Shown here piece by piece: positions 1 to 64,000 of a DNA stretch of 64,000 bases. A program made the translations under genes and the position numbers. The notes below the pieces were generated by a model. It had not been told where the DNA came from, ran no database searches, and saw only the letters and a program-made list of their open reading frames with translations. The stretch spans positions 12,685,721-12,749,720 of the forward strand of contig NC_092027.1 in NCBI RefSeq assembly GCF_042242105.1, written 5' to 3'. Within the stretch, counting starts at the first letter, position 1. The number at the start of each line of letters is the position of its first letter. Source of the DNA: Pempheris klunzingeri. Its lineage: Eukaryota > Chordata > Actinopteri > Acropomatiformes > Pempheridae.

Positions 1-3000
1 TTATTTTTTAGTTTTGGATCAAGTGACTAATCTTCTAATCTATATGATAGGATGAGACAAATGTTATTGCTGGATCGTAGGAAAATTGAAGGATCATATG
101 TCAAAATGTCAAAATGTCAGACTGTGGTGAAAAACGTCCATCACAAGCTTTCAGATGCCAACAGTCCAAAGGATGTTCAGTTCACCATCATTTGATGTAC
201 TTTTCCAGGAAAAACTAGTTAAACTAGAATTGATTTGCCTTGCTGTGTGTTACGTCATTGTAAATTGAATATTTTTGGGCTTTGGAGTGTTGATTAAAAA
301 TGAAGCATTTGGAGACGTTGCGCTGAGCTCCGGGAAACTGAACATACATTTCATCGACCAAACAAACAATCGATTAAGCAAGAAAATAAACAGCAGATTA
401 ATCGTTAGTTGCAGCCATAAATAGGAGTAAAACAGGCTTATATTTTGGATGATGATCAGTGGAGAAGTCTGCTGGACTCTTCACAGGAGAGAAAATGAAG
501 AACTGGGCCTATGTAAATGTGTATATTTCTGCCTTCTTAGAAAAGTACAGTAGGTGTAAATAACAGAAAGATTAAGGAACGGGGATCTTATGTAATAAGG
601 TTGTCTAACAGTAACAGTCTTGTGGAGCCTAAGCACGCCCAAGGATGAAAGGAGGAGGTACTATCAAAACATCAACACAACGCCACCCTGTATTGGGAAT
701 CTCCCACTACAACCCTCTCTCTGTGAGCCTGGTTTCCACTCCTCCTTCAGTTTCCTTTGCCTCTCCTCCGCTCTGTCTCTCGGCAGTCCAAACCAGGTCA
801 GGGGGCGGCAAAGGAAGGGGGTGTCGACGGACAGGCCAGCCTTGCTCGTACCCTCTGGGATTTACATCAAAGTTTCACCGAGGCGAAAACAGGCACCCCC
901 TCTTTCTATTACAGTACCAGCCCTGCGCCAGTGTTACTCTCATCCAGTAATCAACACTGGGCAGAGTATCCAGCGTGGCCTCTGGGATACAGGCCGTCCT
1001 GTGACAGCACACAACAGCTGAGCAAGGTCAGACTGTAAAATGTGAATGTGGAACGGATGGTTGAAAGCACAAATGAGCACAACCGGACCATAAGAAGGGA
1101 TCACACAGTGATATACACAGGTTTGGTGGCACCCAGGGTGGAATTACAGTTGGGGACGACCCAGAGTGGACTGCAGGGGCCCAGCGCTAAGAAGCGGCTG
1201 TTGTGCTCCCTTCACGCCCACCTCTCTGTTGTTTTTCCACTGCGCTCCTCACTCCAAGCATTCACTCACGCCCCGCAGAGCCTGCTGAGCTCCGGGAGTC
1301 GACAGCCACTCAGGGAATCTATGGGAACTTAAAAATACTCACATCAGCAATTGTGCGCTACACATAGTACAGTATGAACCCACTCCGTCCGACCCCCACC
1401 AACCCTTTATTTCCGCTGTGCTCTTGGACGTTTTCTTCGCCACTTAATGGCTTTCCCAGACTGCACTCTTGTTTGCCTTCATTTAATCTCCTTTCTCTCC
1501 TCCGTTTCATCTGTTTCCTCCTCTTTAACCCAGATTTTGGTCAATAGAAAACAGAGGGGAGGAGAGGGAGGGCAGATGAATTGTTGATACAGTGTCCGCT
1601 GTGTTGGATTAATGATGTTGTGCGAAGTCTGGTTAGTCTTTGGAGAGATGAAATGACAGTGTGTCAAACGGTGCCGGGCTTGGAGGAAAAAACCCCACTG
1701 AGCAACATGCTACAACTCTCATGTAGACACTGTAAAAATGTCAACTGATGTGAGTCACTTTTCCCGTGTTCATTAATCAGCCATTCTGTCGGTGTAAATC
1801 ACTACATCCAGTGACTCAGTCGGGAAATCACACGAGTTTGGGTAGAGACTTCACTCAGTGGGCCATTCATGACCAGTCAAAAGAACCATTGTAACCTACT
1901 CCCACTCCTGGTGATTTACAGCACTGACTGAGCATGCTCCTACTAGGAATATGCAGCATGTTATTGACGAACATTTAGAGGGGTGGAGGGGACCGCAGTG
2001 TGGACACAAAACAACTGGAACATATACAACTCCGAGCAAGAAAAGGAGACAAACACACACGAATAGCACGACTGAAAAGTGTTCTAACCTGGCTGATCTC
2101 AAAATATATACAGGGGTAAAAGGTTGAGGTCTACAGGGGTTAAAGGATCAGCCTCCAGTGTATGGAGTGAAGCTGAATAGTAATCATTACCAGTGTAGTT
2201 CTGCATTATTTATGACCACCTAAGAGTCATCCCTCAGTATGAAAGTACAAAAGAGCCCTGAGCGCTCAGAGTACACTCAACTGCTACTGTTAAAAAAAAT
2301 GTCCTGAAGGATTTATTTGGGGTGGTTTTGCCTTATGAACATAATATTTCTCAATTGCCCTGAATTGACCCGAATGATTTGTGCAGTGGAGCATGACGGT
2401 GGCCATAATTGAACTGTTGAACCCACCTTCGAGGCTCCGTGTCAGCAGCTACAGTGCAAATAACCCGTTATACTATTTAAATGTACGCCTTCTTTGGAGA
2501 ACAGAGAATATGTTAGTCATTGTATAGAGAATATGGGCATTCTAATAATTTTTTTATTGGAGCTGAAAGCATCCTCATTCTGAATGAATACATGTCCTTG
2601 ACTAGAATCAAGCCACTTAATCCCCTTACAGACAAACCTTTGTGATTTCTATATATTTTAGGGCTTGATTTCTCTCTTAGGTAATTATTTTCATGCACTG
2701 GAAAACGGACACACTGGTTGTGAATCTATTTCACCTCCAGAGGTGTCGTTCTGCTGCTGATCCTGCTCTCTGAGCTTCTTGTGATGAGAGATAAGCGATA
2801 AGAGAATTTCACCACATGGATCATTGAACTGTCACATTCTTCTTATACAACACTGAAATGCCAGGACCTGGGAAAAGCTTGCATCATGGTGCAATTGCGA
2901 TTAAAAGAAACTCTCCCAACACCTCAGCAAGAGAGGAAAGGGGATCAAACACACACCACATCTAAGTGAATGTCCACTCCTGTTATGAGTTTGTCCCTAA

Positions 3001-4240
3001 CTTGGTGAGACCAACTGGTGTTGTGGCCCAATCACAAGGTCCAGACTGCAGCCAAGGCAGTGAGCCCCGATTCATCTGGCCAAGGTTGCCTTGATCTGAC
3101 CAGACGAGCCAGCCAAGAAAAATACCACCAGACAATCCCTTTCATGCTTGACTTAAGCTCAAACATTCTCACAATCCTCGCTGCTCTTATTAGAAACAGC
3201 CGAGCATGAGTCTGCACTCATTACTGCAGTTATTGTTCAGTGATTAAGTCGATTAAGAAAGGTCCATACGGTTTGGCTAATGTTTACTTGTGGCTCTGAC
3301 TACTGTGGCTTAACCAGACAATTGTGTAGTTAGTGGTCACTTTGGATGTATGTGCAGGGAAATTCTTTTTTTATACAGGAGAGCTCTACGAAGTGATACT
3401 TACAATATTTGAGCTTTGACTTTCAACTCTGACACTTTGTTGAATGTGAGACCTTTCACTTGGGGTAAAGTGGGACATCATGGGCTCCCTGCATCCTCTC
3501 TGCCTACCTAATTTTCTGTTCCTCCATAATTACTTCTCTTCCTTTTAAGATTTAGGTCGAATAAGGAATGCAGTCTGATCTCGCAGGAGCTGAGCAGTCT
3601 CCAGCCAAATAACTCGTGACTCTATTGTTAACCGCTCGCTCTTTGTAGCACATTGAGCTTTTCTAGCACTCGAGGAGGGCAGCAGAAATTAGTGGTGCTC
3701 ATATTGTCTGGTTTGGAGGCATCGTGGGTAGATATTGGGTAGATTGTCTACGCTCTTTAAACAATGCTCCTGAAGAAAAATGATGAACCTGCTCATGCAA
3801 TAAATCAGTTGCCCTAATACAGTTTATCACTGACATATAGAGGTAGTTAGATAAGTGCTGCCCTCCTATGGCCATTTAGGAAAACAACACAAGGCTCACT
3901 CACACCAGCACAGCTAAACCCACCAATTAAATGAGTCTTGAACATTTAAGATACATTTGTCCAATATTGCTTTGACTTAACACCTTTTAAATAAACAATA
4001 CTATAAAGGCTACAAAGGCCGTGATATTCTGGCTCTGGTGGTGGAAGGTGTCTACCTGGAAATACAGTTGGGGCTTGACTGGGTTGCCTCGTGTCTTATC
4101 TTTTGGTGTGCTGTTGCATTTCTCTCCTGTTTCCCTGTCTATAGTCCACACATTAGTAAGGTGGTTAATTCACCTAAAACAAAAGAAAATGAAAAAGAAG
4201 ATTAATAAGCAAAATACTACAAAGGCCCAGCTCTTAGACA
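1..4240. other. Intergenic sequence downstream of nfyc, no gene recognised
   Basis: This stretch lies beyond the 3' end of nfyc. Short open frames occur on both strands, but none resembles a known family, none shows a run of exons with splice sites, and base composition is ordinary AT-rich fish intergenic DNA. I see no convincing RNA gene or complete mobile element. Confidence 0.6.
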
Positions 4241-4686
4241 AGTTATGGTTTTTATTTTTTCTCACAAACAAAGTTTGTTTACAAAAAGTGATGTCAAAAA
4301 TAAAAATTGTACCTATCTATTGCATGTCATGCTGGCAGTTTGAACTACATGCAAAAACAACAATAATAAGAACATTGATAATAATCATTACTGTACAAAA
4401 AATGATGGGGAAATTAAGAGGCCAAACATCATCTCAAAAATGAAAGAAAAACACTTTGAAAAAAGGAGAGTTCTATAAAAAGGTGTTTTTTTTTTTGCTC
4501 CAGATGGAGTCATGTGTTTGTACATGAGACTTAAATCAGGGCACAAGACTCCAAAACCACCCGGGCAGAGAGGATTGTGTGAAACTGCATAGAGGCAGAG
4601 AAGAGACTCTCTGCTCTCAGGACAGAGGGGTGAGGAAAGAGTGAGAGAGGGGAAAAAATGGAAGAATAAAGATGACTGTGGTGTGG

Positions 4687-4748
4687 GTGCTTGGTGTACA
4701 AGCACCCACACATCATCTCAAAAATGTGCTTGGTGTACAAGCACCCAC
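4687..4748. repeat. Short direct duplication beside a CA-rich tract
   Basis: A block reading GTGCTTGGTGTACAAGCACC is present twice, about 38 bp apart (near 4687 and 4725). The intervening words also recur at 4426-4442. A CCCA/CA-rich tract follows to about 4781. It lies in the possible extended 3' UTR of nfyc. Confidence 0.6.
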
Positions 4749-5363
4749 CCACCCACGCACACAAACACACACACACACACAACCTCACATACACAGTTAA
4801 GCTATACAGTTTGAAGTCCTTATGACATAAAGTCATGCTTCATTGTCAATGAGGAAAACAACACAAAAGAGTAACTACATGAAGTTATCACTGAACCTTA
4901 TAACCTCTTCTCGAGATCCCTTAGATTGACGTGCTGTAAAAAGTGTTATCTGAGGTATATGGCTTCATTTTCATCCAACTACATGAAAAACAATAATGAT
5001 AAGTATGATTCCAAAGCAGGAGGTGAAGAATCCCACCTTTAGCCACAGCTATGCCAGGAGCAGGTCATGTAGACAGAGACGGACACTTCAATTCATTCCC
5101 AAATGGTGAGTAGAAAGGAAGGCGCACGCACTTTTTTTATGTTTTAAAAATCTTTGCAGTTTGGACGTGAGATGAGAGGAAGAATGGAGTTGGTCTGTGG
5201 AGAGACTTGTGTCAGGGACTGAGGCAGTGGATGCATATTTTCTCTGCAGATGTGGGTGAAGTACAAAAAGTGCCTAAACATGGATGCAACTTAACATGCG
5301 ATTCTGAGAGAGTCAATCAGTGTCCCTTTGGTTTCTTTTTTTTTTTCCATCCAGTGTACTAAA

Positions 5364-5369
5364 TTTATT
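5364..5369 (-). terminator. nfyc: Candidate polyadenylation signal of nfyc
   Basis: AATAAA on the minus strand, about 165 nt beyond the nfyc stop codon. A second AATAAA lies at 4251-4256 and would give a 3' UTR of about 1.3 kb. Which one is used cannot be told from sequence alone. Confidence 0.45.
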
Positions 5370-5534
5370 ACAAAAAAAGTGTTACAAGATTTCACCTCCC
5401 TCGTCTATATGACCAGTGCTTAAAAATCAAGGTTATCCGGCGTCCTTTGTCGAAGTTGGTGGCATCTGTCGGCATCACATGGGCTGGTATGCATGTTGGT
5501 TGTGTGTGTGGGAGGAAAACGCTCCTGGTTGGGC

Positions 5535-8500
5535 TCAGTCGGTGCTGACCTGCGTGACCTGTGCATCAGCTGTCTGGTTGGTGGACTGAATGAACATCGG
5601 TTGGGTCAGCTCCTGTCCTGCTGGCATTGTCACCTGCTGAATCTGATACAACTGCTGTAAAACAGAAACACAGACAGAGAGGATGAAGGTTTGTGTGTAG
5701 TTGGATTTTAATGGGATGACATCCAAGTATCAGTCAGTAGTATTTATTTACTACGGTACTGTGCTTGTTTATTCTACTTTTTTTTTTTTTTATATGCTGC
5801 TAAGTGGATTGCTGCTGTCTACAATGACAACAGGGTATCTATCCATCTTCGGTTTGAGACTGGGTTGTTACAGATGCTATCTAGGTTGTATCTTCCATCT
5901 GATTGCATTAAAAAGTGTGTTCATGATTCTTTAAATTCTTTCTGTCTATTTCTGATTTGTGGTCTATATCTCTGTTATTGTTGCCTTTCTTGGACAGCAC
6001 CCTCTTGAAAGAGAAGAGATTTTTAATCTCATGGAGGTTTTCAGGGTTTGATTAACGTCACATTAAACTGCATGTTTCTTCAAGGGGCTCGTGTCAGCTG
6101 GTTTGCAACCAGCTGTGTGCACTAATTACAATGAGAAATTCTAACAATGCTACCAAGCCAGAAATAAGGACAGTGAATCTGGTGCCACCTGGCAACAACT
6201 AAAAGATACAAAATTCAACATTTTTCTTAAAATGTCACTGTTTGTATGTGTTACCTGTCCGTCAGTAAACTGGTTGAATTGCTGCTGTCCTTGCTGTACC
6301 TCTGTCTGTGTGATCTGGGAACAAAGAGTTAAATAACATTAACAACTGAATTATGTGAAATCTTTGGATATCAAAATATTGGTTTTAAGAATTCTATTTA
6401 TGCTGCTATCATGATTACCTGTTGGGTGTTGGCAAGAGTCTGGATCTGTCCTTGGACCACTTGCGCTCCGGACACAGGCTGGGCCAGACGGATGTATTGT
6501 AGCTGGCCCGTGTTTAGTTGCACCTACATGGAACAAACACAAGGGGGCGACAAAGTTTGGTTTAGAGCAAAGGTCATTCGAAAGCAAAGGTCACAGCCAT
6601 TTTCTTACTGTGGACAACGGCAACAAGAATTATTCACTTTCCTCTGGTGAATTGTTAACTGTGATTGATGATTCAGTGAAAGATGAATAATTCATTAAAA
6701 CACCATGTTTGTGCAGTACTGCAATGTCAAACAGTTTCTGTAACTACATCAAGAAAACACAGACTACTTTAGCCACTGCATCCGTTTTAACCTGAGCATT
6801 CCATTTCTCCACTGCTTGAGCCTCTTTGCTCAATCACCTACCCCTCCCCTAGACCTCATCCCTCTCTCTTCTGTTCGACTCACCGGGATTTGCTGGATCT
6901 CTCCTGTGTTGGTGATGATCTGCTGCATGACCTGCATGGTCTGGCCTTGGGCTTGAGCTGTCTGAGCTTGACCCTGGGCGGCAGCAGCTTGGACAATCTG
7001 TACCTGCTGGCCCTCACTCACCTGCATGGCCACAGGCGCGCTCTAATGGAGAGACAGGAAGAGAGACAGAAGGAGACAGAAACAGAAGTAACACATTAGT
7101 TGTTGAACAACCACTGGTACATGCTTGTAGTTCATGATTGACACAAGGCAAAGAACCAGGAAACCACCAACTTCTATGGAATAAGATTTTAACCAGCACA
7201 GTGAAGCTTATGTTCCTTTAATTTTAGACTCTGTTAAAAGATCAGACAGGCACAAAAGATGTGGGGACATAATATGACAACGCAGGTAACTTTCAAGCCC
7301 TCTCTTTCTCTTCCGTCCGTCACATTATCTAGGAAAGGCCACCTGATCTCATGCTGCAGTCAGCCCTGCAGACCTCAAGTCACCTGAACAGGGTAGAGTT
7401 GGGAGGCACCAGTCTCCTACAGGGCTGTGGCAGCAAGTAGCAGCCTGTGTGTGTGAGTGAGTGTGATTAATGAGCATATAAATGCATGTGTGCATGTGTG
7501 TTTACCGTGATGGGTGTGCCCTGTGATTGCACCTGCACTTGCTGTAACTGCTGCATGGTGGCACCTTGCAGCATCTGATGGCCCGATAGAGTAGAATGAG
7601 AAAATGAGAGAAAGACACACAGTGAGAAAGCAGCGATTGCAACAACTTAAAACATGAACGTAAGCGTGTGTGGAGTGTATGCGCAGAGCGCCTCCATGTA
7701 AGAGCAGCAAACAGTGACATATAGCAGCAAATGACATTTAATGACGTGTTTATTGACGATAAAGAAGCTGAGGTGAAAAGCCAGAGACAGTGCTAAAAAA
7801 AAGCCATGATGCTTTTGAAAATGCATGTACATCACAGTGACATTTACAGCTGCTGAAGACGTGTGAACAGTAACAGTGTTAACAAGTACTTATGAGAGAG
7901 ATATGGTGACCTGAGAGAAAACTGACAGAAGTGGTACAACAGTGACAACTAGTGACACTGAACACGCTGAACACAGACATGCACACACACACACATACAT
8001 AAATAAAAGGGTATAAGCTCAGATCACTGCCCGTCACGTTTTCCCATGCTACATTTCATCATCTTTTCTTTGTCTTTGTTCAGTTTTATTCTAAAGCATT
8101 TCCTCTAAACACTGATGATTCATCACGGCATGTGCCTCATTGGTGGGGACAAGCTAACCCCAGCTCTGTTTTACATCAACAAACACTTTGACTTCAATGC
8201 TAATGTGTCACATAATGTAACTAATGATAGAGTAATCTCGTAGACAACAAAAAAAAAAGAAAAACGTATCATATTTAACGCAAAACTGAAGGAATAACCA
8301 GGTTGAAGAGACAGGGAGACTGAGCTGCAAAAACTCACATTTTTATTCTATCTGAAAAGCACTTCAACAAACCAAATACCTTTGTTCACCTTTCACATAT
8401 TCTCTTCAGGCCCACCTTTGAAAGTGCTACACTGTAAATAGCCTACAACAGAGTCTACGTAAGGTGAGTGTCAAACTGTGTCCTCCCTGCTCTCAGCGGG

Positions 8501-8817
8501 GACTGCAGCAGTAGCAGTGCTAGTGAATCAGGGCAGGTCTAAATGAGTATGACAGCTCAGCTAAAGGCAGTCTGCTGAAGCAGCATGAAGCACCACAGCA
8601 GCACGGCTACATGACACGCAGAGACCAAGCTGGAGAGAGAACGCTTAGCAGCACAAGTAGCAGCAATGAGATAATTAGAAAGAGAGACTAGTGAAAGGTG
8701 TCGCTAGATATGAATTTTGTTTGTTGTATTATTAACTGGCGAAAACACTGTGATCCAGAGAGGGAGCACACTCTCCATAATACTCTGTGTGAGTCTATGT
8801 GAGAAACAGTGTGATTT

Positions 8818-8848
<31 letters not shown>

Positions 8849-11800
8849 TGGGGGGGGGGATTCAATACAAACTGATGGCACGAATTTCAACCCATCATTT
8901 TCAGAAAGTTTTTTTAGTGCGTCGGGAGATATTTCATCAAAGAAGGGATTATCCTGTTTAGCAAAGCGTTCGGATCAAATGTTTCCTCTGCAGGGTGTCA
9001 GAGGGAGGGTGTGTGCGAGTAGTTTGCTGGGTGTGTTCTGAGGCTCAGTTGTTCCTGCTGGTGGGAGAGTGGTCAGCTACTGAATGTGAGCTAAGACTAA
9101 TATCAATAAAGCCAGGGATGATGACCCAAGTATTAAACCTCTTGCAGCATGATTCCTAGGACTGGGTGGAGTTTTGAATGTGCGACTTAAACTACTTGGG
9201 AGAGGAAATCGTTCTGACCCACACAAACAACAAAATATATTTTTTGTGAGGTTCAGTGCAGTCCTCATTAACTGATAATTTGTGTTTCTGTGGGAGCAGT
9301 TAAAACCTCTCAGCTGTAGTCGGTAACTCATTTACATCTCCACATTGCCCTTATTATTGCCTAAAATTCTCCTATCCAGCTGTGGTTTAATTTTGTTGTT
9401 GCATGTATCATTTGCACTCTGAAGTGACAAACCCTTCAAACAGGGTGCTAGTAGTACCTGTCCTTGCTGTGACTGTGCGATAATGATCTGCCCAGGCTGG
9501 ATGGTCGTGGCTGTCTGTGCGCCGGGCTGCTGGCCCTGCTGTGTTCCCTGCACCTGCACGGCTCCGGGCTGCTGGGCCAAAGTGAAGTAGTACTGCACCG
9601 GCTCTGCTGGAGCTACGGACTGACGCATCTCCTCCTGAAAATGACACATGACACACACATAACACACACACGCACACGAAGAAGGCCTATCAGTCCATTA
9701 CATCTCCATGAATTATTTTTGCAGGTGTAACTGTAGAGGGGGTCAGGTCTGATAAATAACTGATGGATGTGGCTGGGGTAGAGTAATGCAATCTTGACAT
9801 AAGATCCATTACAAGCACCATACTGGTCAATACCATAGACTGGAGGCCTGGAGGCGTGCTAGGATGAACATGATGATATGTTTGAACTCTGATCAAAATG
9901 AAAAATGTACACAAAAAAAAATCAAGCATAATTCTACTATTATATAGGTAGACTAAACTAATACCATGACAGTTATTGATTCATGTATGTAAATGCTCTC
10001 CGTCCGTCCTCTTCCTGGGTCACCCACAAAAGTGCAGCGTCAGAGTTTGCTGGGATTCGGTTTGCTCAGCAGGTTAGATGCTTGCTGGCATGGGGGCTTG
10101 AACCCTGGTCTAACAATTATCACAAATCAAATTATCAGTGAACACTGACCTGTGTCAGTCTGCCTCATAACTGACTAATGAGCAGGGCTTCATCCTGATG
10201 AGGTGTCTCCATCACCAGAAGCGTAAACACCCCTCTCCCAGCTCCATGACAACACAGCTGAGAGTGTAGGATGTTTACATGCCTGGAGACAGTCTACTTG
10301 ACAACGAATTTAAATATCTCACTCCTCCATCTTGTATCCTACATTTGTATACAGTACATCAATCTACTGGGCCAAAACGAAAAAATAATCTACTTGTTTT
10401 TTTGGGGGAAAAAGCACTTGATTTTACCCTTATTGAACTGGTCCCTGGTAGTGGACATATTTAAATGCTTGATGAAGTTGTGTTTTTCTGTTACTAATGG
10501 TACTAATGGTAAAGTAGTGTCTTTTTACCGAGGCTGCTGTTGGCTGTTAGAGGCAATAAGATGCTGCAAACATCCGACTGAAAGCCCTCGCTGTCCAAAC
10601 TCCAGCTTCCAGTCAAGGATGTTTACAGCACCTCCAGGTTGCCAACAATGGAAAAGCACCTGAGATGAACACCCAAATAGTCAGCTCTTTTTCCTGCATC
10701 AACTTTAACGTGTAGGCAAATTATTTTCCAAAAAAGCCAGAACACCTCTGGAGACATCTGCTGTTACTGTGCAGGTAATGAGACATGTACTTTCCTACCT
10801 GTCGTTTAGGAGGCTTCAGGTCATCCCGAGGCACGATATCAATCAGGAAGTCAAACTGGTCAAACTTTGTTATTGCCATGGCAATGTCATTCCTCTGTAA
10901 ACATAACAGAAACGGAGGGTCAAGTGATGAGGTCAGGCTTTAATTATGCAAATATAATATGCGCAGCAACCTATATATAAACATGCCTCAAGGCCGAAGG
11001 TCAGCTCTCCCAGAATAGCCACACAAGAGGCTACAGTGGAATTTGAATAAAGTTCCCAGCAGTACAGTAACAGGTATTTGCTCTGAAAGCCGAGCTTAAC
11101 AGAAGAGAGGATGAGTTTAGGTCACTTGATGAGGCGGCAGAAAATCTGCAATTATTTTGATAAACGATTATTATCATTTGAGTCAGGAAATTTTCAACAG
11201 ATTAAACAATGATGGAAATAATTAGTAGCAGCTCTGAATATCCTTCATGAAAGTTCAATAACTTTTGTCACTTAAGGCAAATTAAGATTTGTATTAACAA
11301 AAGTGAGCAGGAATGACACCTGCCTTCACGAGCAGAAGCTCTGCTGCTATAGCCCTTCCTATATCCACAGCAGTGCTCTGTCTCTGTGGAATTTTCCACA
11401 GGATATTGGCTGTCAGGACCCCCCATTGTGGCCCTCCCAGCACTGGGGGCTATTTATAGTAGCTTGATTAATATCTGGTAACACCAGGTCACATCTACAC
11501 TTGTTCTATTGATGAGCGTTGCTATGGTGACCCCAACTGGCGTGCCCTCTTCACAATAGCGCTCAGGCTCTGCATGTGTTTGTATGTGCGAACATGTGGA
11601 AATGGAAGGTACCGTTTTCTCTCACTTGGGTATAAGAAAATCAAGCAAGGTTCAACTGTCTCGTATAAATTGTAATTAACATGTAAACCTTCACAGTAAA
11701 TGAAGTTTCTATTTAAAGCATTCACTGTAGAGGTCTAACAATGGGACTTGTGTGCTAAAAAAAATGGACTCTGGGTCAAAGGTAAGCCAAGACCACAGCA

Positions 11801-14674
11801 AAGTGTACACACGTCCAAAGTAGGTCTTCAGTTTAAGAGTCCTTCACGACTAACTGCAATGAGAGCAATTACACTTTTTTTCCTCCAGTCTTCTACCTGT
11901 GTTGGCGCACGCGCACGCACACACACCCACCACCCACCCACCCACACACACACATCCATGGGTCACTAATCTCTCAGAGGTATGTGAATGGATAAAGTGG
12001 ACTTAAGAGCTTTCATGTTCTGCTCCAGTTTTCCCCTCTTGACTTCCAGGTGAGACAAGCTGAAGTCTGATTTTCCCAACTGTTCCTTTTTCCTTCACAT
12101 CTTTCCAGAGTCCATCTCATTCAACTTTGGGACAGCAGAGCAGGCAAAATGGCACCGGAGGGAAAAGTGGGTCAACTGCACCCGCCTGGCTTTGCTTTCA
12201 AAGTCAATGGAGGGAGAAAGAAGCAAAGAGAGGGATAGTCCTCAAGGGGACGCTGGTATGGGGCCTCTGTTTGTGTACAAACACAGACATAGGCACTCAG
12301 TGGTGACTAAATGATGCAAGGGTACGGGAGAGGACTTAATAATGAAAAAAATTCGAAGAAATATACAGAGGGAAGGAAGAGGACGTGTAATTATTACAAT
12401 AGACGGATGTGACCACTCCAACAAATAGGGCAAAGAGAGTGAGACAGTATAGAAACAGGCCAAATGCTTTCCTCATCTGTGGAAGTGTGATCTGATCAAG
12501 GTAAAACATGTCATACAAAGAGGATGTGAGAGAGTGAAAAAAAGGATGACGAGAACAGATGAGTGTGACTGACCTGTAGCGTGCGTCTCTTGTTGTCCTC
12601 AGTGTGGATCCATGCTCTGAGGGTGAGCTCTGTGATGAAGATCTGAGCTGCCTTGGCAAACAGGACGGGAGCCTCTGCACTGATCATCTGTACGGAGGAG
12701 ATGGAGTTACGCCTGGTTAAATACACCCACAGACTATCAAACATCAATCACATATCAGCTACAACGTGAATCACTCAGGACCTGAGTAACAAATGGCTGT
12801 ATCACATTCACAGGTCCTGCAGAATCAGTAATAAATGCATTCATTTATTAAAAAAGGCCACAAAATAATTTGCTGTATGCTAATGCATCAGCCCAAAACA
12901 ATACACATTATTATTCACAAAAACACTTCTCACATTTCTGCTCTTTTCATTACAGTTAAGAGTTACCTCTAGACCTTTGTTTTCCCCCCCCAACAACGCC
13001 TCTTCAGCTGTAAAATTATTGGTCAGCACGCCTCTACTGGCAAATTGCTTAGCTTCAGACTCCACTTCTTCATACTGAGTGGCGTTGAACTCTCAGACTA
13101 CGCTGCATAATAATTACTAAAGTACATGGGCATCAATGTAAAGCTTAAAAGTACGAGCTGAACTGTAATAACACCACACAAATCACATGAACACATGCAG
13201 TGAAAGCTGCTGTGTCAGTGCTGACAGAAGGGTCTTGTCTTCAGATATATTAGTGATCTCCTGATCTCTTTACCACTTTAAGCTGATGCTTAACTAAGGG
13301 GATAGTGCTCTTGACATCACACACGCACACGCACACACACACACTTCTCTTTGGAGACTATGAGCAGCCCTGGCTGATAATCTGCTGTAATGGGGGGAAA
13401 TAATCACACCTCCTTGTGCCTTACCTGTCGGGTTCTATGCAAATGACAAACGCTGGGAGACACGACTGTTCCTCTGATTAAAGTTTATGGACACGTGCCC
13501 CTAAAACTACAGTATATCTGACAGATTGGCATTGGTGTCAAGGTGTAGTTTAGGTTAGAGCTATTAATTATAATCAACCCAATGACATTTGATTGTTAGT
13601 TTATTTTACACAGCGGTTAGGGTTAGGCTGTTTGGCATAAATCATAACTTGTAGCAATGTGAGATATGTTTTAAAAGTAAAAACCTGCTAAAAGCTATGT
13701 AGTGTGGAGCCATCTTAAAACCGACAGCAGCTACCCACAACTACTTCTTATGGATACGTTGACAGTTTTGCAATTACACATAATGATGCCCAATTATTCC
13801 TGTGTGCACACTGTTAATATGTTGTGATGTAAACCGACTTGATATAAGTAATGGACTTCTTATCAACAGACACTGCTGAATGTACAAGAGCAGATAATAT
13901 TTTTCCATTATTAAGTATGTCCAACAGGCTATTCGCAGGCACAGAGTGGCCTGAGCACAGCGGGCCACAAACCAAAGACTTAATAGACTACAAGTGGCAA
14001 ATCAACAAACATTTTATGTCAAGATTAAAGCCTTTAAAATAATGAAACATTAAGGCATTACTATAACTGTCTTGTTATTTAAAATTAGCAGTAAGCCAAA
14101 TGGGAATGGAAGGTAGCTTTACCAATTTATCCTAAAACACAGAAATAACATGATCTAAGAAACTACTAAGAATTCAGTGTCAAATGGTCTTGTAGTTCTG
14201 GTCAGATTTGTAGTGGATTTGATTTACTGGCTTTATAAAAGTAATCATACAAGAGTTATGAGGTTCATTTTACCTCACAATCCCTCCCTACTCCCACCAA
14301 AATATTTTTTTTCTTCAAAATGGTCAGTTAGTCAGGCTGTCCTCTTACCTTAACATCCTCATCCAGCTTCATGATTTTCTTGATTCGAGCCAGAGGCAAC
14401 TCCTGCACACGGAAATCCTTCTGAAATGAATGGATTGGTGGTCAGTTGGAGCACTGTACAAGAAAGTTGTGCTTTAGCATCCGCATGTGTGTATGTTTTA
14501 CACACATGATTTCATCAAATCTTAGCGTTACTTTGGTATGTGTGCATCTGTCTGTACTAAGTGGATATAGCGTACCACAGTCAGGTTCCTGATCTCCTCC
14601 ATGACACGGGGCCAGAAGGACTGCAGGGTTTGCTGGGCATCGCTGCCCCCGGCTCCAAACGCATCTGCGGACAT
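5535..14674 (-). CDS. nfyc: Nuclear transcription factor Y subunit gamma (NF-YC), ten coding exons
   Basis: NF-YC pairs with NF-YB through a histone fold and, with NF-YA, binds CCAAT boxes in promoters in the nucleus. Coding exons on the minus strand: 14576-14674, 14349-14420, 12574-12687, 10799-10894, 9458-9634, 7506-7574, 6884-7042, 6419-6523, 6255-6314 and 5535-5654. All have GT/AG borders and each is a multiple of three, giving 356 aa. Residues 1-33 begin [18 protein letters not shown]. The histone-fold domain follows (about residues 38-120, with [40 protein letters not shown] and [14 protein letters not shown]). The rest is the glutamine-rich activation region typical of the family ([41 protein letters not shown]). 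The start is the first ATG, 8 nt inside its exon. Because all exons are in frame, the Q-rich ones (such as 7506-7574) could be skipped without a frameshift, which suits the known splice variety of this gene. Confidence 0.96.
7600..9450. other. nfyc intron, no further gene seen
   Basis: Intron between coding exons 9458-9634 and 7506-7574. It contains a TG microsatellite ending in a G run (8820-8859) and otherwise unremarkable sequence. Confidence 0.6.
8820..8859. repeat. (TG)n microsatellite followed by poly-G
   Basis: About 14 TG units run directly into a run of about ten G within an nfyc intron. Confidence 0.95.
10220..10279 (-). ncRNA. mir30c: miR-30c precursor hairpin
   Basis: On the minus strand the 5p arm (10257-10279) matches the 23-nt miR-30c sequence, with seed GTAAACA followed by TCCTACACTC. 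A 15-nt loop follows. The 3p arm (10220-10241) begins CTGGGAGAGGGGTGTTTACG and pairs with the 5p arm. It lies in the nfyc intron between exons 10799-10894 and 9458-9634, 283 bp downstream of the miR-30e hairpin and in the same orientation. In mammals miR-30e and miR-30c-1 occupy an NFYC intron in the same order. It is expected to be processed from the nfyc primary transcript. Confidence 0.95.
10563..10627 (-). ncRNA. mir30e: miR-30e precursor hairpin
   Basis: On the minus strand the 5p arm (10606-10627) carries the miR-30 seed GTAAACA and continues TCCTTGACTGGAAG, identical to vertebrate miR-30e-5p. A 21-nt loop (10585-10605) follows. The 3p arm (10563-10584) reads CTTTCAGTCGGATGTTTGCA and ends GC; the G near its end is the miR-30a-3p-like base rather than the A of mammalian miR-30e-3p. 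It sits in the same nfyc intron as miR-30c and is transcribed first. Pairing of the arms is near complete by eye. Confidence 0.95.
11903..11958. repeat. CA/CCCA simple repeat
   Basis: Alternating CGCA, CACA and CCCA units in the nfyc intron between exons 12574-12687 and 10799-10894. Confidence 0.85.
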
Positions 14675-14699
14675 CCTCTAGTCTGCTGCATCAACGAAA

Positions 14700-17600
14700 G
14701 ACAGGGGAGGAGAGAGGTGGAGGCAAGAGGTTAATAAACACAGTCACAAACATGATGTGATGACTCAGACATGAAAGACAGGCCATTCGCTAATGACACA
14801 AGACACCAAAACACAGAATACATTGCCAATCCAAGCCAGGCCTGTGCTGCCCAGAGCACTTCACGTGTGTCAGAACCACACATCCTATCATGGCCTATAA
14901 TTATCAAACAGTGAAATCTAAAATTGGGCACCAGCGTGGTTCTATTCTCGTTCTTGTGGGATGTTGACATGCCCAAGAACCCACTGCCAGACTGGCTGCA
15001 CACTCCCTGAGTATGCATGGCTCTATCACCTCCGACACGTAGCAGCAGCTCCTCTGCAAACACAAGCATGTCAAGTGCAGTCTCTGCTGGTAACCCCACG
15101 CACTGAGGACAATGCTGAAGCCACAGAGCTGGGAGACGCGTGTGTGTTTGTGTCATGGAGGAACAACAGGTTTTGATGGATGCACTCTGTGAACGCATAA
15201 AACACGTGCTTGAAAACTAGTTGTAAAAAGTGAAATAAACCATTTATTAAGGACATATGTATATAGACACAAAAGCAAGTGCATCTACAAGGGGTCTGGT
15301 GGTTTGAAAGAAGATCCAGCAGGTTACTATGGCATGCCAGGAATCTGCTTGGGGAATATTGGCCAGCCTGTCTGAGCATGCAGAGCTTGGAGTGTCTGGA
15401 TTGCACTCTTTCACTCACTCCCTCTTCTCGCTACCTCACTGAAAAGATTTGGCAAAAGGAAGAAGAAAAAGAAACACGGTGGGATAGAACAAGAGATGAG
15501 TGTGTGGAGCTACTCAAGAGAGACGGGGTGTGTTTGTGTGTGTGTATGTGTGTGTGTGTGTGTTGCTCAGGGAGGGGTAGTGCCTTGTCCAGTTCAGCAT
15601 TAATCCAGCGCTAAGACAAAGTGCCAAAGGCTTTAACAGGGGGAGGTAAGAGACAGACAGGGCCACAGTCAGACTGCTGTACAAACTAGCTATGTGGGTC
15701 AAACAAGACAGAAAGAGGGAGATGCAGAGAGAAAGAGAGCGACATGACAGAACAAAGAAAAGGAGGTGTTAGTGGAGGGGGGCAGGGGGGGTCTCCTCTT
15801 TATTCTCTCTTTCCTCACTCTGGGCCAACAAGGATGAATGGCTCCAGCTCTGGTCCAGCTGACAGGCCAATACAAAACAAAAGACAGCCTCTCACTCTAT
15901 CAGTCCAACTCCAACACTCCATCGAGCATTTCCCCTGTTATAGCCGTGTTGTAGGGGATTATTTTTGACTTTGAGTCCACATCAGCTCCTTTATCATGTC
16001 ACTTACGTGCAGCAATAAATAGTTTGCACTGATGAATCGCTAATTCAGAATGCAGGCCCTTAACCTGATTTGTGACAGCAAAGATTGCTTCTCTGGCAGT
16101 AGTGGAAGTTATTGAATAATAATAGAAGAAGCACTGCTGCGTCCCGCTCTGTCACTCAGTTTTTCGTCAGAGAGTAGCCTAAATCAATGAGACAGAATGG
16201 CAGCGGGAGGTGGCTTTATATAAATCAATCAGGCCGCTTGTAGCTATGGCATGCCGGGCTAGTGATTGACCTTGACAATGTCTCCCCTTCTCTGTCTGAC
16301 GCTCCAGTGTCCAGTTGCATTTCAAGGTTGATTGAAATCCTGCAGTCACTAGAACAATCCCAGCATTCCACGGGACAGGAATGACTAATGGGAATTGTAG
16401 TTTTTCTCCTCTGCCCCATGGGTGAACTGACCTCTGGCAGTTTTTCCATGGCCTCTGTGTACTTTGCAGCAACATGACCAAGCAAATCGGTTGAGCAAAA
16501 TAAGAGCAATGGGTGAAATTTCTTTTTCCATAAATGGCGCCTTAACATCCCTATCAGCATTAGATCTTGTGATAACTTTAAACAAGACAACCTTGTGTAT
16601 CTGAGTGTGTGCCGTCCACCAGCTTGTGTGGTTCTCTCCAACTGGAAGCCTGATAAGAAACAATAATTAGGCAATTCACTTAACAGCATTACAGACAACT
16701 ATCAGGCTAATTACCATGGCAACATCGCTGTGGCCCAGAGGAAACAGGGGAGGAAAGAGGAGTTAAAATAGCAAATGGTTCAATTGATAAAAAAGATAAG
16801 TAAATCACACAGGCCACCCCAGCTAATTCTTCTCTATCACACACACACTAATCACTGCTCTGTAACTCCTGCTTTTTCTGTTAAAACCACTCGGACAGAG
16901 AAAGAGAGCTGTTATTAAATCACACATATACCCCAACCCCCTCTCTCTGACCCCATGACCTTCAATCTAAATACACAGCCACACACTAACCACAGCAGCA
17001 GGCGGTGTGTGTGGGGAGGGGATGGGGGTGGCGGCAGCGGGGAAGTCTATGCGAGAAGAAATGAGAAAGCAAGTGTGCCGAGAGGCAGGCTGAAGCGTGA
17101 GAGGGGGGAAAAGAAACAGACCACATGTGAGAGGGCTAAGTATCAACATGCCCTTGAGCATTGCTCCTCCAGCTAGCTAGCGTGTTCTACCTACAGAATA
17201 CCAATATTAACATATTTCCCAAGGCTTTGCATCAACGGAAAGTTTGCGTGGGAGCCTGCCGCTGTCTGACACACCAGAGCAGAGCATAATGTCTTCTGCT
17301 GACTTCTGCAACACCTTCTATGGTCTGGGTCTAGTCTAGTCAAACAAACACTCCTAAGTGGGGCTACCCATTGCACAAAGAAAATCAATTTTAAAACTCC
17401 CTGAGAGCTAATAAATGTCAGGCTTATAAAACTTGCAAAAGGTCTAGAGGTTGTTGCAGACAACTAGAGAAGGCCAATGTCAAGATTGCTTACTTTATCT
17501 AAAGTGATAAGCCCTATTTGCGTTGGTATTTGATGTCCCAAATCTATAGTATGCTTTGAAGTACTACTTGAAATGTGAACTACAGAACTTGTTAAAGCTT

Positions 17601-20600
17601 GTCCAAGTTCACCCCTAAATATTTATGGTTAGGACTGTAAGTCGCTCTAAATAGAGAGTCTGCAAACGTTGTGAGTGTATTGTGCTTTTATGTGAGCTTG
17701 TAATTCTAGTTAATATTGTGCATCATTCTGTTGTAATGAGCCCGACAAGCTCATCTCTGCTCTACAGTATTCTATATTAGGGTACATTGTGTGTTTTCTG
17801 CCGTGCGTCTCTGCGGTTCTGTTGTCCTTCATCGGGTCATTGAGACAGAGAGATGCCGGTGTTGGGTTTCCTACCAGCTCTGCTGTGTGTGTTGGTGTGT
17901 GTGCATGTTTGAGGACAAATGTGTGATGTCTGTGCTTTGTCGACATTGTCCAACACAACAACTTGCTCTTCCTCCTTCAGCGGCCTAACATCTCTCTTCC
18001 TGTCTCCTCTCCAGCATTTCCCATCTCTCTCTGTCACCCGTGGGTGTGCGTTTCTCTCTTTCTCTGTCTTACTTACTTTCACCTGATACCCCCTCTTCCA
18101 ACTTCTCTGAGAAAGTCAATGCTGCTCCGTTTGCAGCAGCTGAATCAGCGCTAATGTTGCTCTGCCAGCCGGGTCCTGCGCCTCTCGTCTCTCCTTCTCA
18201 ACCCTCCCTCCCTGCCTCGCTCACTGGCACGTCACATCAAGTGGCCACTCACAGCAGCATCAGCATCTCACTCCAATTCTGACATCACAGTACTTTACAT
18301 GAGCATTCAATTCCTGTCCAAATAAACCTGATAGCAGTGCAAGCAGAAAGACAGAAGACCGGAAGAACAACAAGATAGTATCACTTAGCCATATGCCTAA
18401 AAAATTAAGGAAAGGGCAAAGAGGCAGGCCAAAGGTTTTCAGCACCAAACTCTGCATTAGTGAGAGTTTAACACTGAGAAAGAGAGAGTTAAGTTGAGCA
18501 AATTAATTAATTGGTCTTGGGCTAAAGTGCAAGCTGCAATTAATTGCTCCCTTAATGACCTGATGGTTGGTGTAAATTGGGCTTAATTTTGCTGAATGTA
18601 GTTGATAAGTAATGAGGCTAGGCAGTTTAGGACAACCTGAAGGCCTATTTGAGGCAGAAGAGTGAACTTTTCCCTGAGGTGTTCCACTATCACACTGTCG
18701 TTGTGCTGAGGAGGAACTAATCTCATCCCAGATCTTTCCCTTAAGCAGAGCTGACACGTCACATTGAAGCAGATGTGCACTGAGAGGACATGACCCACAC
18801 AGAAATGAAGGAGCATGTACTGTAACAAAATAAAAGCGTAAACGTGTAAAAAAGTGTTATAATAGTGTGAATTTTTCAAAACTTTCAGCTCAGTTACTGT
18901 AAATAGTTGAATTATATCTTTTAGAACACCCTTCAGGTAATCCCAGATAGTTTTTATCCATCCAGTTTTTTACAATACCTTTTCAGTTCAATATGTCTGT
19001 TTGCAGTAGAATAGCTAAGGGCAAATGAACATATATTGTGTTGACAGATGATAAAAGGAGGGGCAAACAAACAGGAGGGAATAAAAGATAAACAGATGAT
19101 TTATTTCCTCCATTTTGTGACCTTAAAGTAACCTTCCACATTGTTACTCCTCATGGTTACTAACATTAACACATAAGGCTGTACCAAGAGCAATCATGCA
19201 CCTACCTGGACTGCTTACATCATGTTTAACTATAAATGATCAACCCAAAGACATATTTGCCTTGTATGATATAGTGCCAAGTATGGGATGAGTGTTGCCA
19301 CACTGACAAGTCTTTAGCAAGAGGTCAATTTTCCACATGCTGCCATGTGAAACTGTCACTGATGCAGAATGGGCATTTCAGCAGGAAGGTCACTTAAGGG
19401 TTAATTCTGCTAAGTTTTAACTGGCCTTACTAGGCACAAAAACAAATGCAACTTACATTACATAAACATTACCATCAACCAGGGTTCATCATTGGACCAC
19501 TGACGATCTTTACTCAATGTTTAACATTCATGTCAGTTAAATTCTGATTTACTATCCCCTAATGGATGCAATAAATACAGCCTAGGTAACAAATGTCGTT
19601 CTGACAAACATTCATTTTAGATTATGGTCATAAATTAAAGGTGTATTTACAAATCTTCAAATATTACAAGCGTTCACTCGGATAAACCCAATGGCCAATA
19701 TCACACAGAAACAAACTGGCATAGTTACAGCATGCAGGGTAAATGATCTACTCAGGCAAAACAAAAAAACAAGAAGTTCCCAGCCAAGAATTACAGATTA
19801 ACTACTGGGACATGCACAACATTTTCCCAGATGTTGGCGCAAATGTTTTGTGATTAAAAAAAAGAAGAGACAGGGTCATAACGACGGACGTGCTCGTTGT
19901 GACCTGCAATGCAACATCCCTTTGGCATGGCCGGACCGACACAACCGACCAAGCGGCCCTGCAAACTTTGCCCTTGGTTCTGCTTCAAGCCAACTCCAGG
20001 AAGTGCTAGTCACTGATCTCCCAAGGTCATTTAACAGAGGAGAGAGAAACCAGAGAGGGAGGAGGGAGAGAGAGAGGGAGATGAAAAAAGGAGAAGGGGA
20101 GGGAGAGGGGGAGGATAGAAAAGGACAGGTTTTTCAACTTTCACTGCAGCACTTAAGTGACCCCAGTGGTTCGGACTGTGTACTTTCTAAGAAGCTTAAT
20201 ATTAACATCACATACTGTACGTATGAGCTATGTTTTGTATCGCCCTTTGAGTTTCGCTTCCTCTGTGTCCTCTCATCTCCCTCAACATGTTTCCTTCTCA
20301 TTGCTGACAGAGAGACTGCAGGAGCCAATCTCACATTCCTGTGACCTTCATCCAATGCTAGGCCCAGTCTCTGGCGTCAAAGTAGGCAGGGCTAAAGCTA
20401 CCTGCATATTACACGCTGGAACACAGCTGACTCCCCCTGGCAGCCCACACTGGCTTTAGTGACAGTGTACACATGTAAAAACACAGGGGAAGGGGGGGGG
20501 GGCAAGGGCAAAAGAGTGAGCGCTCTGCGGTAGTGGTCACCTTAGTGATAAGCTGAAAGGCCTAGCTATGTCCAAGTGGTTTGTGTGTGTCTTTTACTTT

Positions 20601-23600
20601 TTCCTCCCCTGGTGTGCCTATGGTACAGTACAGGGCACAAATGATATTCAAATCTCATGCAGACAGCAGCCAACCCTGGGATTTGGCAGCAAGGGCTTCA
20701 ACTTAAGAGTTATTTTTAGTCTCCCTCTCTCAATCTCTCGCGCACTCTCTCTCTCTCTCCCTATCCCCAACGGGACTTTGTTTTGTCAAAGGCACCAATG
20801 GAAACTTTCAATTAGGCAGCAAGGGAGGGGAGAGAAAGGGAGTCAGAGGCAAGTCAGAGAAGAAGCGCCCTCCAAAGATTCCATCACAAGAGATCAGATC
20901 AAACTATTAGCCTCCTCTGCCCCTGAAGCTGACAGGCTGACAGTCTGTCCCATCTGGGCGTCTGGCACAGTCGGAGCAGGAACCTGGGGGGTCCTGAGGT
21001 CAGTGAAACCAGCTGCACCTCCACCCCTGGGGACCCCTGACACCAACATTGACAACAACACTGAGAGATATCCTCTCCGAGTCCGCCATGTACAACAAAT
21101 CTCCTTTCAACATGGATGCCATCTTTGCCTCTCAGCTCTGCGTCACTGTCTGGCGCAAGTGTGTAAACAAGGACGTCCGGGTGAAAGCTGGGTCCGGACC
21201 AGCACCATCAGCCACTGCTGCGGTCACAGGCCCCGAGGACATCAACAACACCAAGACAGTGAACTGCATCTGAGCACAGATTCTGGCAGCCATGCACTTA
21301 CTTATGCAGTCGATCGCAGGGCAGTGAGTAAGTGCTGAAGTGCAAGTCTGTGCGCATGGTGTTCCAAAGTCAAAACAACACAAGTGACAGCCAAAGACGC
21401 GCAGATTTGACTCTACATGAACATGAAGAACAATTGTGTGTTTTTTTTATTTTTTTAAACCAAAGTCACTTCTGTAAAAAGCATCAACGTTGTACTGAAT
21501 TCACAAGTGAAGGACATGGATGTGAGACACACACACCAATGCAAAACTCCAATCTTCCAAGGAGAGTACTATAGGACAGGAAAGGGAGGGGGTATTGAGG
21601 ACGGCTCTAAAGGACAGACGCTGTCTCATCACTGCAGAGCATGATGGAGAGAGAGACATCAGAAAGTGAACAGATGTGAGCAATTTATTCCCAAACTCAA
21701 AGCCTAACCAACTTGACAGGTTTTCTCTCTATGAGTGTGTTTTCAGCGGTCAGACTTACCCCTGTGCCCTTCATGGTCCCTTCACGGTCTGCCCTGTTGG
21801 AGCAGAGCAGAATAGAGGGAAACAGATAGCCCTGTTCAAGTCTCCTTGAGAGCGGCAGCGGCAGCAGAAAGAAGAGGCACAGAGGCTGACAGAAAAACTC
21901 TCTCAAGCTCCTTCACTTCCACCAGTCCGTTGATCGTATCAACAGACAAAAGGCACTCTAGCTCCACTGGACGGCTTTTAAAAGGCTTTCAGCCTGGACA
22001 CACAGAGAAGAGCAAGCCCCCCCTTCTCCTACCCCTCCCCCTTCTCTCTTCCACTCTCCATTTACACATTGCCCCGTCTCCTTCAGTAGCCCCCCCAACG
22101 TCCTCCTCCTGCCTGAATATACAGCCCCGTCTCTACTGTTTATCTTCTGACCAAGTCCCCTCAACTCACTGACCTTCTCTCTGCCTCTGTCTTTTTTACT
22201 TTCACCCCTCTCTCCCTCTCTAGCCAGTGAACCGTGCGTTTGTCTTTGAGCTGACCCCTGGCCCGGCGCAGAGAAGAGGGCGAGAGGGAATAGAAAGCCA
22301 GCACAGCAGCAGGCAGCAGCGCAACAGCAGGCAAACAGTACAACGGCACTCCCGACTCACAGACAAAAATTTCTAGCCTCCTTCCCCTTTAACATTCAAG
22401 AGTAATCAATCTAGCATGCTACATGATACTCAAACCCCGCCTCATACCCGGCTCCCACCTCACTCTGGACACTTGCAGCCAATGAGAAGACAAGGTCCTC
22501 CAATGCCATAGGACGCTGCACACAGCAATCAGCTCTGACACATCCCCTGCTCCTCCCCTTTCCTCCGCCCAACCCCCTTTTACCGACAGCTAACTTCCTG
22601 CTCTAAGTTACCTTGAGCTGCAGGATAGGGGTCAGGGAAAAGAAAAGAGGAAGAGAGAGTAGAGAGGAGAATTGGTGAAAAAGAGCAAATAAAGTTTGGG
22701 AAAGCTCTTCAGGGAGTGTGTGAGGGTATGTTGGTTGTGGCTTGCCTCGGCATTGTTTGTCCCCGGACGGTCCCTGCCTCTCCTGCTGTTGGACGGATGA
22801 GAAAGGTTCCACGGGCTGCTCTCTGACAACTGCTCTCTGCTTATTTACAATGTCAAACTAAATGTCTCCCTCCGCCCCGCCTCCTCTCTGCCGCTACAGG
22901 CTGACAGTGCTGTGATGCAGGCAGCCAAGCTGGCCCTCACTGGCTCAAACAAGTGCCAGAATGGCTGCCGCATGTTGCATCCACATGATTTAAAGTACAA
23001 AAGCATACTAGGCAGACTCACTGTCTCATACGTGTGCACAGGTATACATGCACAACCACACACACAAACACGTTTTGTCCTTGCTTTCTCATTCATCCTT
23101 GCTCACAGTCACAGGTACACTCAATCTAGCCTCTAACCAGCCTACTTGTTATAATGAGATTCATTGTACTGTTAATATTATGCTAGCAGAGGACAAAAAA
23201 TTTTTACATGCTCGGTCACTAATTATTCGCTTAGAATATGAATTAGTTGAATTAGACTTTATTCAACACATTCTCATGACTCACGGGGAACTTTAGTTAT
23301 GCAACTTACTGCAACCACAACATTAATACAATGTAACCCTAATTATGATGTCAATCAAATTTACACAAAAAACTAATTACTGCAAAACAGATCACTGCAG
23401 AGCCTTTGTACAAAATGAAGAAAAATCAGCTGACTGGGGAGCAGCCAGGCAAGAGGGGGGAAAAAAAGAGAGCACTTGATTCTCGCTCTATTTGTGGATA
23501 AACAAGTCTTAAGAGATATGGGTGAAAGTCTGTAAACAAAGACATTGTTGTCTTGACCCCAAAAAATTGTGCTCACAGCAACTTCCATAATTAAAACGTC

Positions 23601-25400
23601 ATCAAAAAAAAACACGTCAGCAATGTCATACAATGCCCTTCTTGTTCATTCACCGCTGGTTTAATGTGCATACTCTCTACACAGTAACATTTACTTTACA
23701 ACACCAAAGCAGCAGGACACTGCTGCTCATGTGCACATCTCATGGTGCTTGATGCACCACCAACTGCATCAGTAATCCCACATCTAATATGCAAACTCAT
23801 AAAACGCCTGTAAAGTGTCTACAAGTGACAGGAACTGAAGGTGTGATTGTAAGAAAATTTTGGCCAGGATAGCCTATAACTGATAACTGACTAGTGCAAA
23901 GGATAGTGGTATGTCCTGAAGGTTTATGCTGCATATTACTGCAAATCCTGACTGTAGTGAGGAACATAACAAGCTTAAGAGAGAGAGAAAGAGAGCAAAC
24001 CTGCCCCATCAATGAAAAACCTAGAGGGGGAGGGGAACCGGAAGGATGGAGAAGGACAGAGAGGAGAGTTGTTACAGGATGGGAGGGGTGGAACAAGTGG
24101 AGAGAGGGCGAGAGAACAAGATAGAGACTCAAGAGAAACAAAGCTAAATGTTCCCTTTTCTATTTTTGAGTGGAGCATGGGGACTAGAGCAGGTACTACA
24201 GCCATCCAGTTAATGATTAGAGCGGAGCTGCACAAAGATTAATCTCTCCAGCATGTATTCTGGCTACCCAAACCGTCGCAGTAATGACACCTGGCAAGGT
24301 CACCATACAAATGAGACCTTCCCATGACCTGTGCTGCCCGTAGCAGGGACATGTTTGCTCTTACTGATGCTGTTTAGAGATAAACATGCACCAGTCAGAC
24401 TATAAGTTTCATAAATACACAGAACCCTCAGGGTAGTCAAGCCAGGCCATGCTTTCACCCACAAACATGCAAAAACACATGCACACCTGCATAACTAAAT
24501 GGTTAGCTGAATAACTTGCACACAGCTTACTCAGATTAAGTATGACCGACCCTCATCCAGTCATTTTAATTGTAATGTAACTGCTAGATTACACATGCAC
24601 AGAGTGAGAGCTGCACATTAATACACTCTTTCCATATTAATAAATACTAAAAACTGTATGCAATATTTGTTTCCTCTGCGAGCCATGAATGGTGCATTCC
24701 ACAGCAGCTTTGATATTATCTTCACTGTAGATACAGTAGAGATGGTAATCCATTCTATGTATCTTTAATATGAAAGGAGCACATTTATAGCAGGCTTAAA
24801 GCATTTCTTTTCCAAGTGTTTGTGACAATACTTAGGCTAATCCAACACACTCACGTTATGCTATTTTGATATTAAGGGTGAATTTAAAGCTAGTCTTTCA
24901 TTATTTAAACGTTATAGGGTATGTACACCTAGAACAGGAGTGTTGCTTACACTGACCTGAGTGAGAAAACAAAGACACACTTAATATTTAAATATTGATA
25001 GTACAATGCTTTACAACTGGGAGTTGGGCAACTTTGCTCTTTAACGCGTTAGCCTTTAATGCGATGTTGCACAACTAGGTCGCTACAGTATACACATTAT
25101 AAGCCGGTTAGGGTGAACAAAGCGGCTAGCAGGAGACTGAGACCACTGCCACATCCCAGGGTAGCACACGGGGAAGCGTTTCATTATCAGCAAGAATAAA
25201 ATTAACTATTATATAAAAGTGCACTGTAGTGCTAAACTGTAACATATCGACTGCTGAACGCGTAGGACATCAGTTTTAAAACACACATATTTAGCACAAG
25301 TGGCTAACTCTATGGTGGTCACTGTCGACCGTGACTTCATGCTAACGTAAGTGAAGTTAATGTTAGCTTATTGGAGATGCACAGTGCTGACTGTGATACA
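14700..25400. other. Inferred large first intron of nfyc
   Basis: No coding exon of a recognisable family is visible on either strand over about 10.7 kb. The stretch contains a GT microsatellite (15531-15562), a purine-rich tract (about 20036-20125) and a GC-richer block at 22.3-22.6 kb with two CCAAT pentamers (22479-22483 and 22500-22504). That block could be an alternative nfyc promoter. Assigning the region to an nfyc intron is inference from the candidate first exon near 25.9 kb. Confidence 0.5.
20036..20125. repeat. Purine-rich (GA) tract
   Basis: About 90 bp consisting almost entirely of A and G on the plus strand, inside the inferred nfyc first intron. Confidence 0.7.
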
Positions 25401-25510
25401 GGACAGGTGACGATCCGCAGTGTGTGTAATTTTAATCACCACTGGACAACGAGTCCTGCCATCAGATGAAAGTTTGCAAAGCTTTCCAAAGCTAGGAAGA
25501 AGCAGCCTAA

Positions 25511-25798
25511 CCAATAAAGACAACGTTTGGATCTGTCCTTCAGACCAATCAAACCTCGGACTAGATTCCACCAATCAAGGTTTTTAGGGCTAAGTTCGTT
25601 CTGCAACTGACGCCATTCGGGGTCCGCTAGGAATGGCCAGTCCCTCTGACATTCACTCAGAGAAGAGCCAACATGGTGGACACAAAGCATCAGTTTCTTG
25701 ACCGCCCGTGATCCCTTCAGCGGGCCACCAATAAGCGCCTCAGAGAGCGGGGAGGGAAATGGCGCCTATGTTCATCTTCCAAAACAATCGTCTATTGG
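25511..25798 (-). promoter_or_regulatory. Cluster of five CCAAT boxes near the inferred nfyc 5' end
   Basis: CCAAT occurs on the plus strand at 25511-25515, 25545-25549, 25571-25575 and 25728-25732, and as ATTGG at 25794-25798. Five NF-Y core sites in 288 bp is far more than expected by chance, and NF-Y sites are often clustered. The nearest gene start is the inferred 5' end of nfyc, which encodes an NF-Y subunit, so self-regulation is possible. This is inference. Confidence 0.45.
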
Positions 25799-25908
25799 TC
25801 AAGAACAGCAAATGAAAAGAAGCGGAGTAATTGCCCTTACTTCCTCCATACACAGGCTCATTTCTTGTAACTGCTCGACACACAAACGAATTTTAAATTC
25901 TTACTCAC

Positions 25909-25990
25909 TTTGTTTACGGGTTCGAAGTGAAGTCCGGCTCAGTGTATTATTTATTTTATTTAGCTAGCAAGGGGAAACAAGATGGCTGCT
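25909..25990 (-). promoter_or_regulatory. nfyc: Candidate non-coding first exon and core promoter of nfyc
   Basis: On the minus strand a strong 5' splice site (AAA|GTGAGTAAG) ends at 25909. Upstream of it are a YY1-like motif (complement CAAGATGGCTGC at about 25978-25989), a full CRE palindrome TGACGTCA at 26026-26033 and a second GACGTCA at 26054-26060. No start codon is needed because translation starts in the exon at 14,674. The site lies about 0.5 kb downstream of the previous gene's stop codon. Transcript data would be decisive. Confidence 0.35.
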
Positions 25991-26575
25991 AGTCGAACCG
26001 GAAAGAGTTGAATGCATGAACGCGATGACGTCAAAGTTACGTTCTCACGCAACGACGTCAATCACTCATTAAATTTGTTAAATTGAAAAGGGATTTTGGT
26101 CGATATGATAAATGTATAAGGTCCCCAGTGTTATTAGTGAACTAGTAAAGACCACAACAGCTATTTTAATTAGGCAGTTATCATTTAAGTGATATGAACA
26201 CTTGTGTGTACAAAATATATGAATACAGCTGCTGCTAATAACAGAACTAATGTGACAGATTTAGTACCACACTATTTACAAATGTGTGCAGTAAATAGTT
26301 CAGTCAAAATAAGTTGAACTTAATTAAATGTGCTGTGCAGTTTAAAACTAAAATATTAGTTAGTCTTCGTGCCGTTGATGACAGTAAATATGGAGAATTG
26401 AAAGACAATGCAATTGCAATAGGCAAATGTTTTAATGTTTACATAAACACTCACCAAATTATTCACAAATGTCTAAACAAACAAGGAGAAAGAAAGTTTA
26501 ACATTGATTAATTTCCAACCTGAAGTATTCAATAAAAAAAATGGGGTTTAGTAAACTTTAATAGAAATCTGAAAA

Positions 26576-29500
26576 CTATTTCCTTGCCACCAGTTCCAAG
26601 AGGGTGGAGGTGATTTTGTCCAGGTTGTTGGAGTAGCGACGGCCCCTGTCCATCCTGGCTCCTCGTTCCATCTGGATGGGAGGTGCAGAAGTGTGGGAGT
26701 CCACAAACCCCTCAGCAGCAGCAGGTCGGTAGTCGCGAGGGCGCATGGGTTCCTGAAACCATTCAGGATAACTTGCTGGCTCATCCGGATGGGAAGCATG
26801 TGATGACTGAGACATCTCAGGCCAACCAAAGCCCTCTGAAAGAACATCAAAAGGAACAGATTTTAAATGAAAGGACATGAAAAGATGCAGATCTTGTTTT
26901 ATTTTATCAGAGGGAAGCAGAATACATAGCATATTGTTAATCACAAGATTCATAGATCATGTCATTAAATCATAGGATAAATTAATATAAACTTTGCTTT
27001 GTGCACTTTGCCATTACACATAAAACTATCAGAAAATAGTACAGACACATGACACAGCAAATTTCAAATCAAGAATAATGAAGAATATTATATAATCTAC
27101 CTTCATAACAGCTTCTGTTTGAGTGTCTGGTTTCCCCGCGTCCAGGATGATGGTATTCATGGTCAGGTGCACGCTCATGCCGCTTCCAGCCTCTTTCTCC
27201 ATGATCTTCTTTAAAGTAGAGGTCTTCTGGTTGTCTAAGGTCTGAATCTTGCCTCAAGGTGGTCTCATACTGGTGCCTGGGAGACAGCTCTGGCTCTGGT
27301 TTTAAGCTGTCATAATCTTCGGCAAAGGCAGCTCTCACTTGGTTATTTTGCTGTGACAACAAAAACGAACATTTCTATGATTAATCTGCGCTGCGTTGCA
27401 GAGAGGAAGAGCATTAAACCGTGCATTACATTAGAGAGACCAACCCTGTGCAGGGTGAGACGTACCCCAGCTCTGTCAGCTTTTTTGTTCTTGAATTCTT
27501 TCAGGAGGTTGCAAAGTTTGTTCTTCAGGAAGTCAGCCTCTTCTGCATTTTCAATTTCAATGTTTTTCTAGTGACAAGAGAAAAACACATACTTAAGATG
27601 AGCAAATGCAGAGTGCTTAGGTAGCCACAAAGTCACATAGTTGCAAATGTTGATTCCAGCCAGCGACTTTGTTGCGTGTCACCCTGTTTCCTGTTTGTCT
27701 CCTCTCTGTACTGTCCAATAAAGGCAAAGATGCCAAAAACATAATCTTTAATGATATATAACAAAAAACCATTACTGATATTATGTTGGAAATCTGAATT
27801 TATGATCTTACCAGTATATCAAAGACACCCTCTGACTCAGAGCCTCCTCCTCTGTAGCTTTCTGCATGACGTGAGCTCTGGAAAAAAAAAACAGGTTTGG
27901 CACAGTGATGCCACGAGTACATGTTGTAGATTAGTTAGAAGTATGACATAAAGGCAGGTTGCTAGTTATTCACGACAAATAGTCTTATTTTACAATTACG
28001 TACCTGTGATTCTACATAAAGGTCAGGATGTGGTGCTCCGTGGATTTCAGGTCTAGGACGACCACCAAACTTTGGATTTGGAGGTCCGTACTCATCACTG
28101 AACCTAAAAGCACAAATTGAACATGTCCAGAACAATACTGTGAGAAGATGAAAATACAAAGCATTTAGTCAAACATGAAATAATTTTAAGTTTCATGGAG
28201 AGCAATCTTAACAGACCAGGCACATTATCACTCACATCTCCTTTGTCGTTTCCACCTCCTCTGCTGTGGCATCGGAGAAGCGGCTCTTTCTTTTTCTTTT
28301 GCCGTGGCCCTCGTCGTTAGCGGACCCTTTCAGGAAGCGCCTGAAAGGCTCCGGGATGTTACACATGGTCGTGGTAAGTTCCACTTGTCTCTGGGAGTTG
28401 GGAGGTACCGTTTGGCCCGGCCTGGGGTTGGCAACTGCTTCTTCGTGGTGAGGTTCTCTCCTTTGAAGGCCATAGCCTCTGATCGTATTAAACATATGGG
28501 CACTCGATCGGTCACTCTCCATAGGCGCGGGAAAGCTCCTCCTCGTGGCCCCTGGTTCAGTTGGTCCCTGCCTACATGCTCTATTCATACTGTTGTGTCG
28601 ACCAGACTCCCTGTCCAGAGACCACCGTTGGTTATTGCCCTCTGGGAACAATGGCTGTGACTGCTGATACTCGGCAGAACAAACTCGCCTTCGCCGGACT
28701 TCCTCAGAGTAGAACTCCTTCAGCTGATCTCTTTCTGGGTAAGGTCTTCTCTGTGGAGGAGCCTCTTCTGGGTAATACTCTACATGCTGAGCCTGCTGAT
28801 GGGGTGACTCCTCCCTTAAATCACGGCCGGGAATGCGACCACGCTCAAGTATAGCTCTTCTTTGCGGTTCTTCAACATATTTCTCTTCATACCCCCTTCG
28901 ATAATCAGGGTCCAGACAGTCTCTTCTGTACGCATCACTTTCACTGTGATCTGCCCTCTGAAGCTCCTCTCGCATGCTGTCCTGGCTGAGAGTGTCCTCC
29001 TGTTGGTACATGTGTCTGTCTCTATTTTTCAACATGTAAGGGTCTTCTGGATGGCACCGGGGTGTATTAGGGTAACTTGTGGGATACCTTCCTCGGTTAG
29101 AGGGCTCATGCTGAAAGTCCCTAAGCTGTGGTGGGTGTAATGGCCCATCTCGTTGGGCCAAACTTTTTTGCCCCAGCCTTAAGGGAACTAGGGAACAAGA
29201 GTAAGAGTAGTTTAAGTAGAATATATTGATATTAATTATGGATTGCTAGTGATCCGCAAACTTATTCTACATGCAGTAACTGTTCGTAAGCAGGTGAAAT
29301 TAGGCACTCAATTATTCTTGTGATGCACAGCAGAGGTCATTTATTCATTTATGAAGAAAAATCTGAAATAATATTGCTCTTATGAGCAGTTTTTAAATTA
29401 GGTCACTTTAATGCATCACAGTAGATTCAGTGAAAAGTCTTAAATGCATGTCACAACTTTAAAATAATGCCCAAACATGTTAAATCAGACAGTTTGTGGC

Positions 29501-32460
29501 ACTGACATATATATTTGTGTATTCACGTGCAGTTTTGTTGAATAAATTCATAGTAATCATTAGTCGGGCTTGGCCATAAAATCAGCCAGGCAGATATATA
29601 AATTCATCCATTAGCTTATTGAAGATACAGTGGGTCAAAAAAGTATTTAGTCAGCCACCAATTGTGCAAGTTCTCCCACTTAAAAAGATGAGAGGCCTGT
29701 AATTTTCATCATAGGTACACTTCAACTATGAGAGACAGAATGAGAAAAAAAAATTTCAGAAAATCACATTGTCTGATTTTTAAAGAATTTATTTGCAAAT
29801 TATGGTGGAAAATAAGTATTTGGTCAATAACAAAAGTTCATCTCAATACTTTGTCATATACCCTTTGTTGGCAATGACAGAGGTCGTTTCGTTTTCTGTA
29901 AGTCTTCACAAGGTTTTCACACACTGTTGCTGGTATTTTGGCCCATTCCTCCATGCAGATCTCCTCTAGAGCAGTGATGTTTTGGGGCTGTCGCTGGGCA
30001 ACACAGACTTTCAACTCCCCCCAAAGATTTTCTATGGGGTTGAGATCTGGAGACTGGCTAGGCCACTCCAGGACCTTGAAATGCTTCTTACGAAGCCACT
30101 CCTTCGTTGCCCGGGCGGTGTGTTTGGGATCATTGTCATGCTGAAAGACCCAGCCACGTTTCATCTTCAATGCCCTTGCTGATGGAAGGAGGTTTTCACT
30201 CAAAATCTCACGATACATGGCCCCATTCATTCTTTCCTTTACACGGATCAGTTGTCCTGGTCCCTTTGCAGAAAAACAGCCCCAAAGCATGATGTTTCCA
30301 CCCCCATGCTTCACAGTAGGTATGGTGTTCTTTGGATGCAACTCAGCATTCTTTCTCCTCCAAACACGACAAGTTGAGTTTTTACCAAAAAGTTCTATTT
30401 TGGTTTCATCTGACCATATGACATTCTCCCAATCCTCTCCTGGATCATCCAAATGCTCTCTAGCAAACTTCAGACGGGCCTGGACATGTACTGGCTTAAG
30501 CAGGGGGACACGTCTGGCACTGCAGGATTTGAGTCCCTGGCGGCATAGTGTGTTACTGATGGTAGCCTTTGTTACTTTGGTCCCAGCTCTCAGCAGGTCA
30601 TTCACTAGGTCCCCCCGTGTGGTTCTGGGATTTTTGCTCACCATTCTTGTGATCATTTTGACCCCACGGGGTGAGATCTTGCGTGGAGCCCCAGATCGAG
30701 GGAGATTATCAGTGGTCTTGTATGTCTTCCATTTTCTAATAATTGCTCCCACAGTTGATTTCTTCACACCAAGCTGCTTACCTATTGCAGATTCAGTCTT
30801 CCCAGCCTGGTGCAGGTCTACAATTTTGTTTCTGGTGTCCTTTGACAGCTCTTTGGTCTTGGCCATAGTGGAGTTTGGAGTGTGACTGTTTGAGGTTGTG
30901 GACAGGTGTCTTTTATAACGAGTTCAAACAGGTGCCATTAATACAGGTAACGAGTGGAGGACAGAGGAGCCTCTTAAAGAAGAAGTTACAGGTCTGTGAG
31001 AGCCAGAAATCTTGCTTGTTTGTAGGTGACCAAATACTTATTTTACCGAGGAATTTACCAATTAATTCATTAAAAATCCTACAATGTGATTTCCTGGATT
31101 CTTTCCCCCCATTCTGTCTCTCATAGTTGAAGTGTACCTATGATGAAAATTACAGGCCTCTCTCATCTTTTTAAGTGGGAGAATCATATAACTCTGACAT
31201 TTATCAATGGTCAGCTAATAAGACCTTTTAGCTTATTTAGCTTGAATTTTTACAGCAAAATTACAGCAATTTTGCACGAAGCCTCATCAATATATTACCC
31301 ATTATCTATAACTACAGAGAGTTCACTGTTTGAATGTACCTCTTGAGATGTTTAATTTACCCTTGTTCATCTTTTTCGCCACTAGCTGAAACATTAAAGA
31401 AGTAAACACAAACACAACATACGTTAGACTCAAAATCATTTTGTTATGATTTTAAAAGTACATAATATTCAGCATAGTTGGTTACTGAAATCTGAATGTC
31501 CTACCAAAGGACTCCCTCGTCCATCTTGTCTCTCTATTATCTCTGCTTTGGCTCGTATGATCTTTCCTCCTTGGGTTATTATGGACTGCTTATCCCACAT
31601 CACCAAGTCTGGCCGTTTCACTTCCTACAAAAACATAAACGACGTGAGACATTCTCGCTTCGTTTCGCCTTCTTCATGAAAAAGCCAAGCAGACACTTAA
31701 AAAGTTCTCTGAAAACGGTCACAATGCTTTACCACATATTTCTGCCGGTGTTTACGACCAATCACGTGACGGACCATTTCTGCTAGGTGTGCAGTCTGAT
31801 GACAGAGCCGACATGTGTATCTGGGGCCTGCTTGTGGGTCATTACATGGTACTTCGTCCAAATAGTTCAAACCTACATAATGAAAGCAAAAAAAAAAAAG
31901 TTAAATATAGATCTAATTAACATGAAAAATACAAAAAATGCTCAAAAATATGTATGAAGTTATTCACCAATGATGGGCTCATCAAGCTTCATGTATTCCA
32001 GATACTGTAAAATGTCCTCAAATTCGGGTATGAGACGCTGTCTGACAGCAAGTCCTGAGAAACCCAAACACTGGTAGTTAGCAAAAGAAAGCATCATAAC
32101 ACAGAGGGCTTTTTAAGATGATCACGCTTTTAGGTACGGCTACACTCCACATTTCTAACCACCTTTTGTGTTAAACCTTTTCCAGACTACTGTGAGCTTG
32201 ACGACACAGACATCTAGTATAAACGCACACGGCGGGCCAACAGGTGTGACGACGACTGTAGCTGCAGCCAAAAGGGTTCCTATCTCCCGTTCATATAGTG
32301 ACATCAGACTATTGCAAATGCGTGGCACACACATATTTATGCACAATCTCCAAAGTTTCCCCTTTGAACTCTCTGGTCCTCAAACTCAGCTCTGCCTTCA
32401 TCGGCAGGGAGGTCATCTCTCTGAAATCATGGGATGCAGTCTTCTCTGTCTCATGATGCT

Positions 32461-32506
<46 letters not shown>

Positions 32507-35500
32507 GCAAATGTCTCCAGATAAGGAAACTAAGATGATTTTATGGTATACAGAACCTCACTGTGCAAGAAAAAAGACCTAGTGAGGCATTATGGCCTGA
32601 GCCTCCTGTGTATCCATCTTAGGGCAAAAGCAGCTGATGTTACCTACATCACCAACAGTTGAGGAAAAATTATTTTTCCTACCATCCCAAAAATGGTCCC
32701 AATAAATTCATGTTCACAAATATGAGCGCGCCAAAGCTCTTAGCTCAGTTTAAACAAACAGAAGCCCACCACTCTGTATTTGAGCATACACCACATTCTC
32801 CAACAGGCAAAACTGGAACATGCCTCCCCAGGCTGCACATAAGCAAACATGCTCGTATCGCTTGCCTGTTTCTTTAATACAAGCAAGGAACTTGAACATA
32901 TTTTTCTCTTTTCTGCTTTGATAGTTGGATCAAATAATCAACTTGTTTTCTCACAGAAGAGGACCGTCTGAGGTGAAGGTAGAGAACTGTCCACAAACTC
33001 TCCTTGTACAGACGGTGAAAAGGAGCTTTTTATATATTTCCAGAGAGAAATGTTCTTAAAGCCAACCACTTGTGCCCACAGACTCCAGGCTGACCAGTCA
33101 GGCTACGCAGCAGACATTCCTCTCCCCAGTCCAGCTCACAGCGCGCTGAGCCCGACTCACCTGCTATTCATGTCCCTGATGCCATTGCATCTGGGGCTGG
33201 ATCCAGTCCAGGTGGTAGCTCTATAATTGTTCTCCCCCTGGTAAATGCATGAGCCTGTAAGCCCAAATTGAGGTCATTTTGTACTACAAAATCAGTGACT
33301 GATTACTAGACAGGATGTTTCCCATCCAGCTAGTAATATTAATGCTATGCAACATTTCTATGCAGTAACGTTTCAGAGGCCTGGTACACATTATGGGATT
33401 ACAGCAGAAAATGAACTGAATTTATGCAGCACTTTAAAAAAGGGAAGGAGAAAACACTGCCTGTCAGTCATTGATGTTTCTAACTATTCAGCTACAGACA
33501 GCAGTCACCTTACTGACCACAACGAGGTGCACAGTGGTACCTGTCTACCATTAACAAGATAAAAACACAACAGGGCATCCAGGTTGACATTTGAACAATT
33601 CAACTCCAGTTAGCTGCACTCGGGTCAATTTCAGTACCCAGGATGATGTGCCATTTCTGGCACTTAATTTACAACAAAACCTGCATTGGTCTGGCAATCA
33701 GACGTGCTGGATTTATACCGATATTAACTCTGAGGGACACTGTCCTCTCTGCAAACTAACCACAGTAAAGACCAGTCCAACATGCATTATATGGCATCTA
33801 TGTCAAAAAGTGAGCGTTACACTTGTAAGATTGTTGCTAGCCTCATGCCAAAACCATTGGCATTACTCCATAGCGGCCTCCACTCTTCTGAGAAGGCTTT
33901 CCACAAGACTCAACCCTGATTCCACTGATTTTCTCAATTCTGCCACAAGACCTTTAGTGAGGTCAGGCGTTGATGTTGGGCGATAAGGTCTGTCCTGTAG
34001 TCGGTGTTCCCGTTCATCTCAGAGCTGTTCGGTGGGGTGAGGTCAGGGCTCTGCCCGGGTAAGTCAAGATTCTCCTTAAGTTGGAACCAAGGGGTCTGAG
34101 CCAAAGCATGAAAACAGCCCAAGACAAAAAGTACATCAAAGCATGTTGAGATACTTTTGGCTGTACAGCATAAAGATCAAGATCAGAATTTCAAGTTTTT
34201 ATATCTGACTATTAGGCGCTAGCACACATCATCAACACGGTTCATAACCGTTCTTAGAGATTCACTACCACTGACGACTAAAGAAAAACACCCCTAAAAC
34301 TAGGCATCAGATTAGAGTGACCACTGCTACCTTTCTGTGTGGACTGAATTACTTGCCAGAATAGACAGCAAATATACTCAAGGCCGGAACAGAACAAAAT
34401 GACAAGGCTGAAGATGAAGTCTACTTACCCGCAGCAACAAGGCCATCCTCTTTCTGCCAGGAACGAAAGGAGAGCAATTAAATTAAGTCAATCAGTGCTA
34501 CTGCAAACAGAGAAAGGGTTATATCATGGAAACATTTTTTAAACACATTATGGTCAACTGAAACCACAGCTCACTTGAGGTGCGGTTACGGTGCATATCC
34601 TCACCTGTTTCTGTTAAGTTACATTTTCATAGTGAGTCCATAAGGAAATAAAGTAGTTGAGGAAAAAGGAGCATTTCCTCCTGGAGGTCACTTTTAAACA
34701 TAACTGCACATAAAGCGCCAACTTCCTGTGAGACCAACTTAATGTGAAAATGGATGGCTGTATGGAGAGAAGCAGTCGTGTTTTTTTCAACACGACCAAA
34801 AGACACAGACCAATGTTGAAGTTGCTTTTGCACGCACAACTACAGTGATTGTATTGGGCAATATGCGGCTGACCACACATCAGCGCTGAGGCTGAGTGTA
34901 TCCAGTGTAGACACTGAGGAAGGACCGAAGCTGGTGACAAGCTGATGTAGCTAGACAGTGTGGACAAGGTGTTAGCATCTGTAATGCTCGGCTGTCCATG
35001 TTTATTTATTGTTTCTGTTCCACGCCTGACATTCCAGCAGTACAGCGTGTGAATGTGAAGTCAGTGACCCAAGGACATCCTCCATATGAAACACTATACA
35101 CACTCCACTGAAAGGACATGCTGACAAAGTAAGACGATCTCTCACGAAATCCTGCTCCACAGAATGACCAAGTTGGCTTGACCAGATGACCCGACTCCAC
35201 TGGAGATGGTTAAGAAGCTTAACTCAAATTATTCTAATATCCTTGTAAAAGTATCCAGGATTTCTGGTTGTCATGCACAAAACCCATCAACAACCATTAC
35301 GGTGGTGGGAACTGAGAAAGAACCATGGCTATAAACTGTTGCTGTTGTTGCAAGAAAACCTTCAGCTGCAGCACAGCTGCAGGTGAAGGCTTCCTGAAAA
35401 CAAATGTCTGCTTCAGAATAGAAAAGAGACATTTTGTGAGCATTCACAAAAGCCGTTTTTCAAAAACAGGAAACCTGCTGTTGTCCCAAGGAAGTTGTGT

Positions 35501-37001
35501 CCGTCACAATCGTCCACGTGTGATAATGTGGGACAACATGAAGGAAACGTTGATCAAGTCCCATAGGTATGTCTGACTTAAATGTGTTAACAAGCTTCTC
35601 GTGTGCCATAAACTTCGTGCAAGGTGCACTCAACCAAGACACAGTGATGAATGGCACACAGCCTCCATGATGATCAAAAACAAATATTGGTAAACATTCA
35701 TTTCCCCTGTTTGCTTGTTGATGCTGAAGACATGATTGAAGATTGCGCAATTTTTTCAGTCATGGGAGCCCAAAAACAAAATTTTAGCACATGTTAATAA
35801 AATGCCAATGTGCACTGAATATAAGCTTCATGTCTGACCCAAATGAAATGCAAGAACACCCTGCAGGGTGTTGTCACCGATCTTGTACTTACTTTACCAC
35901 CAGTTCATGCAATGTTTGCATACCAAGATGCATGGCAGGACAGAATTATGGATTATGATCGCAGGCAGGCAAAACATCAGAAATAAAATACTGGAGAGGT
36001 CTTCAAACAAAAAAAGAGCCCAGAGATGTTGGTAGCGACTTGGAAAGATAGTGAAATATCACTTTTGGTTGCTTCTTTTTTGCAGTACACAGTTTTTTCT
36101 TGAACCTGTGGAATATCAGTGAGTGGATGAAAAGAAACACCAGCAGGTCATCGTAGAAACACAACTCATTATGAAATGCTCACTGACCATTAATTTGACC
36201 AATAACAGCACTAACTGTTTTAGCTACATCAGAGTTCAACACTGCGTTCACAGATTGCATTGCTTTCTGCTCCAGTTAATGGTGCTGTGTACCTTTATAT
36301 GCCCTGGCGTAGTCAAGTGTATCTTGTACAAGGTTTCACCCCTTATGGACTTTTCACAGATCTGGATTAAAAGAGAAAACATGAATCATTTAGTATCATA
36401 CAATAGTAAGATATACAGCATCTGAACTAACTATCCTCAATCCTATCAATGTGATGGATAATCAGAAGGCTCCACAATAACCATTAATTTTAATAAACGT
36501 TCATCAAAAACTGATTAGAACCTTTATGGAAGTAGGGAGTTGATTTCATATCTGCTGTATTACACTGGATTAGGTTTACCTGATTAACTTGAAGGTGATC
36601 TAATCATCAGTGACCACAAACTGAACATCATGCCCAATATGTATCAACCTGATGGGCAGTGAATGACCAAGACACAAACTAAAACACACACAGTGTAGTG
36701 TGATGTGTGCAGTATATACTGTATCTGAGATATAATTACCAAATCACTTCTGTCAAACTAATGTTCATTTTATTGTCTCCTGTCCAAACTGTACTTTTGC
36801 TTTTTATTTTGGCAATATTGTTCCAAAACCTCCATGCCAAAAAAGAAAATGAAAAACCTGGCTAGCTCTGTGTGCGAGCCAAGCAGCATGTCTGCCTTGA
36901 ACTTTGGTTCATGTTTGGTACATGTGAGATGACGGTAGCTAGCTTACCGTGCACTCAATAAACTCGGCTTCATCGTCGTATGGTGTCTCCAGCTCGTCCA
37001 T
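26576..37001 (-). CDS. Matrin/U1-type zinc-finger protein with one finger, 726 aa, function unknown
   Basis: Twelve coding exons: 36948-37001, 34429-34453, 31968-32054, 31733-31872, 31505-31624, 31361-31385, 28236-29187, 28004-28103, 27812-27877, 27466-27567, 27101-27350 and 26576-26835. Phases agree throughout and the total is 2181 nt. The N-terminus is acidic ([18 protein letters not shown]). A P-I-I-G motif ends at about residue 56, followed by a matrin-type C2H2 finger (C76, C79, H91, H97; [18 protein letters not shown]). This finger class binds double-stranded RNA or serves in splicing factors. A large Arg/Glu/Tyr-rich disordered exon (about 151-467) ends in a basic nuclear signal [11 protein letters not shown] (446-456). 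Helical segments follow at 524-557 and at the C-terminus ([15 protein letters not shown]). Two exons are only 25 nt. The long middle intron carries a Tc1 copy. I do not recognise an orthologue name; it may belong with ZNF318-like or other uncharacterised fish matrin-finger proteins. A nuclear RNA-related role is inference. Confidence 0.85.
29628..31183 (-). mobile_element. Tc1/mariner transposon, transposase intact, right terminal repeat truncated
   Basis: The left end starts CAGTGGGTCAAAAAAGTATT at 29628 after a TA dinucleotide. The inner part of the same repeat is found inverted at about 31110-31183, where identity stops abruptly at AGTGGGAGAA. The outer 43 bp expected on the right are absent. 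The element lies in the intron between exons 31361-31385 and 28236-29187 of the one-finger zinc-finger gene, in the same orientation. Confidence 0.92.
29838..30866 (-). CDS. Tc1/mariner-family transposase, 342 aa
   Basis: An uninterrupted frame of the usual length for Tc1-like transposases (about 340 aa). It has an N-terminal paired-type helix-turn-helix DNA-binding region ([34 protein letters not shown]), a second HTH with a GAPRK linker, and the DDE catalytic domain. The catalytic residues are seen as D in VIWSDETK (about 154), D in [11 protein letters not shown] (about 245) and E in [12 protein letters not shown] (about 281). [13 protein letters not shown] glycine-rich box is also present. 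Enzymes of this family cut and paste DNA at TA sites. The frame shows no stop or frameshift, which suggests a recent insertion. The start is the ATG of [12 protein letters not shown], the family's usual beginning. Confidence 0.95.
32460..32506. repeat. (TTG)15 microsatellite
   Basis: Fifteen uninterrupted TTG units in an intron of the one-finger zinc-finger gene. Confidence 0.97.
33866..34171 (-). mobile_element. Internally deleted, degenerate Tc1-like element
   Basis: The minus strand encodes a decayed stretch of a second Tc1 subfamily's transposase C-terminus (GQSPDLTPP where PDLNPIEHLW is expected, then a [13 protein letters not shown] remnant). It ends with a terminal-like GATACTTTTGGCTGTACAGC at about 34171. 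Most of the transposase is missing. It lies in the intron between exons 34429-34453 and 31968-32054. Confidence 0.7.
34460..36940. other. First intron of the one-finger zinc-finger gene
   Basis: About 2.5 kb between coding exons 36948-37001 and 34429-34453. No exon, RNA gene or identifiable mobile element was recognised. Confidence 0.6.
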
Positions 37002-37430
37002 TGTTGGATGTTTTACGACTTGCGTTGAATTTGTCGTTATACTACAAGAATCCGCTGGTAGCTTAACTAGCTTAGCAGCCAAGCTAGTTAGCACACTGAT
37101 GGCAGTTTACATGTAAACGCAGCTTTAACGTCAGCTAAAACTGTCTAATTAGCGCGTGTGTGGATTATTTTGCATAAATTGTGTGAAGGGTTCGGTCTTG
37201 TTGTTCACTGAACAGCCTTGGGATACTTCTATTTACCATAAATGCATAGTATTTACAGTCGGCGAAATTGAGGAAGTACTTCCTGTGTGTGTGTGTGCGC
37301 ACTGTCCACCGTAAACAACTCACATGAGCGGGGTCGTCTTAGTTACGCGTCACCTCCGTCTAAAAACTATCACGGTGTCAAAAACGAGCGAACCTTCAAA
37401 GTCACGTTAAACTGTTGTACGTCCGTTTGC
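37002..37430 (-). promoter_or_regulatory. 5' region of the one-finger zinc-finger gene
   Basis: The sequence just upstream of the ATG at 37,001 is relatively CpG-rich and has no coding potential. The candidate 3' end of the rprd1a-like gene is only about 0.5 kb away, so the promoter must fit in this gap. No clear TATA box is seen. Confidence 0.4.
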
Positions 37431-37521
37431 GCCTCCTTCTGGCCTCAACAGTACTTCAACTGCAGTCAAACTCTAATGGCATACACAGCAGACAGGGCTA
37501 CAGACATTTGTACATTTTCTG

Positions 37522-37527
37522 TTTATT
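37522..37527 (-). terminator. Candidate polyadenylation signal of the rprd1a-like gene
   Basis: AATAAA on the minus strand, about 1.03 kb beyond the stop codon at 38,560, giving a 3' UTR of about 1 kb. Confidence 0.4.
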
Positions 37528-38559
37528 TGGGTCTAAGAAGAGGTTGCATCATATGTACAAAAACAAACAGCTTAAGTCTGGCTTTGGAAACTGGGGCACC
37601 TGTGAAGCTGTGAGAGGCATCAGCACAGCATTCAGAGGACTTGAGGATGCATCTATGAAGCAGTATGATACAGTAAACAAGACAACGGACTCCTTCGTCC
37701 ATGATTTCAGTACAGTGGAGGCCTGAGCAACTATGAATAAATCAGCGTGCAGAGACGCCACAGTAATTTGACTGAATGACCATTTCGCAAAGCCATGTTG
37801 GCATGGATACAAATCATAAGCACTTACAGGTTTCACTCCTGTCATATTTACATGCAAATTTGAATATGTACACTGACCAATGATTTACACACCCCTCTCA
37901 CAAAGAGGCTTGGTGTAAATGATGGTAACATTATTTTGATTTGCTTTCGGGGACATGGCTTAGTTACTCAGCTTCAGAATATGGTTTTCGTAACGAGTAC
38001 ACCGTTCTCTTCAGAGGCCATTATCACACTGCATGAAAATGACAAATCAGCTGCTGCAATGATCTATAACCAAGAGTTAGACGGATGCATTTACAGAAAC
38101 AGCTAAATAAAGTCACGACAGCAGCCCAAAACAGTGAAAAGTCTAATGAATGATAGCACAAAAGGGATACACTCTGGTGCATTGTCATAAGTCCCTATGA
38201 ATACAAAAATAACACACTGGCATCATCCATACCACTTTAAAGCTGTAAAAGTTAGATAGACAGGGGCCAAAGCATGAGAGGCCTGTGTCTCATAATTATA
38301 AATCTTAAATTACATTATGTACTGATGACATACAGGACGAAGAGATGAGCTGACAGACAGAAAACAGACATTTCTGTTGATAAAAGCCATGTGGATATAT
38401 AATCTGTTGAACACAGAATGAAAACCACAGGTCACCATACAGGGCCACACAGACACTTTCCTAAATCATGAACAGAGGACCAGTCAAAAGTGGAGGAGAC
38501 AGGATGAGATGTTTCAGTAGCAGAAGGGTCGGGTATCTGATCAGGAGGAGAAACCTCAG

Positions 38560-41500
38560 TCAGTTTGAAGAGTTGTAAAGTCCTCCTGAAAGATTGTTCA
38601 GCCGGGAACGCAGCTCCTTCCGGACCTGGGTCACCCTCGCCAGTTTGCGCTTGTACTCCTGAAAAAGCAGAAAAAGTCCATCAGAGCTCAATAATCTTGC
38701 ACTCTGAATTAGTGACATTGTGATTTTTGTACAGTTGTAAGTTAAGGATTGAGATCATATAGTTGGAATATCTTAAACCAAAAAATGGAAATATGGTTTT
38801 GTCACTTAAGTTGATGACTTTATATTACAACTTTATATTACACATTACAGAATGTGATGTTAATTGAATAAAATAAGAAAAAATCTAACTCAAGTTTAAT
38901 TTTAAAAAAGTTTGGATTCTGGCCCAATATTTCCCTCAGCATTGTTTTGTCCTTTACAATTAGTCTCATGTGTAGACACCAACATGTATATGAGAGAGGT
39001 TGTGTGAGTGTTAAAGACACATTTTTGGCTGTGAAGCTTGCAACCCATATACCTGTCAAACTACTGAATGTATGATGCGATTGGGGGGGTGGGGGGGTTA
39101 TCCCTACTTTTGCCTCAGGCTCATGGTTTTACTTTCACTTCCAACTGTGAAACACATAAAGTGTTATCAAAAATAAATAATGTTGTGAGTATATACTAAT
39201 CAGAGAAGGTTAAAGTATTTGGATCTATTTTACTCTCTGTAGTAAAGATGACCAACTAAAGTGCAGGGAATTTGTTATATTACATCCTAGTGACCCATTA
39301 GTGTGTTTGAAGTCTTAACAAAAATAACATCTGTAACACAAAGCTGAAGGCCAGTCAGCAAAGGAACAAACCATGCTGACACATTATTTGACCCAATTCA
39401 TGTATATGCACCAATTCTGACTTGTTAAACAGTAACAGTAACATCAGGTGTCACTGAAATATTTTGTGCCTGTTTCAGCTTTGCTGTACGTGTGTGATTG
39501 ATCTATGTTCGCTGAAGCATGTTGTGCAAGAGGAATGAATCCTCAGGCAGTTGGGGTTCACTATGAATCACATACTTCCAATTATATCACATCATGTTAT
39601 CAGTACTGAGTGTTGTTAACAGGCAAAATAATCCTGCTCTGTTTTCTCCTCTCTTGACCTGTGATGACGTCATGAATTGCACTGAGCTTAATTTGACCAT
39701 GAGTGTGTAGCTATCACTTGCTGTGTCAATGCTACACAAACAAATAAATACTGTTATTATGGACCATCTTTGAAATTGAAAATTTGTACAATGCATATAC
39801 CACCAGGAGCTGCAAGTTACAGCAAAATAAAAGCACTCACAAAATCAGTTTTATTTTTTATTTTCATTTTTTTTTTATTACAAAACTCTGAGTGAAGACA
39901 CAGATATGAAGTTCCTTCTCCTCTTGGTATCCTGTGGATAAAGGCTGGACAGTTATTGTCGCCACAAAAAAGAATGGGTATAAGAAAAAAAGAACATCTG
40001 TGGGAACTAAGTACACACTGAGTTAAGACTGAATTAAAAAGAAGTGGCATTTCCCAATGACAAGGGAATTTCTTACTTGAATGGTGTGCATCTCATTGGG
40101 AATCTTTGTGTTTGTAACGCCAGCAGGCCCGACAATAAAACTGAAAAATAAACTCTGAAATCTACAGTCTGATTCAGCAACAAGACAGGCACTCTGCAAC
40201 ATGCTGAAATACATTAAAAGAAATGCTACTTCAACAGGTTGACAGACAAGAAGTGTGAGCACACAGCCACACAGAAACGAACACCAAGAATCATTAGTGA
40301 AGACACACAGATGAGGTAGACACAGACAGATAAACAAATGGTAATTAAAAGGAAGAAAAAGTGATTTACGCACTTCGAGTTTCTGCTCGTTCTGGGTCAG
40401 GCCATCCTTCTGGCTTTGCAGGAAGACTGTTAGTGTGCGTGTGAGCTGCCTCCTATCGTCAATCTCCGCTGCCAGGCGACCGCTGTAGTCTGCTAGCAAC
40501 ATGCAGGCCTCCTCCACCAGCCGGGAGAGTCGCTCCCCCGATTCCTTATCTAAAGTACAGAGAGCACACAGAGAGCAGGGCACAATGCCTCAACATAACC
40601 AGTCTGGAGGATTCAACTGCAGGTCATTCGCTTATTCATCAATGCCGCTGCAATGTAAATAGCGACTGCCTGGTCACCAGCAAACCAAACATAGTTTCAC
40701 ATAGTTGGTAGAGGCATTTTTAGCCCTTTTAGAGTAAAACCTTTCTGAAGATCAGTGAACCATCTTTGAATATGTAGAAAAATCATCCAGTGCAGGTTAC
40801 TCAGCCTCTTGTGTATCTATGTGTATATGCATGTGTGGGCTTTGGATGTCTTTTCCTCTGTTTGTCTTGTCCACTGGATTCCTGTCACACCCTTATCTAC
40901 CCTAGGTATCTAGCCTTTGGCGGAGTTTTCTACCCAGTCTGAGCTGCATGCCCAAATAACCTGACTCAGACGACCGAACCCCGGTATGAAAGGGGGCATT
41001 ACTGGCCTCACCGTACCGTACATAGGATGAGCCTCAATGAGAAGGACTGAGGACCCAGAAGCGACACCGCAATTGGTCTTCCGTACACCACATTGCCTAT
41101 ATCCACCCATCGGACAAGGAGTCTGTCTTGGGCTGTCCTCTCTTTTCTCGCTGCTACTAAGGAAACCTGATCAATTTCTATTCCTCTGCTTAGTAATAGG
41201 CTTAAATTCATGGAGTTGCCTTTTTTGATCTGAGGTCGTGGTCAAGCAGTTTTGGTCCATTGGTGGGTCGGAGAAGGAGGAAGAGAGGAAGATAAGCCAA
41301 CAGGGAGGAGGTAGGGCCAGCAGGCCCACACACACCTCACCAGACATCCCAAAGTCTGAAGTCAATTTTGGACTCGTGTATAGAAATCCACTTACTAGTA
41401 AGTTGATAACGCATTACTGTGCACTTTATGTGTTCAAGTTTTTCAAAACATTAAAAGGGGTTGCCATAACAATTTGCACTCCTACATCTAAATGCATGGA

Positions 41501-44500
41501 AGTCTACTTAACCAACAGCTCAAATAGCTTTGGGACACATTTAAATTTAATGCCTTAATGTATATTTAATCTAATACAAAATAAAAAGTGCTGTCTGTCA
41601 CCTTACACATAATACCAGCACCACCACCGAGAATAACATTACTGAAGAAGATAAATGGCGTTGGTGTCTATTTATTTATTTATTTACGTTTGCACTTGTT
41701 TTGTTTGTCCTGCAAGGTTAAGTGATGAGTGTTGTGAATGAATGAGGTCTTGTGCTGAAGAGCAAAAAGGGAGTAAATGTTAAATAAATTACAGCTCCAT
41801 TATACTTTTTTTTTTATTCTCTTGAAAGGGCACTTAGGCAGGGTGGGGTATTTGTTGTCGTCGAGAACCCTGGTCTTCTAAATTAACAGCATTTTTTCTA
41901 TTGAGTGCCCCGTCCTGCTACCCAAGGAGACATGTACTTTATTAACTAATAAGTACACGTGCTAATGAACTATCGAACAGGCTTATGGGTGTATACATAC
42001 AGTATAGAATGGTGTCCTGCCTCCTACCTGTGATCCTGTGAAGCAGTGACGTGTCCTGCACTTCAGCGGGTAGGGAGGAGATTCGCTGACGCAGCACCGA
42101 GTCGCCAGAGGCTGCATTTTCCAGCTCCTGCAGAGCTCGGATTAACTCTGCTGTCTGAGGTAGAGACGAATGGTGAGCAGGGAAGGGGGAAGAGAAGGGA
42201 GGAGAGAAGTAAAGCAGGAAGGTAAATGAGTACTTAACTGAAAATCAGTTCAAATATGAACAATATTGGAGAGGCAGCAAAGAAAGGAAGTATTACGATA
42301 CGAATCAAACCAATTACTCTATCAACTGTAAAAAGTACATTACCTCTATGTGGTTAAGAGTAATAATGAGGAAGTCATTGCATGAACAACCTGTATTTTT
42401 GGCTACACTGTTTGTCTAGGCCAGCACCTGTGGGGGCTCAGCTGGGGAGCTCTGGGAAGCAAAGTCCTCATCGTCTGGCTGGATCTCCTCATACGTCCTC
42501 TTCTTCGCCTTCTTTTCGCCATCTGAGATTTACAAGAGAGGATAAAGAACACATCACATACAGAAGTACTGTTTTCTAGCTCAAATGAAATTATGCATGT
42601 TTTATTTAGCAAACTACACCACCTTCACAGCCTCACACTCACTTTCCTGCCTAAATGTAGGACTATGTAGACACGGTTGGGTGTTGAGCGCTGCTTATAA
42701 GCCTGTGCATGTATTGGTTGGTGTTGTGTTAACGTACATAGGACTTGAGAGAGCTGATCCAGCAGGTTGTTCTCGTACACCGCTCTCTCCTGCCAGATTG
42801 ACAAAACCCGACCCAACTGTTTCTTACAGCCCTCTTCACCTTCTCTGGATGGGAGACAAGACAGAAAAGGCACATTCACTTTATTGTGAATATACAGTAC
42901 TATCCTATACAGTCCTATAGATAAGACCTATCAGATAGTCTGGCAATACAAATCACATTTTTAGCTGCAAATCTCTGGTGTTTCTAAAATGACTGAGAAG
43001 AGAAATCTGATTACAATTTCTTGTATTGTTAATTTTGAAAGCTAAATTGTGCATAAATATATTATATCAATATATAATAGGCAACACATTACTTGAGGCT
43101 GTGCAAAATGACAATGTACTTTATATTCATAACATGTATATTTATAAAACATACATTTCATACAGTCTATGTTTACATCATGTGAAAACAGGACATCTAC
43201 TGTTTCAGATTACGCTCTATCATTTATTTTGTTGTGTCACAATTCACACAGCACACAAGGCAACACAAAGAAATACAGAGGAGAGTGAACGTGGCACAGA
43301 ACGGGGTAATGCCCACCAGGAGGATGAGGGCTCTGACCAGCCGAGACAAAACGAGGAGCTCGTACCTGAAAGAGGGGCTACTTCTGTCAAAGACCAGAGA
43401 ATAGACCAGTACCTATAACAGCCTTTGACACCACAAACCTCTTGCCACCTACTCAAGAATCATGTGTTGAATTAATTTGATGTGCTATATCCTGATATGT
43501 ACAGTTATTCAGATATGAAATGAATTATGTCAGGATATGAGATTTTGGTCATGTCACACAGCCTTGACAATACCTAGTCCTAAATAAGGCAACTCAAAAA
43601 AGCACCAACGAGTTACCAACGATTTGTAACATAAAATCTGACCTGTAAACGTGTTTGAATGCATCAACGATGATCGGTGCAAAGTCCTGGGTAAATTCTG
43701 GTCCTTTCTTCTTGCTGTTCTGAATGACGTCATTGGCCAAGTAAAGGAAGGTCAGCTTGCGTGATACCTGAGCTGCAAGTATTCAAATGGACACACACAC
43801 ATTTTACATATTTACATATTACAGTGAGGCATTTGGTTATAATTTGGAAGACTGAACTTTAAGTGGAGTGACACAGTAATACTTGGTACAATAGATTTAC
43901 AAAACCATTACAAGAAAAAAAATATTTTTTCCCACCAATTCAGATCGTTACAAATCAAAGTTACTCTCTTCTAGGAAACAGCAACACAGAAAATCACCTC
44001 ACAGTTATCAGTCACAACTAAGGACAAAATCTATCCAGTAACAATCATTTAGTCACACAGATCATTTTCATTATAGCTGCTGTAAGCTCCAAGGGTTAAG
44101 GCGTTTAAGAATTTAATTTCGCTAGCAATTTTCACTTCTCTGATATTGCCCAATTATATTTGTTTGTCTTTCCCATTTGAGTTTTATCCACCAACATGTA
44201 CTTCATGGCACAGTCACATCATAAAAGTAGTGTTGCATGTCTTTGTTGTTTTTGGACTGCTAATAGTCAGCACTGAGCATAAAGCTCAAGAGAAACGTGC
44301 CATCTCTCTCCCCATTGGTACTAATGCTGCACACTTCTTTCAGTCCTCAGACAAGCTCCTAAAATACAGCAGCCACTTGAGATATCATTAGGTTGTTGAC
44401 TGGCACCCTAAGGACATGTGTGCCAGTATTAGCTCTGTCTACAACAATACCTGACATACATAAGGCTTTTTGAGCTTACTCCTACAAATATTCAAAACAG

Positions 44501-46963
44501 CAGAACAATTAAGTACTTACATTGTGACTGCATCTACATGATACATTTAGAGCCAGCATTTTGCTTCCCTAATCAATGCCAGGTTAGTAAGCTTTACATT
44601 TTCACACATTTTAAATGGCACCGTAGTGCAAAAACAAGGGTTACAAATCCATAAGCCACCCCTTACATTTAGTTACACAGCAATGTTCAACACATTCAGT
44701 ATTCTCTTTTGCAGTGAAAGACTCGTGAAGTCTCATAAACCTATTATGACAATGGGCCAAAGATACATATATATATTGAAGTCACAATGTATTCATTGTT
44801 CATCATCGCTGTCGAGAAAAAAGTAAAATAGTATGATTGTTGTCATGGTGCTGCCTCACCTGCTTGATTGAGTTTAGCATTTATAAATAATAAAATACAA
44901 TACATAATACGAAATTATCTTAATTACCTTATGGGCTTTTAACGCTGTGTCAAAGATATATTCACAATACGACTTTGGTACACGATAATTTAGTTTAGAT
45001 GATTCTTTCTAAAGCTGTCTGCTGGCCACACCATTTAGTGTTAAACTGACTGACACTTTAGTGTGTCTTGTTTTCTTATAGTTTCAGTGAAACATATGAA
45101 GCCTTTGGGGACCTCCAAGGACATATTTTTAAACGCAAGTAAACCTGGGTATGTTTATTCCCTTGCTTGAGCGAGGAGAGAGAGAGAGAGAGAGAGTTTT
45201 CTTACACCCCAGAGGAAATGCAGTCCTATCCAAGCTGCTACAATCAGTAGTTGCTAGAATATCTAACTAGTAAGTGCACCATTGGCCATCTGCTCACCTC
45301 TGAGGTCAAGTTATTGACGGCCCTAAGCCAGGTCAGATGAATGTTTCAAGTATGAAATAGCTGGAGAAAAGGTGCAAAAAGTTGATGTCAGGTGAGAATA
45401 AACCTGCAATAACTGATCTTTTGTCCACTTTGGGGCAACACAAACAAACATTGTGAACACAACATTGGCATATCATCACCTTTTAAGTTGATAATGCAAA
45501 CTCGTTAGCACACAGTTACTTATTTACACATCTAACAGTTACAAAGCAACATCATCATTCATTTGGAGCTGTCCAATGTTTACTCTGTTTTGGCTCTGTT
45601 TTTAGTCTCCACCAACTCCTGAGGGAAATATCTGGCTCTTGCTGCAGCTAAAAACAATGCTATGAGAGCAGTGAAAGTGAAACCACAACAACCACAGCAA
45701 CTCACTATAAAGCTCTGTGAAACTCGATGACTTATCTGATAATTCTCTGAAGGCTCGTCACTACAAGTGACCCCTTTTACACTGCAGACGTGTCTTCACA
45801 GTTACTTGATTTGTTAAAAAATGTATTGATTAAAGGTGCTTTGAAGCTGCATTCAGTAATTTCTTGGTCACTTGAGGGCAGCAGAAGAATCTGTAAATAT
45901 AACATCAATATTATATGGCAAACCTCTTGACTAATAATTGCTTACTAACACATCCTACAGATGTGGAGCGACATTAGCATTGTTTTTGACTGTTGTGATT
46001 TTAACCACCTGAATGCTCTGTTTTGGTCTCCACCAACCCCTGAGGAAACCATTAGGCTTTTTAGTTGCTGAATGCTTCATTATGCTCACCAGCTAGTAGT
46101 AACTTTATCAGTCTGCCAGATAAGCAATTTACAGCGTTACGAGTCTTTTCTGCTGAACATAACACTTGTTAGTTAAAAGATGCTGAAAATGCTCTGCAGA
46201 GTAGAAAGCTACATTAGCTGATAACTGTGGGTTCATCATTACTGCAACCCCTTTCACAGTACACACGTTTTAAATCAACAATGGAGCTAATGACTATTTA
46301 TTGGAGCAGTTTTGGGGAATTTAAACATTAAATATGTAGCGAAGGGGTCAACATGACTAGCACACCAAGGCTGTGGTGGACAGGGTGACGGCCTTGTATC
46401 AGGGCTGAACTACTGAGAGACTGCCATTACCTTATTTATCAAAGCTAACATTAAAGTTATACATTTAGAAAGCCACAGCGTTGATTTACAGTGACTTCAT
46501 TAGTCTTAACATGGCTAGCACATGGGCTAACACCGGTTTAAGGCTAGCTTATGGTTACTGTTAGCTAATGCTAGTGATGCAAAACATTTTAAACTGGTAT
46601 TGCTAGAAAGTGGGCTAGCGTTAGCAATAACTGTGCTAACGACGTTGTCTCATAACCTAAACTGTAGCCAAGATACTTTTATTCATAATTAGCTTACGCT
46701 TGAGACATAGCTAGCCGGCTCATGTAGCCTCAGCACCTAACTTGTTTGTGACTACCAGAGGAATGTAGTGGGTCTTTGTTATGGAGAGCTAGCTAGCGCA
46801 TGTCAGCCTTACCTTTTTTAAGTTCGTTGAACCAAACATGGACAATAGTCTTGGAGTGTTTTCTGTGATGAATGAGCCACAGCGACAGCGTCTGCACACT
46901 TTGCTGTGAGTTGCTAAGCTCGGACAGTTTCTTTTCTAAAGCCGCCTCAGAGAAAGCTGACAT
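38560..46963 (-). CDS. rprd1a: RPRD1A-like regulator of RNA polymerase II CTD dephosphorylation, 294 aa
   Basis: Seven exons: 46813-46963, 43643-43772, 42738-42844, 42428-42522, 42028-42154, 40374-40549 and 38560-38658, with consistent phases and 885 nt in total. RPRD1 proteins bind the Ser-phosphorylated C-terminal domain of RNA polymerase II and recruit the RPAP2 phosphatase. Residues 1 to about 135 are the CTD-interacting domain (MSAFSEAALEKKLSELSNSQ, LSLWLIHHRKHS, KLTFLYLANDVIQNSKKKGP, GCKKQLGRVLSIWQERAVYE). A linker with the family's KKRTYEEIQ follows. The coiled-coil dimerisation region comes next (LIRALQELENAASGDSVLRQ, ESGERLSRLVEEACMLLADY, GRLAAEIDDRRQLTRTL) and reaches EYKRKLARVTQVRKELRSRL. 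The first exon is closest to RPRD1A rather than RPRD1B. The protein then ends NNLSGGLYNSSN instead of the longer SLPDLS-type tail of human RPRD1A and 1B (312 aa for 1A). Whether this is the rprd1a orthologue or an extra fish copy is uncertain. Confidence 0.93.
40866..41238 (-). pseudogene. Decayed copy of the 5' end of 28S rRNA
   Basis: Read on the minus strand this is the first ~370 nt of large-subunit rRNA, heavily mutated. On the plus strand I see the complements of landmark segments in order: GGTATCTAGCC...GGAGTTTTCTACCC, GAGCTGCATGCCCAA, CTGACTC, GGCCTCA, GAGAAGGACT, GGTCTTCCGTACACCACAT, AGGCTTAAATTCATGGAG and GATCTGAGGTCG. The last is the 28S start. Substitutions and small indels are spread throughout, so it is not functional. 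It sits in the intron between exons 42028-42154 and 40374-40549 of the rprd1a-like gene, in the same transcriptional orientation. It may be a lone rRNA insertion or part of a rRNA-derived SINE. Confidence 0.85.
43262..43420 (+). mobile_element. Fragment of a ZBED-type hAT transposon
   Basis: The plus strand encodes a short piece (RGTERGNAHQEDEGSDQ, then EELVPERGATSV) that resembles the N-terminus of ZBED/hAT transposases just before the BED finger. After GATSV the similarity ends, consistent with a deletion. It lies in the rprd1a-like intron between exons 43643-43772 and 42738-42844. Confidence 0.5.
45174..45196. repeat. (GA)n microsatellite
   Basis: About eleven GA units. Confidence 0.9.
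45540..46280. repeat. Two diverged direct copies of an interspersed repeat, about 430 bp apart
   Basis: The landmark words TCTCCACCAACTCCTGAGG (45607) and TCTCCACCAACCCCTGAGG (46027) are each preceded by a CTGTTTTGG-type word. Each is followed by a GGCT...GCTGC/TTGCTGAATGC stretch and a distal CACTAC/CATTACTGCAACCCCTTT segment. The two copies are in the same orientation. They look like a common percomorph repeat; no coding sequence is present. Confidence 0.6.
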
Positions 46964-47240
46964 CTTGACGACGTTAGAAAGAGTAACGCTACAACACACT
47001 GGGAGAGGAAGCTTTGAGGTTTCTCCCACATGTGCTGTCCACAGCGAGTTAGCCAGTCACCGCAGGGATTTTAGCCATCCAAACTAAATATCATACGCTA
47101 CTTTTCCTACGCGAAGACGTTGCTGATGCTAACTAGCTACCGCCGTGTCCGCTCAGTGGTGTTAGCTTGAGGCAAACCTCAGCAGCCTGCAGGAGGCGCG
47201 TCCGTAGTACAGCAGCTATGTTGCGTTCACTGGCCGGTGG
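46964..47240 (-). promoter_or_regulatory. 5' UTR and promoter region of the rprd1a-like gene
   Basis: The sequence upstream of the ATG at 46,963 is locally CpG-containing and non-coding. The next gene's stop codon is 2.4 kb away at 49,413, so the promoter should lie here. No TATA box was recognised. Confidence 0.4.
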
Positions 47241-49400
47241 AATTTACACCTGTGATCACCAAAATCCATATCACAGCTATCACAATCGTCTCTACACCTG
47301 TGACTAAGCAACAGCTCTGATATATCAGATACTTGGCATGTGGATCAAATTACTTTTCAGGTTTCTCAATCAAAGAAACCTTGCAGTCTGAAGAAGCACA
47401 ATAGTTTTTGCAATGTTTGTGTGTTTGTAGTTGGGTTATTGCTTGGCTGCATACTGTATTGATCACTGAGTGTACATGTTTTTCGTTAACATTGTTACCA
47501 AGCAAAGGTTAAAACAGGTAAACCTAAAGCTTGTTCTCCCTTTTTGTTTCTGAAATAACTGAATGATGCAACCCTGGATGTTATTTACTAAAAAATAAAT
47601 ATATATATATATAAACGAAATCCCTTGCTGTATTTGACTGTAGCTGAGGTTTTGCTGATTTACATCTCTTTGTGATGGGCACTTAAATTTTAATCTTAAA
47701 TTTGTCATTTGAAACCAACAGATTATTCATTCTTCATTTCCCCCTCTGCTGTAGTGCAATAAGCAATCAGCAGCAGGTTTGGGGATGGATGTCGCAGCAA
47801 TAATACAACCTCCCGAATGAAGAAATTAAAAGACATAAGCAAAACTAGTTATAATATTATGCCCCACAGCTTTGGACATTTACATTGCTTCACCAACCGC
47901 TAACTTTAGACATACAACATACCTGAATGTTACCTAGCTTTACAATATCTAAGCGTGATAGATTTATCACTTGGATTACCTCCCGAATCTTGTTTATAGC
48001 AACTTAGAATAATAGTCATTCCATTATACACCATAGTCAACATAACATACTATCTTCAGTATAGCAGAAAAGGAGGTGAAAATTATATTTCACACACATA
48101 TCACATAAGTGTCCTTGGCAGTGTTTTATTCAGTAACAATTAACAAAGCAGCACATTTTACCTTGTTTTCTCAACATTAATATGCTCTTTCAAGAGCTGA
48201 GAAAACCTACAGTAAGCCATCGTATGCTCAATGAATCTTACAGTAAGTACTACTTTGGAGTTATTCAGGCACAGCTTGTACATAACAAGTTCAGTGACTT
48301 TGGTATAATGGCCCAGAAGAAATAGAAAATGTAGGTGATAGTAATTCAACACATTTACACAACAGTGTGTTGTTGGTCTGAGCTAACGCAATCTATAAAA
48401 CACTGAAAAACTGCCGGCTGCTATACAAAGTTTGATGCCCGATGTTACAGAGGACGTTTCTCATCGTCACATGCAAAACCTAGAAATGTATGAATGAATT
48501 CTAGTCAGAAAGCAGAAGTTGTCATTTTTTTGTTTGACCAGATGATGCAAAAGCTACATTTTCACCTGTATGTCAGAGCACATCCAAGGACATATGTCAC
48601 AGTCTAGACTCATTTCAACCCAGTGGTTAAAAATTTCATGTTTTTTGATTTTGGTGAATGAAAATTCAAAAATCAATGCCACTTTCATATAAAAGAAATA
48701 TTCTGTATATAAAATAGTACTACTAATCTCAAAGGCTATTGTATCCCTACAGGAAAAACATGCCTCCATTATGAGATTCACATTTCTGACAAAAACCAGA
48801 AACTTTAATTTGAGAAGAATAATAAAAAATGCCACATCACAATAACAACCCACGCTGGACCAACTATATGTGTTTTCATTCAATGGGGACATCAGCAATA
48901 TATTGTCAACCTCACAAACCAGCAGCTCTGAAACTAAGATCAGAGTGGGCCCCACAACATGGAGGGAAGAGGAAAGTGTCTGTCTTCACTTTAATATTGG
49001 TGTTAGACCCCATGGCCTGCTAGAATGGCTTGATGGGCCATGGGTTGTGTCATATAACTTTGTGGAGCACATTATGCTTCACCTTGCACTGAACTCCACC
49101 TCAGGGTGTCTTGGACAATATCATATGCCTGTCACATGTTGTTGCTGTATGTATGAGATAATTGTATATAGACACGTCCTGTGAGTAGCTCATGAGCTCG
49201 TGCCATCTATGAGGCGTTCTTTCTCATAAGGGGTCCTTTGTTGGGGACAGACTACAAAAGATACTTCATGTATGAGAGACAGATGCTCTTCCTCTGATTT
49301 CATCATCTTCAATCTTCAACCAACTGTGTTTTGTGCATTATTTCATCTGAGTTGAGTCTGCTGCAGACAATCTTCCACCACAGTTTGCAGTCGTCTCTGT
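47240..49400. other. Spacer between the two-finger gene and the rprd1a-like gene
   Basis: AT-rich sequence that includes the 3' UTR of the two-finger zinc-finger gene. A candidate AATAAA on the minus strand lies near 48126. No further exon was recognised. Confidence 0.5.
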
Positions 49401-49412
49401 TCAAGCTCAACA

Positions 49413-52400
49413 TTAGAAAGCACAAGGCTCTGGTGCAGTGCTGCCACAGTAAGCAAGGGGATCTCCCAAGTGAGGTTGCATGTTGATCCTAGCAGCGTCC
49501 AAATGAGGAGTCAGTTCACCCGCAAACCATGCTGCCCCACACTGACTGTCACAAGATTCGTATGGTCTCGTGCCAATGTACTGATTTTGTGGCTGTTGTT
49601 GGTAATAATGTTGTGTTGCATCTGAGCTCATCTCCCTCTGTCTCTCTTCTGTGTTGAATTGAGCTGAATTGTACCACTGCTCAGTGTAAGCCACCTCACA
49701 TCGATAGGAAGAGTAATAAGATGACCAGTCCTGAGTGTCGCACACAGCAGGCGACAGCCACTCATTTTGTGTCTCCGGGTATTCGTTTTGCCACCCTTCG
49801 TAGAACGTCTCAGCTGATGTTTCCTGAGAGCCATGCTGTCTGTTGTCAATCTTTCCCCCATAAAACGTCTGGTCATTTGTCCCAGTTATGTCTTTGGACT
49901 GGTTGAAGTACTGATAGTCACTGAAATAACCATCCAGCTCCTGATACTGAGTGACGTTTGTTGCTGGTCTCATGTGCTGACCAGCATCTGCATCTCCACC
50001 ATAGACATCTTGCTGAAGTTGTGAGGTTACACACAGCGAGTTGTGTTCAGCGTGGTCAACAGTCTCACAGTCCAACTCACAGTCCTCTGACTGAGACTCT
50101 GGCGCAGATGGAGGCGAGTATGCCAATGACACAGGAATTCTGTCCATGTTGAAAGACGTCCTCGCCAGCAGCACTGACCCTTTGGCAATAGGCAGGCTTA
50201 CCTTAAACACAATATTATTCGCTTTCTTCTTCTTCCTCTTTTCCCATTTTGACAGCGCTACCCCACATTTCTCTTGCACTCCTTGATTTGAAGTCTTACT
50301 CACACTTGGCCCTTGAAGAAAAGGTGTAAATGAGATCCACATAGCTTAAAAAACAACAGGAAATCATAAAAATACTGACAGAAAAAACACACACCTTTGG
50401 CAGCTATTTTCCTCTTTTGGGTGTTAGTGTGTGTCCCTCCATTCCATAGCATCTTAATACCTGAAAACAAATACAGGACGTATGCAAATAAAAAATAATC
50501 ATAAACATGCATAAGTCTCAAAAGCACAAAAGCAAATTTGGTGAAGGAATAAGAGAGCAATTCAAAGTAGCGGGCTTGACTGCTGGAGAAGAAAGAGTAG
50601 TTGAACACTGGTACCCCTAACGCATCAACGGGGGTAAATAACAAAGAATGAAGCTAACAGGGTGAATAAAGCAACATTAGATAATAAAGTGTGAGTGTCC
50701 GTTGCTCAAAACTCAATCCCTACACTATAAAAAGTGAGTCTAAACGTTTCTACTTTGTTTTATCAAGTGGAACGGAGGCTGTGGTCACCTTGGATTCATG
50801 GTGGCTACTGCATGCTTATCTTTTCTTTAACCGACACCTTTCAAGTCTGAAGAAAGCTGAGTGTTTAAAACTTGAGGCATCACTTTTATGCACAGTACCA
50901 AGTATAGCACCACCTTCTTGAAGAAATGAAACTGTGATAAGGAGTGAGGGTGTAGACACTCATACTTACATCACAAGAGAGTTGGAGCTAAAGAGGTGAA
51001 TGGTTTATGGCCAAAGAACACAGTGGGTGGGAATGCATCTGTACTTACACCAGTGGTAACTTTTGCCAGTCAGTAGGATACAGAGCGATTCTGGTGCGTT
51101 TACCACCTGGAAATGAGATGTTTTTGACTGACAAGTGAACTCAAGACTTTTTTCTTTTTTTTCTAAAGAACATATGGGTTATATACAAGGCGGGATAATA
51201 AATGCGATACCTTCAGCTCTCCTCTGCCTTCCTCTTGCTCCACCTTCTGGGCCAGTGATTGGAGATGCTCAAAGTTGTTATTAATATCTGTCATCATTAG
51301 CCCCAACTGCTCAGGATGGGTTTCCATCTACACACACACGTTTTCAGTGAACTTAAATTTCAAACCTGGCATGTTCTGGATTTGTGCTCTTCTACATTTC
51401 AGTTAATGATCCACAACAAACTAACCAAATAGTTCACGAGATGAGAGGAGCTGGTTAGGTGATCAATGATGTCCTTTTTGTTGGATCTGATGCGGCAGCA
51501 GTGACATAAGAAACAGTATGTGTGGCCGTCTTCGCTTCTACACTCAACCACGTGCAAGAGACCTGTTGCAAACATATATAAGCAGCTTCTTTTAATGCCA
51601 TAGTCTGACATTTTAGGAAATTCACTCCTTCGCTTCCTTGCCAAGACTTTGATAGTAAGATAAATGCCACTGCCATGTTTGTTCAGTTAATATGTAGCTG
51701 GAGCCAGCAGCCGGTTAGCTTAGCTTAGCACAACGCCTGGAAACAACATGGTCCTTGGCTGGGAGCAGTTTCCAGGCAACTAGTAGAGAGACTATATGAA
51801 CTTCATGGTCCCGCTCAAGAAATAAGCTGAACCAAGATAAGCTAACCAGCTGCAGGCTCAAGCTACATATTAACCGAACAAACATGGCAGTGGCATTTAT
51901 CAAATAAAGCAAATAAATGGATTTCCTGAAATGTTGAACTATTCCTTTAAATAATCCATACCCATAATATATGCAGTAGCACTCAGTAAAACTCTCACAA
52001 GAGTATCCACTATGAATGTCTGATGTGCAGCACTTATTATTGGTAATGGAGCAAGTAATAGTAATTTAGTTTTTTCATTTAATTTCACATTTCTTTTTCT
52101 TTACAGCTTCAGTGCATCCCAATGATCTAGCTACTGTAATCTATTGTAAAGATGCATTTTTCAATCATGTTGAAATCAGTTTTACATTGTCTGTAATCTT
52201 AGCACTTGTTGTCGCCATTCTTTATCTCTGCTCACCAATAAGAGGTTTGGTTCCTGTGTACCCATCAAGAAAGCTGCTGCTGTTCTCTGACAGCACAGAG
52301 AGTTCATGTGGCATCTGAGTATTGTCCCACGGTGACATTGACGCCTTCTGTAACCAGCTGTCTGACTTGACAAAAGGAGCTATAGCTGACTGTATTGGAG

Positions 52401-53664
52401 ATGGAGGCTTGTTTGTCTCTGCTGAGGTCTTGAGGGATTTCTCTGACCATATCTGTTGGCTCTTGGTGAGCAATACAATCCTCTGCGATTGGGTGGGACA
52501 GTGCTCCAGCGGCATAGATGTAGTCTCTGAACCGATCTCTGGTTCAACCTGCCTCTGCCCATTTCTTAAAATATTTATCAGAGTTACTGCTGTGGTGTTA
52601 GAGAGAGAAACAGACACACGTGGAGTGAAAAAAGGAGCCGAGAACACATGGAACTAAAGCCACTAAAAACACAAAGGATATCACACACAGGAAATGAGGA
52701 ATTGTGAAATGAGGGCGGGATTGAGTTTGAGGACCTAAATAAGTGAATGGTGACTGACCGTCTTTCTCACAGAGTGTTGCCATCGTCAGGAAAACAGCAT
52801 CTCCAACCTCAAGCAACTTAATATGAAGGTGCAAAGAGATATGAGTACTCCTACCCAAAACACTCCACTGTTTGCAATGACAAACAAAGATATAAGCAAT
52901 CAAAATAACAAACCTGGACATCGCCAGGCCCCTCTTTTCCCTCAAGTGTCTTGGCTATATCCATCAGTGGCCAGGCCAGCTTAGACAGGTCAGAGTTCTC
53001 CTTCCATTCAGACACTAGGTGGGGGTGCCAGGCTTTCTGTTAAGCAAACCACCACCCGTTAATTAACTACAATGTAAAGCAGCAGGCAAACTTGCCATTG
53101 TGACTTCTTCTACAGCACTACTTACAATGTAGTTGTATCTGTGGATACTCCCCATAATGTGGTTCCGCATGTCAGCTTTACTATGTCGACACACACACAC
53201 CTCACACAGATAAAATGCTTCTCTGTTGTGTGTGCTCGCCTTTACACATTCTATAATACTGCCCAGGCCTGAATGTACATAAAATAATAAATTATTTAAA
53301 TGCACACACACAACACTGACAACATGTACAAAAAAATAGGTGCTACAGACCAATAATGGGTTGGAGTCTGTTCTCGTTGTTCAGATACACCTTCAGAGAA
53401 TGGAATAGCTGGCTTTTGGTAGAAACTCCTACAACACAGAGAACACATCGGACATAATTACAAACATAATTACAGGGAACAGTGTAAGCATGGTAGCCCT
53501 AATGCAGAAAGTTAAAGACAAACCTTTTCGTGTTTCAACTGGCTGCATGTTGCACTTGTAGAATCAATACCTGTGTACAGCTGAAGTTGGAGTTTAAAGT
53601 GAGTGATGAAGAAAACTTGTGCTTCTGGCCAATCTTCACTTGTGATGATGTGGTGGAGAAATAT
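49413..53664 (-). CDS. Matrin/U1-type zinc-finger protein with two fingers, at least 707 aa, 5' end unresolved
   Basis: Exons: 53571-53664, 53351-53428, 53126-53268, 52914-53036, 52759-52816, 52236-52586, 51426-51562, 51211-51327, 51049-51106, 50395-50460 and 49413-50311, all with GT/AG borders and agreeing phases. Finger 1 (53126-53268) reads LCEVCVCRHSKADMRNH then IMGSIH. Finger 2 (51426-51562) reads YCFLCHCCRIRSNKKDIIDH then LTSSSH. Both have C-x2-C ... H-x5-H spacing, the class found in matrins and U1-C-like RNA-binding proteins. Each finger is followed by a helical exon and a 58-nt exon, so a three-exon unit has been duplicated inside the gene. The long last exon begins with a basic cluster (KWEKRKKKK, likely nuclear signal) and becomes acidic, then Tyr/Gln/Asn-rich (DWSSYYSSYR, HYYQQQPQNQY). 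The start codon lies upstream; see the candidate exons at 53755-53791 and 57.1 kb. I do not recognise an orthologue. A nuclear RNA-associated role is inference. Confidence 0.85.
51612..51934. mobile_element. Large foldback (palindromic) element
   Basis: Arms of about 65 bp at 51659-51723 and 51834-51901 are near-perfect inverted copies (GATAAATGCCACTGCCATG at the left, its complement at the right). An inner inverted pair lies at 51735-51744 and 51768-51777 (GCCTGGAAAC/GTTTCCAGGC). Weaker flanking symmetry (TTAGGAAAT / ATTTCCTGAA) extends outward. There is no coding capacity. It lies in the intron that separates exons 52236-52586 and 51426-51562 of the two-finger gene. It resembles a MITE-like foldback repeat. 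Confidence 0.8.
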
Positions 53665-53754
53665 CTACAAAGGGCTCAATGCATATGAAATAACACACAA
53701 AATACAGATGTGTTGAAGACTAAAGACACTGTTGTACAATAATAAGAGACAAAC

Positions 53755-53791
53755 CTCGATGACAAGGAACCTGAAGTCACAGGAAAAGCAT
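53755..53791 (-). CDS. Possible upstream coding exon of the two-finger gene
   Basis: On the minus strand a 37-nt segment bounded by CAG| and |GTTTGT reads CFSCDFRFLVIE in the frame that joins exon 53571-53664 (IFLHHIITSEDWPEA). The C-x2-C followed by HH suggests a further, degenerate finger split by an intron. A TGA just upstream means it must be reached by splicing. The acceptor is weak. Confidence 0.3.
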
Positions 53792-53935
53792 CTGTCTCAC
53801 TGAAAACACCCTATTATGTATCTTTTATGGACTACCTCCAACAAACAAAGGACCCCTTATGATAAACAAGTCCTTGTGGTTAACAACTTTGCACCCTTTT
53901 TCACAGAGAAAATTTAAATCAGACAAAAGTCTGTA

Positions 53936-55866
53936 ACTGTAAAAGTGGGTGGGACTTTCTGGCACAGAGTTAAACTGGTTCAAATCTTACTTACAGGATA
54001 GGGACTACTTTGTGTCAATTGGTAATTTTAAACCTGAGCAAACAAAAATAACACAGGGTTCCTCAAGGGTCCATTCTCGGACCTCTTCTCTTTCACGTCT
54101 ATTTTCTCCCCTTTCTCATTGTTGGAATGTTTTTCTTATGTTTATGTTACATGTTGCAGGAACATGTACTCCGGATGGTATTTATGTTATCCATAAGTCA
54201 GCAATCTATCTTCTTGGCTCCGCTTTGTCAGGACAACTCCTCAGGCTAAGGAAAGGTCACGTCAATCATTGGGGTACCCCCTCACAAACATGAAATCAGA
54301 TATTACTTGAAGAACCCTCTATATGTGGAAGCCTTACTCTGTATTCTTTGGTCTCTCATCTACGCCTGTGATGTTAGACAACAAGCTCATAAACTACATA
54401 AAGTTCTTAAATGCATCTTGGTGTCATCTCTTCAGTTTGAACAACCACAGAAAAGCGTCTCTACACTCATGTCATTGAATCTTATAACATCTCCTACCAT
54501 ACTTATGCAGATGATGCACAACTGTATGTAACAGTGTCTCCACATGACCACAATCCCTTACATTTGCTAAACAAATGCATTAAACACATTGAGTGTATGT
54601 GCCAGAATTTCCTACAACTAAATACAGATAAAACTGAAATAATTTATTTAGATTATGATGAAAATCTCCACTCCTTTTTGTTTCTTTGTGCTTCTCACTC
54701 ACTGGCACATGTTCTTCCTCACAGGTTTAGTGCAATCTGTTATTGCTACCACTCTGTAACAGGTACCACTCTGTAAAACAACTCCTTTTATGGTCATGTC
54801 CACCGAGACAATCTGTGCAAAAATGTATCCAACTCACATATTTGTTAACTGCACCCTGCATGGGTGGATGCAGTCTGCCCAGCAACAGCCTGTTACAAAT
54901 ACTCTGCATCTCACTCTGCTCTTTAGAACACTTTGCAGACTACGCTGTACTCTGTATTGTTTCTCCCTTCTTGCAAGAATAAAGACACAACAAAGAACTC
55001 CTCACAGCGAACTCTTTATTTACAGAAATTTCCACGACAAGACCCCAAACACAAAAGATTAAAAGTCAGTGCACACCTTGATTTCATTGCATTAAAGCCT
55101 ACTAATCATGCCAGAAATCTTGGTGTTATAATGGACTCAGACCTAAATTTCAATTCCCACATAAAAACAATCAGCCTACTACCACCTTAAAAATATAGCC
55201 AGAATTAAAAGATGTTTGTCTAAAGAAGATACAGAAAAACGTATTCGCTTGTTTATCTTTAGTAGGCTGGACTATTGCAATAGTGTCTTCACAGGTCTAA
55301 ATAAAAAATCAATTAGACAACTGCAGCTTGTCCAGAGTGCAGTGGTCAGAGTCACTACTAGCACCAAGAAGGAGAAGCACATCACACCGGTACTTAAATC
55401 CCTCCTCTGGCTTCCAGTGTTTAAAATCCTACTGTTTACCTACAAAGCATTAAATGGTCTTGGGGCCCAAATACATCACTGACTTACTTGTACATTATGA
55501 GACATCCAGACCCCTCAGGTCATCTGGAGAAGATCTACTCAGCGTTCCCAAAATCAGAACTAAGCAAGGTGAAGCAGCTTTTAGTTTCTATGCTAAAATT
55601 GTCAGCTCATTACTGTTTACTGTGGCTTTCCAATAAATGAACTACATAACTTTTTGTAATCCACAATTATTTATCCACATGCTTGTCTTTTTTCTCCTCT
55701 TAAGCTTTAACTATTTATTTGCTTGTACTTTTATTATCTTTTACATGCAAATTTAGCGTTTTAATGTTTCTCTGTCTTGTTTTTATTGTGTTTTATGTCC
55801 CTGTAAAGCACTTTGAATTGCCTTGTGTCTGAATGGTGCTATATAAGTAAAACTGCCTTGCCTTGT
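53936..55866 (+). mobile_element. Degenerate L2/Maui-type non-LTR retrotransposon
   Basis: The plus strand carries a broken reverse transcriptase. WFKSYLQDRDYFVSIGN lies near 53970, a frameshifted PQGS.LGPLLF-like box near 54060-54095, the YADD active site at 54504-54515, then FLQLNTDKTEIIYL near 54610. The RT C-terminal region is at about 55065-55600 (NLGVIMDSDLNFNSHIK, SRLDYCNSVFTGLNKKS, KSLLWLPV). The 3' end (55795-55866) has the conserved L2 tail GTGCTATATAAGTAAA with a short CTTGCC repeat. Stops, frameshifts and two inserted blocks (about 54100-54470 and 54700-55035) show it is dead. It lies just upstream of the recognised exons of the two-finger gene, antisense to it. Confidence 0.85.
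54700..55035 (+). mobile_element. LTR-like insertion inside the L2 copy
   Basis: A block with no LINE similarity separates the DKTEIIYL region from NLGVIMDSD. It contains a pyrimidine-rich stretch, an AATAAA at about 54978-54983 followed by ACTCTTTATTTACAG, and few other features. This order resembles the R-U5 part of an LTR. Exact borders and target duplications were not defined. Confidence 0.35.
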
Positions 55867-57116
55867 CTTATGACTCACATAAGAGCATAAGGTCAAATGA
55901 TCACATGGCAGCATGTCTCCATTAAAATTAACTGATGCAATAACTGAATACATAATAAACCTCAATGCTTTCGTGCTGATTTACTTTCAGAGTGAATAAA
56001 ACAATAAAACTCATTTAGCCCAAGTTGCCCTGACTTGTATATTTGGTTTAATTTCGACACACAAATATCACTTCAAGTATTTCCACTTTTCTTGTTCAAC
56101 ACATCATGAAATAGTCAAATAGGTCTGGCACTGTGCTGATTCTGTGTTTCCTCTGTGGGGGAAGCTGTAGTTTCGGTCAGACCTGACATGGTGTTGTTAC
56201 ACACAAGCTGAGTAATTATGTCCATCTCTCTGAAGTGGCTTATAAATTCTATAAATCAGACTCTTAGCAAGTAGTTACTGATCTTGATTTGTCTGTTCTT
56301 TAATCTAAAGCTGTTGATATAAATTCATAGTCCTGGGAGCTCTGGCTGTTTAATATTGTACACATATGTTTGGCTTTACGTACGTGTCTAATCCTACATG
56401 TGTTTGGACATTAGATTCTCCTCAACAGTCTGTCAGAGAGTCTTTCAGGTTGTATCTGCACATGGACTCACGTTTCCCACATGCAGGCTCGGCCCCGCTG
56501 TGTCTGGACATGTGTCAGCATTAATATATCTTTATTGTTTCTCAGTCATACAACCAGATGTTGTATGAAGCATCCCTTATATACTGGGGGACTCTCGTAC
56601 TTGTAGAGTTAAATAAAACACTGATGGCTAAAGATCCCAGTTTGTACCGTCAGCTACGGACAGAAAGCATCTACGGTTCACGGTAACGGGGAGGAAGTCG
56701 ACGTTTAGGAAGTTATAAGTAAAGTTAAACTCTCTTTTTTCTGTTGTTCATCTCTGCCAAGAAGATACAGTAACTTCTAAAGACTTCAGATTAAAGGATT
56801 TATTCATCTGGGTTAACATTAAGGTTACAGGTTCACGCTAAAGACAGTAAAAGCATCACGTCCATTAGCTGTAAACTAGTTAACCGACCTCTGTTAACCC
56901 TGACAAACATTAGCACACTTCAATTTAACTTAGTTAACGTAGTGATTAGTGAGCGACTCTGAATAATGTTTAACGTGACTGTTTTTCCTGACTGGTTACA
57001 CCGCTGGTCACAACTAGTCACGGTACAAACTGACTTTTCAGTTCACAAACAAGCTTCCGTAGAAATGATTGTCATCAAAGAGTGAAAGACACCGACTTCA
57101 AACTGGAGCTTAACTC

Positions 57117-57255
57117 ACTTTTAGACCGTCTGTCTCCGCTTCTCCTTCGCTGCCAGGTCCAGGGGATCAATCCAAACACAGAGCTGAGCTGAAGTCCGCT
57201 GAGGCTCTGAGGAGACTCCGAGAGGAGAGACAGGAGACACCACAGGGCGGCGCAC
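57117..57255 (-). promoter_or_regulatory. Candidate non-coding first exon/promoter of the two-finger zinc-finger gene
   Basis: The minus strand has a GC-rich, CpG-containing stretch that ends in a strong 5' splice site, TCTAAAA|GTGAGTT, near 57117. A long TG microsatellite lies immediately upstream. The position and orientation fit a 5' UTR exon for the gene whose recognised coding exons begin at 53,664, with the L2 copy in the intervening intron. This is inference. Confidence 0.4.
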
Positions 57256-57259
57256 CGGG

Positions 57260-57261
<2 letters not shown>

Positions 57262-57331
<70 letters not shown>
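57262..57331. repeat. (TG)35 microsatellite
   Basis: Seventy bases of perfect TG, directly upstream of the candidate first exon of the two-finger gene. Confidence 0.98.
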
Positions 57332-57332
<1 letters not shown>

Positions 57333-57399
57333 GCACTTTCAGACCTGGTGGATCAACTGTGTGTTTTAGCACCCCCACTTTGGATCAGAAGCAGTTATA

Positions 57400-58560
57400 T
57401 GTGGCCTGTCATATGTATGTATTGTGATGGAAAAATACTGAAATGACAATGAGTTGTTGATGACCTTTGAAAGCACAAGTGTAACAACACTGAGACATGC
57501 CAAATGTAAATATCTGCCCTGCAACTGATCCTAAGAAAAGGACATGGCGAAAACAGGAAAACACCTGGAGTTGAGTTTGAGGGCATTTGATCAGAAAACA
57601 GGAAACCACCTTGATTTTAGCGTTGGGGAGGATGACCAGGAATTAGGGAGTTACCTTGGCTATTGTCGCTCTTTGTGTCTGTGATTTATAATGCTATGTT
57701 TTACTTAGATTCTTACCTTATAAGGAAGAAAACCATTAGTGCTTATGATACGCCCAATTGCCTATAATATTCTGTCTGATGTCTCTTTGTGCCAGTCAGC
57801 TCCTTCACTCTCCTGTGGTGTGGATGACTTGACTCTCTTGTGCAAGATAATAAAGAGTTCAGTTTGTTTGACATTGTACCGAGCTTGATTTTATTTCAAA
57901 TAGCGATTTTCCACTACAGTATGTGAATTAAAAAAACTTCAATTTCCTTTCCTTGTTTAAGCCCCTTTTCTCAGATGAACAGTACCTGGAGAATCAGGTC
58001 CAGATGTCCAGAGTTCTTTCACACGCAGCACAAAACCACGGTGTATGCACACAACAGGACACTGTCTGTGTCAGACATGTTACTGTGGTGGGATGGAAAC
58101 CTTGTTATCTTGGTTCAAGGTTTTTCAAAGTTTTCAAAAATCAAAAGTCAGGTTTCTCAAAAAGCACCAGGAGACTTCAGGATTCAGCGCAGTAGAGGTT
58201 TATTGTCGACAACAAAGCCCAAGACCTGAATAAGACCAATTCTTGAACAGCTCTTTTTCACACAAGGTATTGTCGTGGCACTGAACCAGGGTTCAAGGCC
58301 ACTGGGCCAGATTTATAGTTGTCTTAACGATGGGTCAAGAAAACTTTGGCAAATAGATCAAAAACTGAGTCAAGAATAGTCAGGAACATCAGTCTCAGCT
58401 GTTATGCTCAAACAGTCTTCAGGAGTCAGAGTTCAGAGCAGCAAAAACCTTTAATGCCGGCAGCAAAGGGACAACACTCTATCTGCACATTACATACAGC
58501 AAGAGAGCTCTGAGCTTTCACAGACAGTACACCAGCTTATATTCCCAGGGGGCTCCACCT
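57400..58560. other. Intergenic sequence, possibly LTR-derived in part
   Basis: No gene recognised. Around 57775-57880 a pyrimidine-rich stretch leads to AATAAAGAGTTCAG, which resembles LTR R-U5 regions. The similar TTTATTGTCG (about 58197) and CCTTTAATGCC (about 58448) words may be related debris. Nothing more definite can be said. Confidence 0.35.
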
Positions 58561-58570
58561 GTTTTCCTTC

Positions 58571-58573
<3 letters not shown>

Positions 58574-58609
<36 letters not shown>
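58574..58609. repeat. (TA)18 microsatellite
   Basis: Thirty-six bases of alternating TA. Confidence 0.95.
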
Positions 58610-58613
<4 letters not shown>

Positions 58614-58630
58614 CACACATCCAAGCCATA

Positions 58631-59031
58631 GTGAAGAATATAAGTCATAGCTTGAATGATTACTAAAAATAGAAACAACATATCACACTCCAGCATATAT
58701 CTAGTTATTCCAGTGTCTTTCCATTATTCATATAGTTTCAGTGATTAAGTCAACAAAAGCAGCATGCAAACTGAATTTCTTTTAGCACAATACTTGTCTT
58801 TTACACTACAGTACATGTAAAATCATAGTGAGGAGTATCAGTATTCAAAGTATGGTGAAGAATATAAGTCATAGTTGGAATAATTACTAAAACTACAAAC
58901 AACATATCATCCTCCAGCATATATGTAGTTGTTCCAGTGACTTTCCATTATTCCTATAGTGCTTAAATCAACAGAGCAGTGTGCAAACTTAATTTCTTTT
59001 AGCACAACACTTGTCTTTTACACTACAGTAT
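58631..59031. repeat. Tandem duplication, period about 224 bp
   Basis: Copy 1 (58631-58813) and copy 2 (58855-59031) share GAAGAATATAAGTCATAG, the AACAACATATCA and CCAGCATATAT words, CTTTCCATTATTC, and TTTCTTTTAGCACAA with CTTGTCTTTTACACTACAGT at the end. They differ by scattered substitutions. There is no coding content. Confidence 0.85.
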
Positions 59032-59129
59032 GCCTTCTCCTTTTATGCCCAAAAATCTGCTGGGTCTGCCCTAGGATATCATTTGCCTGCCTACTGAATC
59101 ATCTTACCATTTTTACACTATTAGCTCCA

Positions 59130-59770
59130 AACTCATCTGAACCTGTTGTGGGGGCTACAGACACACAGCGCAGTGAGCACACGAACTGGAGTGAGGGAGA
59201 GACAAGAGCACTGCTACATAGTCAGACTGCAGGCAGGACAGGTGAGAAACATGAGCGACAGAAAATGTTGTAAAATTTGGACAAATTTTAATACAATTGA
59301 TAGTTTGAGGGCAGAGTGCAGACTTTGCAAAATTAAAATTTCATATCAGGCAGGCTCCACAAACAACCTGCACAGACAAGTGTGTACTGTTCACCCATCA
59401 ATTCAGTTAGAGGAGAAGGGTCAAGCAAGGGAACCTGCTGTTAATGAAGGTGCCAATGTGTCTACTGCTCCTACAATGTCTACAGCATCATCCAGGACAA
59501 CACCACAGCCACCAAGACCTGCAGCCCAGAGCTCTATGACCCCAGTAAAACTAAATAATTTAAAATTAATAAAGCAATATAAACAATAACTATTCTATAT
59601 AATGTGTTTTTTACATTAGTAATTCATTTTACACATAATTTGGTAATACATTTATTGAAGCAACAAAAAATCTGAGGAGCCACTTGGGAGCCGAAAGAGC
59701 CGTCTCTTTTTAGGGAGCCGAGCCAAAAGAGCCGGCTCTCTAAAAAGAGCCGAAATTCCCATCACTACTG
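59130..59770 (+). mobile_element. hAT transposon remnant with BED-finger fragment and one terminal repeat
   Basis: The plus strand encodes the start of a hAT transposase from about 59250: CCKIWTNFNTIDSLRAECRL, then CKIKISYQAGSTNNLHRQ and VCTVHPSIQLEEKG. This is a BED-type zinc finger with the C-x2-C pair, but the first histidine of the expected LxRH position is Q. The frame then ends at 59589 and the catalytic domain is missing. The right end (59676-59770) has repeated GAGCC(G) words and ends TTCCCATCACTACTG, the complement of a hAT-type CAGTAGTGATGGGAA terminus. No matching left terminus was found, so the element cannot move. Confidence 0.8.
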
Positions 59771-60051
59771 CACCCAGCCAATTAAAATATACCTCACTTT
59801 ACAAGGAGGAGTTTGCTCTTCTGACCTGACATTGACTGACATGCCCGGGAAAGTCCCCCTGGCAGTTATTATTTCTATTTATCCTGCAGCACCTCCTGTT
59901 GATACCATTTGGGTCCAATGCCTCTTCTAAACATATTTTAAACAGTATTCACTCCAATTTACACCATTAGGATTCTGGTTCCTTCTTACTGCATTTTTAA
60001 AAACAAAGTATATATAGATGTATTCAATACTAATCTACTGTGGTATCTGAA

Positions 60052-60073
60052 ATGTTATGTGCAACTGCTATGT

Positions 60074-60105
<32 letters not shown>

Positions 60106-60583
60106 ACTTATAGATTATGTGTATCTGCTATGTTATATGTGTGTGTCTTCTCTGTGAATGTTTAGGTAAGAGAGTCAGAGAGGATGCATGGTATGTGTTA
60201 ACAGATAAGGCCATGGTGCTGTAGGATGACTTCCCAAGAGAACAATAACATATAAGGATGTGGTGACTTCCCAAGAGAGACAATTTCTACACATCCCTCC
60301 ATATTAGGGCAAGACCTCTTTGGGCCTTGCTACTGAGGGAAACCATATGGTGAGGTAAGCGTTTTTAAAGGTATAAAAGATGACATTCAGAGGAGCTTGG
60401 GAGAGACATTAATTTGGCTAGGGGATACTCTGTCTGTATGAGACAAATAATTGGGTTACGTCTTCCCAGGCTTCCATGGTGCCTGTTAGACAACTGATCT
60501 TTTTGTAATAAACCTATTTTTATGCAACAAGTCGATGTCAGCGGACGTTTTCCTTTTATCATCTGCATCAGAGAAGTCACAAC
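60052..60583 (+). mobile_element. Candidate solo LTR
   Basis: The block begins TGTTATGTGCAACTGC and ends AGAAGTCACAACA. It has a TATA-like GGTATAAAAGA at about 60370 and a polyadenylation signal AATAAA near 60510, in the order U3-R-U5 expected of an LTR. A GT microsatellite (60079-60104) and a repeated CTGCTATGTTATATGTGTG word lie near its start. No retroviral coding sequence is seen next to it, and target duplications are not clear. Confidence 0.5.
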
Positions 60584-60651
60584 ACTACAATGTAGAAAAT
60601 ACTGAAAATAAAGAAAAACCAATGAATGAGGAGGTGTCCAAACTTTTGATT

Positions 60652-61112
60652 GTTGCTATATGTTGTAATAGAATTTTATCATATACTCTGTGTGTTATCA
60701 TATATCCTCATCAGTTCTTATATGCTTGTTTAGCTTACATGGTCTTAACAGTATCTTCCTGGGAACTCCATTTTGAACTGACCTTGAAGATCAGACAATG
60801 TTTCAACTTTTCAAATGTACTCCCTTTGCCTCAGTCTTCTGCACAAGCAAAACTCCCTTTTCTCTAAACTTAAATAACAGGATAGCCTCCCTCTTTGTAT
60901 GACAAACGAGGGGTAGCACCTGCCCAGGAGACTGACGCAAACGCCAAGGAGCAAACTTACTATAAAACTCCCCGACATTAGCTCTGGGAAGAACCTCGTA
61001 TCACTCCTGTGATGACTTGTCTCTTCCTCTTGCAAGACAATGAAACCAAACATATACTCCAGACATCAGACTCTTCTTTATTCATACAAAACAAAAATTC
61101 CACAACAATGTC
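60652..61112 (+). mobile_element. Second candidate solo LTR
   Basis: It starts TGTTGCTATATGTTG and ends AAAATTCCACAACA. A TATA-like CTATAAAACTCC lies near 60960 and a TTTATT-containing pyrimidine stretch precedes the end. The borders are TG...CA-like, but flanking duplications could not be established. No internal retroelement genes are nearby. Confidence 0.4.
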
Positions 61113-64000
61113 CAGATGGTTTAAGCAGCTTTGCAATTTGACTCGGCAAACTATGAAATATATGCATTACGTACACTTCGAGAGCAGCTTTACTAATCAT
61201 GATTGAAGGCTTTGCATTGTAGGAAATGGCATTTTGAGGTGTTAATTGAATAACAACTTTCCTGCTGTAATATATATATATATCATGCACCCCCACTTTT
61301 AACTATAACCACGTGCCCGAGTGTGTGAGTGGACTGTACTTCTGCCTTTGTAAAGGCATATTTCATATTTAAACTATAGTATTGAGAGTATTTCTGCATT
61401 GCAGTGCTACTTCACATCACTGGTTGAAAGACATAGTGTTTAAGTCAGAATAAGGTCAGGTTAGATTAAGTCGGGTTAGGTTAGGTTCATATTCGCAAAT
61501 TCTGTCCCCTTGTAACCACTGTAGGGTCTGTCTGGATGGCGTGGAGGAGCCAGCTAGTCTTTAGGTTGGAGCCACAATGACGGGCCCCTTAAGAGAGCCT
61601 GCTGCTCAGTGAGGAAGACAGCAGAGTTTGTTTGTAGCAGGTGTACATCTCAGTCTCAGTGCATTGTCTGCCATTGGCTCAAAGAGAATAAGAAACAAAT
61701 GGTCTTCACATTTAAGCAATTAAAAAAATTTTGGAGGTTCAAATATTTTTTGCTGTAAATGGTTCACATTGCTAGAATTAATACATTCTTGGGTGAGCTA
61801 GCTGAAATTCTGTTGTGCTTGGCGGTACAATGATTAATATGGAGTTTCAGGAGCTCTGGCTTTTGATACGTTTTATGTCAAGTATGTATTTTGTATATAT
61901 ATGTATGTTAAGTTTTCACAGTTGAAGTCAGACCAGCATTAGGCAACTGATTAGAGAATATCGGGATGACAGACAGACAACACAGTCAGCACTGCAGTGG
62001 CTCAAGGATACATGCATTGTGATAAATGTTCTTATCTAGAGAGAGTGTGCACATTTGGTTTTGTCTGTGTCATGTTGGCATTAAGTATATTTCATCCAGC
62101 ACCGTTTGTGTCAGGGCAGGGACGAGAAACAGAACACACAGACAAAAAGCAGAGCTTCAGTTAGGCTGAGTTTGGCCTTCAGCTGAGGAATGTCGGGGGA
62201 AATTCTTTACTTACTTTATTACTTTTGTACTGCTTTGTCTTGACATAGAGTAACACCCTGACTGTGTTAGCACCCAAGTGTTAACAATGTCTGCAGCTTG
62301 CTGCTCTCGTCTGATAAAACTATTGCTGTGACGTTGTTTGACTTTATCTGTCTGTTTGACCTTTGCTTGTGTGAACCAAATAAACATCAAAAACTAACTA
62401 AGTGTTTTCCATCAGACTTTCTTACCAAACAGTTTCTTACAAATTTCCACCACAAGGAACACGAGACAGTCTGATTGTAGTAAACAAGCCACCGCACATA
62501 GATACCCTAAATGTCATTCATCATTCACACCATGAATTTGAAAAGTAGTCAGTGACTGAATACAAATTACATGGCAGTTTTGTAATGATGCAATCCATTG
62601 GATTACAAAAAATATAATCTAATTTGACTACTTTTGGATTACTTCATTATAAACATTGAAAATATTGTGTCCTATGTTTAATAAATAGACACAGCCGCAA
62701 AAATTTGACTTCCATAAATATTCTTTTCTCTTTTAAATCATCACTATGCTCAACATATTCAACATTTACAGAAAACTCAAATAACAAAAACAGCACTGGC
62801 ACAAACTACAGGTGTACTGTAGGTATCCTACAGCATGTGAGTGCTGTGACTTGTGCAAATGTGTTTTGTGTAAGTGATGGTGATATTGGCAGGAATGGAC
62901 AGCTGTTTTGGAGGGACTGCTGCTGCTTGAGCTCTCTTGAGTTGTTTTTTTACCCCCCACCACAAAGTGGTGCACTTGTGTAAGAGACCCTGCGTGTCAA
63001 ACACGCTGTTCGTGAGTTAATAGCAGCATAATCTTAAAACTGCCATATTTTAAAGGCTTGATCAAAATGTAGTCAAGTGATCCTGATGTAAATGCACATT
63101 TATCCCATATTGCATAATGTCCATTTTGTTATTTCATATTATTGTTAATGTTGTTTTATACATAAATATGGTAAAAAGACTGAGTAATTTTCCAGGAATG
63201 ATCTGTGCAAAATGGAATATTGTGTTTTTAGAAGGACCAGACACACACGCACAGGCCTGACTGTGATATGAACTCTCATTCTTATTATCGTACTTGGCTC
63301 AGATAAGGGGATGTGTCTACATGTGTCTACATTCTTAATCCATTCTACTTCAGACAAAGCACATATTCAGTAATTCAGATCATTTATGTATCTTGGTCAT
63401 GCAAATCACATATTGTAGCCCTTTCACACAAGTTAATAATAGACCTAAATGGAAGTGTAGGCAAACTTTGTTGGCAAAGTCCTTTTAACTATGACTCATT
63501 AGGAAATCAATGGGGGTAAAATATCTCTTTGCATTATGATTGTAACACTTAAGAAGTAAACTGTGTTTTAAGGCTTGTTGTCATAATGAAGCATGAATAA
63601 TTCAGACCTATGTTTTGCTAGATGTGCTACATGCAGCATAATGAATCTCTATGTGAACAAGAAGCAGGGACAGCTGTGCCAGTTTCCCCTAATATGAGAA
63701 ACAAGTATTCATCAATCATCACCTCTGCACCATAATGGAGTTGTTTTGTGTGAAACACATGCCTGTCCTTGCACTTTTTCTGAGTAAAACTCTGATCCAT
63801 AGCGTCTACAATATACTGAGTTATATATGATTTTATGTGAGGCATTAAAAGCACCAGGCATGTGGAGGAGGATAGGCAAGACATGACAGCCTGACCCTAA
63901 AATGAAACATGCTGCAGAAATGCCCTCCCTCCTTCCTCTACTCCCACCATTACTTTTATACTACTCTCAGTAACTGTGTGTAAATCTCTCAAGGGCAGGA
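61113..64000. other. Intergenic sequence, no gene recognised
   Basis: AT-rich sequence with only short open frames. Near 62340-62460 an AATAAA-containing stretch ending TTTCCACCACA could be LTR debris. No exon with recognisable coding similarity was found. Confidence 0.5.

What the first reader, a model, noticed from the sequence alone, without database searches (positions are those of the whole stretch)
51049..53268. A three-exon zinc-finger module, used twice in this gene and once in its neighbour
Unit 1 in the two-finger gene is exons 53126-53268, 52914-53036 and 52759-52816. Unit 2 is exons 51426-51562, 51211-51327 and 51049-51106. Lengths are 143/123/58 and 137/117/58 nt. The one-finger gene has 31733-31872, 31505-31624 and 31361-31385 (140/120/25 nt). 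In all three, the first exon begins in phase 1 inside a Gly codon after a P-I-I-G or P-L-I-G motif and ends in phase 0 straight after the finger at a Tyr plus aliphatic residue. The second is 0-0 and ends in an E/D-G-x-G-type helix ([28 protein letters not shown]). The third is 0-1. This looks like one ancestral domain of finger plus helix plus strand, duplicated within and between genes, and I know no description of it as a unit.
Basis: partly seen in the sequence, partly recalled or inferred. Interest (0 to 1): 0.75.

Follow-up and report, generated by a model that had tools for sequence, protein, structure and literature searches.

The report
Duplicated zinc-finger domain in fish genes
Two neighbouring, almost unstudied fish genes share a building block of about 100 amino acids, a zinc finger wrapped in extra helices and strands, which has been copied within and between the genes and probably helps these proteins hold RNA or RNA-protein machines.

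Summary
Profile-profile comparison of ortholog families joins all three units even with the finger masked (E 1.5e-8 to 1.3e-14; 0 of 60 shuffles reach any pair). AlphaFold2 gives the same helix-strand-finger-helix-strand order. So there is one ancestral domain, bounded by phase-1 introns, used three times. The zinc ligands (C-x2-C-x11-H-x5-H) are essentially invariant. No Pfam family reaches its cut-off on the unit. The nearest known things are U1C/JAZ-type, RNA-associated fingers (TUT1, TUT4, SF3A2, ZNF346) and, from a recalled sequence only, the third finger of ZFR. I read it as an undescribed, extended variant of that finger in ray-finned fishes, most likely RNA- or RNP-binding in si:ch211-13c6.2, the more acidic copies in si:ch211-199g17.2 perhaps turned to protein contacts. 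No binding was tested.

The parts
53524..53548 (-). first coding exon of the two-unit gene si:ch211-199g17.2 (MQPVETRK, ends phase 1)
   Evidence: P0121 N-terminus; sequence; tblastn
53351..53428 (-). phase 1-1 exon before unit 1, ends in P-I-I-G; predicted helix
53126..53268 (-). unit 1, exon a (phase 1-0): strand plus C-x2-C-x11-H-x5-H finger, ends Y-I
52914..53036 (-). unit 1, exon b (0-0): long helix, ends GKEGPGDVQ
52759..52816 (-). unit 1, exon c (0-1): strand plus helix
52236..52589 (-). linker exon (1-1), largely disordered, ends in P-L-I-G before unit 2
51426..51562 (-). unit 2, exon a (1-0): strand plus finger, ends Y-L
51211..51327 (-). unit 2, exon b (0-0): helices, ends QEEGRGELK
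51049..51106 (-). unit 2, exon c (0-1): strand plus helix
50395..50460 (-). exon after unit 2 (1-1), CIKMLWNGG...
49413..50311 (-). last exon of the two-unit gene, predicted disordered tail with a conserved V-F-K-V-S-L-P stretch
36948..37001 (-). first coding exon of si:ch211-13c6.2 ([18 protein letters not shown]), start of the N-terminal finger
36293..36361 (-). second exon of si:ch211-13c6.2, rest of the N-terminal finger ([23 protein letters not shown]); not a copy of the unit
34429..34453 (-). third exon of si:ch211-13c6.2 (KEDGLVAA, ends phase 1)
31968..32054 (-). phase 1-1 exon before unit 3, ends in P-I-I-G; predicted helix
31733..31872 (-). unit 3, exon a (1-0): strand plus finger, ends Y-V
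31505..31624 (-). unit 3, exon b (0-0): helix, ends [10 protein letters not shown]
31340..31385 (-). unit 3, exon c (0-1), 46 nt; the finding gave 25 nt (31361-31385)
   Evidence: P0004 reads GKLNISR here
28236..29187 (-). large, mostly disordered exon of si:ch211-13c6.2, contains [15 protein letters not shown] near its end (about 28256-28302)
26576..28103 (-). remaining five exons of si:ch211-13c6.2, with conserved helices and the C-terminal helix [15 protein letters not shown]

Best explanation
A single ancestral protein domain of about 100 residues (helix, P-I-I-G turn, strand, U1C/JAZ-type C2H2 finger with kinked helices, long helix, E/D-G-x-G turn, strand) is encoded by a block of exons bounded on both sides by phase-1 introns. 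Because the block is symmetric it can be copied without breaking the frame, and it now occurs twice in si:ch211-199g17.2 and once in the linked si:ch211-13c6.2. Shown here: the exon architecture, homology of the three copies outside as well as inside the finger, near-invariant zinc ligands, the shared predicted fold. Inferred: the finger binds zinc; in si:ch211-13c6.2 the basic stretch G-R-K-H-R-Q-x-Y docks on structured RNA or an RNA-protein particle, as U1C/JAZ-type fingers do, in a nuclear, probably splicing-related protein with long disordered arms; the two copies with acidic tails in si:ch211-199g17.2 form a paired scaffold whose ligand may be protein rather than RNA.
Confidence: 0.6

Rival explanations
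1. The unit is homologous throughout, but its present job, above all in si:ch211-199g17.2, is protein-protein binding; the finger is a structural core and RNA is not the ligand.
For: Post-finger parts of U1 and U2 are net acidic (medians -4 and -5) and U2 lacks the basic G-R-x-H-R; U1 and U2 do not match solved RNA-associated fingers by profile.
Against: Unit 3 keeps a basic helix (G, R, H, R invariant and K, Q, Y at 90% or more in 82 sequences) and matches TUT1 and ZNF346 fingers; the finger exons of all three units are slightly basic.
Confidence: 0.3
2. The three regions are unrelated C2H2 fingers that happen to share exon lengths and phases.
For: Intron phases have only three states and C2H2 fingers are common; unit identities are only 21-26%.
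Against: Finger-masked profiles still match, 0 of 60 shuffles for each pair. Twelve columns are identical in 17 chosen sequences of the three units: the four ligands and eight others, namely P, I, G, L before the finger, a Tyr just after it, and E, G, G in the tail.
Confidence: 0.02
3. The unit is the third-finger segment of ZFR carried into new genes, an offshoot of a described RNA-binding protein and not a separate domain.
Against: The ZFR letters are recalled and were not fetched. With the finger masked the match to U3 falls to 16% (still above 40 of 40 shuffles) and for U1 and U2 to chance level (3 and 7 of 40 shuffles as good). No DZF domain, part of ZFR, in the four full-length proteins scanned.
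Confidence: 0.25

Closest known systems
TUT4 Lin28-interacting-module zinc finger (PDB 6iw6, PMC6488673)
   Same: U1C-type C-x2-C-xn-H-x5-H finger inside a larger domain of helices and three strands with kinked finger helices (paper passages); aligned to residues 7-94 of the two-unit model
TUT1 N-terminal zinc finger (PDB 9j8p)
   Same: 44 residues of unit 3 at 1.2 A, 32% identity; profile match 92%
   Different: Only the finger region aligns; the P-I-I-G helix and the E-x-x-E/D-G-x-G tail are not shown to have counterparts
SF3A2 / PRP11 matrin-type finger
   Same: Up to 64 residues, from the helix before to the helix after the finger, align in both models (5z56 chain v; named SF3A2)
ZNF346 (JAZ) dsRNA-binding finger (PDB 2mkd, 2mkn)
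   Same: Unit 3 profile match 94% over 26 residues
   Different: Finger only. 2mkd is the top Foldseek row for the one-unit gene (E 0.84), but VIA-align puts both JAZ entries on its N-terminal finger, not on the unit
ZFR third zinc finger (recalled)
   Same: G-x-x-Y-V-E-E-V strand, finger, Tyr and P-D-L in the same order
   Different: No DZF domain in the fish proteins scanned; little similarity left with the finger masked; ZFR not fetched

Membership tests
U1C/JAZ-type C2H2 zinc fingers | C-x2-C-xn-H-x5-H ligand spacing | tested here: met
   C-x2-C-x11-H-x5-H in all three units; no other residue at the ligand positions in 105, 113 and 111 rows (two rows gapped at the Cys)
U1C/JAZ-type C2H2 zinc fingers | Pfam zf-met (PF12874) or zf-C2H2_jaz (PF12171) match at the curated cut-off on the unit | tested here: not met
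   0 of 17 unit sequences; the zf-met match above cut-off in paddlefish P0262 lies on the N-terminal finger, residues 17-39
U1C/JAZ-type C2H2 zinc fingers | beta hairpin with the Cys pair followed by kinked helices with the His pair | tested here: met
   predicted only: E52-56 E61-63 H65-73 H75-85 and E275-280 E285-287 H292-297 H299-309; E96-99 E104-107 H108-115 H118-128
U1C/JAZ-type C2H2 zinc fingers | RNA or RNP binding | not testable with these tools
   needs experiment
ZFR | C-terminal DZF domain | tested here: not met
   no DZF in P0001, P0121, P0262, P0240 at E up to 1
ZFR | sequence relation to the third finger | tested here: inconclusive
   recalled ZFR letters: U3 96%, U1 87%, U2 32%; finger masked 16%, 0.6%, 0.3%
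TUT4 LIM zinc-finger domain | five-helix, three-strand domain around the finger | tested here: inconclusive
SF3A2/PRP11 | fold of the finger region | tested here: inconclusive
si:ch211-199g17.2 and si:ch211-13c6.2 orthologs | near-identity to named fish proteins over the units | tested here: met
   P. klunzingeri P0121 100% over 93% and P0004 100% over 82% of the scored query; next P0122 77% (si:ch211-199g17.2) and P0001 87% (si:ch211-13c6.2)

The most novel reading that the evidence does not exclude
The unit is a separate, unnamed domain family: an enlarged U1C/JAZ-type zinc finger whose P-I-I-G strand and E-x-x-E/D-G-x-G tail form part of the binding site, spread by copying of a phase-1 exon block, and carried by a pair of linked ray-finned-fish genes that act as splicing or RNP factors (one of them a transcript linked to egg survival in zebrafish) with no counterpart in tetrapods.
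Probability: 0.25. Interest if true: 0.6.

Novelty: new variant of a known kind. Interest (0 to 1): 0.42.

Why it matters
It turns two families of 'uncharacterized' fish proteins, the one-unit gene being present from paddlefish to perch, into carriers of one recognisable domain, gives a concrete hypothesis (RNA or RNP binding by an extended U1C-type finger) that can be tested on a construct of about 110 residues, and is a clean case of a symmetric exon block copied within and between genes.

Tried and rejected
Chance sharing of exon phases by unrelated fingers: rejected by the finger-masked comparison. The N-terminal finger of si:ch211-13c6.2 as a fourth copy: rejected, 1-6% against the units. 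Further copies in the window: none seen; a six-frame scan of 2,812 open fragments of 15 or more residues with six unit profiles gave nothing below E 0.01 outside the three known places. An upstream exon 53571-53664 that I first added to the two-unit gene (part of the queries): dropped, since P0121 starts at 53548 and P0122 and P0143 also start MQP. Tetrapod relatives: none among the listed hits (120 of 127 listed; 120 of 142 listed; 37 of 37); the search needs shared 5-residue words and a length window and the weakest hits were not shown, so this is no proof of absence. Whether paddlefish has the two-unit gene was not searched. Fold libraries: no Foldseek match with E up to 0.001 for either model; the viral library was not searched; the unit was not folded by itself. 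PDB by sequence: nothing under E 0.009 for the unit profile, nothing at all for the full-length two-unit profile. Literature: the locus names were found in one paper only, where si:ch211-13c6.2 is one of 29 genes selected as associated with zebrafish egg survival (PMC6631549, passages); two searches gave nothing on the unit.

Full report
What was checked. The exons named in the finding were cut out and translated. The last one needs correcting: the P. klunzingeri protein P0004 continues through GKLNISR, and P0001, P0085 and P0087 have like residues, so the third exon of unit 3 is 31340-31385, 46 nt.

What the genes are. Protein searches name the one-unit gene si:ch211-13c6.2 and the two-unit gene si:ch211-199g17.2. 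It is a percomorph teleost. si:ch211-13c6.2 was also found in paddlefish, tarpon, an eel, salmonids and carps, hence it is older than teleosts (paddlefish is in Acipenseriformes). Every named hit listed is, as I read the names, a ray-finned fish; only two names were looked up. The two genes stay linked: 54 of 100 contig lengths typed for the two-unit gene recur among 114 typed for the one-unit gene, goldfish among them (equality of length is a proxy for the same contig, and some rows were left out).

si:ch211-13c6.2 is not a one-finger gene. Orthologs begin with a second C2H2 finger, and its exons lie in the window at 36948-37001, 36293-36361 and 34429-34453. It has no convincing profile similarity to the units (1-6%). 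In paddlefish this finger passes the Pfam zf-met cut-off (21.6 against 21.2 bits).

Are the units homologous outside the finger? Ortholog alignments were made from the 120 listed proteins of each gene and cut at the unit borders; rows covering under 60% of a unit and duplicate rows were dropped, leaving 105, 113 and 111. hhalign gives 99.3%, 98.4% and 97.3%. Post-finger parts alone: U1-U2 95.7%, U2-U3 67.9%, U1-U3 15.0%; each lies above 60 of 60 column shuffles, U1-U3 only just (18.3 against a best of 17.1). With the finger masked in both profiles the three pairs reach 98.3%, 95.9% and 95.5% against at most 15.5%, 10.1% and 2.1% in 60 shuffles each (the identity figures are inflated by masked columns and are not used). 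The helix and P-I-I-G before the finger also match (U1-U3, 78.8%; 0 of 60 shuffles). In 17 chosen unit sequences the invariant columns are P, I, G, L, the four ligands, Tyr, Glu and two Gly. The shared block therefore runs from the helix before P-I-I-G to the strand after E/D-G-x-G, and both the three-exon unit and the four-exon block begin and end in phase 1.

Fold. AlphaFold2 on P0121 gives for unit 1 helix 15-25, strands 39-44, 52-56, 61-63, helices 65-73, 75-85, 99-117, strand 123-127, helix 129-137; unit 2 has a short helix 249-252, strands 265-270, 275-280, 285-287, helices 292-297, 299-309, 311-323, 325-339, strand 345-349, helix 351-357. P0001 gives helix 64-71, strands 83-86, 96-99, 104-107, helices 108-115, 118-128, 137-142, 145-159, at lower confidence after the finger (blocks 64-73), and its last strand is seen only as single bridge residues. 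The rest of both proteins is mostly predicted at pLDDT under 50.

How it may work. Near-invariant ligands argue for bound zinc. Unit 3 has a basic tail (median net charge +4) and keeps G-R-K-H-R-Q-x-Y; the tails of units 1 and 2 are acidic (-4, -5), while the finger exons differ little (+2, +1, +2). I therefore think unit 3 touches RNA and that units 1 and 2 may have moved to protein contacts. The motif S-R-F-S-D-A-T, in P. klunzingeri after K-R-K-R-K, is found in 113 of 144 si:ch211-13c6.2 proteins examined (31 lack the exact string; isoforms and partial models are among the 144), and paddlefish has KIRKSRWDTP after the unit. They resemble SF3b155 KRKSRWDETP, a ligand of the splicing factor SPF45 (PMC2791216, passages). 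This points to splicing but rests on a short motif that has Phe in place of Trp in all 113. si:ch211-13c6.2 is among 29 genes selected as associated with zebrafish egg survival (PMC6631549, passages).

Noticed in passing
29671-31183: A Tc1/Sleeping Beauty-like transposon in an intron of si:ch211-13c6.2: a 361-codon stop-to-stop frame with HTH_SB, HTH_Tnp_Tc3_2 and DDE_3 domains, bracketed by long inverted repeats (24 nt at 100%, 65 nt at 92%, 86 nt at 78%).
   Followed up: partly
40026-40589, - strand: Exon with a CREPT domain (RPRD1-like by recall) between the two genes (Pfam 57.3 bits, cut-off 29.3).
   Followed up: partly
9335-9697, - strand: Exon that looks like NFYC by recall; no Pfam hit. 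Two ortholog records of si:ch211-13c6.2 (P0091, P0113) bear a nuclear transcription factor Y subunit name and histone-fold Pfam domains, which suggests a read-through model and a conserved neighbourhood.
   Followed up: partly
54441-54773, + strand: Reverse-transcriptase fragment (RVT_1, 17.1 bits, below cut-off 29.6) just upstream of the two-unit gene.
   Followed up: no
59125-59586, + strand: Open frame with a weak BED zinc finger (19.1 bits, cut-off 20.6), perhaps a hAT-type transposon.
   Followed up: no
P0262 (paddlefish), residues about 182-191; window about 28256-28302: SF3b155-like KIRKSRWDTP in paddlefish and [12 protein letters not shown] in the window's si:ch211-13c6.2.
   Followed up: partly
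P0110, P0087, P0262: si:ch211-13c6.2 of Myxocyprinus, Gadus and paddlefish carries long runs of near-perfect short repeats (RYEDDPRAFGEVK, ERFQEQGG, GRYPEDDSR) in its body.
   Followed up: no
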